Both the position numbers and the translations under genes were made by a program. Below, piece after piece: positions 1 to 64,000 of a DNA stretch of 64,000 bases. The notes below the pieces were generated by a model. It had not been told where the DNA came from and did not search any database. It saw only the letters and a program-made list of their open reading frames with translations. Within the stretch, counting starts at the first letter, position 1. Each line of letters begins with the position of its first letter. Origin of the DNA: Phenylobacterium sp. (GTDB lineage: Bacteria > Pseudomonadota > Alphaproteobacteria > Caulobacterales > Caulobacteraceae); assembly GCF_030693625.1 (NCBI RefSeq), contig NZ_JAUYAF010000024.1, positions 53,992-117,991 on the forward strand. Direction: 5' to 3'.

Positions 1-1229
1 GAATCCAGACCAATGACCCCCGCCGACACCTCGGCGAGCACCGTCTCGATGAACTGCCGATCCTGGTCGGCCTCGTCGCGGGCCCGCTGCAGGGCCGCCT
101 GCTGAACCTGAAGATCATGGGTCATGCTGTTGAATGCCCTAGATAATACGGCGATTTCCCCAGGATCCTTGTCGGCGTCAACTCGGGCCGTAAGATCGCC
201 CCCGGCCACCTTGCCCGCGGCCTGCACCAGGCGTCCCACGGGACCGGAAATGGCGTTGGCCGCCGCCATGCCGAGCCACACAGCGCCCACCAGGACCAGC
301 AGGGCGGTCTCCATGTACGAGAGCGCGAACACGGCCTGGATTCGCTGACGGCTTTGGGCCGCCTCGCGATAGGAGACCAGGGATGCATCGGCGTCGGTCA
401 GGTGGTTGATGATCCCCTTCTCAACGGGCTTGGCCACATAGAGATAGGCGTCGGGATAGGCCGTCAGCTTGAAAACCGCCCGCATCAGGTCCGCCGAATC
501 GAAGGCCGGCACCGAGATGTCGCCCTCGTCGGCCGCCTTGAAGCTGCTCTCCGGCGGCGTGACATAGGCGGGCGCGTCGCCGGCCTCGGCGCGGGCGAGC
601 ACCCGGCCTTCGCCATCGATCAGATAGGCGGCCGGGAAGGCGTGATACGACGCCTGGTAGGCCAGGAAGTGACTGAAAGTGATGGGGCTGGACTGCAGGG
701 CCGGCGCTGCGCGGTTGAGGTCCACGGCCATCAGGGTCACGTGGTCGCCGATGTAGCGTTTCTGGTCCTCCACATAGGACCGCGCCACCGTGGCCGAGTT
801 TTCCACCACGGTCTGGACCCGCTCGGAGAACCAGTTTTCCACGCCCCGGTTGACCAGCACGCCGTAGAACAGCGCCACGACGACGGCCGGGGCGACGGCC
901 GCGAGCGCGAACATCGCGACGAATCTCAGATGTAGGCGGGCCCCGGCGTCCATCGACCGAGCGTCCAGTAAGGCCACCAGGCGTGTGGCCATGATCGCGG
1001 CGAGGCCAAGGATCAGCACCAGATTGAAGCCGAGCAGCACCAGGATGTTCTTGCTGGCCGGCGCCAGGGGCCCGGTCTCTGGCGGCGACGCGGCGAGCAG
1101 GATGGCGACGCCGGTCAGCACCAGGGCCAGGGCGTAGCCGCCGCCGAGCACATAGCGTGACTGAACAGCCCGCCACAGCCGCGCGGCCGGCGCTCGAGGA
1201 TTCTCGCCGTCGTGGGTCAGGGACGCCAT
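1..1229 (-). CDS. ntrY: NtrY-type nitrogen sensor histidine kinase, N-terminal part (runs off left edge)
   Basis: Membrane sensor kinase of the NtrY/NtrX pair. The frame is open from an ATG at 1229 to the window edge, giving about 410 residues. It begins MASLTHDGENPRAP and has three hydrophobic segments near residues 27-48, 62-87 and 102-130. A periplasmic region of about 170 residues follows, then a fourth membrane segment, a HAMP domain ([20 protein letters not shown] region) and the start of a PAS domain. The H-box and ATPase domain lie outside the window. It follows ntrC by 79 bases on the same strand, the usual dusB-ntrB-ntrC-ntrY-ntrX order, so ntrX is expected just beyond the edge. The topology (three segments, large loop, fourth segment, HAMP) is typical of NtrY. 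Confidence 0.9.
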   Translation of the reverse strand, partial: MASLTHDGENPRAPAARLWRAVQSRYVLGGGYALALVLTGVAILLAASPPETGPLAPASKNILVLLGFNLVLILGLAAIMATRLVALLDARSMDAGARLHLRFVAMFALAAVAPAVVVALFYGVLVNRGVENWFSERVQTVVENSATVARSYVEDQKRYIGDHVTLMAVDLNRAAPALQSSPITFSHFLAYQASYHAFPAAYLIDGEGRVLARAEAGDAPAYVTPPESSFKAADEGDISVPAFDSADLMRAVFKLTAYPDAYLYVAKPVEKGIINHLTDADASLVSYREAAQSRQRIQAVFALSYMETALLVLVGAVWLGMAAANAISGPVGRLVQAAGKVAGGDLTARVDADKDPGEIAVLSRAFNSMTHDLQVQQAALQRARDEADQDRQFIETVLAEVSAGVIGLD

Positions 1230-1308
1230 AACGCCGCGACCCTAGGCGGAACTGTGCCTGAGACTCAACAGGTTGTTGCGAGAATGCTTCACATACGCGT
1301 CAGGAAGT

Positions 1309-2739
1309 TCAGCGGCGTCCTCGAGCCATCTCCACACCCAGGTCCTGGATTTTCTTGCGCAGGGTGTTGCGGTTGAGACCGAGGATCTCGGCGGCGCGAA
1401 CCTGGTTGCCTCGCGTGGCGGTGAGGGTCAGCTGGATCAGCGGCCGCTCGATTTCCTCCAGCACCCGGTCGTAGAGCCCCGCGGGCGGCAGGCCGTCGGG
1501 CTGTTCGGCGAAATAGCCGCCCAGGTGGCGCTCCACCAGGGTGGCCAGGGTCACCGGCCCCTCCTGGCCCTGAATCTGCGGCTGCTGATCGGCTAGCTCG
1601 CGCTCGACGATTCGGGCGCTGATCAGCTCTTCGGCATAGAGGGCGCAGATCCGGCGGATCAGGTTCTCCAGCTCGCGGACGTTGCCGGGCCAGAAGTGCA
1701 GCTTCAGCCTTTCGAGCGCGGCGGCGTCGATGGTCTTGGAGGGAAGGCCTTCGCGGTTGGCGCGCAGCAGGAAGGCGCGCGCCAGGTCCGGGATGTCCTC
1801 CACCCGGTCACGAAGCGGCGGCAGCCGCAGCGGGGCGACGTTGAGCCGGAAGAACAGGTCCTCGCGGAACAGCCCCTGCTGGATCAGGCCCCGCAGGTCA
1901 CGGTTGGTGGCGGCGATGATCCGCACATTCGGCCGGCGGCCAGTCTTCGGGTTCAGGGCCGGCTCGGAGCCGTCGATGACACGCAGCAGCCGGGTCTGGG
2001 CGTCCAGCGGCATGTCGCCGATCTCGTCCAGGAACAGGGTGCCGCCGTCGGCCTCGACGAGCTTGCCGTGGTCGCCGTCCTCGCGGCCGAACAGCTCGGT
2101 CTCCACCCGCTCGCGCGGCACTGCCGCCAGGTTGATGACCACGAACTTGCCGTCCTTGCGGCGTCCCATCTCGTGCAGGGCGCGGGCCACCAGCTCCTTG
2201 CCGGTCCCCGACTCGCCGAGGATCAGCACGGTGAGGTCGGCGCCCACCAGGCGGGCGATCGTCCGATAGACGTCCTGCATGGGCCCCGAGCGGCCGATCA
2301 GCGGCAGGCGCTCGTCGCGCACGGCGCGGGCCTGGGCCTTGGATGCCTCGGAGTCAGCCGGCTTGGCCAGGGCCCGACGCGCCGCCGAGGTCATGTCGTC
2401 CAGGTCGAAGGGCTTGGAGATATAGTCGAAGGCGCCCACCTCGGCGGCGTTGACCGCCGTCAGCAGGGTGTTCTGTGCGCTCATGACGATGACCGGCAGC
2501 TTGGGGCGGTCCTTGCGAATGCGCGGCAGCACGTCGAAGACGTTCTCGTCAGGCATCATCACGTCGGTGACCACCAGGTCCCCCTCCCCGTCCGAGACCC
2601 ACTTCAGCAGGGTGGTGGCGTTGCCGGTCGCCCGGACCTGGTACCCAAGTCGGGCGAAGGCCTGACTGAGCACCAGCCGGATCGAGGAGTCGTCGTCGGC
2701 GATCAGGATCTTCTTGTTGGCGTTGGCGATCGCGTTCAT
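1309..2739 (-). CDS. ntrC: NtrC nitrogen response regulator lacking the GAFTGA loop
   Basis: Response regulator of nitrogen assimilation, phosphorylated by NtrB. 476 residues. The receiver domain has D16/D17, phospho-acceptor D59, S87 and K109. The AAA+ domain has Walker A GESGTGKE at 175-182 and Walker B LFLDEIGD around 235-242. A Fis-type helix-turn-helix occupies roughly 435-475 ([16 protein letters not shown]). The stretch between ELFG (215-218) and the [10 protein letters not shown] block is only [11 protein letters not shown], so the sigma54-contacting GAFTGA loop is absent. The same loss is known for Caulobacter NtrC and, from literature, Rhodobacter capsulatus NtrC, which do not act as ordinary sigma54 activators. 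The ATG start overlaps the ntrB stop by four bases, implying translational coupling. Confidence 0.95.
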
Positions 2740-3857
2740 GCCGAGACGTCCTCTTCAGATGCGATGGGCAGCAGCACGCGGAAGGTCGTGCGACCGGGCT
2801 CCGATTCGAAATCGATCAGGCCGCCGTGGCCTGACACGAGCTTGGAGACCAGCGCCAGGCCCAGACCTGCGCCGTTGACCTTGGTGGTTACAAAGGGCTG
2901 GAACAGGCTGTCGCGCAGATGCAGCGGAATCCCCGGGCCGTTGTCCTGGATGCGGATCTCCAGAGGCGCGCCGCGCAGGGCTTGCCCCTTGGCGGCCCGG
3001 ACCCGGACGCCGTGACGGTAAGCGGTGTGGATGGTGACCTCGCCGCGGTTGTCGCCCCGGCTGTGGGCCGCCTCCGAGGCGTTCTTCACCAGGTTCAGGA
3101 AGATCTGGATCAGCTGATCCTCATCGCCATAGGTCAGCGGCAGCGAGGGGTCATAGAGATCCTTCAACACCAGGCCGTCGGCGAAGCCGTTGACGGCCAG
3201 CGCCCGCACACGGTCCAGAACCTGGTGGATATTGATCGGCGTGCAGACCGGCAGGGCGTCGTCGGAGAAGGCCTCCATGCGGTCCACCAGCCGGCGGACA
3301 CGGTCGGTCTCGTCGACGATCAGCTGGGCCAGCGGGGTGTCTTCGGCCTTGGCGCCAGCCTTCAGCAGCTGGGCCGCGCCTCGGATCCCCATCAGCGGGT
3401 TCTTGATTTCGTGGGCCAGCATGCGGCCGAGACCGACGATGGTGCGCAGACCGGCGGCCTCAGCCCCCGTGCGCTCCCCGCCCAGGGCGCCGCCCTTGAC
3501 GTGCAGCGTCAGCAGCACCGAGCCATCGCCGAGCGGGGCCGCTGCGCCGTCGGCCTCGAAGGAGGGATGGCCGAACAGACTGATTTCCACACCGCGCTCG
3601 CGGACCGGAGCATCCTCCTCCAGGGCCCGATTGAGCAGGGAGACCAGGGCCGAGCCTTCCGGCAGGGCCGCGCCGAAGCGGCCCCGGGTCAGCAGGCTGA
3701 GCCCCTGGCCGAAAAGGGCCTCAGCGGCCTCGTTCACCGCCACCAGGGCGCCGTCGCCGTTCACCACCAGGGCTGGTTCAGGGGAGAGGTCGAAGGCCGC
3801 AGCCTTCAGGACATCCAGATTTATGCCGCTGCTTGCGGCCCTTGTTTGACTGTTCAT
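2736..3857 (-). CDS. ntrB: NtrB nitrogen sensor histidine kinase
   Basis: Cytoplasmic histidine kinase/phosphatase that controls NtrC in response to nitrogen status (through PII in well-studied species). 373 residues: N-terminal PAS-like domain (about 15-130), H-box [20 protein letters not shown]-box NLVKNASEA and G1 box IQDNGPGIP, with G2 GAGLGLALV near the C-terminus. No membrane segment, as expected for NtrB. It starts inside the last codons of dusB (overlap 3854-3857) and overlaps ntrC at its end, so the three genes form one tight transcription unit. Length and motif order match the family. Confidence 0.96.
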
Positions 3858-4864
3858 GCCGCCAATCTCGTTTGGGGATCGCGCCAGAGCGCGATGAGGC
3901 CTTCCTCGACCAGGGCGGGATCCTCCAGGCGGCAGAGCGCGGAACGTGCGATCTGCCTGGCCTCGACCTGCATGGGCCAGGGCGCGTTATCGACATAGGA
4001 CGCCAGATGCTTGCGGAAGATCCGCAGGCCCAGACGGTCGCCGTAGAAATTCAGGCTGTCCCGGAAGTGCTCCAGGGCGATGCCCAGGCGGGTTTCGACG
4101 TCAGGTTCGACGAAGGTTCCGCCGTTCAACTCGGTCTCGATCTGGGTGGCGACCCAGGGTCGGCCATAGACGCCGCGCCCGACCATGACGCCGTCGGCGC
4201 CAGACTGGGCCAGGGCCTCGCGGGCCGTGGCGCCGTCGACGATGTCGCCATTAACGATAACTGGGATGGAAACCGCAGCCTTCACCGCGCGGACGGCGGT
4301 CCAGTCGGCGACCCCCTTGTAGAACTGGCTGCGGGTGCGGCCGTGGATGGTGACCGCCTTGGCGCCGCGCCGTTCCGCCATCGCGGCGATCTCGGGCGCG
4401 TTCCTCGACTTGTCGTCCCAGCCCAGGCGCATCTTGACGGTGACCGGGATGTCGACGGCGTCCACCGTGGCGGCGATCAGCGCCTCGGCAAGGTCGGGCT
4501 CGCGCATCAGAGCTGAACCGGACTGGGCGCCGCCGGTTACCTCCTTGGCCGGACAACCGAAGTTCAAGTCGATGATGTGGGCGCCCGCCTGCGCGGCCAG
4601 CAGGGCGCCGCGCGCCATGTGGACCGGATCACGGCCGACGAGTTGAACCACCATCAGGGGAAGGCCCTCGCCCACTGCGGCCCGGCGCACGACATCGGGT
4701 CGGCCCCTGGAGAACTCGGCGCAGGCGACCATCTCGGTCGCCACATAGGCGGCCCCAAGCTTGCTGGCCGCCCTGCGGAACGGCAGGTCGGAAACGCCGG
4801 TCATGGGCGCGATCCACGCCCGACCCAACACTTCGATATCCCCGACCGCGAGCGTGTTGCTCAT
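3854..4864 (-). CDS. dusB: tRNA-dihydrouridine synthase DusB (NifR3 family)
   Basis: FMN-dependent enzyme that reduces uridines in the D-loop of tRNA, a TIM-barrel protein. 336 residues. Seen: APMTGVSDLPFRRAA near the N-terminus, the LNFGCPAKEVTGG block with the catalytic cysteine, MRLGWDD, TIHGRTRSQFYKG and the FMN phosphate-binding GADGVMVGRGVYGRPW. It is the first gene of the nifR3-ntrB-ntrC unit known in many alphaproteobacteria, and its stop overlaps the ntrB start. The start at 4864 is followed by MSNTLAVGDIEVLGRAWIAPM. The divergent gene ispDF begins 92 bases away, so both promoters lie in 4865-4956. Confidence 0.96.
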   Translation of the reverse strand: MSNTLAVGDIEVLGRAWIAPMTGVSDLPFRRAASKLGAAYVATEMVACAEFSRGRPDVVRRAAVGEGLPLMVVQLVGRDPVHMARGALLAAQAGAHIIDLNFGCPAKEVTGGAQSGSALMREPDLAEALIAATVDAVDIPVTVKMRLGWDDKSRNAPEIAAMAERRGAKAVTIHGRTRSQFYKGVADWTAVRAVKAAVSIPVIVNGDIVDGATAREALAQSGADGVMVGRGVYGRPWVATQIETELNGGTFVEPDVETRLGIALEHFRDSLNFYGDRLGLRIFRKHLASYVDNAPWPMQVEARQIARSALCRLEDPALVEEGLIALWRDPQTRLAA

Positions 4865-4956
4865 TTTGTAATCAACCCCATCGCCGCCTTTTTAGGCAAT
4901 TTGTGCGGCGCCGTAAAGCCTAGACAGGACACGATCGCCCTCTAAACAACGTCGCC

Positions 4957-6102
4957 ATGAACTTTTCTGCCGTCGTTGTCGCCGCAGGCTCTAGCACCCG
5001 GGCCGGACCAGGGGCGCCCAAGCCCTGGCGCAGCCTGGGCGGACGACCGATTCTGCGCTGGTCGGTCGAGGCCCTGAGCCGCGCCGGAGCCCGAGAAATC
5101 ATCGTGGTCACAGCGCCTGAGCGCACGGCGGACGCCGATGAGGCCCTCGCAGGTTTGGCGAGTTGGAAAGCCGTCCCGGGCGGGGTCACGCGGGCTGAGT
5201 CGGTCCAGGCGGGCCTCGCCGCGCTCTCGACCCCCGACGAAGAAGCGGTTCTTGTCCACGACGCCGCCCGGCCCTTCGTGACCTCCGCCCACGTCCAGAG
5301 CCTGCTGGTCGCCCTGGCCGAGGCTGAGGGCGCTGTTCCCGCCCTCCCCGTGGCCGACACCCTGAAGCGTGGCGTGGACATCGTCGCCGAGACGGTGTCG
5401 CGAAACGGCCTCTGGCGCGCCCAGACGCCGCAGGCGTTCCGCCTCCGCACCCTGAGGCAGGCCTATGGCGCCTGGCCCGCCGACGCGGAGCCCACCGACG
5501 ACGCCGCCGTGGTGGAGCGCGCCGGAGGCAAGGTGGCCCTGGTCCCCGGCGATCCCCTGTTGATGAAGCTGACCTATCCGGAGGACTTCGCCATGGCCGA
5601 ACAGCTGGCGGGCGGGCGGCGGATTGTCCGCACCGGCTTCGGGGTCGACGCACACCGCTGGGGGCCAGGCGAGGCGGTCTGGCTTTGCGGGGTCAAGATC
5701 GACCACGACCAGACCCTGGTCGGCCATTCCGACGCCGACGCCGGCCTGCACGCCCTGACCGACGCCATCCTGGGCGCCATCGGCGAAGGCGACATTGGCG
5801 AGCACTTCCCGCCCACCGATCCCCAATGGAAGGGCGCCTCCTCTGACCGATTCCTCGTCCATGCGGCCAAGCTGGTGGCGGCCAAGGGCGGATCGCTCCT
5901 CAACGTCGACGTCACCCTGATCTGCGAGCGTCCGAAGATCCGCCCGCACCGCGACGCCATGCGCGCGCGCCTGGCGGAACTGCTCGCCCTGCCCCTCGAC
6001 CGGGTCAGCGTAAAGGCGACCACGACCGAAGGCATGGGCTTCACCGGCCGGGGCGAAGGCCTGATGGCTCAGGCGGTGGCGACGGTGGAGACGCCCGCCT
6101 AG
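4957..6102 (+). CDS. ispDF: Bifunctional IspD/IspF (MEP cytidylyltransferase plus MEcPP synthase)
   Basis: Catalyses two non-consecutive steps of the non-mevalonate isoprenoid pathway. 381 residues. IspD domain (1 to about 220): VVAAGSSTRAGPGAPKPW CTP-binding signature and LVHDAARPFV. IspF domain (about 223-381) starts at RIVRTGFGVDAHRW with the metal-binding Asp and His, followed by GHSDADAGLHALTDAILGA and the C-terminal TTTEGMGFTGRGEG. The fusion is common in alphaproteobacteria. It stands divergent to dusB, and its stop overlaps the convergent membrane-protein gene by four bases. The next pathway enzyme in this window, dxr, is about 47 kb away. Confidence 0.97.
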   Translation: MNFSAVVVAAGSSTRAGPGAPKPWRSLGGRPILRWSVEALSRAGAREIIVVTAPERTADADEALAGLASWKAVPGGVTRAESVQAGLAALSTPDEEAVLVHDAARPFVTSAHVQSLLVALAEAEGAVPALPVADTLKRGVDIVAETVSRNGLWRAQTPQAFRLRTLRQAYGAWPADAEPTDDAAVVERAGGKVALVPGDPLLMKLTYPEDFAMAEQLAGGRRIVRTGFGVDAHRWGPGEAVWLCGVKIDHDQTLVGHSDADAGLHALTDAILGAIGEGDIGEHFPPTDPQWKGASSDRFLVHAAKLVAAKGGSLLNVDVTLICERPKIRPHRDAMRARLAELLALPLDRVSVKATTTEGMGFTGRGEGLMAQAVATVETPA

Positions 6103-8396
6103 GGCAGCCAGTCCCAGCGTTCCTTCATCCGGCCGTAGAGGGCGCCCACGAGGTTCGTGTAGTCGTCGGTCCAGGGCCGCGCGAGGGTGGGTTCGCTGGG
6201 CGTCCAGCGCCGATCGGCCGCGAAGGCGGCGAGCGCCGCCTCGTTGCGCGCCACGATCAGGGCGTCCTCCGAAGATTCCCACAGCATGGGCGAGTTCTTG
6301 GCCGCGCCATGCCGCTGCAATAGCGCCTCCCCGCCGGCGGCGTAGGCGACCGCCATGGCCGGACTGCGCAGATCCAGGTTCCGGTTCGACAGGTGGAGGA
6401 TCAACACCCCATCAGGCTTGATGTGGGTCAGGTAGGCCTTCATCGCCTCCACGGTCAGCAGGTGGGCGGGAACACTGTCGGAGGAGAAGGCGTCGATCAG
6501 CAGGATATCGAACTGGTTCGTCGGTTGCCGGGCCAGGGTCAAGCGGGCGTCGCCCACCACGTAGTCGATCTGGCCCTTGGCGCATTCCGTCGTGTAGCTG
6601 AAGTGTGCTGGGTCGGTGGCGACGCGGATCACCAGGGGGTCGATCTCGAAGAAGGTCAGGTGATCTCCTGGCCGGGTATAGGCCGCCACGGCCCCTGTCC
6701 CCAGGCCCACGGCGCCGATCCGCAGGACGCGCCTCTCCCCCAGTCGCTGGGTGAACACCTGGCCGATGGGGGTCTCCGGCGCGTAATAGACCAGGGGACG
6801 GCAGCGCCAGCGCGGGTCCTGGGCCTGGGCGCCGTGCAGGGTCGTACCATGCGAGAGCATGCGAACCGTGCCTCCCATCTCGGGCAGTTGCAGCTCCGAC
6901 TGTCGGACCACCCCGAAGAAGCTGCGCCAGCTCTTCAGTACGTCGACCTTGTCGCCCGCACCCTCCGCCGCCAGCGAGATGATGGTGATGATCCCGAAGA
7001 AGACGATGCCGCGGCGGCGCACCAGGAAGGCGCAGACGACGGCCACGGCCAGGGCGACCTTCACGAGCAGCAGCATCAGATCGTGGCCGGTCATGCCGAG
7101 CATGTCGGCGCGGCCGATCTGGCCGGTATAGGCGGCGAAGGTCGCGACCGGCGCCGCGACAGCCGCGAGGCAACCGAGCGCGAAGGTCACCCAGCGCCAG
7201 CGCTCGATGGGCCCCTCGCCCCAGGGGCGGACCAGACAGGCCAGCGCCAGGACCAGGGGATACTCCCAGACATTGTTGAAGATCGCCGGGGCGAGGAAGG
7301 CGTTGAACCCGCCGCCCACCACGCCGCCGAAGGACATCCACAGATAGAACTCGGTCAGCCGGCTCGGGTTCGGCCGCCGCGCCACCAGGGCCTGGTGGCA
7401 CATCAGGGCGGTCAGGAAGTAGGCCGAGAGGTGGATGAATAGCTGCAGGAAGAGGTTGCTGGCCTTGAAGGGCAGCAGGGAGGCGCAGGCCGCCACGGCG
7501 GCGGCCTGCAGGATCAGCGTCGTGTCTTGCGAGATCGCCGGCTTGGTGGAGAAGGCGATGATGAAGGTGACCAGGTAGAGGGCCAGCGGCACCACCCAGA
7601 TGAAGGGGGCGGAGGCCACATCTGTCGTCAGGTGGGTGGTGACCCCCATCATCAGGCTGGAGGGGATGGCTGCCAGGACGACCCAGGTCAGCCGGTTGCG
7701 CCAGGTAGGCGCGTCGCCGCCGGCCTCGGCGGTCTCGGTCACAACGGGCGCGGGCGCAGCGGCCCCCCGGGTGACGAAATACATCAGCGCGGCCATCAGC
7801 AGGATGAAACCGCCGTAGCCCAGGCTCCAGCCCATGGCCTGGGCGTGCAGGCTGGTGAGCGGCTCCACGACGATCGGATAGGCCAGCAGCGCGATCAGGC
7901 TTCCGAGGTTGCTGGCGGCATAGAGGGCGTAGGGTTCGGAACCGCTGTCGGCGTGCAGCGTGCGCGCGTGCCAGGCCTGCACCAGGGGCGCCGTGGCCGA
8001 CAGCACTGCGAAGGGCGCGCCGATCGAGACGGCCATCACCCCTAGCAGCCACAGGGCCGGATGCTCCGAACTGGGCGCGCCAAAGACCCCGGTGACATGC
8101 ATCGGCAGCACCAGGGCGGCGAGGATCATCGCAGCCAGGTGGATGCCCGCCTGCATGCGGATCGATTGCACGCGTTGCAGCGAATGAGCGTAGCCGTAGC
8201 CAACCAGCAGGGCGGTCTGGAAGAAGGCCAGGCTGGTGTTCCAGATCGACGGCCCGCCCCCCAGCAGGGGCAGGACCAGCTTGGCGATCATCGGCTGGAC
8301 CAGGAACACAAGGCTGGCGCTGGCGAAGATGGTCAGCACGAACAGCAGCGGCGATCGGCCCACGGCGGAGGTTGCGGCGACGTCCTGCGTGGTCAT
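6099..8396 (-). CDS. Fused multi-pass membrane protein / spermidine synthase-like methyltransferase-fold protein
   Basis: 765 residues. The first 470 or so are strongly hydrophobic with about a dozen membrane segments, starting with the conserved block FASASLVFLVQPMIAKLVLP found in bacterial fused MFS/spermidine synthase-like proteins. The C-terminal part (about 500-765) is a Rossmann fold: IGAVGLGTGAVAAY for S-adenosyl binding, TFFEIDPLVIRVA, DARLTLA and LLIDAFSSDSVPAHL. The family is widespread, but substrates are mostly unknown; a real aminopropyltransferase activity is not shown by the sequence. It is convergent with ispDF (four-base overlap) and divergent from the PncC-like gene, with an 84-base spacer holding both promoters. 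Confidence 0.85.
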   Translation of the reverse strand: MTTQDVAATSAVGRSPLLFVLTIFASASLVFLVQPMIAKLVLPLLGGGPSIWNTSLAFFQTALLVGYGYAHSLQRVQSIRMQAGIHLAAMILAALVLPMHVTGVFGAPSSEHPALWLLGVMAVSIGAPFAVLSATAPLVQAWHARTLHADSGSEPYALYAASNLGSLIALLAYPIVVEPLTSLHAQAMGWSLGYGGFILLMAALMYFVTRGAAAPAPVVTETAEAGGDAPTWRNRLTWVVLAAIPSSLMMGVTTHLTTDVASAPFIWVVPLALYLVTFIIAFSTKPAISQDTTLILQAAAVAACASLLPFKASNLFLQLFIHLSAYFLTALMCHQALVARRPNPSRLTEFYLWMSFGGVVGGGFNAFLAPAIFNNVWEYPLVLALACLVRPWGEGPIERWRWVTFALGCLAAVAAPVATFAAYTGQIGRADMLGMTGHDLMLLLVKVALAVAVVCAFLVRRRGIVFFGIITIISLAAEGAGDKVDVLKSWRSFFGVVRQSELQLPEMGGTVRMLSHGTTLHGAQAQDPRWRCRPLVYYAPETPIGQVFTQRLGERRVLRIGAVGLGTGAVAAYTRPGDHLTFFEIDPLVIRVATDPAHFSYTTECAKGQIDYVVGDARLTLARQPTNQFDILLIDAFSSDSVPAHLLTVEAMKAYLTHIKPDGVLILHLSNRNLDLRSPAMAVAYAAGGEALLQRHGAAKNSPMLWESSEDALIVARNEAALAAFAADRRWTPSEPTLARPWTDDYTNLVGALYGRMKERWDWLP

Positions 8397-8480
8397 GTTT
8401 CGAATCGTCTTGTATCCGGGGTCGCGGCGATGTTGTGGTCTCGCTTCAACCTTGCCTAGCTGTGTCGGAGTCGCGCGCCC

Positions 8481-8972
8481 ATGTTTTCCCTCGAGATCGA
8501 GACCCTCGCGCGCCTGCTCATCGACGAGGCCCGGGAGCGCAACCTGCGTATCGTCACCGCCGAGAGCTGCACCGGCGGCCTGGTGGCCGGCGCCATCTGC
8601 TCGATCTCCGGTGCGTCGGACGTGTTCGAGCGGGGCTTTGTCACCTACACCAATCGCGCCAAGCAGGAACTTCTCGGCATTCCGGGCGACCTGCTGGCCG
8701 ACCTGGGGGCGGTATCCGAGCCCGTGGCCCGCATGATGGCCGAGGGCGCGCTGGAAGCGTCAAACGCCCACATCTCAGTGGCCATCACCGGAGTGGCGGG
8801 TCCCCACGGCGGCACCTCGTTCAAGCCCGTGGGCACGGTCCATATCGCCACGGCGCGGACCAACCACGGCCTGATGCACCGCCAGGAATTCTTCCAGTAC
8901 GAGACCCGGTCGGAAATCCAGCTGGCCGCCGTGCAGGTGGCCCTGCAGGCGCTACGCGACCGGATGAGTTAG
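8481..8972 (+). CDS. pncC: CinA C-terminal family protein (PncC-type nicotinamide-nucleotide amidohydrolase)
   Basis: Predicted to hydrolyse NMN to nicotinate mononucleotide in pyridine-nucleotide salvage. 163 residues, the stand-alone amidase domain without the CinA N-terminal part. Seen: the active-site motif TAESCTGGLVAGAICSISGAS with the catalytic Ser, GFVTYTNRAKQELLGIP and AITGVAGPHGGTSFKPVGTV. Length matches the E. coli YgaD/PncC type. The ATG at 8481 is the only sensible start. The stop overlaps the convergent RatA-like gene by four bases. Function is assigned by family only. Confidence 0.88.
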   Translation: MFSLEIETLARLLIDEARERNLRIVTAESCTGGLVAGAICSISGASDVFERGFVTYTNRAKQELLGIPGDLLADLGAVSEPVARMMAEGALEASNAHISVAITGVAGPHGGTSFKPVGTVHIATARTNHGLMHRQEFFQYETRSEIQLAAVQVALQALRDRMS

Positions 8973-9412
8973 CCGTAGAGCGCCTTCGCCCGAGCCTCGA
9001 AGCACGCCATCAGCTTGTCGACGGCGTGTGAGAAGTTCGAGGTCAGCAAGGCGCCCAGCATCTTCGACTTGAACTCGAACTCGATGTCGAACACGACGCG
9101 GGTCCCCTCGCCCTCGGGCTCAAACCTCCACCGGTTGCGCAGGGATTTGAACGGTCCCGAGATCAGGCCGACGTCGATCTGGCGCCCTGCAGGGTCGCGG
9201 CGCACGCGGGTGGAGAAGGTCTCCTTCAGGAAGGAGAAGCCGACCTTCGCCTCGGCGTCGGTCCAGCTCATGCCCTGGCTGTCGGTGCGGCTGTTCCAGG
9301 TGCGCATGCCCACGATCCACGGCACGAACTGCGGATAGGCCTCCACGTCGCCAACCAGAGTGAGCAGCTGGTCCGGCGTGTAGGGCAGAGTTCGGATGAC
9401 CTGGTGGCGCAA
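8969..9412 (-). CDS. RatA/Coq10-family START-like protein
   Basis: 147-residue START-fold protein of the polyketide cyclase/Coq10 group. In related organisms Coq10 binds ubiquinone and supports respiration; E. coli RatA was described as a ribosome-association toxin. Seen: the typical opening RTLPYTPDQLLTLVGDVEAYPQFVPWI, cited here only by its positions 7-33, and the later FEFKSKMLGALLTSNF. No antitoxin partner stands next to it, so a ubiquinone-binding role is more likely than a toxin. The start is a TTG at 9412, four bases beyond the lipA stop. That start fits the family's usual N-terminus (MRH..), and the genes are probably co-transcribed. Confidence 0.82.
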   Translation of the reverse strand: MRHQVIRTLPYTPDQLLTLVGDVEAYPQFVPWIVGMRTWNSRTDSQGMSWTDAEAKVGFSFLKETFSTRVRRDPAGRQIDVGLISGPFKSLRNRWRFEPEGEGTRVVFDIEFEFKSKMLGALLTSNFSHAVDKLMACFEARAKALYG

Positions 9413-9415
9413 GAC

Positions 9416-10375
9416 CTAGGCTGCGTCCTTGGCCCGGCGGGCGGCCTGCAGCTTGGCGAAGTCCTCGCCGGCATGGTGCGATGAGCGGGTCAGGGGGCTG
9501 GCCGAGACCATCAGGAACCCCTTGGCCCGCGCGATCTCCTCATAGGCGTGGAACTCGTCCGGCGTCACGAACCGGTCGACCGCGGCGTGCTTGCGGGTCG
9601 GTTGCAGGTACTGGCCGATGGTCAGGAAATCGATGCCGGCCGAACGCATGTCGTCCATCACCTGCATGACCTCCTCCTTGGTCTCGCCCAGTCCGACCAT
9701 CAGGCCTGACTTGGTGAACTGTTCAGGGTCGCGCTCCTTCACCCGCTCCAGCAGGCGCAGGGAGTGGAAGTAGCGGGCGCCTGGGCGGATCGACAGGTAG
9801 AGGCGCGGGACAGTCTCCAGGTTGTGGTTGAAGACGTCGGGCTTGGCGTCGATCACCAGCTCGGCGGCCGAGGCCGGCTTGCGCAGGAAATCCGGGGTCA
9901 GGATCTCGATGGTGGTGCCGCTGGCCTGGGCGCGGATCGCGCGCACCACCTGAGCGAAGTGGTCGGCCCCACCATCGGCCAGGTCGTCGCGGTCCACCGA
10001 GGTGATCACCACGTGCTTCAGGCCCATCTTGGCCACGGCGTCGGCGACGCGGGCGGGCTCGGTGGGGTCGAGGGCCTGCGGCTTGCCGGTGATGACGTTG
10101 CAGAAGGCGCAGGCCCGGGTGCAGGTGTCGCCCATGATCATCATGGTGGCGTGGTTGATGCTCCAGCACTCGCCGATGTTCGGGCAGGCGGCTTCCTCGC
10201 AGACCGTGGTGAGGCCGTGTTCCTTCACCAGGGCCTTGGTGACCGAATAGCCCGGTGAGCCCGGGGCGCGGACACGCAGCCATTCGGGTTTGCGCAGCAT
10301 CGGCGTGTCGGGCCGGGACTGCTTTTCAGGGTGCCGCGGCCTTGCGCCGGTGACGGTGTCGATAACGGTCGCCAT
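9416..10375 (-). CDS. lipA: Lipoyl synthase LipA
   Basis: Radical-SAM enzyme that inserts two sulfurs into octanoyl groups on lipoyl domains, such as those of the Pdh subunits encoded about 7 kb away. The ATG at 10375 gives 319 residues, the family length ([15 protein letters not shown]). The auxiliary cluster motif [12 protein letters not shown] and the radical-SAM motif [10 protein letters not shown] are intact, followed by [12 protein letters not shown] and the conserved [13 protein letters not shown]. The frame stays open upstream to 10924, but that part is antisense to the hydrolase gene and carries no LipA homology, so the 10375 start was chosen. Downstream the RatA-like gene follows after three bases. 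Confidence 0.97.
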
Positions 10376-10462
10376 GCCCCCTAGATCGGCGTTCGGGCCG
10401 CTTGGATCAAGCCACGATTGAGCAGCCTTGCGCCACAGCGGTGAACTGGGTTCAAAGACGGC

Positions 10463-11548
10463 ATGGTCCGCGCCCTGGCAGTCGCCGCTTTGCTCCTGTT
10501 GCTCGCGGCGTGCGGCCGCGGCGATCTGATGGGGCCGTTCGCGGAGACCCAGGCGCCGCCGGCGCTCAGCCCCCGCTTCTACCCGCCAGAAGGCTGGGCC
10601 TGGGGCTTCATTGAGACCGGCGGCAAACCCGCCCAGCGCTACGGCGTCGCCGCCGGCTGGCGGGCGCCCAGGGCCACGGTCGTGATCCTGCCGGGCTACG
10701 GAGAGTCGGCCGAGGCCTGGTTCGAGACCGCCAGCGGCCTGATCCGGCGCGGCTACACCGTCTGGATCCTCGAGAGGGCGGGTCAGGGCGGGTCGGCTCG
10801 CTACACCCTGCCCCGCGACCTTGGGTTTGTTCCGAGCTTCGAGCCCGATGTCGCCAATGTCGGCGCCCTGGTCCGGGTGGTGATCCGTCCCCCGGAAACC
10901 TCCCCGCTGATCCTGCTGGGCCATGCCGACGGCGCGGTCGTGGCGCTGCGGGCCGTGGAGGCCGGGCTGAAGGTCGATGCCGTGATCCTGTCGTCGCCGG
11001 ACGTCGCGTCGCGCGCCGTCAGCGCAGACTCGGCCCAGGCGCTCGCAGGCCGCGCGGGCCTCGGCCGACTGCCGTCGACCGACTGGCGGCCCTGGAGCCG
11101 ATCAGCGCCCGACGCGCGCGGCCAGGGCCTCACCCACGACGCCTGGCGCGGGCGGGTTCAGCAGGCCTGGCAGACCGCCAATCCGGACCTGCGCATGTCG
11201 TCACCCAGTCTCGGCTGGCGCGGCGCCCACCAGGCCGCCAGCCGCGCGGCGGAGGCCAACGCCGGCGCGGTGAAGGCCGAGGTCCTGATGCTGCTGCCCG
11301 ACAAGACCACCAAGGAAGCCCTCGCGCTCTGCAAGGCCCTGCCCCACTGTCGCTCGGTCGCCGTCCCGGGCGCCTTTGCGGCCCTGCACCTGGAGGAAGA
11401 TCGCTTCCGTCAGCCCTGGATGGACCAGGTCACCGGCTATATCGCCGCCAGAGTCGAGGCCGAGCGCCAAGCTGAAGTCGCCCCGCCTGCGGCCGAAACC
11501 CCGGCCCCGGCCCCGACTCCAGAGGAGAATTCCCCGCCCCCGCCCTGA
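10463..11548 (+). CDS. Predicted lipoprotein with alpha/beta-hydrolase fold lacking the nucleophile serine
   Basis: 361 residues. Signal peptide with lipobox LLLAAC; the lipidated Cys would be residue 17, so the protein is probably anchored in an envelope membrane. Hydrolase-fold elements: [19 protein letters not shown] (oxyanion region, about 72-90), [14 protein letters not shown] and the nucleophile elbow [15 protein letters not shown] (149-163). The canonical GxSxG Ser is Ala at residue 155 (codon GCC at 10925-10927), so ordinary esterase or lysophospholipase chemistry looks unlikely. The C-terminal 35 residues are rich in Ala, Pro and Glu. It resembles the lysophospholipase/monoacylglycerol-lipase group. 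Divergent from lipA; function unknown. Confidence 0.72.
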
Positions 11549-11646
11549 AACCGCCTCACGCATTGTAACGTATCCTTGCAATGACGAACCCGGACGATAG
11601 GCTTGCGCTCCAAGAACCGGCGATCCGATCGGGGAGGTCTTCGCCT

Positions 11647-13203
11647 TTGTCGCGTACATTTGATCCGCTTGAGAGCCAGAAGACCCTGTTTGGGGCTCTG
11701 CTCGACGCCCGCGCCCAGTTCGGCGCCAAGAAACCGATCCTGGAGGACCAGGAGCGCAATCCGCTGTCCTATACCGACATGATCCGGGCCGCCTTCGCGC
11801 TTGGCCGGAAGATCGCGGCGTTCACGGAAAAAGGCGAGCGGGTCGGGGTCATGCTGCCCGCAAGCTCAGCCGCCATCGTCACCTTCTTCGCCCTGCACGC
11901 CTTCGGGCGCGTCCCCACCATGCTGAACTTCACCTCCGGCATCCGGAACCTGAAGGGTGCCTGCAAACTGGCCGGGGTGAAGCGGGTGCTGACCGCCCAC
12001 CGGTTCATCGAGCAGGGCCAGCTCCACGATCTGGTGGACGCCTTGGAGGAGGTCTCGACCGTCACCTACCTGGAGGAGGTGCGTGAGAAGATCGGTCTGG
12101 CCGACAAGATCTTCGCCGCCACCGCCGGCGCCTTTCCCAGGGCCTTCCTGGCCGAGACCAAGCCAGACGATCCCGGCGTCATCCTGTTCACCTCCGGCAG
12201 CTTCGGCGTGCCCAAGGGCGTGGTGCTGAGCCAGGCCAATCTAGTGTCCAACGTCTACCAGATCGCCTCCCACATCCCGCTGGATCCGGACTGGGTGATG
12301 TTCAATCCCCTGCCCACCTTCCACTGTTTCGGCCTCACCGGCGGCGCGCTGTTGCCCATCCTAACCGGCATGAAGGCGTTCCAGTATCCTTCGCCCCTGC
12401 ACACCAAGGTGATCCCGCCGCTGCTTAAGGATTCCAAGGCTTCCATCCTGCTGGCCACCGACACCTTCCTCAACCAGTACGCCCGGGTCGCCGAGTACGA
12501 CGAGTTGGCCGGACTGAAGTTCATCGTCTGCGGCGCCGAGAAGGTGCGTGAGGAAACCCACAACCTGATACGCGACAGCTTCGGCGACGTGCCGGTGCTG
12601 GAGGGCTATGGCGCCACCGAGGCGGCCCCGGTCATCGCGGTCAACAAGCCCATCGACAACCGTCGCGGCACGGTCGGCGGCCTGCTGCCTGGAATGGAGA
12701 CCCGCCTGGAACCGGTTCCAGGCATTCCCGGCGGCGGTCGGTTCTTCGTGCGCGGCCCCAATGTGATGAGCGGCTACCTGCGCCCCGATGGCTCGATCGA
12801 GCCCCTGACCGATGGTTGGCACGATACGGGCGACGTGGTGGACCTGTCCGACGATGACTGGGTCACCATTCGCGGGCGGGTGAAGCGCTTCGCCAAGGTC
12901 GGCGGCGAAATGGTCTCCCTGACCGCCGCCGAGGATCTGGCCGTCGCCGTCTGGCCCGACAACCGGCACGCGGTCATCGCCATGCCCGACACCCGCAAGG
13001 GCGAGCGCCTGGTGCTGGTCACCGACCGGCGCGACGCGGACTCCAGCGCGCTGGTGGCCCACGCCAAGGCCATCGGCGCGTCCGAGCTGAACGTGCCGAA
13101 GAAGATCCTCAAGGTGCCTGAAGTGCCGGTCCTGGGCACGGGTAAGACCGACTATGTCGCCATCCAGCGCATGGTTGAGGCCGAGGGCCGTCGCGCGGCA
13201 TAA
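11647..13203 (+). CDS. Acyl-CoA synthetase / AMP-dependent acyl ligase (Aas-like)
   Basis: Adenylate-forming enzyme that activates fatty or other carboxylic acids. Seen: P-loop VILFTSGSFGVPKGVVLS, the YGATEAAPV motif (A5), the WHDTGDVVDLS hinge block and the C-terminal PVLGTGKTDY with the catalytic Lys. It resembles the ligase half of the acyl-ACP/phospholipid acyltransferase Aas, without the acyltransferase half. Start: a TTG at 11647 lies eight bases after a strong GGGGAGG ribosome site. The ATG at 11581 (22 residues longer) has no such site, so the TTG is preferred but not certain. A thiolase follows in the same direction after 94 bases, consistent with fatty-acid metabolism. Confidence 0.85.
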   Translation: MSRTFDPLESQKTLFGALLDARAQFGAKKPILEDQERNPLSYTDMIRAAFALGRKIAAFTEKGERVGVMLPASSAAIVTFFALHAFGRVPTMLNFTSGIRNLKGACKLAGVKRVLTAHRFIEQGQLHDLVDALEEVSTVTYLEEVREKIGLADKIFAATAGAFPRAFLAETKPDDPGVILFTSGSFGVPKGVVLSQANLVSNVYQIASHIPLDPDWVMFNPLPTFHCFGLTGGALLPILTGMKAFQYPSPLHTKVIPPLLKDSKASILLATDTFLNQYARVAEYDELAGLKFIVCGAEKVREETHNLIRDSFGDVPVLEGYGATEAAPVIAVNKPIDNRRGTVGGLLPGMETRLEPVPGIPGGGRFFVRGPNVMSGYLRPDGSIEPLTDGWHDTGDVVDLSDDDWVTIRGRVKRFAKVGGEMVSLTAAEDLAVAVWPDNRHAVIAMPDTRKGERLVLVTDRRDADSSALVAHAKAIGASELNVPKKILKVPEVPVLGTGKTDYVAIQRMVEAEGRRAA

Positions 13204-13297
13204 CGCGCAAGAGTCCTAATCGGCGCTTGGCTGCCGTGGGGGAGCCGGGTCCATCCTGGCTCTGAGAGACGCAAACCTGCCCCGAGAGGAATACGCC

Positions 13298-15938
<2,641 letters not shown>

Positions 15939-15939
<1 letters not shown>

Positions 15940-16415
15940 TACAGCAGCGCCTCGATGGCGCTTTCAAGCGACTTGGGTTCGACGGTGGGGGCGAAGCGCT
16001 CCACCACCTGGCCCTTACGGTCGACCAGGAACTTGGTGAAATTCCACTTCACATTGGCGGTGCCCAGCAGCCCCTTCTTCTCCTTCTTCAGATAGGCGAA
16101 GAGCGGGTGGGTCTTGGGGCCGTTGACGTCGATCTTGGTCATCATCGGGAAGTCGACGTCGTAGGTCAGGGCGCAGAAGCTGGCGATCTCCTCGGCGTTC
16201 CCCGGCTCCTGGGCGCCGAACTGGTTGCAGGGGAACCCCAGCACCACGAAGCCCCGGTCCTTGTACTTGGTGTAGAGCGCCTCCAGTCCCTCGAACTGCG
16301 GAGTGAACCCGCACTTGCTCGCGGTGTTGACGATCAGGACCACCTTCTCGCGGTAGGTGGACATCGGCGTCGCCTTGCCCTCCAGGGTCTCGGCGCTGAA
16401 GTCATAGATGCTCAT
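15939..16415 (-). CDS. Glutathione peroxidase family protein (BtuE/GPx, cysteine type)
   Basis: Thiol peroxidase that reduces hydrogen or lipid peroxides, often using thioredoxin in bacteria. 158 residues. Catalytic Cys35 in NTASKCGFTPQ is encoded as ordinary Cys, not selenocysteine; the conserved Gln lies in FPCNQFGAQEPG and the Trp in VKWNFTKFLV. It sits between aceF and lpdA with 9-base and overlapping junctions, so it is very likely co-transcribed with the pyruvate dehydrogenase genes. That context suggests protection of lipoyl or thiol chemistry against peroxide, which is an inference. Confidence 0.93.
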
Positions 16416-16424
16416 GGCGCGCTC

Positions 16425-17753
16425 CTAGACGATCATCGTGATGGGATCTTCGATCAGGATCTTGAAGGCCTGCAGCCAGCGAGCGCCGATGGCGCCGTCC
16501 ACCACGCGGTGATCGCAGGTCAGGGTCACCGTCATCACCGTGGCGATGGCCAGTTGGCCGTTCTTCACGACCGGGCGCGGCTCGCCCGCGCCCACCGAGA
16601 GGATCGCGCCCTGGGGCTCGTTGAGGATCGAGGCGAAGGCCTTGATCCCGAACATGCCGAGGTTGGAAATCGAGAAGGTGCCGCCCTGGAATTCCTCGGG
16701 CTTGAGCTTGCGGGTGCGGGCCCGGGCGGCCAGGTCCTTGGCCTCGGTGGCGATCTGGGCCAGGCCCTTGGTCTCGGCCGCGCGGATGATGGGCGTGATC
16801 AGCCCGCCGTCGATGGCGACGGCCATGGCGATGTCGGCGTGGTGATGCAGGGCGATGCCCTCGGGCGAGTAGGATGCGTTGGCCTCCGGCACCTGCTTCA
16901 GGGCGATGGCGGCGGCCTTGATCACCAGGTCGTTGACGCTGACCTTGACGCCCTGGCTCTCCAGCATGGCGTTGATCTTCACCCGGCCGGCCAGCAGGGC
17001 GTCGATCTCCAGGTCGATGGTGAGGGGGAAGTGCGGCACGTCGCGGAAGCTGTCGGTGAGCCGCCGGGCGACGGTCTTGCGCATGCCGTCCAGGGGCACG
17101 AGGTCGTAGGAGCCGTCCGGAACGCCCATCTGAGCCAGGCTCTGCACCTGACGCGGGGCCGACGCCGCCGCGCCGCCAGTGGCCGGGGCCTTCGCCGCGC
17201 CGGGGGCCGCGCCCTCCACGTCACGCTTGATGATGCGGCCGTGGGGCCCGGAGCCCTTCAGGGCCGACAGGTCGAGGTTCTTCTGGGCCGCGATCCGCCG
17301 GGCCAGGGGCGAGGCGAACACGCGCGTTCCCTGCCCTTCTCCCCTTGCGGGAGGAGGTGGCCGGTCGGAGACCGGTCGGATGAGGGGTTGGGCTCCCGCC
17401 TCAGCGCTAGCTGCAACTGGCTTTCCGGACGGTTCTGAGAGACCCCTCATCCGACCCTGCTCCGCAGGGCCACCTTCTCCCGCAAGGGGAGAAGGAGAAG
17501 GCGCCGCCGTCTCGCCCTCGGACAGTCTCGCGATCGGCGAATTGACCTTCACGTTCTCCGTGCCCTCGGGGACCAGGATGTCCTCGATGGTCCCCTCGTC
17601 GACGGCCTCGACCTCCATGGTCGCCTTGTCGGTCTCGATCTCGGCGATGACGTCGCCGGACTTCACCACATCGCCCTTCTTCACATACCACTTGGCGAGC
17701 GTGCCCTCCTCCATGGTGGGCGACAGCGCGGGCATCAGGATCTCAGTCGACAT
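16425..17753 (-). CDS. aceF: Pyruvate dehydrogenase E2 (dihydrolipoamide acetyltransferase)
   Basis: Core of the pyruvate dehydrogenase complex. 442 residues: one lipoyl domain (1 to about 80, lipoylated Lys43 in [12 protein letters not shown]), a linker, a peripheral-subunit-binding domain (about 142-178, [15 protein letters not shown]) and the catalytic domain, ending with the active-site [13 protein letters not shown]. The linker at residues 87-141 is unusual: it is encoded by two inverted copies of a dispersed palindromic repeat inserted in frame (17334-17494). Elsewhere in the chromosome the same repeat is intergenic. The linker is flexible in this family, so the insertion is probably tolerated. 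Preceded by the GFA gene, followed by gpx. Confidence 0.96.
17334..17494. repeat. Inverted pair of a dispersed palindromic repeat inside aceF
   Basis: Two arms in opposite orientation, 17334-17392 and about 17437-17494, share CCTTCTCCCCTTGCGGGAG and further bases (GGTGGCC, GGTCGGATGAGGGGT), with a spacer of about 44 bases. A further partial copy lies at 21309-21346. Within aceF the whole unit is in frame and adds about 55 residues rich in Pro, Gly, Glu and Arg to the linker. Confidence 0.85.
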
Positions 17754-17800
17754 GGGTCAGGCGCTCGGGCGGTTGTGGGGGGCGCAGGCGCGCACGATGG

Positions 17801-18202
17801 TCATGACGGCTCCAGCGACAGGTGGGCGAGCTGGTCGGCGTTGGCCTCCCAGTTCTGGCCGTCGAAGGCGGTGAGGTCTAGATTGGCCGCCTCGTCCAAG
17901 CAGCGGGCGTTGACAGACCAGCCATCCGGATTGGAACGCGGGCGGTAGAAGCTCTTGATGCCGCATTCCGAGCAGAACAGGTGCTTGGCCACCCGGCTGT
18001 TGAAGGTGTACTCGGCCAGCCGCTCCATGCCCTTGGTCACCCGGAAGCGGCTCTCGGGCACGATGACGTGGATGTAGCCGGTCTTGGCGCACATCGAGCA
18101 GTTACAGCTCTGGGCCTCGACCACCTGCGGCAGGGCCACCTCGAACCGCACGCCGCCGCAATGGCAGCCTCCCGCCCGCCAGTTGAACGGGTCGGGGGTC
18201 AT
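17801..18202 (-). CDS. GFA (glutathione-dependent formaldehyde-activating) family protein
   Basis: Zinc protein of the GFA/CENP-V fold, 133 residues. The cysteine sets are intact: CHCGGVRFE near residue 13, [10 protein letters not shown] and FCSECG. Founding members help glutathione react with formaldehyde, but most family members have no known substrate. The start overlaps the pdhB stop (18199-18202), and aceF begins 47 bases downstream, so it is embedded in the pyruvate dehydrogenase operon. A role in removing reactive aldehydes or one-carbon by-products there is inference only. Confidence 0.9.
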
Positions 18203-19605
18203 TTGTGCGTGACCGCCTTCACCGCCTTCACGATCTTGTCGACCGAGGGCAGCGACAGCGCCTCCAGATTGGCCGCGTAGGGCATGGGCACGTCCTCCTG
18301 GTGCACGCGGGCCGGAGGGGCGTCCAGGTAGTCGAAGGCGTGCTCCAGCACCCGCGCGATCACCTCGGCGCCGACGCCCATCGGACCCCAGCCTTCCTCG
18401 ACGGTAACCAGGCGATTGGTCTTCTTGACGCTCGCCACGATGGTCTCGTGATCCAGCGGACGCAGGGTGCGCAGGTCGATCACCTCGGCCTCGATCCCCT
18501 CGCCCGCCAGCCGCTCGGCGGCCTCCAGGGCCAGACCGACGGCCCGAGAGTGGGCGGTGATGGTGACGTCGGTCCCCTCGCGGCGGACCTTGGCCTTGCC
18601 GATCGGCACAACCCAGTCGCCCTCGGGTACATCGAACTCCACCCCGTAGAGCATCTCGTGCTCCAGGAAGACCACGGGGTTGGGGTCTCGGATGGCGGCC
18701 TTCAGCAGGCCCTTGGCGTCGGCGGCGTCATAGGGCGCCACCACCTTCAGGCCGGGCACCTGGGCGTACCAGGCCGAATAGTCCTGGCTGTGCTGGGCGC
18801 CGACGCGGGCCGCGGCGCCGTTGGGCCCGCGGAACACGACCGAGCATTTGATCTGGCCGCCGGACATGTAGAGCGTCTTGGCGGCGGAGTTGATGATGTG
18901 GTCGATGGCCTGCATGGCGAAGTTGAAGGTCATGAACTCGATGATGGGCTTGAGGCCCGCCATCGCCGCGCCCACACCAAGGCCGGCGAAGCCGTATTCG
19001 GTGATCGGGGTGTCAATGACGCGGCGGTCGCCGAACTCCTCCAGCAGGCCGCGGGAGACCTTGTAGGCGCCCTGGTACTGGGCGACCTCCTCCCCCATCA
19101 GGAAGACGTTCTCGTCAGCCCGCATCTCCTCGGCCATGGCGTCGCGCAGGGCGTCGCGCAGGGTGGTCTTCACCAGCTTCACGCCATCGGGCAACTCGGG
19201 ATCGCGCAGGGTCGGCTTGGGCGTCACGGGTGTCGCGCCTTCGCCCTCCGGCTGCGGCTGCGCGGCCTCGGCGGGCTGCTTTTCAGGATCGCCGCTGGCG
19301 GCGGGCTCGGGCTTGGTCTCGCTCTTCGTGGCCGGCGCATCGACCTTGGCCGACGGCGCGGCGGCGCCCTCGCCGGAGAGACGCGCGATGGGCGTATTGA
19401 CCTTCACCTCCTCGGAGCCTTCCGGCACCAGGATCTCCTCGATCACGCCCTCGTCGACCGCCTCGACCTCCATGGTCGCCTTGTCGGTCTCGATCTCGGC
19501 GATGACGTCGCCGGACCGGACAGTGTCGCCCACCTTCACGTGCCACTTGGCGAGCGTGCCCTCTTCCATGGTGGGAGAGAGGGCCGGCATCAGTACGTCG
19601 GTCAC
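18199..19605 (-). CDS. pdhB: Pyruvate dehydrogenase E1 beta subunit with N-terminal lipoyl domain
   Basis: E1 beta partner of PdhA in oxidative decarboxylation of pyruvate. 468 residues, longer than the usual ~330 because residues 1 to about 80 form a lipoyl domain (lipoylated Lys42 in [12 protein letters not shown]) nearly identical to that of AceF. An Ala/Pro/Glu linker follows to about 130, then the E1 beta domain ([38 protein letters not shown]). Lipoylated PdhB is a known alphaproteobacterial arrangement. Start is a GTG at 19605 overlapping the pdhA stop by four bases. Confidence 0.96.
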
Positions 19606-20648
19606 TGAGCGGCCTCCAGGTAGACGTCGGTATAGAGCTCGGACGGGTCGGGCTCGGGCGAGGTGCGGGCGAATTCGGCGGCGTCGGCGACGATCTTCTT
19701 CACCTCGGCGTCGATGGCCTTCAGCGCGGCCTCGTCGGCCCAGCCCTTCTTCTCCAGCAGCTCCTGCAGGTGGTCGATGGGATCGCGGGTCTTGCGGACC
19801 TCGTCGACCTCTTCCCGGGTGCGGTACTTGGCCGGGTCGCTCATGGAGTGGCCACGGTAGCGGTAGGTCTTCATTTCCAGGATGTAGGGGCCTTCGCCCG
19901 AGCGGGCATGGGCGGCGGCCTTTCGGGCGGCCTCCTGGACGGCGATGACGTCCATGCCGTCAACCTCCTCGCCCGGAATCCGGAACGAGGCGCCGCGCTT
20001 GTACAGGTGGGTCTCCGAGGACGAGCGCTCGATGGAGGTGCCCATGGCGTACTGGTTGTTCTCGATCACATAGACGACCGGAAGCTTCCAGATCGTGGCC
20101 ATGTTGAAGCTCTCATAGACCTGGCCCTGGTTGGCCGCGCCGTCGCCGAAATAGGTGAAGGCGACCTTCTTGTTGCCCTTGTAGCGGTTGGCCAGAGCCA
20201 GGCCGGTGCCCAGGCTCACCTGGCCGCCGACGATGCCGTGGCCGCCGTAGAAGTCCGCCTCGGTGGAGAACATGTGCATCGACCCGCCCTTGCCCTTGGA
20301 CGAGCCGGTGAAGCGGCCAGTGAGTTCGGCCATGACTTCCCTGGGGTCCATGCCGCAGGCCAGCATGTGGCCGTGGTCACGATAGCCGGTGATCACCTGG
20401 TCGCCGGCCTCCTTGATCGACTGCACGCCGACCGCGATGGCTTCCTGGCCGATGTAGAGGTGGCAGAAGCCCCCGATCAGACCCATGCCGTAGAGCTGGC
20501 CCGCACGCTCCTCGAAGCGGCGGATCAGCAGCATGTCGCGATAGAACTTGAGCAGGGAGTCCTTGGTCATGGGGTCCGCACCCCCGCCAATGACACCGGT
20601 GTCATCCTTCTTCCGCTTGGAAGTCGAGCTCGTCTGCCCGCGCGCCAT
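19602..20648 (-). CDS. pdhA: Pyruvate dehydrogenase E1 alpha subunit
   Basis: Thiamine-diphosphate-dependent alpha subunit of E1. The ThDP motif runs from [15 protein letters not shown] to [11 protein letters not shown]. Also seen: [26 protein letters not shown] and the phosphorylation-loop-like [15 protein letters not shown]. The ATG at 20648 has a GGAGAAA ribosome site five bases ahead and gives 348 residues. A GTG at 20672 would add eight residues but lacks a site, so the ATG was chosen. First gene of the pdh operon; the region upstream to ftsB carries a dispersed repeat. Confidence 0.96.
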
Positions 20649-20703
20649 TCGTTTCTCCGTGGAGTTCGCCACTTGGGCCTCGTTCCCGAGTCAGTCTCAC
20701 CCG

Positions 20704-20805
20704 AGAGCGTCATCGCTTCAGGTTCAAGCGAGAACGCTCCAAACCTTAAGTTAGAGCCCGACGGTCGCCAAAACCGGTGTCCACTTTCGGCTATCGGGCT
20801 CTAGA
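20704..20805. repeat. Dispersed intergenic repeat with two hairpins (pdhA-ftsB gap)
   Basis: Two palindromes in tandem. The first runs from GAGCGTCATCGCTTCAGG to AGAACGCTC; the second begins TAGAGCCCGA and ends TCGGGCTCTA, around a core ACCGGTGTCCACTTTCGG. The core resembles an intergenic repeat common in many alphaproteobacterial genomes (recognised by pattern, not searched). It may act as a terminator or mRNA-end structure for the ftsB-side transcript, but it also lies just upstream of pdhA. Confidence 0.65.
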
Positions 20806-20820
20806 ACGAACGAATCCGCC

Positions 20821-21165
20821 CTACGGCTTCACCCGGATCACATAGTCTCTCGGGTCGGCGAAACCTAGCAGGGAACGGGCCCGCTCTTCCAGCAGATCAG
20901 CCGAAAGACTGGTGTCGCGCAAAAGCCGGGCGCGAGCCTCGAGGTCCTGCCTCTCGACGCGCACCTTCTGCAGCTCGGAAATCTTGGCGGCCAGGGTGGC
21001 GTCGCGGGCGTCCGACGACAGCAGGCCCCGATCGCCCGTGAAGGCGTGGAACCCGAAATAGAAAATCAGGAGGGCCAGGGCGGCGGTCGGCAGATAGGGG
21101 CGGATACTTGCGAGCACGGGCCTGGAATCAACAGCGTTTCTGACCCCGCCAATGTCGTGCTTCAT
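20821..21165 (-). CDS. ftsB: Septum formation initiator FtsB/DivIC family protein
   Basis: Small bitopic division protein that acts with FtsL and FtsQ at the septum. The ATG at 21165 gives 114 residues (MKHDIGGVRNAVDS), with one membrane segment at about 25-42 (AALALLIFYFGFHAF) and then a coiled coil (KISELQKVRVERQDLEARA). The C-terminal LLEERARSLLGFADPRDYV motif is typical of the family. The frame is open further upstream to 21366, but that stretch is made of repeat sequence and lacks family similarity. It lies upstream of pdhA in the same direction, as in other Caulobacter relatives; eno is nearby. Confidence 0.85.
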   Translation of the reverse strand: MKHDIGGVRNAVDSRPVLASIRPYLPTAALALLIFYFGFHAFTGDRGLLSSDARDATLAAKISELQKVRVERQDLEARARLLRDTSLSADLLEERARSLLGFADPRDYVIRVKP

Positions 21166-21308
21166 GTTTAATATTGCGTTGCGGTCAAGCTTGAGGCCGC
21201 GGGGCCAAGCATCGCATTGGATTGAGGTTATCTGCTCCAGCTCCTTGAAGCGACGGAGCGGAGTCCCACAGAGGCGCCCACGCCCAGCGCATCCTTCGGC
21301 CCTGGCGT

Positions 21309-21346
21309 GAGAAGGTGGCCCTGCGGAGCAGCGTCGGATGGCGGGG
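21309..21346. repeat. Partial copy of the palindromic repeat found in aceF
   Basis: The block GAGAAGGTGGCCCTGCGGAG, then CAGCGTCGGATG, matches one arm of the aceF repeat with few differences. It is truncated on the left side relative to that arm. Confidence 0.8.
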
Positions 21347-21371
21347 TTGAAGGGCCTATCCAGCAAACCAA

Positions 21372-21472
21372 CCCGTCATCCCGGCCGCAGCGAAGCGGAG
21401 AGCCGGGACCCAGGGGCGGTGCGCACGGCCCCTGGGTCCCGGATCGGCCTATCGGCCGTCCGGGATGACGGG
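21372..21472. repeat. Long palindromic repeat element (second family)
   Basis: Perfect terminal inverted arms CCCGTCATCCCGG (21372-21384) and CCGGGATGACGGG (21460-21472), plus inner arms GGGACCCAGGGGC and GCCCCTGGGTCCC. The whole 101-base element could fold into one long hairpin. This type of CGTCATCCCGG repeat is widely dispersed in alphaproteobacteria. Confidence 0.85.
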
Positions 21473-21499
21473 AGTTGTTTATCTGAGCGGGGAGCGTGC

Positions 21500-21544
21500 C
21501 CCCTCCCGCATCAGCTTCGCTGACACCTTCTCCCCTGGCGGGAG
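21500..21544. repeat. Divergent copy of the CTCCCGC...CTTCTCCC repeat
   Basis: Carries CCCTCCCGCATCAGCTTCGC and then GACACCTTCTCCCCTGGCGGG, a looser relative of the aceF repeat in the same orientation as the aceF right arm. Confidence 0.6.
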
Positions 21545-21579
21545 GCGGAGGCGCCGATTGATCCGTCGGGTTGCGGGGA

Positions 21580-22275
21580 TCAGGCGGCGACGCCGAAGAT
21601 CGCGCCTACGCCCGCCGTCAGGGCCATGGCCATGGCGCCCCAGAAGGTCACCCGGGCCACGGCTTTCCAGATCGGCGCGCCGCCCGCCCGTGCGCCCACG
21701 CCGCCCAGCAGAGCCAGGAAGGCGATGGAGGCGCCCGAGACCGCCGGCACAAGCGCCGGCAGCGGGGTGACGACGGCCAAGGCCAGCGGCAGGGCCGCGC
21801 CGACGGCGAAGGTGAGCGCCGAGGTGAAGGCCGCCTGCACCGGCCTGGCGGTGGTCATCTCGGAAATGCCCAATTCATCGCGGGCGTGGGCGCCGACGGC
21901 GTCCTTGGCCATCAGCTGGCGGGCGACCTCGTGAGCGAGGCCAGGTTCGACGCCCCGCTCGGCGTAGACGCCGGCGAGCTCGGCGAGTTCCAGCTCGGGC
22001 TGCGTGGCCAGTTCGCCCCGCTCCCGCGTCAGGTCGGCCCGTTCGGTATCGGCCTGGGAGCTGACCGAGACATATTCGCCCGCGGCCATCGACATGGCCC
22101 CGGCCACCAGGCCCGCGACCCCCGCCACCAGGATCTCGCCACGCCCCTGGGATGCGGCGGCGACGCCGACAATCAAACTGGCCGTGGAGACGATCCCGTC
22201 ATTGGCGCCCAGGACGGCGGCGCGGAGCCAGCCGACCCGCTCAATCAGGTGCATCTCGCGGTGGGATCTCGACAT
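21580..22275 (-). CDS. VIT1/CCC1 family transporter
   Basis: Predicted Fe/Mn transporter of the vacuolar-iron-transporter family, in the inner membrane. 231 residues. Family motifs: GWLRAAVLGANDGIVSTASL near the N-terminus, AGAMSMAAGEYVSVSSQADTE, then a cytoplasmic helix pair rich in Glu (about 75-130, the metal-binding region) and three further membrane segments in the last 100 residues. Divalent metal sequestration or export is the family role; the metal is unknown. Stands alone between a repeat-filled gap and cytochrome b561. Confidence 0.9.
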   Translation of the reverse strand: MSRSHREMHLIERVGWLRAAVLGANDGIVSTASLIVGVAAASQGRGEILVAGVAGLVAGAMSMAAGEYVSVSSQADTERADLTRERGELATQPELELAELAGVYAERGVEPGLAHEVARQLMAKDAVGAHARDELGISEMTTARPVQAAFTSALTFAVGAALPLALAVVTPLPALVPAVSGASIAFLALLGGVGARAGGAPIWKAVARVTFWGAMAMALTAGVGAIFGVAA

Positions 22276-22302
22276 GAGGCCTCCCTGTGCTGAGCCTGCA
22301 GC

Positions 22303-22890
22303 CTAGATCGAAGGTGAGCGCTTGACCCAGAGCATCCGCTGCAAGGTCCCATCGCGATCGATCAGCAGATGCTTCAGGGCGCCGAGGACGTGGAGGGCGA
22401 TCAGGGGCCAGAACAGCTTGGTGGCCGCCCCGTGCACGGTCTCGGCGGCTTCGTGCAGCCCCTCCATCCGCACTGGGAAGGGGCTGGGGATCGCGAAGAG
22501 GTCGAAGACCTGGATCGGACGGGCGCCCGACCAGATGGCCAGGGGGCCGCTGACCAGCAGCACGGCGATCATCAGCAGGAACAGGCCCTGGACCGCCATG
22601 GCCAGCCGCCGAAACCAGACGTTCGGCTCCAGGGTGCGAGGATGGGGCTGGGACAGGCTCCACAGCAGGCGCGCGGCCAGGAAGGCGAAGAGCAGGACCG
22701 CCACCGAAACATGGAGATTCTGCGCGGCCAGCTTGGCGGCCCGATCAGGCGCCTCCTCCATCTGCTCGCCCAGCAGGTAGAGGACCGTCACCCCGACAGC
22801 GCTGATCCAGTGCAGGGCGATGGCCGCCCAACCGTAGGCGACGCGGGTGTTTCGGAGGGACATGGCAAGGCTCCAGGCGATCCTGCTCAT
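22303..22890 (-). CDS. Cytochrome b561 family protein
   Basis: Di-heme b-type membrane cytochrome, 195 residues, with four membrane segments. Candidate heme-ligand histidines are in AIALHWISAVG, LHVSVAVLLF, a His in the GLHEAAETVHG block and LIALHVLGALKHLL. Family members oxidise ubiquinol and reduce superoxide or other acceptors. An ATG at 22863 (MSLRNTRVAYGW) is an alternative start nine codons in and fits many family members; neither has a strong ribosome site. It follows the enolase start region in the same direction, as a separate unit. Confidence 0.9.
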   Translation of the reverse strand: MSRIAWSLAMSLRNTRVAYGWAAIALHWISAVGVTVLYLLGEQMEEAPDRAAKLAAQNLHVSVAVLLFAFLAARLLWSLSQPHPRTLEPNVWFRRLAMAVQGLFLLMIAVLLVSGPLAIWSGARPIQVFDLFAIPSPFPVRMEGLHEAAETVHGAATKLFWPLIALHVLGALKHLLIDRDGTLQRMLWVKRSPSI

Positions 22891-22942
22891 GACGCGTCCC
22901 GGTCCGCGCCGCCTTGATCGGGATCAAGGACGGCGCTTGGGA

Positions 22943-24391
<1,449 letters not shown>

Positions 24392-24437
24392 CTACGAGCT
24401 CGAAGGTCCGCGCGCCCGAAGGCGCGGCGAGGAAGAG

Positions 24438-24620
24438 CTAGTCTTCCTTCGGCGTGATGACCTGACGGCCCTTGTACATGCCGGTCTTCAGGTCGACGTG
24501 GTGCGGGCGCTTCAGTTCGCCGGTTTCCTTGTCTTCGACATAGGAATTGGCGCCCAGGGCGTCGTGGCTGCGGCGCATGTTGCGACGCGAGGGCGAGACT
24601 TTGCGTTTCGGAACGGCCAT
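24438..24620 (-). CDS. rpmF: 50S ribosomal protein L32
   Basis: Small protein of the large ribosomal subunit. The ATG at 24620 gives 60 residues beginning [20 protein letters not shown], the family signature. The alphaproteobacterial form lacks the zinc-binding cysteine pairs, as here. An upstream extension of the open frame has no homology. Ends at KED. A hairpin terminator follows. Confidence 0.97.
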
Positions 24621-24708
24621 GGGAGAATCTCTCAGGCGTGGAAATGGAAGCGGCGACCTGCGGGCCGCCGACGTGAGCGCGGGTGTATGACGCAAACCCC
24701 GCTTCGTT

Positions 24709-25050
24709 TCAAGCGCCCTGGCCGAAAGCTTTTGCGAGCCGCTTGGGCGCCACATTGACCCAGGCCATCCTCATCAGTCCAGAGAGGGTCTGGGCGTCCA
24801 TCGCCGCGCACTGGACCACGGTCCAGCCGTTGCGGCCCCAGTAGCCATCCACGGCCTCGACAACGCCCGGATGGGCCTGCGCGAGGTTGTGCTGGTCCTC
24901 CGGGTCGAGCTTCAGGGTGGCGCGGGGTTCGTCGCCCAGGGTGGCGAAGATTTTCCCCTTCACCCGGAAGGAGGTCGAGTCGAAGTGCGGCTGTTCCTCC
25001 GCCTGCGGCAGGGCCAGTGCGATGGACCGGATGTCGTCGCAGGTCAGCAT
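24709..25050 (-). CDS. MmcQ/YjbR family protein
   Basis: 113-residue member of the YjbR/MmcQ family, which adopts a double-wing DNA-binding-like fold; cellular role unknown. Seen: [19 protein letters not shown] at the N-terminus, [21 protein letters not shown] and the C-terminal [13 protein letters not shown], all typical. The ATG at 25050 is well supported. Co-oriented with pyrG, 27 bases downstream of it, so they may share a transcript. Confidence 0.85.
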
Positions 25051-25077
25051 GGGCTGAGCCTGACTCGAAAATCGCCG

Positions 25078-26724
<1,647 letters not shown>

Positions 26725-26800
26725 TCAGAGTAGCGGTGATTCGGGGCCTTGGCGCTCAGGTGATTCGCGAAAACCTGTTGAGGGGCGCAAAGGCCGCACC

Positions 26801-26855
26801 CGGCAAGCCATGGGAGATCGCGCCGCAGATGCGGCGATGAGGTCGGCTTGCCCAT
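26801..26855. other. Structured inverted repeat between secG and pyrG
   Basis: Outer arms GGCAAGCC and GGCTTGCC are exact reverse complements, and an inner CGCCGC/GCGGCG hairpin sits between them. It could end the secG transcript or be a leader structure for pyrG (both leftward). There is no clear T-run, so its role is uncertain. Confidence 0.45.
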
Positions 26856-26867
26856 GAAAACCTTAGA

Positions 26868-27290
26868 TCAGGGGTTGGTCGGCGCAGGCGCGGCCGGGGC
26901 GCCCTCGGCGTCGCCGGTGAAGGGATTGCGGACCTGCGGGGTCGGGGCCGACAGCGGCGGCGGGGCCGCGTTGGGGTCGGTGGGCGCCGGTTGGGCGGGC
27001 TGGTTCAGCTTGTTGGGGTCGATGGCCTCGATCTTCATCCGGTCGACGACGGAATCCGAAGCGCCCTGACGTCCCGACAGCAGGGTGAGCGCCAGGCTGA
27101 TGATGAAGAAGATCGATCCGAGGATCCACGTGATGCGGGTGAGCAGGTCACCGGCGCCCCGCGCGCTCATGAAACCGGACGGGCCGCCCCCCATGCCGAG
27201 CGCGCCACCTTCGGACCGCTGCATCAGCACCACGGCGATGAGGCAGATGCAGACGATGATGTGGATGGTGAGCAGGATGCCAAGCAGCAT
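26868..27290 (-). CDS. secG: Preprotein translocase subunit SecG
   Basis: Small membrane subunit that assists SecYE. 140 residues, longer than E. coli SecG because of a Pro/Ala/Asn-rich C-terminal tail (from about residue 85), which is common in alphaproteobacteria. Seen: first membrane segment at 2-22 (LLGILLTIHIIVCICLIAVV), the conserved LMQRSEGGALGMGGG, a second segment at about 54-72 after the AGDLLTRITWILG motif. Upstream of pyrG; the pair secG-pyrG is typical of this group. Confidence 0.93.
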   Translation of the reverse strand: MLLGILLTIHIIVCICLIAVVLMQRSEGGALGMGGGPSGFMSARGAGDLLTRITWILGSIFFIISLALTLLSGRQGASDSVVDRMKIEAIDPNKLNQPAQPAPTDPNAAPPPLSAPTPQVRNPFTGDAEGAPAAPAPTNP

Positions 27291-27402
27291 GTGTACGTCC
27301 GGTAGCCTCGGCCGAAGGAACGGAGCCGAAATGAAGCGCGCGCTCTACCACTGAGAGGGACGCAAGGCCATAGCTAGGGCGTTGCACGTGTCGAGCAAGC
27401 CC

Positions 27403-27918
27403 ATGATTCTCGAAACCGAACGCCTGAGCCTCCGTCCGCTTGAGGTTTCGGACGCCGCCCTGCTGTTTCCGATGATGAGCGACGCCGAGGTCATGGCCCA
27501 CTGGGACGTGCCCGAGATCGACGACCCAGACCTGATCGCCGCCATCGTCGCCGGCCAGGTGGAGGACATGGCGGCCGGGCGGGCGGTGTACTGGGCCATG
27601 CGCGCCCTGGAGGGCGAGGAATTCCTGGGAATCTGCGACCTGTCGGATATCGACCGCTGGCACAAGCGGGCCGAGGTCGGCTTCATGCTCGGCCGCGGCG
27701 CCTGGGGCCAGGGCTATGGTCTGGAGGCCATGCGCGCGGTGATCGCGCACGCCGCCTCAAGCGGCATCCGGCGGCTGACGGCGCGGACGCATCTGGGCAA
27801 CCGGCGCTCCGACGCCCTGCTGGAGAAGTTGGGGTTCACCGAGGAAGGCCTGCTGCGGGGCCACGTCCTGCGCGACGGCGACCGCCGCGACTGCCGGCTG
27901 TTCGGCTTGCTGCTCTAA
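27403..27918 (+). CDS. GNAT family N-acetyltransferase (RimJ/RimL type)
   Basis: Acetyl-CoA-dependent transferase. 171 residues from the ATG at 27403, opening ILETERLSLRPLEVSDA, the usual RimJ/RimL start. The acetyl-CoA-binding block is RGAWGQGYGLEAMRAVIAHA, followed by ARTHLGNRRSDALLEKLGF. Alternatives are a GTG at 27388 and a TTG at 27382; none has a clear ribosome site, and the ATG was chosen by family alignment. Substrate (ribosomal protein, antibiotic or metabolite) cannot be told. Followed by a VOC gene in the same direction. Confidence 0.85.
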   Translation: MILETERLSLRPLEVSDAALLFPMMSDAEVMAHWDVPEIDDPDLIAAIVAGQVEDMAAGRAVYWAMRALEGEEFLGICDLSDIDRWHKRAEVGFMLGRGAWGQGYGLEAMRAVIAHAASSGIRRLTARTHLGNRRSDALLEKLGFTEEGLLRGHVLRDGDRRDCRLFGLLL

Positions 27919-27940
27919 CCCGGGGGATTATGTGAGAGGG

Positions 27941-28351
27941 ATGACCGACCATCCGATCCAACTCGCCGGCTTCGACCACATCGTCCTGCGCATCCGCGAC
28001 AAGGCCACGATGGTCGGCTTCTACATCGAGGTGCTGGGCTGTTCGATGGACTGGGACCGGCCGGAGCTGGGCCTGACCCATCTGCGGGCCGGCGTGAACC
28101 TGATCGACTTGGTGACCCTCGATGGTCCGCTCGGGGCATTGGGCGGCGCGGGCCCGGGCGTCGAGGGGCGGAATCTGGACCATTTCTGCCTGACCGTCGC
28201 GCCCTTCGACAGGGCGGCGATCCGGGCCCACCTGACGGCGCATGGCGTGACCATCACCGACGAGGGCCCGCGCTACGGCGCGCACGGCGATGGGCTGTCG
28301 CTGTACCTGCAGGATCCCGAAGGCAACACGGTGGAGTTGAAGGGCCCCTAA
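27941..28351 (+). CDS. VOC family protein (glyoxalase/dioxygenase fold)
   Basis: 136-residue vicinal-oxygen-chelate protein starting MTDHPIQLAGFDHIVLRIRD. Paired betaalphabetabetabeta modules: the first metal-ligand His is in FDHIVLRI, another in NLDHFCLTV, and a Glu in PEGNTVELKG. No specific reaction can be assigned. A GTG at 27932 would add three residues. It is 22 bases downstream of the GNAT gene, probably one transcript, and its stop overlaps the convergent MpaB-like gene by four bases. Confidence 0.85.
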   Translation: MTDHPIQLAGFDHIVLRIRDKATMVGFYIEVLGCSMDWDRPELGLTHLRAGVNLIDLVTLDGPLGALGGAGPGVEGRNLDHFCLTVAPFDRAAIRAHLTAHGVTITDEGPRYGAHGDGLSLYLQDPEGNTVELKGP

Positions 28352-29277
28352 CCCGCCGTTTCCGGCACGCCGGCCGACGACGACGCCGGGCGCTCCGCCA
28401 GCAGCCGTTCCTGCGTGCCGCGGCTGAGATAGAGGAAGTTGGCCGGCAGGCCGAGGCGCTTGCTGGCCTCGCAGGGCGCGGAGCCCGGGACCGGGATGCG
28501 GTCGGCGAGCTTGCCGGCGGCCGTCAGAGCGATGCGGTCTGTCGCCGTCAGGTCGTACTCAGCCCCCAGGGCCAGCTTCTGGCGCACGACGGACGGCAGC
28601 AGGGAGACCGAGGCCCGGCCCACCGCCCTGTGCAGGAACTTCGGCGTGCCCGGCGCGGCCTGGCCCGACTGGATGATGTCCAGGAATTCGGTGACGATGG
28701 GGTGCGGCTCGAAGCGGGGCGCCAGCATCTGCATCATCCCCAGGACGTCCGCGTTGGACTTCGGCGAGGACTGCACGCCGTAGAGCCGGGCGATGGGGCC
28801 GGCCTCTTCGTAGAAGCGGGTCTTCTCGGCCTCGCTCAGCGGCGAGACGAAGCGGTCATAGGCGTTCAGGAACCCGTAGCCGGCCGTCGCGCTGACCCAG
28901 TCCAGCAGTTCGACGTCGAGAGCCTTGTAGGCCTCGCCGGACGGGGTGTTCCCGGCCACGCGGCCATGCATGTTGGTGACGCCCTGGATGACCCGTCGCG
29001 CCGCGCTCTGCGGACCATAGACCCCGACCATGGCGGCGACGCCGGTGCGCCTGGAGCGTCCGATGGGGTCGGTCTTGAAGGTCGAATGGTCCCAGACGCC
29101 TGAACGGATGCGGGGGTCGGCGAATTCCAGCAGCACGGCGGCCACCCCGCCGACCGCCAGCGCGATCGGGTTCTTGTACACTCGCCAGTGGACGGAGCCT
29201 GGATCCAGAAACGCCGGCTCCCCCACGGGCTGGCCGTAGTCGATCTTCCAGCCGAGATAGGAGGTCATATCGGTCAT
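28348..29277 (-). CDS. Oxygenase MpaB family protein (DUF2236)
   Basis: 309-residue protein of the latex-clearing/mycophenolic acid MpaB family, thought to hold a b-type heme. Typical blocks: DPGSVHWRVYKNPIALAVGG, HSTFKTDPIGRSRRTG, then GRVAGNTPSGEAYKALD, and TAGYGFLNAYDRFV. The ATG at 29277 (MTDMTSYLG) has a GGAG ribosome site; the longer open frame lacks one. No signal peptide. Substrate unknown. Divergent from the phytase-like gene across a 100-base spacer. Confidence 0.82.
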   Translation of the reverse strand: MTDMTSYLGWKIDYGQPVGEPAFLDPGSVHWRVYKNPIALAVGGVAAVLLEFADPRIRSGVWDHSTFKTDPIGRSRRTGVAAMVGVYGPQSAARRVIQGVTNMHGRVAGNTPSGEAYKALDVELLDWVSATAGYGFLNAYDRFVSPLSEAEKTRFYEEAGPIARLYGVQSSPKSNADVLGMMQMLAPRFEPHPIVTEFLDIIQSGQAAPGTPKFLHRAVGRASVSLLPSVVRQKLALGAEYDLTATDRIALTAAGKLADRIPVPGSAPCEASKRLGLPANFLYLSRGTQERLLAERPASSSAGVPETAG

Positions 29278-29377
29278 GGCCGAACTCCGGAGGGGATGTG
29301 CATAACGATCCGCAGGATCGTCGCGATGCACGGCCAGGCATCAAGCTATCGAATTCGACAGGTCCGGAAGGCTTCAC

Positions 29378-30526
29378 ATGACCTCGCCCCGCTTCACAGT
29401 CGAACGGCTCGCCTGGCAGGACCAGCCGCTGGGCGAGGTCGCCCTGCCCGCCGGCGTGTTGCGCGCGACCCTGGGGTTGGGCTCGGGTCTGACCCGGCGT
29501 CCAGGCGACCCACCGGGGCGATTATGGGCGTTGGGCGACCGGGGGCCGAACCTCAGCATCAAGCAGGCCCGCGAGGACTACGGCGTCGAGGGCCTGGACC
29601 ACCTGCGCGAGGTGGCGGGGGCCAAGATCCTGCCGATGCCGCAGATCGGGCCCAGCCTCTCGGAGCTGCAGATCACCGGCGAACGGATCGAGCGCCTTCG
29701 GACCCTGCGCTTGCGGGTGGCCTCGGGCGCCCCGGTGACCGGCCTCCCTCTCCCTGGGGGCGCCGAGGGATCCATGGAGCCGCTGTTCGACGTGGAAGGG
29801 CGGCCGCTGGCTGCGGACGTGAACGGGGCGGACTCGGAAGCGGTCGCGGCCCTGGCCGACGGCTCGTTCTGGGTGGCGGAGGAGTATGGGCCCTCGCTGA
29901 TGAAGGTCAGTGAGCAGGGCGTGGTGGAGACCCGCTGGACGCCGCAGGGCTTGGCCTGGCCCGGCGCCGTGGACCTGCTCCCCGCGATCGCGGGGCGACG
30001 GCGGCTCAATCGCGGCTTCGAGGGGCTGGCGGTGTCGGCCGACGAGACCCGCCTCTATGCGGGGTTCCAGAGCGCCTTCGAGGGGGACGAGGCCGGGGCC
30101 GTGCGGATCTGGACCCTGGACGCGGCGTCAGGCGCCCTGCTGGCGGAGCACAGCTACCCCTTCGACCCGCCAGACAGCTTTCTCCGGGACCTCGAGGCCG
30201 GGCCGGTGGGGCCCGCCGACCTGAAGATCGGCGAACTGCTGTGCGTGGGCGAAGGTCGCCTGCTGGTGTTGGAGCGGATTTCCCACACCAGCAAGGTCTA
30301 CGTGGTCGACCTGAGGGGCGCTGGCGGGAACCTGCGAAAAGAGCTGGTCTTCACCAGCGACGACGCGCCGGAGGTCGCACCGGACCTGGAGGGCATAATC
30401 CTGCTGTCGGACAGGGAAATCCTCCTGGTGAACGATAACGATTTCGGGATCGAGGGCGTGGAGACGCGGTTCTTCAAGGTCACCCTGGAACGGCCCCTTC
30501 AAAGCCCGGCCGGCGGCCCCATCTAG
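29378..30526 (+). CDS. Esterase-like activity of phytase family protein (phytase-like beta-propeller)
   Basis: 382-residue protein of the phytase-like domain family. Seen: RLWALGDRGPNLSI near residue 48, SFWVAEEYGPSLMKVS (about 167-182), RGFEGLAVSADETRLYAGFQS and LVNDNDFGIEGVET near the C-terminus, all landmarks of the fold. No signal peptide is visible, unlike many secreted relatives, so a cytoplasmic location or a missed export signal is possible. Real phytase or esterase activity is not shown by sequence. The ATG has a GGAAGG ribosome site. The retropepsin-like gene follows closely. Confidence 0.83.
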   Translation: MTSPRFTVERLAWQDQPLGEVALPAGVLRATLGLGSGLTRRPGDPPGRLWALGDRGPNLSIKQAREDYGVEGLDHLREVAGAKILPMPQIGPSLSELQITGERIERLRTLRLRVASGAPVTGLPLPGGAEGSMEPLFDVEGRPLAADVNGADSEAVAALADGSFWVAEEYGPSLMKVSEQGVVETRWTPQGLAWPGAVDLLPAIAGRRRLNRGFEGLAVSADETRLYAGFQSAFEGDEAGAVRIWTLDAASGALLAEHSYPFDPPDSFLRDLEAGPVGPADLKIGELLCVGEGRLLVLERISHTSKVYVVDLRGAGGNLRKELVFTSDDAPEVAPDLEGIILLSDREILLVNDNDFGIEGVETRFFKVTLERPLQSPAGGPI

Positions 30527-30560
30527 GGGGGCCGCCCCCTTCCCGCCCCATGAGACCGTC

Positions 30561-31508
30561 CTGACCACCCGCCGCGCCCTGCTGGGACAACTCGCCTTCC
30601 TAGGCGCCGGCGCGGCCGGCATCGTCTTTGTGCGCAACGGTGGGCAGTTTGGCGCGCCCCGGGTGATCTTCCCCGGAGACGTCTCGGGAAGCGGGTGGAT
30701 CGACCTGCCGCGCGCCGGGGGGTTCATCATGCTGCGGGGCGCGGTGGCCGGCGCCCCGATCCGGGTGCTGGTGGATTCCGGCGCCCAGTCCTCGGCCATC
30801 GACGCCGGATTCGCCAGCCGCCTGGGCCTGGCCGCGGGCCTGCCTCTGCCGGTCCTGGCTTACGGCGTCGGCGGCGGGCCAAGCGTCACCCACACGGTGG
30901 GGCTGGATCTGGATCTGGGGGCGCTGAGGATCGAGCGGATCCGCGCCGCGGTGCTGAATCTGGCCGCCATCTCGGCCTTCACCAACCAACCCTTCGACAT
31001 GTTGCTGGGACGCGATGTCCTGCGTTCGGTCATCCTGGAGGTGGACTATCCCCGCCGGCGCGCCGCCTTCCTGCGGCACGAGGCCTATGCCCCGCCCAAG
31101 AATTCTGTGCTGGCCCCGGTGACCCGGAAGAGCGGCGGACTGCATTTGCAGGTCAGCGTTGAATCCGGGGCGCCGATCTCGGCCCTCGTCGACACCGGGG
31201 CCTCCGGCGCCCTGGCGCTTTCGGATCAGGCCGCGGCCGCCGCGGGCCTGCTCGATCAGGCCCGCAAGCTGACTTCCGTTCGGTCCATCGGGATCGGCGG
31301 GGCCAGCGTGGATCGCATGGTCACCGCCCACCAGGTTCGGTTCGCGGGCTTCACCCTGCGCGATGTGAAGGTGAGCATCTTCGCGGCGCAAGCCGGAAGC
31401 CCGCTGCCGGACGGCCTGATCGGCGCCGGTCTGCTGAAAGGGTTCCGCGTGGGCCTGGACCACAGGGCGGGCGCGCTGCACCTCAGCGAGGCTGGAACAG
31501 CGGCCTGA
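30561..31508 (+). CDS. Single-chain two-lobed retropepsin-like aspartic protease
   Basis: Two aspartic-protease half-sites in one chain: VLVDSGAQSSAID in the first lobe and ALVDTGASGALAL in the second, each followed by a hydrophobic LLGRDVLR- or LIGAGLLKG-type strand as in retropepsin-like proteins. This would be a pseudo-dimer, like pepsin. Start is unclear. A GTG at 30630 gives 292 residues without export signal, but the in-frame sequence upstream from CTG 30561 reads TTRRALLGQLAFLGAGAAG, a convincing twin-arginine-type signal. No ATG, GTG or TTG is in frame there, so a CTG start is proposed. Location would be periplasmic; substrate unknown. Confidence 0.72.
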   Translation: MTTRRALLGQLAFLGAGAAGIVFVRNGGQFGAPRVIFPGDVSGSGWIDLPRAGGFIMLRGAVAGAPIRVLVDSGAQSSAIDAGFASRLGLAAGLPLPVLAYGVGGGPSVTHTVGLDLDLGALRIERIRAAVLNLAAISAFTNQPFDMLLGRDVLRSVILEVDYPRRRAAFLRHEAYAPPKNSVLAPVTRKSGGLHLQVSVESGAPISALVDTGASGALALSDQAAAAAGLLDQARKLTSVRSIGIGGASVDRMVTAHQVRFAGFTLRDVKVSIFAAQAGSPLPDGLIGAGLLKGFRVGLDHRAGALHLSEAGTAA

Positions 31509-31548
31509 GGCGTTCGTTGAGTACGCAGCAACTCCCGAGGAACAGCCG

Positions 31549-31779
31549 ATGCCCCCCCGCCCCCAGATCGGCAACGCCGCCGGCGAAGCCACCAAGGAAT
31601 CTGACATCACCGGCAAGCCCGACGCGCCCGATCCCGGGGCTGAACGCGACCTGGCGGAGGCTGCGGGCGGTGGCGGCAACGCCTTGGGCGACGGGCTTTC
31701 GGGGACCAAGAGCACCCTGGCCGGCGCCGACGCCAAGGGCCAAGAGGGCGACGAGGATGTGGGCCGCGGCGGCGACTAG
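31549..31779 (+). CDS. Small acidic disordered protein, unknown function
   Basis: 76 residues, rich in Gly, Ala, Asp and Glu, with no hydrophobic core (MPPRPQIGNAAGEATKESD at the N-terminus). Predicted disordered. Support for it being real: a GAGGA ribosome site upstream of the ATG, strong G/C at third codon positions, and a snug fit between the protease gene and tpiA, whose stop it overlaps by four bases. No family recognised. Confidence 0.55.
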   Translation: MPPRPQIGNAAGEATKESDITGKPDAPDPGAERDLAEAAGGGGNALGDGLSGTKSTLAGADAKGQEGDEDVGRGGD

Positions 31780-32519
31780 ACGGCTGCGATGATCCCCAGG
31801 AAGTCGGCGGCCTTCAGGGACGCGCCGCCCACCAGGGCTCCGCCCACCTCGTCGGCATGCAGGATCTCGGCGGCGTTGGAGGGCTTCACCGATCCGCCGT
31901 AGAGGATGGCCACGGTCGCGCCATGGGCGCCGAAGATCGAGGTCAGGGTGTCGCGAATGGCGCGGTGGACCTCGACGATCTCCTCGGTGGAGGGCGTCAG
32001 GCCCGTGCCGATGGCCCAGACGGGCTCATAGGCCACGGAGAAGGCCTTGCCGGCCAGTTCGGCGGGGAGCGAACCCCGCACCTGCCCGGTGACGATCTCC
32101 AGGGCCTTGCCGGCCTTGCGTTCGTCCAGGGTCTCGCCGACGCAGACGATGGGTTCCAGGCCCGCGCGCAGGGCCGCCTGGGTCTTGGCGGCGACCAGGG
32201 CGTCGGTCTCGCCGTAGACGGCGCGGCGTTCGGAGTGCCCGAGGATCACCAGCTCGGCGCCGGCGTCCGCCAGCTGCTCGGCCGCCACGTCGCCGGTATA
32301 GGCGCCGGAAATCTCAGCGCGGCAGTCCTGGCCGCCCACCAGCACATTGGTCGCCTTGAGCGCGTCCGCCATCCGGGACACCAGGGTCGCCGACGGACAG
32401 ATGGCCACCCGCGCCCGGGTCGATCCGAGGCCCGCGGCGGTGGCCAGGGCCTCCCCGAGGGACGCGGAATCCCCGTTCATTTTCCAGTTTCCGGCGATCA
32501 AGGGGACGGGGGCGGTCAT
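31776..32519 (-). CDS. tpiA: Triosephosphate isomerase
   Basis: Glycolytic interconversion of dihydroxyacetone phosphate and glyceraldehyde 3-phosphate. The ATG at 32519 gives 247 residues beginning MTAPVPLIAGNWKMNG, with the catalytic Lys in GNWKMN, His in LGHSERRAVYGE, Glu in AYEPVWAIGTG and phosphate-binding LYGGSVKPSNA. The longer open frame upstream has no homology. Divergent from ppiD; the 136-base spacer holds both promoters. Confidence 0.97.
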   Translation of the reverse strand: MTAPVPLIAGNWKMNGDSASLGEALATAAGLGSTRARVAICPSATLVSRMADALKATNVLVGGQDCRAEISGAYTGDVAAEQLADAGAELVILGHSERRAVYGETDALVAAKTQAALRAGLEPIVCVGETLDERKAGKALEIVTGQVRGSLPAELAGKAFSVAYEPVWAIGTGLTPSTEEIVEVHRAIRDTLTSIFGAHGATVAILYGGSVKPSNAAEILHADEVGGALVGGASLKAADFLGIIAAV

Positions 32520-32655
32520 CAAGGCCTCGCTTTTGTCGTGTTCCTTGGGCGAGTAAGGCGCCTTGAGAATTCTGTCACGCGCTTGCGGGGTCCAAGCGGC
32601 CTCCACTATACCGCCCGTTCCGATGCTCGCCCCGCGGGGCCAGGAAGACCGCCAA

Positions 32656-34587
32656 ATGCTCGCCGCCATCCGTCAGTTCGCAAAATCCTGGGTCGCCCTC
32701 GTCCTGATCGGCTTGTTGGTCGTGAGCTTCGCCCTGTTCGGGATCAATGACGTGTTCACGGGGAGCACGTCGAACGCCGTGGTGACGGCGGGCTCGCGCA
32801 CCGTCTCCGCCGCCGACTTCAAGCGGGAGTTCGACAGCTTCCGCAAAGGCGCCGAGCAGCAGGTGGGTCAGCCGATCACCAACGAGATGGCCGCGGCCAA
32901 TGGCCTGGACACCCGCGTCCTGAACGAGGTGGCGAGTCGGGAGGCCTTCGGCGAGATGCTGGCCAAGATCGGCATCAAGCCTTCCGACACCCTGATCACC
33001 CGCGAGCTGCAGAAGATCCCGGCCTTCTTCGACCAGGTCTCTGGCCGCTTCGACAAGAACCTCTACGCTGAGCGCCTGAATGAGAATGGCCTGACGCCGC
33101 CTGCCTTTGAGCTGATCATGCGCGACCAGGTCGCCGGCAGCCACATGGTCTCGGCCCTGGCCAATGGCCTGCGGGTGCCGCGGGCCTATACCGCGCTCGG
33201 GGCGATCTACGCGATGGAGAGCCGCGATGTCGGCTACTTCACCATCGATCCGCGCAACGTCACCGCGCCCGCCCTGCCCACCGACGCCCAGCTCAGCGAG
33301 TTGATGAAGGAAAACGCCGCGGCCCTGACCCGGCCTGAATTCCGCACGCTGACCGTGGTGCATTTCAGCCCGGCGATGATCAGCGCCAACCTGCCCATCG
33401 ATCCGGCCGAGCTGCAGAAGCGCTTCGAATTCCGCCGGGACACCCTGTCGCGGCCCGAGACCCGCAGCCTCGTGCAGATCCCGGCCAAGGACGCCGCCGC
33501 GGCCCAGGCCGTGGCCGCCCGGCTGGCCAAGGGCGAGGATCCCGGCGCCATCGCCAAGTCCCTGGGCGTCGACGCCATCACCTATGCCGACAAGCCGCGC
33601 ACCGCCATCGCCGACCCCAAGGTGGGCCAGGCCGCCTTCACCCTGCCCGTCGGCCAGATCACGCCCGTGAAGGGCGACCTGGGCTTTGCGGTCATCCGGG
33701 TCAGCAAGGTCACGCCCGGCCAGGCCGTGACCCTGGAGGAGATCCGGCCCCAGCTCGAGGCCGAGCTGCGCAAGGACGCGGCCGCCGAGAAGGTCTACGA
33801 GATGACCCAGGCCTATGACGACGCCCACGGCGGCGGCGCCAACCTGGCCGAGTCCGCCAAGAAGGCCAATGTGCCCACCTTCACCATCGGCCCCGTCTCC
33901 GCCCAGGGCGCGGGACCCCAAGGGCAGCCGGTGTCGGGCATCAATCCCAAGCTGCTGGCGACCGCCTTCAGCCTGCCGCAGGGCGGCGAGAGCGGGGTCG
34001 AGGAGGCCGGAAACGGCGAGTACTACGCCATCCGCGTCGAGAAGATCACGCCCAAGTCCATGCCGCCCCTTGCCGAGGTGAAGCCGCAGCTGGTCCGCGT
34101 CTGGATGATGCGCGAAATGGTCAAGCGTCTGCAGGTGAAGGCCGACGAACTTGCCGCCCGGGTGCGCAAGGGCGAAACCCTGGAAGCCGTGGCCTCCAGC
34201 ATCGGCGCTCGTGTGGGCCGCGCCACCGGCCTCGACCGCCGCAACGCCGGCCAGAGCCAAGCCCTGTCCCAGGACGCCCTGATCAAGACCTTCGGCGCCA
34301 AGCCCGGCGAGGTCTACACCGCCGAGGCGCCCACCTTCGGCCTGGTGGTCGCCAAGCTGGAGGCGGTTCGCGCCCCGACCGGCCCGACCCTGGCCCGGAT
34401 GACCGAGGAGAGCCGCCCGCAGATGACCGAGTCGACCTTCCGCGAAATTCAGGCCGACGCCCAGAAGGCGGCCGGGACGCTGGTGAAGGTGAAGACCTAT
34501 CCCAACAACGCCCGGCTCGCGATCGGCCTGGAACCCATCGAACCCAAGAAGGACGCCCCGGCGCCCAAGACGGAAAAGGCCAAGTGA
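32656..34587 (+). CDS. ppiD: PpiD-like SurA-N/peptidyl-prolyl isomerase, membrane-anchored
   Basis: Periplasmic folding factor anchored by one N-terminal segment (WVALVLIGLLVVSFALFGI, about 11-29). 643 residues from the ATG at 32656, which has an AGGAAG ribosome site. A SurA-type chaperone domain follows (about 40-200), then a parvulin-like region around 290-350 (AIAKSLGVDAITYADKPRTA; FTLPVGQITPVKGDLGFAV) and a second degenerate one. The parvulin catalytic residues are not clearly conserved, as in other PpiD proteins, so chaperone activity is more likely than isomerase. The stop overlaps trpE by one base, coupling the two genes. Confidence 0.9.
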   Translation: MLAAIRQFAKSWVALVLIGLLVVSFALFGINDVFTGSTSNAVVTAGSRTVSAADFKREFDSFRKGAEQQVGQPITNEMAAANGLDTRVLNEVASREAFGEMLAKIGIKPSDTLITRELQKIPAFFDQVSGRFDKNLYAERLNENGLTPPAFELIMRDQVAGSHMVSALANGLRVPRAYTALGAIYAMESRDVGYFTIDPRNVTAPALPTDAQLSELMKENAAALTRPEFRTLTVVHFSPAMISANLPIDPAELQKRFEFRRDTLSRPETRSLVQIPAKDAAAAQAVAARLAKGEDPGAIAKSLGVDAITYADKPRTAIADPKVGQAAFTLPVGQITPVKGDLGFAVIRVSKVTPGQAVTLEEIRPQLEAELRKDAAAEKVYEMTQAYDDAHGGGANLAESAKKANVPTFTIGPVSAQGAGPQGQPVSGINPKLLATAFSLPQGGESGVEEAGNGEYYAIRVEKITPKSMPPLAEVKPQLVRVWMMREMVKRLQVKADELAARVRKGETLEAVASSIGARVGRATGLDRRNAGQSQALSQDALIKTFGAKPGEVYTAEAPTFGLVVAKLEAVRAPTGPTLARMTEESRPQMTESTFREIQADAQKAAGTLVKVKTYPNNARLAIGLEPIEPKKDAPAPKTEKAK

Positions 34588-36116
34588 TGATCGAGCCTGC
34601 GTTTGCGGACTTTGAGCAGAAATATGCCCAAGGCGCGCCGCAGGTCGTCTGGACCCGTCTGATCGACGACCTCGAGACCCCGGTCTCGGCCTATCTGAAG
34701 ATCGCCCACGGCCGGCCCTACGCCTTCCTGTTTGAGAGCGTCGAGGGCGGGGCCTGGAGGGGTCGCTATTCGGTCATCGCCATGAAGCCGGACCTGGTCT
34801 GGAAGTGCCGTGGCGATGTGGCGGAGATCGCGCAAGGCCCCGCCATCGAGTCCGGTCAGTTCGTGACCCAGTCGGGCGGCGCCCTGGATTCACTGCGCGA
34901 CCTGGTGGCGGCCTCGCGGCTGGACCTGCCGGCCGGCCTGCCGCCGATGTCGGCCGGAGTGTTCGGGGCCATCGGCTACGACATGATCCGCTTGGTGGAG
35001 AAGCTGCCGGACATCAACCCGGACCCGCTGGACCTGCCCGACGGCTTGATGATCCGACCGTCCATCGTGGCGATCTTCGACGCCATCGCCCAGGAGATCA
35101 TCCTGGTGACGACCGTGCGCCCCGACAGCCTGTCGGCCAGGGACGCCTTCGACGCCGCCCAGGCGCGGCTGGCGGGCGTCATGGATGACTTCCGCAAGCC
35201 TGCCCCGCCACTGGCCGGAAACGGCGTGCCTGAACCCGACGCCTTCACCACCCCGGTGAGCCGCGAGGACTACCGGGCCATCGTCGGCCGCGCGAAGGAC
35301 TACATCCGCGCCGGCGACATCTTCCAGGTGGTGCCGAGCCACCGGTTCCGCGCGCCCTTCAGCCGCGATCCCTTCGCCCTCTACCGCTCCCTGCGGCGGA
35401 TGAACCCCTCGCCGTTCCTGTTCTATCTGAACTTCGGGGATTTCCAGCTGGCGGGCTCGTCGCCGGAGATCCTGGTGCGGCTGCGGGACGGCAAGATCAC
35501 CATCCGCCCCATCGCCGGCACGCGGCCCCGCGGCGCGACGCCGGAGGAGGACCGCGCCCTGGAGGCCGAGCTGATCGCCGACCCCAAGGAGCGGGCCGAG
35601 CACCTGATGCTGCTGGACCTGGGCCGCAATGACGTGGGCCGGGTGGCGATGCTCAACAAGGCCGGCGCCAACGAGCCGCCCAAGCCCTCCAAGGGGTCGC
35701 ATGTCCGAGTGACGGCCAGCTTCTTCGTGGAGCGCTACAGCCACGTCATGCACCTGGTCTCCAACGTCGAGGGCGACGCGCCCGACGGCCTGGATCCAGT
35801 GGACGTGCTGATGGCCGCCCTGCCGGCCGGCACGCTGTCGGGCGCGCCCAAGGTGCGAGCCATGCAGATCATCGACGAGCTGGAGCTGGAGAAGCGCGGC
35901 ATCGCTTACGCCGGCGCGGTCGGCTATTTCGGCGCCGACGGCTCGGTGGACACCTGCATCGTGCTGCGGACGGCCTGCTTCAAGGACGGGATGATGTACG
36001 TCCAGGCCGGCGGCGGGGTGGTGGTCGATAGCGACGCCGACGCCGAGTACGACGAGACCCTGCACAAGGCCCGCGCCCTGCGCCGGGCGGCCGAGGAAAG
36101 CTGGCGATTCGTCTGA
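34587..36116 (+). CDS. trpE: Anthranilate synthase component I
   Basis: Makes anthranilate from chorismate with TrpG. 509 residues from the ATG at 34587. Seen: IAGTRPRGATPEEDRALEAE, the active-site stretch HLMLLDLGRNDVGRVA, FQVVPSHRFRAPFSRDPF and the C-terminal GAVGYFGADGSVDTCIVLRT. Its start overlaps the ppiD stop by one base. It is separated from trpG by about 300 bases that contain a small gene on the opposite strand. No leader peptide or attenuator was recognised upstream, since ppiD abuts it. Confidence 0.97.
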   Translation: MIEPAFADFEQKYAQGAPQVVWTRLIDDLETPVSAYLKIAHGRPYAFLFESVEGGAWRGRYSVIAMKPDLVWKCRGDVAEIAQGPAIESGQFVTQSGGALDSLRDLVAASRLDLPAGLPPMSAGVFGAIGYDMIRLVEKLPDINPDPLDLPDGLMIRPSIVAIFDAIAQEIILVTTVRPDSLSARDAFDAAQARLAGVMDDFRKPAPPLAGNGVPEPDAFTTPVSREDYRAIVGRAKDYIRAGDIFQVVPSHRFRAPFSRDPFALYRSLRRMNPSPFLFYLNFGDFQLAGSSPEILVRLRDGKITIRPIAGTRPRGATPEEDRALEAELIADPKERAEHLMLLDLGRNDVGRVAMLNKAGANEPPKPSKGSHVRVTASFFVERYSHVMHLVSNVEGDAPDGLDPVDVLMAALPAGTLSGAPKVRAMQIIDELELEKRGIAYAGAVGYFGADGSVDTCIVLRTACFKDGMMYVQAGGGVVVDSDADAEYDETLHKARALRRAAEESWRFV

Positions 36117-36141
36117 GCCTGAGGGCTATCGCCGACAGCGC

Positions 36142-36342
36142 TTAGCGCTCGCCCTGCACCACGTGCTGGGTGATCACCGGCGGGGCGAGGATCATGGCGG
36201 TGGCCAGGGTGAGCGCGGTCGAGGCCGCGAACGCCGCGGCGCACAGCACCGGCCACATGGATTCCTTGATCGCCGGGGTCACCAGCAGCAGCCGGGCGCG
36301 GGCGATCTGGTCGGCGTCGAGGACGGAATCAGCGGTCGTCAT
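36142..36342 (-). CDS. Small membrane protein, unknown function, antisense within the trp cluster
   Basis: 66 residues from the ATG at 36342 (a GTG at 36348 is the alternative). A charged N-terminus ([19 protein letters not shown]) leads into one membrane segment at about 32-56 ([20 protein letters not shown]). It lies between trpE and trpG but on the other strand. No family recognised. Coding bias is reasonable, and the position in an otherwise conserved pathway cluster argues for a real gene. Confidence 0.55.
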
Positions 36343-36422
36343 GGCCACAGGGTCCGCCCAACTCGCACAGCATGCAATGCGCGGACTTGGCGCAGCAGCG
36401 CCTACAGCCTAGATGGACACCC

Positions 36423-37013
36423 ATGATCCTGGTCATCGATAACTACGACAGCTTCACCTACAACCTCGTCCACTATCTGAACGAGCTGGGGGCGGAGACC
36501 CTCGTCTATCGCAACGACGCCATCACCGTCGAAGAGGCGCTCGGCCTGAAGCCCGACGGCATCTTGCTGTCGCCCGGCCCCTGCACCCCCAACGAGGCTG
36601 GCATCTGCCTGGAGCTGATCGAGAAGGCCCCCGAGAATCTGCCGATCCTGGGGGTCTGCCTGGGCCACCAGTCCATCGGCCAGGCCTTCGGCGGGCAGGT
36701 GGTGCGCGCCAAGGCCACCATGCACGGCAAGACCAGCCCGATGCACCATACAGGCAAGGGGGTGTTCGCGGGCATGCCCCAGGACTTCACCGCCACCCGC
36801 TATCACAGCCTGTCGGTGGCGCGTGACACCCTGCCCGACGTCCTGGAGATCACCGCCTGGACAGAAGACGGCGAGGTCATGGGCTTCCAGCATAAGACCC
36901 GGCCCATCCATGGCGTGCAGTTCCACCCGGAATCCATCGCCACCGAGGGCGGCCACCATCTGCTGGCCAATTTCCTGGAACTGGCCGGCGTGCCGCGAAA
37001 CGTGCCGGCCTGA
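36423..37013 (+). CDS. trpG: Anthranilate synthase component II (glutamine amidotransferase)
   Basis: Supplies ammonia to TrpE; may also serve PabB. 196 residues beginning [19 protein letters not shown]. Class I amidotransferase triad: Cys in [12 protein letters not shown], His and Glu in [13 protein letters not shown]. The frame is open upstream, but the ATG at 36423 fits the family exactly. It overlaps trpD by one base, so trpG-trpD-trpC form a coupled unit with its own promoter in the 80-base gap upstream, where an imperfect GTCCGC/GCGGAC hairpin is seen. Confidence 0.96.
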
Positions 37014-38029
37014 TGTCGGACGCTTTCAAGCCGCTTCTGGGCCGGCTGGCCGACGGCCAGACCCTGTCGGACGAGGACGCCGGGGAGTTCTTCGCCGCCT
37101 GCCTGCGGGGCGAACCCTCGCCGGCCCAGGTGGCCGCGGCCATCACCGCCATGCGCCTGCGCGGCGAGACGGTGGGCGAGATCACCGCCTGCGCCAAGGC
37201 CATGCGCCGCGCCGCGGTGACCCTGGATCCGCCTTATGCCGTGATGGACGTCTGCGGCACCGGCGGTGACGGCCTGCATACGCTGAACATCTCCACCGCC
37301 GTGGGCTTCGTCGCCGCCGGCGGCGGGCTGAAGGTGGCCAAGCACGGCAACCGCGCCCTGTCCTCGCGGTCCGGCACCGCCGATGTGCTGACCGAACTGG
37401 GGGTGGACATCAACGCTCCCGTCGACCGGCAGATGAAGGCCCTGGATGAGGCCGGCATCTGCTTCATGTTCGCCCAGGCTCATCACGGCGCCATGCGTCA
37501 TGTCTCGCCGATCCGGGCGGAGCTTGGTTTCCGCACGGTGTTCAACCTGCTGGGACCGCTGACCAACCCGGCCAACGCCAAGCGCCAGGTCATGGGGGTC
37601 TTCGCCGAGCGCTGGGTCGAGCCCCTGGCCCGCGTGCTGGGGGCCCTGGGCTCGGAGCGCGCCTGGGTGGTGCACGGCGGCGGCATGGATGAGATGACCA
37701 CCACGGGCGAGAGCGTCGTGGCCGAATGGCGCGACGGCCAGGCCAGGCTCTTCACCATCACCCCGGAAGCCGTCGGCCTGCCCCGCGCGGCCCTGGCCGA
37801 CCTCACCGGCGGCAGCCCGGCCGAAAACGCGGTGGCCCTGCGCGCCCTGCTGGACGGGGAGACCGGCGCCTATCGCGACATCGTACTGTTGAACGCCGCG
37901 GCCGCCTTCCTGGTGGGCGAGAAGGTCGAGACCCTGCGCGACGGCATCGACCTGGCGCGCGCGGTGATCGACGACGGCCGGGCCAAGACGGCGCTCACCA
38001 CCCTGGCCGCCATCACGAGCGCGCCATGA
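37013..38029 (+). CDS. trpD: Anthranilate phosphoribosyltransferase
   Basis: Joins anthranilate to PRPP in tryptophan synthesis. 338 residues. PRPP-binding motifs [18 protein letters not shown] and [17 protein letters not shown] are intact, as are [20 protein letters not shown] and [20 protein letters not shown]. The start overlaps the trpG stop by one base; the stop overlaps trpC by four bases (ATGA). Confidence 0.98.
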
Positions 38030-38814
38030 GCGACATCCTCGACAAGATCGCCGCCTACAAGCGCGTCGAAGTGGCCGAACGAAAGGCGCTGCGCACCGTG
38101 GAGCAGGTCGAGGCCGCGGCGGCCCGGGCCTCGGCGCCGCGCGGGTTCCGCGTCGCCCTGGAGCGGGCCCATGCGCCGGGCCGCCTGGCCCTGATCGCCG
38201 AGATCAAGAAGGCCTCACCCTCCAAGGGGCTGATCCGCGAGGACTTCGATCCGCCGTCGCTCGCCAAGGCGTATGAGGCGGGCGGCGCGGCCTGCCTCTC
38301 GGTGCTGACCGACACGCCGAGCTTCCAGGGGGCTGACAGCTTCCTGACGGCGGCGCGCGACGCCTGCGCCCTGCCCTGCCTGCGCAAGGAGTTCCTGGTG
38401 GACCCCTGGCAGGTGGCCGAATCGCGGGCCCTGGGGGCCGACGCCATCCTGGTGATCATGGCCATGATCGACGATTCCACCGCCCGCGACCTGATGGCCG
38501 AGGCGGCGCGATTCGGCATGGACGCGCTTGTCGAGGTGCACGACGAGGCCGAGATGGCGCGCGCCGGCGACCTGGGCGCGACCTTGGTGGGGGTCAACAA
38601 CCGCGACCTGCGCAGCTTCAGCATCGACCTGGCCATCACCGAGAGATTGGCGGCGCTCGCCCCCGCAAACGCCTTGCTGGTAACGGAAAGCGGCATCTTC
38701 ACCGCCGCCGACGCAGCCCGGCTGGAGCGCTCTGGCGCCAGCGCCATGCTGGTGGGGGAAAGCCTGATGCGTCAGGCCGACGTGGCCGCCGCGGCGCGAG
38801 CGCTTTTGGCCTAG
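38026..38814 (+). CDS. trpC: Indole-3-glycerol phosphate synthase
   Basis: Converts carboxyphenylaminodeoxyribulose phosphate to indoleglycerol phosphate; TIM barrel. 262 residues from the ATG at 38026. Seen: [19 protein letters not shown] with the catalytic Lys, [26 protein letters not shown] and [17 protein letters not shown] longer upstream extension of the frame runs over trpD and was excluded. lexA follows after 84 bases with its own SOS-controlled promoter. Confidence 0.97.
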
Positions 38815-38826
38815 CTTTCGGTCAAC

Positions 38827-38855
38827 TTGACATTAACGAAGAACGTCTAGAGAAC
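38827..38855 (+). promoter_or_regulatory. lexA promoter with SOS box
   Basis: SOS box GAAC-N7-GAAC (38841-38855), the reverse of the alphaproteobacterial GTTC-N7-GTTC LexA site. It overlaps a plausible promoter: TTGACA at 38827 and a -10-like TCTAGAGA near 38846, close to the Caulobacter housekeeping pattern. It lies 43 bases upstream of the lexA start, consistent with autorepression. Confidence 0.8.
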
Positions 38856-38898
38856 ATCGGCAAGGTTTCCGCTTTGTTCTTCAAGGGCTCGTCGTCCA

Positions 38899-39594
38899 AT
38901 GCTCACTCGTAAACAGCACGAATTGCTCATGTTCATCCATGAGCGGATCAAGGAGAGCGGTGTCTCGCCCTCCTTCGACGAGATGAAGGAGGCCCTCGAC
39001 CTGGCCTCCAAGTCCGGCATTCACCGCCTGATCACGGCGCTGGAGGAACGCGGCTTCCTGCGCCGCCTGCCGCACCGGGCCCGCGCCCTGGAAGTGGTGA
39101 AGCTGCCGCAGCAGGCCACCACCTCTTCCCCGCCCAAGGGCCGCGCCCCGTTCAAGCCGCAACTGGTCGAGGCCGGCGCAGCCCAGCCCGCGATGAACGC
39201 GGCCAACGACACCCGCGAGATTTCGGTCCTGGGCAAGATCGCCGCCGGCACCCCAATCGAGGCGATCCAGCAGGAGCGCGACCGCATGCACGTGCCCGAG
39301 AGCATGCTGGGCGCCGGCGAGCACTACGCCCTCGAAGTCCAGGGCGACTCCATGATCAACGCTGGCATCCTGGACGGCGACTATGTCGTTATCCGCAAGA
39401 CCGACACCGCCACCTCCGGCGAGATCGTCGTCGCCCTGGTGATGGGTGAGGAAGCCACCCTCAAGCGCCTGCGCAAGAAGGGGGCCTCCATCGCCCTGGA
39501 GGCCGCCAACCCGGCTTATGAGACCCGCATCTTCGGTCCCGACCAGGTCCAGGTGCAGGGCCGGCTCGTCGGGCTGATCCGCAAGTACCACTAG
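38899..39594 (+). CDS. lexA: LexA SOS repressor
   Basis: Represses DNA-damage genes until RecA filaments trigger self-cleavage. 231 residues. Winged helix-turn-helix 1-69 ([36 protein letters not shown]), a long linker, then the S24 peptidase domain. Cleavage site Ala116-Gly117 (GKIAAGTPI), catalytic Ser151 (QGDSMINAG) and Lys189 (ATLKRL). The alphaproteobacterial form is longer than E. coli LexA (202), as here. Autoregulated by the SOS box upstream; another matching box lies before the sidA candidate at 63.5 kb. Confidence 0.98.
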
Positions 39595-39600
39595 GCGCCG

Positions 39601-41796
39601 TCAGTCGGCCTGATCGGAGATAGCACCGCCGGTCCAGGGCCGCTGACCGCGCAGGCTCTGGGCCCACACAATCCGCCAGCCGGAGGCCGCGCGGTAGAGT
39701 TCGGCCGACCCGCCCCTGGCGAAGTCGTCCTGCGTCAACAGCAGCGCTCCGGGGCAGTCGGCGGCGATCGCCGCGCCCCGCACCACGACCACCTCGGCCC
39801 ATTGGCAGAACAGCGGCAGCTTCTTCTCGATCGTCGAGGCGCGACGGGTGAAGACGGCGGCCACGCGAGGCGATGAGCCAACGCGCGGGGCACAAGACCA
39901 GCGGTCACAGTCATAGAGGGCGTCACGGGCCGCCAGACCCTGCACGGCTGGTTCCAGGCCGCGCCGGCGGGCCCAGAGCTCGGCCCCGAACAGCTTGACG
40001 TCAGGTCGGAAGAGAACCGCCGTCCTGCCCTCCCGCACCGCCAGGGTGGAGCCGTCGGCGGCCACCCAGATGTCAGGCGTCGGCGGGCGGGGCGCCAGGC
40101 TGACGGCCAGGGCGAAGGGCAGGCCCAGCCAGCGCAGTGGCCCCTTCCACAGGCAGAGCCAGAGGATGCCAAGGAAGGCGGCCGCGAGGGTCCAGCCCGG
40201 CGCGCTGGCGATGATCAGCTGGGCGTTGGGCATGGCCGAGGCCTTGGCGGCGATCAGATTCATGGTGTCGATGGCGACCCCGGCGGCTCGCAGCGGCCAG
40301 TCGCCCAGGCCGAAGGGCGCCAGGATCGCGCCGAGCGCCAGGGCCGGCATCATCAGGAAGGACGAGATCGGCGCCACCAGCAGGTTGGCGATCAGCCCGA
40401 AGGTGGACACCCGGTTGAAATGCTGCATGGCGAAGGGGCCAGTCGCCATTCCCGCCACGAAGCTGGCGGCCAGGCTGGCGCCCAGCCAAGTCCCCACACC
40501 CTGGACGGCGCGGATCGACCAGGGGGCGTTGATCTCGCGGATCGGGCGGGGCCAGAGCTCGGCCATGGCCACCAGGGCCGTGGTGGCGGCGAAGGACATC
40601 TGGAAGCCAGGCTCGGTCACCGCCTCGGGCTGCAGGGCCAGGATCACCAGGGCGGCGATGGCCAAGGTGTGCAGGCTGATGGCGCGGCGATCCACCAGGA
40701 TGGCCCCGAAGGCCGCCGCCGCCGTGATCGCCGCCCGCTCCGCCGGCGCCGGCGCGCCCGAGAGCACCAGGTAGCTCAGCACGGCGGCAAGGCCGAACAG
40801 GGCGGCGGTCTTCTTGCTGGACACCCGCAGGGCGAGCCAGGGCCAGGCGGCGATCAGCAACCGCACGCCCGCGAAGGCGAAGCCCCCGACGATGGCCATG
40901 TGCAGGCCCGAGATCGAGATGATGTGGGCCAGGCCCGAGGCGCGCAGGGCGTCCACCTGCTCGCGGGGCACGAAGGCTTCATGACCGGTCACCATGGCCG
41001 CGGCCAAGCCGCCGCTCTCCACCCCGATCTCGTCGACGATCTTGCGGGCCAGGGTCCACCGGGCGGCGTTGACCCGCATCTCCAGCGCCAGCCTCCAGGG
41101 CGGCGGCTCGGCGAAAATATCCCGCGGCGAGGTCAGGGTGAAGCCGACGCCGCCGATCCCCTCGAAGAAGGCGTCGCGGGCGAAGTCGTATGAGCCGGGG
41201 CTGGCGGGCGGCGGCGGCGGGTTGAGCATGCCACGCACGCGGATCGCCACGCCGGGCGCCGGCAATGGCGTGTCAGGCTGCAGGGTCATGCGGGCGCGGA
41301 TCGGCGTCGCCTCCGGGGCCAGGCCGCTGACCCGAATGGGGGCGAGCAGCAGGCGCGGCCCGCCCTGCCCCGGATTGGCGATGTCCACCACGAAGGCCTC
41401 GACCGTTTGCATCCCCTCGCCGCTTGGCGCGATCGGCGCGCGGACCTGCTGCGTACGCAGCTTGCCGGCGGCGAATCCCGCCAGGGCGAAGGCCAGGAGC
41501 GTGAGCGCGATGAGCAGAACCCGGCCGCCGCCCCAGCGAGCGCGGGCCAGCAACATGAGACCGGCGAGCCCCAAGGCGGCGATTGCCAGCCCCGCCACAG
41601 GCTCGCGCGGCAGGGCGAAATAGGCCGCGGCGCCGCAGCCGAACGCGACCGGAGTCCACAGGCTGAGCCGGTCGGCCTGGGCGGCCGCCTGGGCGCGCAG
41701 CCAGGCGAAGACTTCGGCGGCGCTAGGAAGCTTGCGGACGGGCGTGTTAATAGGCGCCGCGATCGCGTCGGCCTCCGCCGGCGCCGCCTCACCCAC
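39601..41796 (-). CDS. comEC: ComEC/Rec2 family inner-membrane competence protein
   Basis: Predicted DNA-uptake channel. About 731 residues. N-terminal DUF4131-like domain with two or three membrane segments (about 30-110), then an extracytoplasmic OB-like region, the Competence domain (SGLAHIISISGLHMAIVGG; YLVLSGAPAPAERAAITAA) with about eight segments, and a C-terminal soluble part (WVAADGSTLAVREGRTAVLF). The HxHxDH metal motif of ComEC nuclease domains is not seen in that part. Start: GTG at 41796 avoids overlap with gltX; an ATG at 41853 would overlap the gltX start by 44 bases. Confidence 0.88.
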   Translation of the reverse strand: MGEAAPAEADAIAAPINTPVRKLPSAAEVFAWLRAQAAAQADRLSLWTPVAFGCGAAAYFALPREPVAGLAIAALGLAGLMLLARARWGGGRVLLIALTLLAFALAGFAAGKLRTQQVRAPIAPSGEGMQTVEAFVVDIANPGQGGPRLLLAPIRVSGLAPEATPIRARMTLQPDTPLPAPGVAIRVRGMLNPPPPPASPGSYDFARDAFFEGIGGVGFTLTSPRDIFAEPPPWRLALEMRVNAARWTLARKIVDEIGVESGGLAAAMVTGHEAFVPREQVDALRASGLAHIISISGLHMAIVGGFAFAGVRLLIAAWPWLALRVSSKKTAALFGLAAVLSYLVLSGAPAPAERAAITAAAAFGAILVDRRAISLHTLAIAALVILALQPEAVTEPGFQMSFAATTALVAMAELWPRPIREINAPWSIRAVQGVGTWLGASLAASFVAGMATGPFAMQHFNRVSTFGLIANLLVAPISSFLMMPALALGAILAPFGLGDWPLRAAGVAIDTMNLIAAKASAMPNAQLIIASAPGWTLAAAFLGILWLCLWKGPLRWLGLPFALAVSLAPRPPTPDIWVAADGSTLAVREGRTAVLFRPDVKLFGAELWARRRGLEPAVQGLAARDALYDCDRWSCAPRVGSSPRVAAVFTRRASTIEKKLPLFCQWAEVVVVRGAAIAADCPGALLLTQDDFARGGSAELYRAASGWRIVWAQSLRGQRPWTGGAISDQAD

Positions 41797-41809
41797 AGTC
41801 CCGAGCTCG

Positions 41810-43213
41810 ATGTCCGACCGCCCCGTCGTCACCCGTATCGCCCCCTCGCCCACCGGCTACATGCATATTGGCACGGCCCGCACGGCCTTGTTCAACTGGC
41901 TTTACGCCAAGCGCACCGGCGGCAAGTTCCTGTTGCGTATCGAAGACACCGATCGCGAACGCTCCACCCTGCCCGCCGTCCAGGCGATCTTCGACGGCAT
42001 GGACTGGCTGGGCCTGATCCCCGATGAAGAGCCGGTGTTCCAGGCCGCGCGCGCCGACAGGCACGTCATCGCCGCCCAGGAGCTGCTGGCCAAGGGCCGC
42101 GCCTATCGCTGCTACATGACGGCCGACGAGCTGACCGCCGAACGCGAAATCGCCCGCGCCGAGGGCCGTGCGGTCCAGTCGCCCTGGCGCGATCAGGACG
42201 CCAACTTCAACGACCGTCCCCATGTCGTGCGCTTCAAGAGTCCCCGCGAGGGCGAGACCGTGATCCACGACCGGGTGAAGGGTGACGTCACCTTCAAGAA
42301 CAAGGACCTGGATGACCTGATCATCCTGCGGACTGACGGCACGCCCACCTACAATCTCGCCGTCATCGTCGATGACCACGAGATGGGGGTCACCCATGTG
42401 ATCCGTGGCGACGACCACCTGAACAACGCCGCCCGCCAGACCCTGATCTATGAGGCGCTGGGGTGGGAGGTTCCTGTCTGGGCCCACCTGCCGATGATCC
42501 ACGGGCCCGACGGCGCCAAGCTGTCCAAGCGCCACGGCGCCCAGGCGGTGAGTGAATTCGACGACATGGGCTACCTGCCCGAGGCCATGCGCAACTATCT
42601 GGCGCGCCTGGGCTGGGGCCACGGCGACGACGAGATCTTCAGCGACGAACAGGCGCAAAGCTGGTTCGACGTCACCGACGTGGTCAGCGCGCCCGCCCGG
42701 CTGGATTGGGCCAAGCTGAACCACATCAACAACCACTATCTGCGCCTCGCCGACATCGACCGGCTGGTGGCCCTGACCCAGCGGGTCCGGGCGAGCCGCG
42801 GCGAGCCCGTGCACGACGCCGACTCAGCCATCCTGCACCGCACCATTCCCCTGGTCCGCGACGGGGCCAAGACCCTACTGGAGCTCGCCGACGCCGTGAT
42901 CTTCGCCCTGAAGCCGCGGCCGCTGGAGCTGCCGGAAAAGGTGACCGGCATGCTGAATGAAGAGACCCGCGCTCGGCTAACCCGGTTGCGCGAAAACCTC
43001 GCCGGCCAGGCCGATTGGGAGGTCCCCGCGCTGGAGGCGGCCCTTCGGGGCTTCGCCGAAAGTGAGGGCGTAGGCCTTGGAAAGATCGGGCCCGCCTTAC
43101 GTGGCGTCCTGTCTGGCGGCGCGTCGGCGCCTGATCTGGCGGGCGCCCTGGTAAGCCTCGGAAAAGCGGAAAGTCTCGGCAGGCTTGACGATGCCCTTTC
43201 ACCCGCTGCGTAA
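41810..43213 (+). CDS. gltX: Glutamyl-tRNA synthetase
   Basis: Charges tRNA-Glu (and in many alphaproteobacteria also tRNA-Gln, for later amidation). 467 residues from the ATG at 41810, starting [19 protein letters not shown] with the HIGH motif as [13 protein letters not shown]. The KMSKS motif is [12 protein letters not shown], and the C-terminal anticodon-binding domain is present. Divergent from comEC over a very short spacer; gltA follows after 56 bases. Confidence 0.97.
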
Positions 43214-43269
43214 GGCGGTATAAGGCTCGCCAAACAGACGTTTTGTTCCAGACATGCGAAGGGGATGGC

Positions 43270-44550
<1,281 letters not shown>

Positions 44551-44576
44551 GCGCTTTCTCGGTCGAGTTTGAGATC

Positions 44577-44611
44577 ATCCGCCGCGCCCTCGGGTTCGGC
44601 GGATTTTCTTT
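44577..44611 (+). terminator. Rho-independent terminator after gltA
   Basis: Stem ATCCGCCG (44577-44584) with CGGCGGAT (44597-44604), 12-base loop, followed by TTTTCTTT. It sits 27 bases after the gltA stop, and lpxB ends just beyond on the other strand. Confidence 0.88.
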
Positions 44612-44616
44612 GGCTG

Positions 44617-45771
44617 TCAGGCGATGATCTTGAGGATGGCGTCAGCCGCCGCATCCGAGGGATCGGGCCCGCCACGGCCCATCTTCTCAAGGGCGCCGTA
44701 CTGGGCGGCGACCTGACGGCCGGCGATGTCGGCATTGTCCAGGCGCAGGGCGGCCTCGCGGGCGAGGTTCTCCGGCGTGCAATCATCCTGGATCAGCTCG
44801 GGGGCGACGATCGTTCCCGCGGCGATGTTGAAGAGGGTGATAGGCCGCTTCACCAGCCGGTTGACCAGGGCGTAGGTCAGCTTGTCGATGCGGTAGCCGA
44901 TGACCATGGGACAGCCGGCCAGGGCCAGCTCGATGGTGACGGTGCCCGAGCAGGCGAGCGCGGCGGTGGCGGCCTTCATGGCGTCCCGCTTGGCCTGATC
45001 GCCTTCCACCACATGGGCGCGGCGGGGCCAGCCGGCGACCTGCGCCTTGACCGCCGCGGCGACGGTCGGCGCGGCGGGGATGACAATCTCCAGGTCCGGG
45101 TGGCTGGCCTTCAGAATCAGGGCGGCCTCGCCGAAGGGCGGCAGGACCCGGGCGATCTCGCTGGGACGACTGCCAGGCAGGACGAGCAGGATCGGGGCCT
45201 GAGGCGAGATGCCGAGATCCTTGCGCAAGCGCGCGGGATCCGCCTTGGAGAAATCCACCTTCAGGGCGGCGTTGCCTACGAAGGTGGTGGCCAGGCCCTC
45301 CGCCTCGAAATAGGGGGCGTCGAAGCTGTGGATCGACAGCAGGTGGTCGACGGCGCCCGCCAGCACCTTGGCGCGGCCCTTGCGCCACGCCCAGACCTGG
45401 GGGGCGACGTACTTCACGAGCGGAATTGAGGGATCGATCTTCCGCAGGCGGTGGGCGACGCGCAGGCTGAAGGCCCAGGAATCGATCAGCACCACCACGT
45501 CGGGCTTCTCACGGGCGGCAAGCGCCACGGTCTGGTCCACCATTTTCATCGCGCGGGGGTAGACGGCGAGCGCGTCCACCACGCCCAGGATGGAGAGCTG
45601 GGCGATATCGAACAGGCTTTCCACGCCCTGGGCGGCCATCTGGGCGCCCCCTGTTCCTATGAAGCGCACCTTGTCGCCCAGGCGGGCGCGCAGGGCCTTG
45701 GCCAGGCCCGCGCCCCGGTCGTCACCGGAGGCCTCAGTGGCTACCAGCATCACGCAGAGCGGCTTGCTCAC
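44617..45771 (-). CDS. lpxB: Lipid-A-disaccharide synthase
   Basis: Glycosyltransferase joining lipid X and UDP-diacylglucosamine. 384 residues starting with GTG at 45771. Seen: VATEASGDDRGAGLAKALR, the nucleotide-sugar region LLVLPGSRPSEIARVLPPF and ACSGTVTIELALAGCPMVIGY. Last gene of the long leftward lpx cluster; its start overlaps the lpxI stop by four bases (GTGA), so the substrate-producing and -using enzymes are coupled. Confidence 0.96.
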   Translation of the reverse strand: MSKPLCVMLVATEASGDDRGAGLAKALRARLGDKVRFIGTGGAQMAAQGVESLFDIAQLSILGVVDALAVYPRAMKMVDQTVALAAREKPDVVVLIDSWAFSLRVAHRLRKIDPSIPLVKYVAPQVWAWRKGRAKVLAGAVDHLLSIHSFDAPYFEAEGLATTFVGNAALKVDFSKADPARLRKDLGISPQAPILLVLPGSRPSEIARVLPPFGEAALILKASHPDLEIVIPAAPTVAAAVKAQVAGWPRRAHVVEGDQAKRDAMKAATAALACSGTVTIELALAGCPMVIGYRIDKLTYALVNRLVKRPITLFNIAAGTIVAPELIQDDCTPENLAREAALRLDNADIAGRQVAAQYGALEKMGRGGPDPSDAAADAILKIIA

Positions 45772-46601
45772 GGTTCCACTCCGAAGATGAACAGGCCCAG
45801 TTCGTCGGCCAGCTCGATCACCGCCTCGCGGTCCAGGACCAGCAGTCCGCCAGCCTCCCCCACGATACCCGCCAAGCCGGCGGCGGCGGCCCGCTGGACA
45901 GTGGCGAGACCGATGGTGGGGAGATCGACACGGGTCTCCTGAATCGGCTTGGGCGCCTTGGCGATCACCCCGCGATAGGTGCCGGGGGTTCCGCGGATGG
46001 CGGTGGGGATTTCGTGGGCCACCCGGCGCAGCATGGCGTCGGTGCCCTCCTGGGCCTCGACCGCCAGCACCAACCCGTCGCAGACCACGGCGCCCTGCCC
46101 CACATCCAGGCGGCCGATCTCGCGGGCCACCAGCAGGGCGCGGTCGATGTCCCCCTGGTGCTCGGGACCCGGCGACACGGCGCCGAGGGCGCCCTTGGGC
46201 AGGGTGAGATCGCTCTTGGCCTCGTGGGCGCCTTCGATGGTGAAGCCCTCCTTGGCGAATTCGTTCAGCACCACCCGCAGCAAGGCGTCGTCGCCATGCC
46301 GCGCCGCCGCAATGATCGCCGGCAGCAGGGCGAGGCCGCGAAGGTCAGGCTTCAGCGTCTTGAAGTCCGGCCGGCTGACATTGCCCACCAGGCAGACAGC
46401 CTGGCACCCGGCGCGTTTCAGGGCCTTGATGGTCTTGCCGATCTCGGCGAGGCCGACATCCGCGCCCGGGAAGCGCTTCAGCTGCGGCTCGGCGAAGCCC
46501 TTGAGTCGAGCGATGAAGACCGCGCGGCCGGCCTGCTCGCAGTGCTCGGCGATCTCCAGGGGCAGCGTGCCGCCGCCGGCGATCAGGCCGAGTTTGCGCA
46601 T
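45768..46601 (-). CDS. lpxI: UDP-2,3-diacylglucosamine diphosphatase LpxI
   Basis: Cleaves UDP-2,3-diacylglucosamine to lipid X; the alphaproteobacterial replacement for LpxH. 277 residues from the ATG at 46601, starting MRKLGLIAGGGTLPLEIAEH. Seen: the family block CLVGNVSRPDFKTLKPDLRG, VLNEFAKEGFTIEGAHE and DLPTIGLATVQRAAAAGLAG. The frame extends further upstream into lpxA without homology. Lies between lpxA (seven bases away) and lpxB, exactly where the pathway step belongs. Confidence 0.95.
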   Translation of the reverse strand: MRKLGLIAGGGTLPLEIAEHCEQAGRAVFIARLKGFAEPQLKRFPGADVGLAEIGKTIKALKRAGCQAVCLVGNVSRPDFKTLKPDLRGLALLPAIIAAARHGDDALLRVVLNEFAKEGFTIEGAHEAKSDLTLPKGALGAVSPGPEHQGDIDRALLVAREIGRLDVGQGAVVCDGLVLAVEAQEGTDAMLRRVAHEIPTAIRGTPGTYRGVIAKAPKPIQETRVDLPTIGLATVQRAAAAGLAGIVGEAGGLLVLDREAVIELADELGLFIFGVEP

Positions 46602-46608
46602 GCGGCGG

Positions 46609-47406
46609 CTAGACCTCGCGCTCGGGCAGGCAGAGCGGGCGGCTGCCGTCGGCGCGGATGAAGTCGATGATCTCGCGGACCTCCTCGGACCCGGCATAGG
46701 TCTCGATGGTGTCGTCGAGGCGCTCCTGGAAGGTGCCTTCGTCGGCGAAGAGCATGCGATAGGCGGCGCGCATCGTATTGATGGTCTCGCGGCTGAAGCC
46801 CCGGCGCTTCAGGCCCACCAGGTTCAGCCCCTCGAGGTGGGCGTGGTTGCCCCAGACCGAGCCATAGGGGATGACGTCCTTCACCACGGCCGCCAGGCCG
46901 CCGATCATCGCGTGCCGCCCGACCCGGGTGAACTGATGGACGGCGGCCAGGCCGCCGACGATCACGAAATCGCCGATCTGGCAGTGGCCGCCCAGCGTGG
47001 CCTGCTTGGTCAAGATCACGTTGTCGCCGACCTTGCAGTCGTGACCGACATGGCTCTCGATCATGTACAGGCCATCAGACCCCACGCTGGTCACGCCGCC
47101 GCCGTTGACGGTGCCGACGTTCATGGTGGCGTGCTCGCGGATGATGTTGCGGTCGCCGATCACCAGCTGGGTGGGCTCGCCCTTGTAGGCGGTGTGCTGA
47201 GGCGGGCCGCCGAGCATGGCGAAGGGATAGACGGTGTTCCCCGAGCCGAGCTCGGTGTGGCCGTCCACGACGATGTGGGAGACCAGCCTGGTGCCCGCGC
47301 CGAGCCTGACATTGGGCCCAACCGTGCAGAACGGGCCGATGACCACGCCGTCGCCAAGGGCCGCGCCGTCGGCGATGATGGAGGTGGGATGGACCTGGAC
47401 GCTCAT
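46609..47406 (-). CDS. lpxA: UDP-N-acetylglucosamine acyltransferase
   Basis: First committed step of lipid A synthesis, acyl-ACP dependent. The ATG at 47406 gives 265 residues beginning [20 protein letters not shown]. Left-handed beta-helix hexapeptide repeats through residue 190 (for example [36 protein letters not shown] with the catalytic His, [20 protein letters not shown]), then the helical C-terminal domain. The upstream extension of the frame runs over fabZ and was excluded. Overlaps fabZ by four bases. Confidence 0.97.
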
Positions 47407-47876
47407 TGGGTGGCCACGACCATGGCGGCGAACTCGCATTCGGCCGCCACCTTGTCGCCCACCATGGCCTGGCCCTGGAACTTGAAGAGGTCGCCGCGGG
47501 CGCGGATCACCTTGACGTTCAGGCGCAGGACGTCGCCGGGCCGCACCGGCTGGCGGAAGCGGCCGTTGTCCACCGAGACGAAGAAGATGGTCTTGCCGGC
47601 CACGTCCACCTCGAGGGACTTGGACATCAGCACCGCGCCGGTCTGGGCGAGCGCCTCGATAATCAGCACGCCCGGCATGACCGGATAGTCCGGGAAGTGG
47701 CCCTGGAAGAAGGGCTCGTTGATCGTCACGCACTTGATGCCGACGATGGATTCACTGGCCTTGTAGTCCTCGCAGCGGTCGACCAGCAGGAAGGGATAGC
47801 GATGCGGGATCCGCTTCACGATCTCGGTGATGTCGATCTCGGTGGGAGACTCATTGACGGGGGCCTTGCGGCTCAT
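47403..47876 (-). CDS. fabZ: 3-hydroxyacyl-ACP dehydratase FabZ
   Basis: Dehydrates 3-hydroxyacyl-ACP in fatty-acid elongation; competes with LpxA and LpxD for the same 3-hydroxyacyl-ACP. 157 residues, hot-dog fold. The active-site loop is [20 protein letters not shown] with the catalytic His and a nearby Glu; N-terminal [13 protein letters not shown] is typical. Overlaps lpxD (start 47876, lpxD stop at 47873) and lpxA by four bases each, so all three are translationally linked. Confidence 0.97.
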
Positions 47877-48898
47877 TGATCAGGTTCCTCGCGACGGCGC
47901 ACGGCGGCCGCCTTGGTCAGCCAGGCGACTTCGCGCAGCCATTGTCGCATGGGCATGGCCGGGTATCCGCCCATGACCGCCTTGGGGGCGACGTCCCGGA
48001 AAACGCCGGCGCCCGCGCCGATCTGAGCGCCTTCGCCGATGATGACGTGGTCGGCCACTCCGGCCCGGCCACCGAACGCCGAGCCATCCCCAATCGTCAC
48101 GCTGCCTGAAATCCCCGTGAAGGCCGCCATCACACAGTTGCGGCCGACGCGCACGTTGTGAGCGATCTGCACGAGGTTGTCGATCTTGGTGTTCTCCCCC
48201 AGGACCGTGTCCTCATAGGCTCCGCGGTCGATGCAGGTGTTGGCGCCGACGGTCACCCCGTCCTGCAGAATCACCCGGCCAAGCTGCGGGATATCGATCA
48301 CCCCGGTGGGCCCGGCGGTCGCGCCGAACCCGGCCTCGCCGATGACCGCGCCAGCCAGGATCTTCACCCGATCGCCCAGCAGGGCGCAGTGGATGCTGAC
48401 ATTGGCGCCGATGACGCAGTCACGGCCAATGGCGACCCCAGGTCCGATGACGGTGTTGGGGCCGACGACGGAGCCCCGGCCGATCTGGGCGCCCTGACCG
48501 ATGACCACACCAGGGCTGATGATCGCCCCCTCCTCCACCCTCGCGTCGCGGGAGACCGCGGCTGCCCCGGCGTGCAGGCGCGGCCGGTGGAGCCGTTGGC
48601 CGGACATGGCGTAGGCGGCGGTGGGTTGGCGGGTCACCAGGGCGACGCAGCCCTGGGGCACGAGGCCGATGTCCCGATCGGTGACGAAACACGCCGCGGC
48701 GCGGGTCTCTGCCAGCTCGGCGGCCAGCTTGCGATCGGAGAAGTAGGTGATGCTGTCGGCGCTCGCTCGCGCCAGGATCGCAACGCGGGCGACCTGCACC
48801 GAGCCGGCCCCGGGCGCCGACAATTCGGCCCCGGTCAGCGCGGCGAGCTCCGCCAGGGAGACGGGGCCCAGATCTTCGAAAAAGCGCGGGTCAGGCAT
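47873..48898 (-). CDS. lpxD: UDP-3-O-acylglucosamine N-acyltransferase
   Basis: Third acyl-transfer step of lipid A. 341 residues from the ATG at 48898 (a TTG codon directly before is not preferred). N-terminal uridine-binding domain (to about 105; DSITYFSDRKLAAEL), then a long left-handed beta helix of hexapeptide repeats (IGQGAQIGRGSVVGPNTVIG), with the catalytic His region in NLVQIAHNVRVGRNCVMAA. C-terminal helix completes it. Between skp (40 bases upstream) and fabZ. Confidence 0.96.
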   Translation of the reverse strand: MPDPRFFEDLGPVSLAELAALTGAELSAPGAGSVQVARVAILARASADSITYFSDRKLAAELAETRAAACFVTDRDIGLVPQGCVALVTRQPTAAYAMSGQRLHRPRLHAGAAAVSRDARVEEGAIISPGVVIGQGAQIGRGSVVGPNTVIGPGVAIGRDCVIGANVSIHCALLGDRVKILAGAVIGEAGFGATAGPTGVIDIPQLGRVILQDGVTVGANTCIDRGAYEDTVLGENTKIDNLVQIAHNVRVGRNCVMAAFTGISGSVTIGDGSAFGGRAGVADHVIIGEGAQIGAGAGVFRDVAPKAVMGGYPAMPMRQWLREVAWLTKAAAVRRREEPDQ

Positions 48899-48938
48899 CA
48901 AGCACTCTCAGCTCGACCCGCGCATAGCCCGAGTCGTT

Positions 48939-49565
48939 CTATTTGCGGGCGGGAGCCGCAGCTTGCGGGGCGGCGGCCGGTTGGTCCAGCCGTTCGCGCT
49001 CAAAGGCGAACTGAGTGATCTTGGCGTTGAGGCCGGTGAGGATCGCCGGGCTGATGTCCATGGCCGGATTGGCGACCAGCACGGACTCGGCGCGCAGCAG
49101 GACGCTGCACTGACGCTGCTGGTAGACCTGACGCATGATCGGCTCCATTTCCTGGCCGACGCGGCCAAGGGCCTTCTGCTGCGTGCGGTCAAGCTCATTG
49201 TCCCGCTGCTGCGACTTGCGCTTGTAGGCATTCAGCCGCACCTGCAGGCCGGCCGCACGGGTGTCGAAGGTTCCCTGGTCCAACGTGGCCTTCTGGCTCT
49301 CCAGAGCTTGGCCGTCCCTCTGCAGGGCGGCTTCCTCGGCCTTCAGCTCGGCCTCAACTTGGGCCAGGATCTGCTGCATGCGGGTCTGGACGTGCTTGCC
49401 CACCGTTGAGCTGGAGATGACGCCCTGGATCGACATGACGCAGACCCCTGGAAGGGCGGGACCGTGAGTGATGGTCGGCGCGGCCGCCTGGGCGAAGGCC
49501 GAGGAGCTGGCGCTGAGCGAGAGCGCGGCGACGCAGGTCGCCGCGACTAGGTTTTTGATCGTCAT
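48939..49565 (-). CDS. OmpH/Skp-family periplasmic chaperone
   Basis: Holds unfolded outer-membrane proteins on the way to BamA. 208 residues with an N-terminal signal peptide (VAATCVAALSLSASSSAFAQA, cleaved about residue 27) and then an Ala/Gln/Glu-rich coiled region (QILAQVEAELKAEEAALQRD) of the Skp arm type. The C-terminal tail is Ala/Pro rich, unlike E. coli Skp. Five bases after bamA on the same strand, the standard bamA-skp-lpxD order. Confidence 0.88.
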   Translation of the reverse strand: MTIKNLVAATCVAALSLSASSSAFAQAAAPTITHGPALPGVCVMSIQGVISSSTVGKHVQTRMQQILAQVEAELKAEEAALQRDGQALESQKATLDQGTFDTRAAGLQVRLNAYKRKSQQRDNELDRTQQKALGRVGQEMEPIMRQVYQQRQCSVLLRAESVLVANPAMDISPAILTGLNAKITQFAFERERLDQPAAAPQAAAPARK

Positions 49566-49570
49566 GGGGG

Positions 49571-51970
49571 TCAGAACTTCGTTGAAGTGGAGAAACGGAA
49601 GGTTTCGGTCTTGTCGTAGTCTTCTTTGGCCAAAACTTGGCTGAAGTCGAAACGGATGGGACCCATCGGAGACTTCCAGAACACCGAGAGACCGGCCGTG
49701 GCGCGCAACGACAGGTCGTCGAAGATCAGCGGATCGCGCGTCCCGGCAGGATAGGGAAGGTTTGTGACCGGATTGATCGAGCCGGGCTGATATTCCTTGT
49801 CCACGTCATCCAGCAGGCCGACGGTGCCGAAGTCGGTGAACAGGGCGGCCTTGATCCCGTACTGCTCGGGCACGAAGGTCGGAATGGTCAGCTCCACCGA
49901 ACCGATGGCGTAGGCGCGACCACCCAAGGCGTCACTGCGGGCGAAGTTGGTGTCCCGCGGGCCAAGACCCGCCGTCTCGAAGCCGCGGAAGCTGTTGCCG
50001 CCCTTGTAGGAGCGGTCGTTGATGCGGATCGTGTCGCCGCTCCAGCCGGCGATATAGCCCGCCTGGCCAGTGACGCTGAGGATGAAGTTCTTGTTGAAGC
50101 CGTGGTACCAGCCGCCGTCGATGTCGGTCTTGATGTAGTTCACATCGCCGCCGACGCCGGCCAGGTCCTGGCTGATATCGGCGTAGAAGCCGCGGGTCGG
50201 ATTGATCGGATTGTTCCGGCGATCCAGGCGCAGGCCATAGCCCACGAGAGAGGTCAGGAACGCTCCGCGCTGGGCGCAGAGCGACAGGGAGACGATCGGC
50301 GAGGTCGGATCGCAGTAGGTGTCGTCAATGTCCACCTCGTCCTGCCGCAGCACGTAGCGCGTGGTCATCGACGAGTTCAGGGTCAGCGGGAACCCGGCGC
50401 GCAGGTTCATGCCCAGCGTGCTGGTCTGATAGGCCGAGTAGTCGGTCAGGTCGTAGCGGTAGGAGTAGATGTCCACCCCGGCCCGCAGATTGCGACCCAG
50501 GAAGCGCGGCTCAGTGAAGGAGAAGTCCACCTGCTGGCGCAGGGAGCCCACGGAAATCCGGGCCCGCACATCCTGGCCGCGGCCCCGGAAGTTGCGCTGG
50601 GTGACACCGAGATCCAGGACGAGCTGGTCGACCGACGAATAGCCGGCGCTGAACGAGAGCTCCCCGGTGGGCTGCTCCTCAACCTGCACCTGCAGGGTCG
50701 TGCGGTCCGGCGCGGATCCCGGGATTTCGGTGATGTTGACGTCCTTGAAGAAGCCAAGGGCGCGGATGTTGTTCTTCGACCGGTCCACCAGGGCGCGGTT
50801 GTAGGCGTCGCCCTCCACCAGGTTCAATTCCCGGCGGATGACGTAGTCGAGGGTCTGGCTGTTGCCGACGATGTCGATGCGCTCGACATAGACGCGCGGA
50901 CCTTCACGGACCTGGAAGACCACGTCGACGGTCTTGGTTTCCCTGTTGGCCACATAGCGCGGCCGGACGTCCACCGAGGCGAAGCCCGCGGCGCCGGCGG
51001 CGAAGGTCAGGGAGTCGGTGGCGCTCTCGATGATCTCGTCGCGATAGAGCTCGCCCGAGCGGATCGGCACCAGCTGCAGCAGCAGGTTCTTGTCCAGCTT
51101 CTGTAGTTCGGTCTCCACGGAGATCTTGCCGAACTTGTATTCCGGGCCCTCGTCAAGGGTATAGGTGATGACAAAGCCATTCTTATCGGTGGACAGTTCG
51201 GCCACGGCCGAGATCACGCGGAAGTCGTAGAAGCCGCGGTTACGGTAGTGCTTGCGCAGCTGTTCCTTGTCGTACTCGAGCCGATCAGGGTCGTAGTTGG
51301 CGTTCGAGGAGAAGAACTTGTACCAGCTGGTCTGCTCGGTCACGACGACGTCGCGCAGGTCGTTGTCGGAGAATTCCTGGTTGCCCAGGAAGTTGACCCG
51401 CAGCACGCCGCTCTTGGGCCCTTCGTCGATTTCGAAGATCAGGTCGACGCGTTTCTGGGGCAGCTCGACGATCTTCGGCGACACCGTGGCGGAGATCCGC
51501 CCCGAGCGGCGATACAGCTCGACAATGCGCTGCACATCGGCCTGGACCTTGGCGCGGGTGAAGATGCCGCGCGGACGCACGGTGACCTCGTCGCGCAGCT
51601 TGTCTTCCTTCAGGCCGGAATTGCCCTCGAAGACCACCTTGTTGACGATCGGGTTCTCCACGACCGTGATGGTCAGGTCCCCGTTCAGCAGGTTGATCTT
51701 CACATCCGAGAACAGGTCTGTGCGGAACAGCGCCTTCAGCGCCAGGTCGAGCTTGGCGGGGTCGGCGGCCTCACCGGCCTGGATCGGCAGATAGGAGAGC
51801 ACGGTCGACTGCTCGATACGTTCATTGCCCTGAACAATGATACGCTGCACGACGCCGCCTTGCTCAGCGGCCTGGGCGAAGGCGAGACTCGGCAGGGTGA
51901 TCGCGGTCGAGCCCAGAAGCAGGGCGAGACCGGAGGCGAGCGCGGCGCGGTGGGCGCGGGTTCTTTGCAT
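49571..51970 (-). CDS. bamA: Outer-membrane protein assembly factor BamA
   Basis: Beta-barrel insertase of the outer membrane. 799 residues from the ATG at 51970 (a TTG at 51985 is the alternative). Signal peptide (about 1-35, ending LAFAQA), five POTRA domains (about 38-440, opening RIIVQGNERIEQSTVLSYL), and a C-terminal 16-strand barrel (about 450-799) ending in an aromatic residue (FSTSTKF), the usual barrel-signal end. The lid-lock motif GGNSFRGFETAGLGPRD is present. Sits between rseP and skp. Confidence 0.97.
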   Translation of the reverse strand: MQRTRAHRAALASGLALLLGSTAITLPSLAFAQAAEQGGVVQRIIVQGNERIEQSTVLSYLPIQAGEAADPAKLDLALKALFRTDLFSDVKINLLNGDLTITVVENPIVNKVVFEGNSGLKEDKLRDEVTVRPRGIFTRAKVQADVQRIVELYRRSGRISATVSPKIVELPQKRVDLIFEIDEGPKSGVLRVNFLGNQEFSDNDLRDVVVTEQTSWYKFFSSNANYDPDRLEYDKEQLRKHYRNRGFYDFRVISAVAELSTDKNGFVITYTLDEGPEYKFGKISVETELQKLDKNLLLQLVPIRSGELYRDEIIESATDSLTFAAGAAGFASVDVRPRYVANRETKTVDVVFQVREGPRVYVERIDIVGNSQTLDYVIRRELNLVEGDAYNRALVDRSKNNIRALGFFKDVNITEIPGSAPDRTTLQVQVEEQPTGELSFSAGYSSVDQLVLDLGVTQRNFRGRGQDVRARISVGSLRQQVDFSFTEPRFLGRNLRAGVDIYSYRYDLTDYSAYQTSTLGMNLRAGFPLTLNSSMTTRYVLRQDEVDIDDTYCDPTSPIVSLSLCAQRGAFLTSLVGYGLRLDRRNNPINPTRGFYADISQDLAGVGGDVNYIKTDIDGGWYHGFNKNFILSVTGQAGYIAGWSGDTIRINDRSYKGGNSFRGFETAGLGPRDTNFARSDALGGRAYAIGSVELTIPTFVPEQYGIKAALFTDFGTVGLLDDVDKEYQPGSINPVTNLPYPAGTRDPLIFDDLSLRATAGLSVFWKSPMGPIRFDFSQVLAKEDYDKTETFRFSTSTKF

Positions 51971-52000
51971 CGTTTCTGCCGTCAACGGAAATGGGGGGGG

Positions 52001-53218
52001 TCAGGAAAGCAGACCGCCGAGGATTTTGAACACACGCAGTTGCTGCAGATCGTTCCAGGTCGCGAACAACATCAATCCCAGCAACAGCGCAAGGCCCACA
52101 CGATAACCCGCGGCCTGAACCTTGGCCGCCAGAGGCCTGCGGGCCACAGCTTCGTAGGCGTAGAACAGCAGGTGGCCACCGTCCAGCACAGGCACCGGCA
52201 GCAGATTCATGAAGCCGATGCCCACCGACAGCACGGCGGCGAGACCCAGCAGGGCGACGCCGGCGCCGAGAACCTGTGATCCGAGGTCGGGCGCTCCCAG
52301 GGCCCCGGTCTGCGCGACCTGGCCCGAGACCCGGGCGATGCCCAGGGGCCCGCTCAGCTGGTCGGCGGAGACCTGACCCGTGACCATGCGGCCAAGGTAG
52401 TAGACCGTGGTGCTGAGCACGCGCCACGTCCGTTCGATACCCTTGCCGACGGCTTCGATGGGATTGTAGCGGACATGCACATAGTCCTCGCGCGCCTGAG
52501 CGGGCACGATCCCCAGGGTGCCCTGGAGACGTTCGCCGCCGAGACCGTCGGAGCGCATCTGCAGCTTGGAGGTGGCGGTCAGCGACACCTCATCGGTTCC
52601 GCGGCGCACCACGAACACCGTGGGCAGGTTCACCCGAAGCTGGGCCACCTCGGCCAGGTCCATGAAGCTCTTGACCGGACGGCCGTTCGCCTCGGCGATG
52701 AGGTCGCCGGCGCGGAATCCCGCCTGGGCGGCGGGACTGCCGGCGGCCACGGAGGCCACCTTGGCCGGCAGGAGGTGTTCTCCGAGGGCGAAGACCAGGG
52801 TGGCGAACAGGATGACGGCGAGGACAAAGTTGGCCATCGGGCCCGCGGCGGCGATCACCGCCCGCTGCCAGATCGGCTTGAAGTGGAAATAGCGGGAGAG
52901 CGCCCCCTCCCCTTCGCGGGCCACGATGGACTGGCGCAGGGTCTCCAGGTCGTCCTGGTCGGGCACGCTGGCGGCGTTGTCGTCGCCGGCAAAGGCGACA
53001 TAGCCGCCGACCGGCGCCCAGCCGATCCGCCACTGCACCCCCGACTTGTCGGTCCAGGACGCGATGGCCTTGCCAAACCCGATGGAGAACCGGTCGATGG
53101 CGACGCCGAAACTCTTCGCCGCCCAGAAGTGCCCCAGCTCATGGATGGTGACCACAAGGGTCAGCACCAAGATGAAGGGCACGATGTAAATCAGAGCCGT
53201 CTGAAGAAATGAAAGCAT
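52001..53218 (-). CDS. rseP: Site-2 intramembrane metalloprotease RseP (MmpA-type)
   Basis: Cuts membrane-anchored anti-sigma factors and remnant signal peptides; in Caulobacter the relative MmpA cleaves PodJ. 405 residues from the ATG at 53218. Zinc motif H26-E-L-G-H30 in the first membrane segment, a PDZ domain in the middle (VASVAAGSPAAQAGFRAGDL) and the third motif NLLPVPVLDGGHLLFYAY near the C-terminus. The frame open further upstream overlaps dxr and was excluded. It lies 14 bases after dxr and 30 before bamA. Confidence 0.95.
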   Translation of the reverse strand: MLSFLQTALIYIVPFILVLTLVVTIHELGHFWAAKSFGVAIDRFSIGFGKAIASWTDKSGVQWRIGWAPVGGYVAFAGDDNAASVPDQDDLETLRQSIVAREGEGALSRYFHFKPIWQRAVIAAAGPMANFVLAVILFATLVFALGEHLLPAKVASVAAGSPAAQAGFRAGDLIAEANGRPVKSFMDLAEVAQLRVNLPTVFVVRRGTDEVSLTATSKLQMRSDGLGGERLQGTLGIVPAQAREDYVHVRYNPIEAVGKGIERTWRVLSTTVYYLGRMVTGQVSADQLSGPLGIARVSGQVAQTGALGAPDLGSQVLGAGVALLGLAAVLSVGIGFMNLLPVPVLDGGHLLFYAYEAVARRPLAAKVQAAGYRVGLALLLGLMLFATWNDLQQLRVFKILGGLLS

Positions 53219-53232
53219 GGCGAGGCTACTCC

Positions 53233-54432
53233 CTACGACGCCGGACTGAGCCCGGCGACGACATCGCACGCAACGCGACGCGCCATCGCATCTGTCGCCT
53301 TCGCACTCTCAAGAACATCGCTGTTGGGTTCCCCCGCGAGGCCTTTGGCCTCAACACATTCGAGTGTGTCGGCTACGATTGCGGCAATATCGAGAAAGCC
53401 TATGCGGCGGTCAAGGAAAGCGGCCACCGCGACCTCATTGGCCGCATTCATCACCGCCGGGGCCGCGCCGCCGGCCGCGAGCGCGTCCTTGGCGATCTGC
53501 AGGGCGGGGAATCGTTCGTAGTCGGGCGCCTCGAAGGTGAGCTGTCCGACCTGGGCGAGATCCAGCTTGGGCGCGGGCCAGGGCAGACGGTCGGGCCAGG
53601 CCAGGGCGCAGGCGATCGGAGTGCGCATGTCGGGCGTTCCCAGCTGAGCCAGGGTCGAGCCGTCCACATATTCCACCATCGAATGGATGATGGACTGCGG
53701 ATGGACGATGACGTCGACACGCTCGGCCGGCATGGCGAACAGATAGGCCGCCTCCACCATCTCCAGGCCCTTGTTCATCATGGTGGCCGAGTCGATGGAG
53801 ATCTTGACCCCCATGTCCCACATCGGGTGGGCCACGGCCTGTTCGACACTGGCCAGCCGCATCTGTTCCCGCGTCCAGCCCCGGAATGGTCCGCCCGACG
53901 CGGTCAGGACCAGCCGCGAGACATGCTGGGCGACCATCGGGTCGAAGACCTGGAAGATCGCCGAGTGCTCGGAATCCACCGGGATCACCACCCCGCCCGC
54001 CAGCTTGGCGATGCGCAGCAGTTGCGGCCCGGAACAGACCAGGCTCTCCTTGTTGGCCAGGGCCACGATGGCGCCGGACCGCGCCGCCGCCAGGGTGGGC
54101 CCGAGACCCGCGAAGCCCACGATGGCCGACATCACCCACTGGGCGTCCATGGCCGCGGCCTCGACCACGGCGCTGGGTCCGGCGGCGGTGGCGACGCCCG
54201 TGCCGGCCAGGCGATCACGCAGTTCGGCAAGCTTGGTCTCGTCCTCGATCACCGCCAGCTTCGGCCGCCACCGGCGGGCCTGTTCGGCGAGGCGTTCGAC
54301 ATTGCGGCCCGCGGTCAGGGCGATCATCTCGACCTCGGCCCCCGACTTCTCGATGAGGTCGAGGGTGGAGACGCCCACCGAGCCGGTGCAGCCCAGGACG
54401 CTGAGGCGGCGCGGAAGGCTCAATGCCCCCAT
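53233..54432 (-). CDS. dxr: 1-deoxy-D-xylulose-5-phosphate reductoisomerase
   Basis: First committed step of the non-mevalonate isoprenoid pathway. The ATG at 54432 gives 399 residues, the family length. NADPH site [15 protein letters not shown], metal and substrate residues in [26 protein letters not shown] and [25 protein letters not shown] at 54423 is another possible start. The frame is open far upstream (to 55086) through cdsA antisense-register sequence without homology. Overlaps cdsA by 13 bases. Confidence 0.96.
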
Positions 54433-55262
54433 CCCAGGTGGTTCACCAGGCGCGCGGCGGCGATGATCACGACCGCGAACAGCAGGCCATCGACCCGGTC
54501 CAGCAGGCCGCCATGGCCGGGAATGAGGTTGCCGGAGTCCTTCACCCCGAAGCGGCGCTTCAGAGCCGATTCCCAGAGATCGCCGGCCATGGTGGCCAGC
54601 CCGCCCAGCAGCCCCACCAGGGCGCCGGCGGCCATGTTGAGTTCGAAGGCCGGGATGATGGTCATGAGCGCGCCCACGGCCATGGCGAACACCAGCCCCC
54701 CCACGAAGCCCGACCAGGTCTTGTTGGGCGAGAACCGCGGCCAGAGCTTGGGGCCCTTCAGGGCGCTGCCAACGGCGAAGGCGGCGATGTCGGCGGTCCA
54801 GGTTATGGCGAACAGCATCAGGGTCCACCACTGCCCCTGGGGCATGGCGCGCAGCCAGATCAGGCAGATGCAGGCGATGCCGATATAGAAGACCCCGAAG
54901 GCGGCGTCCGACGGTCGCTCTGCGACGCCACGCGCCACGAGGGCCGAGGCGACCCCGCCCAGAAGCAACCCGCCCCAGGCCAGCCACATGTGGTCGCGGT
55001 GGGCCAGGAACACCCCGGCGAGGATCGCCACGGTGACGGCGGTGGAGACCCGGATCGGCGCATAGGGCGCGCTCATCCCGCCCCATTCGATGGACAGCAG
55101 GGCGACGGCCACGGCGACCAGAACCAGGAACGGCCAGCCGCCCGCCGCCAGGCCGGTGTCGAACCAGACTGCGGCCAGGGCGGTGGGCACGAGAACGGCG
55201 GCCGAGGCCACCCGCACGCCCAGATTGGTCCAGTTGAAACGCTTAGCCGGCGGCAAGGACAT
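54420..55262 (-). CDS. cdsA: Phosphatidate cytidylyltransferase
   Basis: Makes CDP-diacylglycerol, the branch point of phospholipid synthesis. The ATG at 55262 gives 280 residues starting [20 protein letters not shown]. About eight membrane segments; the C-terminal signature [20 protein letters not shown] and [11 protein letters not shown] are exactly those of the family. The upstream extension of the frame is antisense-register sequence from uppS. Overlaps uppS by 20 bases and dxr by 13. Confidence 0.95.
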
Positions 55263-55995
55263 CGTCCGCGACGGCGCCATACCTGCGCTCGCGCCGGTGG
55301 AACTCATCGATCGCCGCCTGCAGATGATCTGGCGTGAAGTCTGGCCAGAGAACGTCGGGGAAGACGAACTCGGAATAGGCCGACTCCCACAGCAGGAAGT
55401 TGGAGAGGCGTTGTTCGCCGCTGGTGCGCACCACCAGGTCGGGAGGCGGCAGGCCGCCGGTGGAGAGCCTGGCCTCGAAGACTGTGTCGGTGATCGCCGC
55501 GGCGTCGATCTTGCCGGCCAGGGCGTCGGCCACCAGGGCGCGAGCGGCGTCGACGATGTCGGCCCGGCCGCCATAGTTGAAGGCCACCTGCAGGAAGAAC
55601 TTGTCGTTATGAGCGGTGCGGGTCTCGGCGCGCTCGACAATCTCGGCGATGTCGGGGGGAAGACCCTCTCGGCGGCCGAGAATGCGGACCTTCACGCCCT
55701 CACGGGTGAGCTTCTCCAGGTCGCTGTTCACATAGTGCTTCAGCAGCCGCATAACCTCGGCGACCTCGCCGGCGGGGCGGCGCCAGTTCTCGGTGGAGAA
55801 GGCGTAGAGGGTGAGCCAGCGGACACCCTGGTCGGGAGCGGCCTCCACCACCTTGCGAATGGCCTCCACGCCCTTGGGATGACCCAGCTTGCGCGGCAGG
55901 CCCCGGCGCTTCGCCCAGCGGCCATTGCCGTCCATGACGATCGCCACGTGCAGCGGCGTGTCCTTGGGGGGCGGCTCTGTGGGAGCGGAGGCCAT
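55243..55995 (-). CDS. uppS: Undecaprenyl (polyprenyl) diphosphate synthase
   Basis: cis-Prenyltransferase making the undecaprenyl carrier for peptidoglycan and O-antigen. 250 residues. Motif I HVAIVMDGNGRWAKRRG with the catalytic Asp, WLTLYAFSTENWRRP, and motif V FLLWESAYSEFVFPDVLWPDF are intact. An N-terminal extension of about 15 residues precedes motif I. Upstream neighbour frr is 38 bases away; cdsA overlaps its 3' end. Confidence 0.97.
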   Translation of the reverse strand: MASAPTEPPPKDTPLHVAIVMDGNGRWAKRRGLPRKLGHPKGVEAIRKVVEAAPDQGVRWLTLYAFSTENWRRPAGEVAEVMRLLKHYVNSDLEKLTREGVKVRILGRREGLPPDIAEIVERAETRTAHNDKFFLQVAFNYGGRADIVDAARALVADALAGKIDAAAITDTVFEARLSTGGLPPPDLVVRTSGEQRLSNFLLWESAYSEFVFPDVLWPDFTPDHLQAAIDEFHRRERRYGAVADDVLAAG

Positions 55996-56033
55996 CAGGT
56001 TTTCCGTTTCGTCCTTTAGGGCAGTGTGGACGA

Positions 56034-56600
56034 CTAAACCTGCATGATCTCTTGCTCTTTGGTTTTCAAGGCTTCGTCCACGCGCTTGATGGCCTCGTCG
56101 GTCATCTTCTGGACCTCGGTCTCCATGCGCTTCAGGTCGTCCTGGTTGATGGCCCCGTTCTTCTCGGCCTTCTTCAGGTCGTCGTTGGCGTCGCGACGCA
56201 CGTTGCGGACGGCGATCTTCTGCTGCTCGGCATACTTGCCGGCGATCTTGGCCAGGTCCTTGCGGCGCTCCTCGGTGAGCGGCGGGATCGGGATGCGCAG
56301 GTTCGTGCCTTCGTTGACGGGATTGAAGCCGAGGCCCGACGAGCGGATCGCCTTCTCCACCGACACCACCATGCCCTTGTCCCAGACGCTGACGGTGATG
56401 GAGCGGGGCTCCGGCACGCTGACGGCGGCCACCTGGTTCAGCGGCACGGTCGAGCCATAGGCCTCCACCATCACCTGATCGAGCAGGCCTGCCGAAGCCC
56501 GGCCCGTGCGCAGGCTGGCGAACTCGTCCTTCAAGGCGGCGATCGCCTTGTCCATCCGGTCCCGGTAGCTCGAAAGCACCGGCTTTTCTGCGTCGGCCAT
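56034..56600 (-). CDS. frr: Ribosome recycling factor
   Basis: Frees ribosomes from mRNA after termination together with EF-G. 188 residues. Starts [20 protein letters not shown]; typical blocks [36 protein letters not shown] and [15 protein letters not shown]. Length and domain order are standard. Follows pyrH after 37 bases in the rpsB-tsf-pyrH-frr order. Confidence 0.97.
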
Positions 56601-56637
56601 GGGTGCGTCTCCCTTAAGTCAAAGGTTGTCGGCGTGG

Positions 56638-57357
56638 TCAGGCGATGGTGGTGAAGACGCCTTCGCCCTGCAGCACCTTCATGAAGTTGCCCCGCTCGCG
56701 GATGGAGAACACCACGATCGGCACGTTGTTGTCGCGCATCAGGGCGATGGCCGAGGCGTCCATGACCCGCAGGTCCTGGGCCAGCACGTCCTGGTAGCTG
56801 AGGGTCTCGTAGCGGCGCGCGCTGGGATCCTTCTTGGGATCGGCGGTGTAGACGCCATCGACGCTGGTGCCCTTGAAGAGGGCGTCGCAGCCCATCTCGG
56901 CGGTGCGCAGGGCCGCAGGGGTGTCGGTGGTGAAGAACGGAGCGCCGAGGCCGGCGGCGAAGATCACCACCCTGCCCTTCTCGATATGGCGCTGGGCCCG
57001 CCTGCGGATATAGGGCTCGCAGACCGCGTCCATGGGGATGGCCGATTGAACCCGCGTGTCCACGCCAGCCTTTTCCAGGGCGCCCTGCAGGGCCAGCGCG
57101 TTCATCACCGTGGCCAGCATGCCCATATAGTCGGCGCTGGCCCGGTCCATGCCCTTGCCGGCCAGGGAGACGCCGCGGAAGATGTTGCCGCCGCCCACCA
57201 CCAGGCAGAGCTCCACCCCGGCGTCGACCACTTCCTTGATGTCCTGAGCCACCGCATCGATGGTCGCGGTGTCGATACCGAACAGGGCGTCGCCCATCAG
57301 GACCTCGCCCGACATCTTCAAGAGGATCTTCTTGTAGCGCGGCTTGGCGTCGGACAT
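56638..57357 (-). CDS. pyrH: UMP kinase
   Basis: Phosphorylates UMP to UDP; hexameric amino-acid-kinase fold, allosterically controlled by GTP/UTP in the family. 239 residues starting [20 protein letters not shown]. Seen: [58 protein letters not shown] and [20 protein letters not shown]. Separated from tsf by 99 bases holding a terminator, so it probably has its own promoter. Confidence 0.97.
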
Positions 57358-57389
57358 GGGGCGCTCTCGAGAATCTAGGCGGTACTACA

Positions 57390-57428
57390 TAAACCAAGGG
57401 CGCCGTGCGCGTCGAACGCACGGCGCCC
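57390..57428 (-). terminator. Terminator after tsf
   Basis: Perfect 12-base stem GGGCGCCGTGCG (57398-57409) with CGCACGGCGCCC (57417-57428), seven-base loop, followed on the minus strand by TTGGTTT. It lies 28 bases beyond the tsf stop, closing the rpsB-tsf unit. Confidence 0.8.
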
Positions 57429-57456
57429 CAGGGCCGTCTTTTTGTCAGCCTGGAAG

Positions 57457-58395
57457 TTAGGCTTGGCCGGTCATCGAGGCGACTTCGGCGGCGAAGTCGT
57501 CCACCTTCTTCTCGACGCCTTCACCCAGGGCGAAGCGCACGAAGCCCTTCACGGTCACCGGCGAGCCGGTTTCCTTGGCGGTGTCGGCGATCAGTTGCTC
57601 GATGGTCAGGTCCGGGTTCATGACGAAGGGTTGCTTCAGCAGCACCACTTCTTCCTGCCACTTGCGGATGCGGCCTTCGATCATCTTCTCGACAACGCCG
57701 ATGGGCTTGCCCGATTCCAGCGCCTGGTCGGTGAGGAACTTCTTCTCCTTCTCGACGGCGGCGGGGTCCAGGTCGGCCTCGGTCAGCGCCAGCGGCGGGG
57801 TCGGGGTGCCGGCCACGTGCAGGGCGATCCTGCGGCCCACATCCTTCAGGACCGCCTGGTCGCCGGCGCCTTCCAGGGCGACAAGCACGCCGAGGCGGCC
57901 GACGCCATCGCCCTGCGCATTGTGCAGGTAGAGGGCCACGGCGCCCTGAGCGACGCTCAGGCGGGCCGAGCGGCGCAGGCGCATGTTCTCGCCGATGGTC
58001 GCGATCAGGTTGGTGATCACGTCGCTGACGACCTCGCCCTTGGCGGTCTTCGCCGCGGCGATGGCCTCGACGTCACCGTCGATGTCCAGGGCCACGAGGG
58101 CGCAGTCGCGGGCCGCGTCCTGGAACTTGTCGTTCTTGGACACGAAGTCGGTCTCGGCGTTCAGTTCGATGAGCACGCCGGTCTTGCCGTCGTCGCTCAG
58201 CTTGCCGGCCACCAGGCCTTCAGCGGCGGCGCGGTCGGACTTCTTGGCGGCCTTGGACAGGCCCTTGGTGCGCAGCCAGTCGATGGAGGCTTCGACGTCG
58301 CCGCCGTTTTCCTGCAAGGCCTTCTTGCAGTCCATCATGCCCGCGCCGGATTTCTCGCGCAGGTCCTTGACCAGCGCAGCGGTGATTTCCGCCAT
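57457..58395 (-). CDS. tsf: Elongation factor Ts
   Basis: Nucleotide-exchange factor for EF-Tu. 312 residues. N-terminal UBA-like domain with [20 protein letters not shown], a core with [19 protein letters not shown] and a dimerisation region including [19 protein letters not shown] at the C-terminus. Follows rpsB after 95 bases, which contain small hairpins near 58425-58450 (GGCGGG...CCCGCC), perhaps tuning tsf relative to rpsB. Confidence 0.97.
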
Positions 58396-58490
58396 GGTGA
58401 GCTCCTTCAGATCAAATGGGTTGGCGGGACCCCATCTAGGGCCCCGCCGTGTCGTGTTCGTGTCGGCTCGCCGGAGGGCGTGCCTCCGAC

Positions 58491-59426
58491 TTAGTCTTGG
58501 GTCGCGGTCGGTTCAGCCGCCGGGGCTTCCGCCGCGGTGGTCTCCGGTTCGGCCGCAGCCGGGGCCGGTTCAGCAGCGACCGGGGCCGGCGCCGGTTCCG
58601 CAGCGACCGGGGCCGGAGCGGCGGCGGCGGGCGCGGCCATCTCGGCTTCGGTCACGACCGGTTCCGGGGTCAGCTCACGGGCCAGGGTGGGCTCGATCGG
58701 GGCCACGGAGGCGCCCAGGTCCACACCGGCGGCCGATTGGCCGGCGGCCAGACCGTCGAGGACCGAGTCGGCCATCAGGTCGCAATAGAGCTGGATGGCG
58801 CGCGCGGCGTCATCATTGCCCGGGATCGGATAGGTGATGCCGTCCGGATTGCAGTTGGTGTCCAGGATGGCGATGACCGGGATGTTGAGCTTGCGGGCTT
58901 CCTGGATCGCGATCGCTTCCTTGTTGGTGTCGATCACGAACATGATGTCGGGAATGCCGCCCATGTCCTTGATGCCGCCCAGGGACAGCTCAAGCTTGTC
59001 GCGCTCGCGCGTCAGCTTCAGCAGCTCCTTCTTGGCGCGGCCTTCCGAGCCGCCTTCCAGCAGGCCTTCCAGCTCGCGCAGACGCGAGATCGAGCCCGAG
59101 ACGGTGCGCCAGTTGGTGAGCGTGCCGCCCAACCAACGGTGGTTCACATAGTACTGGGCGCTGCGCTTGGCGGCGGTGGCGACCGGATCGGAGGCCTGAC
59201 GCTTGGTGCCGACGAACAGCACGCGGCCACCCGAGGCAGCGACCTCACGCACCTTCACCAGGGCCTGGTGCAGGAGCGGGATCGACTGCGAAAGGTCGAT
59301 GATGTGGATGTTGGAGCGGCTACCAAAGATGTAGCGGTCCATCTTCGGATTCCAGCGGTGGGTCTGGTGGCCGAAGTGGGCGCCAGCTTCCAGGAGCTGA
59401 CGCATAGAGAAGTCGGGAAGCGCCAT
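58491..59426 (-). CDS. rpsB: 30S ribosomal protein S2 with Ala/Pro-rich C-terminal tail
   Basis: Small-subunit ribosomal protein. The ATG at 59426 gives 311 residues, versus 241 in E. coli. The S2 core (1 to about 245) starts [20 protein letters not shown] and contains [17 protein letters not shown] and [20 protein letters not shown]. The last 60 residues are almost only Ala, Pro, Glu and Val with a repeated PVAAEPAPA unit (58498-58670). The frame open upstream to 60314 has no homology. First gene of the cluster. Confidence 0.97.
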
Positions 59427-59614
59427 GTCGTATGGTCCTCTTTTTCCGGTTAGCCTCCGCAGACAAACCCTCCCGAAGGAGGACCGGAATGGAAACCGGC
59501 GGGATGTCTCCCCGCCAACCGCCAAACGCCTGCGTGTGGAATGGGCGCGGATATAGGGCCAAGCGCCAGAAAATACAATAGCCAGGGGCGGTTGGCGGCG
59601 CGAGCCGCCGGCCT
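59427..59614 (-). promoter_or_regulatory. rpsB promoter and leader region
   Basis: 188-base gap upstream of rpsB containing AT-richer sequence near 59560-59585 (likely promoter) and a hairpin CCTCC-TTCG-GGAGG on the minus strand near 59470-59485 followed by GTTTGT. The hairpin could be a leader or attenuator structure for S2 autoregulation; no known leader family was recognised. Confidence 0.4.
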
Positions 59615-59986
59615 CTACTGGTGGACAGCCTCCAGGCGGTAGCCATCCCGGTCGGAGACGAAGGCCGCGTAGTAGGACGCGCCGTAGGCAGGACGCAGGC
59701 CGGGCGCGCCCCGATCCTCCCCACCCAGAGCCAGGGCGGCGGCATGGAAGGCGTCGACCGCGGCCTGGCTCGGGGCGTCGAAGGCCAGGTGGAAGCCGGG
59801 GCCGGGCGCCAGGACCGGGCCTTCCTGCGGAAACAGGGCGAGCTTGTCGCCGCCACCGGGCGGGCCGTAACCCGCGCCCTTGGCGTGGGACCAGACCCGG
59901 ACGCATCCCAGCGGGGCCAGCACGGCGTCGTAGAAGGTCGCCGCTCGCTCCAGATCGGCGACGCCGAAGGAAATGTGGCCCAGCAT
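59615..59986 (-). CDS. VOC family protein (glyoxalase-like)
   Basis: 123-residue vicinal-oxygen-chelate protein. Starts [20 protein letters not shown] with a first metal-ligand His; other elements: [20 protein letters not shown] and [19 protein letters not shown] with the final Glu. Related to lactoylglutathione lyase-like proteins of unknown substrate. Its start lies three bases after the dnaE stop, so the two are probably co-transcribed. Confidence 0.88.
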
Positions 59987-59989
59987 CGC

Positions 59990-63430
<3,441 letters not shown>

Positions 63431-63458
63431 GCCGTCCTCCGCTTTCAGAAATTCAGCC

Positions 63459-63551
63459 TCAGGCGGCCAGTTGCGCGACCTGACACATCATCCAGACAAA
63501 CCCCGCGACCGACACAAAGGCCAGCGATTCCCGCGCCAAACGAACAACCAT
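63459..63551 (-). CDS. sidA: SidA-like SOS-induced cell-division inhibitor (30 residues)
   Basis: Tiny bitopic membrane protein. The ATG at 63551 has an AGGGGTGA ribosome site; the product is [18 protein letters not shown] followed by [12 protein letters not shown], a short basic N-terminus and one membrane helix (about 8-28). In C. crescentus the 29-residue SidA is LexA-controlled and blocks division by acting on FtsW/FtsN. Here three independent signs agree: the size and topology, a perfect SOS box 18 bases upstream, and position beside dnaE, where I recall the Caulobacter gene lying. Sequence identity with SidA was not checked by alignment. Confidence 0.8.
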
Positions 63552-63569
63552 AACGTCACCCCTGTGAAT

Positions 63570-63584
63570 GTTCTTCGTATGTTC
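63570..63584 (-). promoter_or_regulatory. SOS box (LexA site) upstream of sidA
   Basis: Perfect GTTC-TTCGTAT-GTTC on the plus strand, read as GAAC-N7-GAAC in the direction of sidA, the same orientation as at lexA. A TTGCCA-like -35 element lies upstream near 63602-63607 in the sidA direction. Confidence 0.85.
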
Positions 63585-63661
63585 CTATTCTCCTTTTGTT
63601 CTCATGGCAAGGGGGCTATGTTGGCATCATCGTCACGCCAGCAACGAACGGGAGCATCACA

Positions 63662-63910
63662 GTGGCTCACATGATTGGGGCGGTCTTCGGCGCCTTAGTG
63701 GCAATGTTCCTGGTCAGCCGTGCGACCTTGTGGTTGTTCAAACGGCTTGGAGACAGACCGGCCCGCATCCTGACGGCGCATGCCGTCGCCTGTGGCGCAG
63801 CCGTGATCCTTGGCGGCTTCGGGTTCGCCAATGGCGGACCGCCCGCTTTTGGCTATGCAGCTAGAGCATTTTTCGATCAGTCTGCATCGTATCCAGCGGC
63901 GGCGAAGTAG
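63662..63910 (+). pseudogene. Small membrane protein of unknown function, 3' end replaced by an IS element
   Basis: GTG at 63662 with a GGGAG ribosome site opens an 82-codon frame (VAHMIGAVFGALVAMFLVSR). Two hydrophobic segments, about 4-20 and 40-58. The last 15 or so codons (from about 63863, reading RAFFDQSASYPAAAK) come from the end of an IS630-type element inserted at a TA, so the natural C-terminus is lost. No family recognised. Divergent from sidA across the SOS promoter region. A longer start at 63596 exists but lacks a ribosome site. Confidence 0.6.
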
Positions 63911-64000
63911 TTCGCGCATTCCCTTGGTGTGAAGGCGTCGATGATTTGAGCGATGGCTGACCAGAGCTGCTCGAGGGTTCTGGCGGCGGCCTTTCGGAGC
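63863..64000 (-). mobile_element. IS630-family insertion sequence, one end (runs off right edge)
   Basis: Boundary proposed at the TA dinucleotide 63862-63863, the target used by IS630/Tc1 elements, with the end reading GAGCATTTTTCGATCAG. Inside is the 3' end of a transposase gene on the minus strand. The rest of the element lies outside the window. Confidence 0.75.
63877..64000 (-). CDS. IS630 family transposase, C-terminal end (partial)
   Basis: Minus-strand frame open from the window edge to a TGA at 63877-63879. The translated end reads LRKAAARTLEQLWSAIAQI, then IDAFTPRECANYFAAAGYD and AD. The ending ECANYFAAAGYD is characteristic of IS630-family DDE transposases. About 40 residues are visible; the catalytic DDE part is outside the window, so whether the copy is active cannot be judged. 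Confidence 0.85.
   Translation of the reverse strand, partial: LRKAAARTLEQLWSAIAQIIDAFTPRECANYFAAAGYDAD

Follow-up and report, generated by a model that had tools for sequence, protein, structure and literature searches.

A dnaE-linked SidA orthologue in Phenylobacterium and its putative tandem LexA operator

In Caulobacter, the main SOS-induced division inhibitor is SidA, an inner membrane protein of 29 residues. The question raised by the locus described here is whether a 30-codon frame lying just upstream of dnaE in Phenylobacterium sp., with a perfect LexA box in front of it, encodes the same protein under the same kind of control. The stretch of DNA analysed, referred to below as the window, is 64,000 nucleotides long; the features under discussion are collected in Table 1.

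Table 1. Features of the sidA-dnaE and lexA regions, in window coordinates
Feature	Position	Strand	Basis and remarks
sidA, 30 aa; membrane peptide with one predicted helix, putative SOS division inhibitor	63459..63551	minus	ORF, NF033228, synonymous bias
sidA ribosome-binding site, AGGGG, 7 nt 5' of ATG	63559..63563	minus	read from sequence
Proximal LexA box, perfect, GTTCTTCGTATGTTC; GAAC-N7-GAAC on the gene strand	63570..63584	minus	pattern scan; present in 30/30 nearest loci
Possible -10 element, TAGGAA; 17 nt from -35, overlaps the edge of both boxes	63582..63587	minus	inference
Distal LexA-like box, GAACAAAAGGAGAAT, one mismatch; 17 bp start-to-start	63587..63601	minus	tandem in 140/146 upstreams
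Possible -35 element, TTGCCA	63605..63610	minus	read from sequence
dnaE (DNA polymerase III alpha subunit), 28 nt 3' of sidA	59990..63430	minus	ORF; NF004226, 1428.7 bits, cut-off 1002
Perfect LexA box 5' of lexA	38841..38855	plus	pattern scan; in-genome control for the box pattern
lexA, the repressor expected at these boxes	38899..39588 (end is that of the profile match)	plus	TIGR00498, 182.7 bits, cut-off 110.95

The 30-residue frame and its family

In the ORF list, the frame has 30 codons on the minus strand, with its ATG at 63551 and the end of its stop codon at 63459. The first-pass annotation had described such a frame together with a ribosome site, one predicted membrane helix and a GTTC-N7-GTTC element 18 bases from the ATG, and each part of that description holds; the best 17-residue Kyte-Doolittle mean, which starts at residue 10, is 1.90. 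Using NF033228 (div_inhib_SidA), an NCBIfam equivalog model, the ORF is matched with 67.3 bits against a cut-off of 35, its residues 3-30 aligning with positions 2-29 of the 29 in the model; among 14 control genomes this model has matches in Caulobacter vibrioides only. A Pfam scan of three SidA peptides gave no family. The model score, a length close to 29 residues with a predicted helix, the LexA-type box and the locus adjoining dnaE were thus all found, and on sequence grounds the ORF encodes, as had been proposed, the SidA orthologue of Phenylobacterium. The further claim that the gene is one missed by length-limited gene callers found no support here: NCBI already models exactly this 29-residue family, of which the Phenylobacterium protein is a further member. 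It has in common with the SidA of Caulobacter crescentus/vibrioides its length (29-30 aa), its sequence, its one predicted helix and its LexA-type box, and with the named C. vibrioides strains (OR37, T5M6 and DSM 9893) also its place 5' of dnaE; it differs in one extra N-terminal codon, seen in the window's subgroup.

All of the 30 nearest dnaE loci within the genus, counting that of the window itself, combine the peptide with a perfect box and a downstream dnaE. Among the named relatives that aligned with SidA (the best 80 of 139, a set sharing some genomes with the 30), dnaE lies downstream in 78, the other two having no dnaE start in the stretch examined, and a perfect box lies within 130 nt of sidA in 51. 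Nineteen further Caulobacteraceae upstreams, hand-chosen from the matches listed, all have the peptide, and a SidA-like frame was found in nine of 11 more, mostly from rarer genera. The sidA-dnaE order is seen in 169 of 179 rows, with dnaE 12-253 nt 3' of sidA (median 25); the remaining 10 have no dnaE start in the stretch examined, and some genomes are counted twice. Residues R6, E7, L9, A10, S13, V14, F17, V18, W19, M20 and A25 are kept in at least 90% of 100 distinct 29-residue proteins (out of 108 distinct proteins, the others differing in length or first residue). In 47 distinct sequences of the LARESLAF type, mostly from Phenylobacterium, there are 332 synonymous and 297 non-synonymous changes from the consensus where 192.8 synonymous ones are expected, though related sequences are each counted singly and the 332 changes are not 332 events; 35 Caulobacter-type sequences have 133 synonymous and 97 non-synonymous changes, with 56.1 synonymous expected. 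None of 2000 simulations matched the observed synonymous count in either set, and the frame, to judge by its codons, is under purifying selection.

These results bear directly on two other ways of reading the frame. It might control dnaE through its own translation, as a leader peptide or upstream ORF, and be no division inhibitor; it does lie 28 nt from dnaE on the same strand, in an order that is kept, but its amino acid sequence is conserved with a synonymous bias and it scores above the threshold of a family in which the division phenotype of the Caulobacter protein has been tested, which leaves this reading improbable. That a chance open frame happens to lie beside a chance box gains something from the fact that perfect boxes arise by chance about once per window, and is already refuted by the conservation at the 30 nearest loci, the synonymous bias and the match to a curated family; its likelihood is negligible. 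Similarity to SidA and conservation of the frame among close relatives, on which the first-pass annotation had in part let its case stand or fall, were both found, in the same three results.

An order-wide search with a Phenylobacterium-trained profile gave matches at E up to 0.01 in 66 of 398 genomes and 8 of 59 genera; in several genomes of genus cluster g6 this profile had no match. Across the class, NF033228 matched 6 of 385 genomes, two of them over the cut-off, with the window's genome among these two. Two divergent Caulobacteraceae peptides, from clusters g6 and g4 (our guesses are Brevundimonas and Asticcacaulis, respectively), score 28.5 and 26.5 bits on NF033228, below 35. One weak order-level match from outside the family (G582; E 0.005, model positions 14-28 within a 216-residue open frame) has been taken as chance, as have three class-level NF033228 matches below the cut-off. 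On phages and plasmids, tblastn with one 29-residue query gave no match at E up to 1, and 26 pattern matches in viral contigs yielded no confirmed relative.

A Caulobacter-genus genome (G236) has a second SidA-like peptide, of 37 aa (L209:4073-4186, minus strand), which scores 29.7 bits on NF033228, below the cut-off. There is no box within 130 nt of it and no dnaE in the 8-kb stretch; its ORF overlaps the end of the preceding one by ATGA, and close by are genes for GapR, a ParB-like protein and an XRE-type repressor. Possibly it is a SidA copy carried by a mobile element. In one Phenylobacterium MAG, sidA-dnaE occurs on two contigs (L151 and L152) that share the peptide but differ slightly in their boxes, and the bin is probably mixed; L152 sidA as a paralogue was rejected, that contig also carrying dnaE and being attributed to a second strain within the bin. 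The window's own contig ends in a short open frame (63877-63999, minus strand) for which Pfam gives no family and which we take to resemble the end of a transposase; the assembly may break there at an insertion sequence.

LexA boxes and promoter layout

Taken by itself, a perfect box is weak evidence for sidA. Three are present in the window against 1.18 expected, a number reached by 9 of 100 shuffles, and over the whole genome the counts are 97 for the box and 59 for a reversed control pattern. The sidA box rises above chance because it is conserved in relatives, in 30 of 30 loci, with the synonymous bias of the frame it precedes. Of the single SOS box that had originally been described, the perfect box is present as stated, but a second, one-mismatch box adjoins it, and the sequence suggests an operator made up of two boxes in tandem.

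Among 146 distinct sidA upstreams, which include that of the L209 paralogue not adjoining dnaE, some box is found in 145 and two boxes 15-20 bp apart (16-19 bp as seen) in 140, a count of related sequences and not of 140 independent events; dinucleotide shuffles give 0.02 tandems per 146 upstreams. Those with no tandem are L065, L155, L157, L187, L188 and L209. The pair consists of a perfect proximal box and a distal box with one mismatch in 74 of the 140, as in the window, of two one-mismatch boxes in 54, of two perfect boxes in eight, and of the reverse type, perfect distal and one-mismatch proximal, in four. "One mismatch" here was permitted in the second half-site only, and at the third base of that half-site was barred in these tandem counts and permitted in the scans of other clusters, of the class and of the other perfect boxes of this genome. 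Many Caulobacter loci differ from the window in having a perfect box further upstream (-64) while both core boxes have one mismatch each, and other Caulobacter loci have no perfect box within 130 nt. No tandem neighbour was seen at 32 other perfect boxes of this genome; this control is weak, the boxes coming from 30 of the 97 loci, over half of which may be chance (59 for the reversed pattern against 97).

A plain sigma-70 consensus scan found no promoter at the sidA site. The TTGCCA and TAGGAA elements of Table 1, if used, would place the promoter across both boxes, and LexA would be expected to bind at both. On the opposite strand, a 104-residue frame (63596-63910, plus) has its TTG start inside the distal box, and its Pfam matches, all below cut-off, are to membrane proteins; should it be a genuine gene, it may have the operator region in common with sidA.

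The layout can also be read with the distal element, GAACAAAAnnnGAATA, as the core promoter and no second operator, LexA then using one box. The last base of the distal element is off the consensus GAAC in most sequences (T in 77% of the 140), TTG[AC] is found no more than 16 nt before it in 110 of the 140 tandem upstreams, and a 2025 study gives a single box for about 97% of Caulobacter SOS promoters (PMC12700426), all of which fits such a promoter; what makes it unlikely in our estimation is that the four bases following GAAC in the distal box, in the would-be promoter spacer, are A at 93, 99, 99 and 89% over the 140 upstreams, though only the GAAC was imposed by the search, and that both boxes are perfect in eight. 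A different proposal, which is an addition to the SidA reading and no replacement for it, is that sidA and dnaE form one SOS-induced transcript, by which damage would raise the replicative polymerase alongside the division block. The gap of 28 nt here, the median of 25 in 169 rows and the same gene order in other clusters speak for this, while two terminator-like matches within sidA (0.7 expected) and a literature search on sidA and dnaE in Caulobacter that gave nothing speak against it, and it is put forward tentatively, at less than even odds.

SidA-like peptides before dnaE in other clusters

Short frames with the same kind of box had also been looked for upstream of dnaE in other Caulobacterales, as the first-pass annotation suggested. 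A candidate ORF had to be 24-45 residues long, to exceed 1.6 in 17-residue hydropathy and to begin 15-120 nt downstream of the first base of a box with at most one mismatch. In the other clusters of the order, 104 genomes were searched and 89 upstreams examined (the rest had no match or a late or incomplete start, or were unfetched). Candidates were found in clusters f4 (24 of 28), f5 (17 of 20) and f3 (6 of 18), and none in f2 (0 of 23); shuffle controls for f4, f5, f3 and f2 gave 0.15, 0.10, 0.00 and 0.03. Elsewhere in the class (80 genomes searched, 70 examined), candidates were found in 5 of 30 and 3 of 40 genomes (8 of 70), all behind perfect boxes, with shuffles at 0.00. Within class cluster f125 there is a candidate in three of the four further genomes searched, the fourth having no dnaE match, and within f8 in three of three further genomes. 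No box-preceded SidA-like frame lies 5' of dnaE in the 23 f2 genomes or at the Caulobacteraceae loci L230 (G277) and L233 (G197), the two lacking it among the 11 above; the gene may have been lost in these or may lie in another genomic place.

Outside the Caulobacteraceae, the box and the hydrophobic ORF served as selection criteria and hence are not discoveries; the independent sequence support for these peptides comes from the f2 result of 0 of 23, the shuffles, the synonymous-codon counts and the profile comparison. By eye, many are SidA-like, with one helix, an acidic residue at its start, often after R/K, and often a tryptophan near its end. In the codon test, 89 synonymous changes were seen in f4b against 52.2 expected (0 of 2000 simulations), 92 in f4a against 73.3 (8 of 2000) and 33 in f5 against 23.3 (10 of 2000). 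Profile comparison with SidA, using distinct peptides taken from the DNA by script (24 for f4, 16 for f5, 4 for f3, 8 for the class and 104 for Caulobacteraceae; L368 of the class, and perhaps L298, is doubtful yet counted), gave 94.6% for f4, 92.0% for the class and 17.8% for f3, each reached by none of 60 column permutations. Direct alignment of the f5 peptides with SidA was rejected at 0.3%, a value attained by 16 of the 60 permutations; the only links of f5 run by way of f4 (80.6%) and the class (92.2%), and f4 with the class gave 94.5%, again with 0 of 60 permutations each. An earlier comparison with hand-picked sets had given 95.2, 81.0, 18.1 and 1.9% for f4, class, f3 and f5. NF033228 found none of the eight such peptides scanned from the order and class clusters at E up to 1. 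They are strong candidates for SidA-like genes, as judged from sequence, and not SidA members by that model.

In the literature searched, which covered few subscription journals and no preprints, there was no report of SidA-like dnaE-linked peptides in other taxa. The look-alike genes before dnaE suggest a checkpoint of greater age and reach than the named family. In the fullest form of this idea, which we regard as an even bet taken as a whole, a LexA-controlled, dnaE-upstream membrane peptide of about 30 residues would be an ancient invention of the alphaproteobacteria and Caulobacter SidA a single, fast-evolving branch of it. Such peptides would block the divisome upon DNA damage across much of Caulobacterales and several other orders, outside the family model there, and their conserved position would tie dnaE expression to the SOS promoter.

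The proposed checkpoint and its significance

The lexA gene lies in the same window as sidA, its box 43 nt from its ATG, and the genome has an ftsW scoring over the cut-off. The region at 38841-38901, with TTGACA upstream of the lexA box, is arranged as for autoregulation. The reading preferred here, to which we assign a probability of roughly 0.93, is that the peptide is a SidA orthologue, LexA-repressed at two boxes, damage-induced, and blocking FtsW/FtsI/FtsN. LexA on the two boxes overlapping the promoter would keep sidA off; on DNA damage, active RecA would lead to self-cleavage of LexA and the 30-residue peptide would be made, enter the inner membrane as one helix and hold the assembled FtsW/FtsI/FtsN complex inactive, such that septum synthesis would halt until the damage is repaired. 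Induction, membrane insertion, binding to FtsW/FtsN and division arrest are all ascribed by analogy with Caulobacter, and orthology would be no proof that the target of SidA is the same as there. In Caulobacter, sidA has been used as an early SOS gene with a promoter stronger than that of uvrA, according to the 2025 study (PMC12700426).

Several other inhibitors invite comparison. Caulobacter DidA is likewise a small membrane protein and inhibits the late divisome complex that SidA acts on (PMC4211646); it differs from SidA in being SOS-independent (DriD) and in binding FtsN. YneA, ChiZ and SosA of Gram-positive bacteria are, like SidA, SOS-induced membrane division inhibitors by published description. 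All four have been modelled on FtsW at low confidence, with SidA on the opposite side of FtsW TM7 from the other three (PMC13396833).

On the evidence of sequence, the SidA checkpoint extends to Phenylobacterium; what goes further, and would interest specialists, is the putative tandem operator and the occurrence of SidA-like peptides 5' of dnaE in other clusters. SidA overproduction is lethal in Caulobacter (PMC4211646), and a tandem operator offers a testable reason for tight control of such a peptide. Mapping of the SidA-FtsW contact, where the published models are of low confidence (PMC13396833), would gain from a deep and diverse set of SidA sequences. The list of candidates outside the named family makes it testable whether alphaproteobacteria in general stop division after damage by way of a dnaE-linked microprotein.
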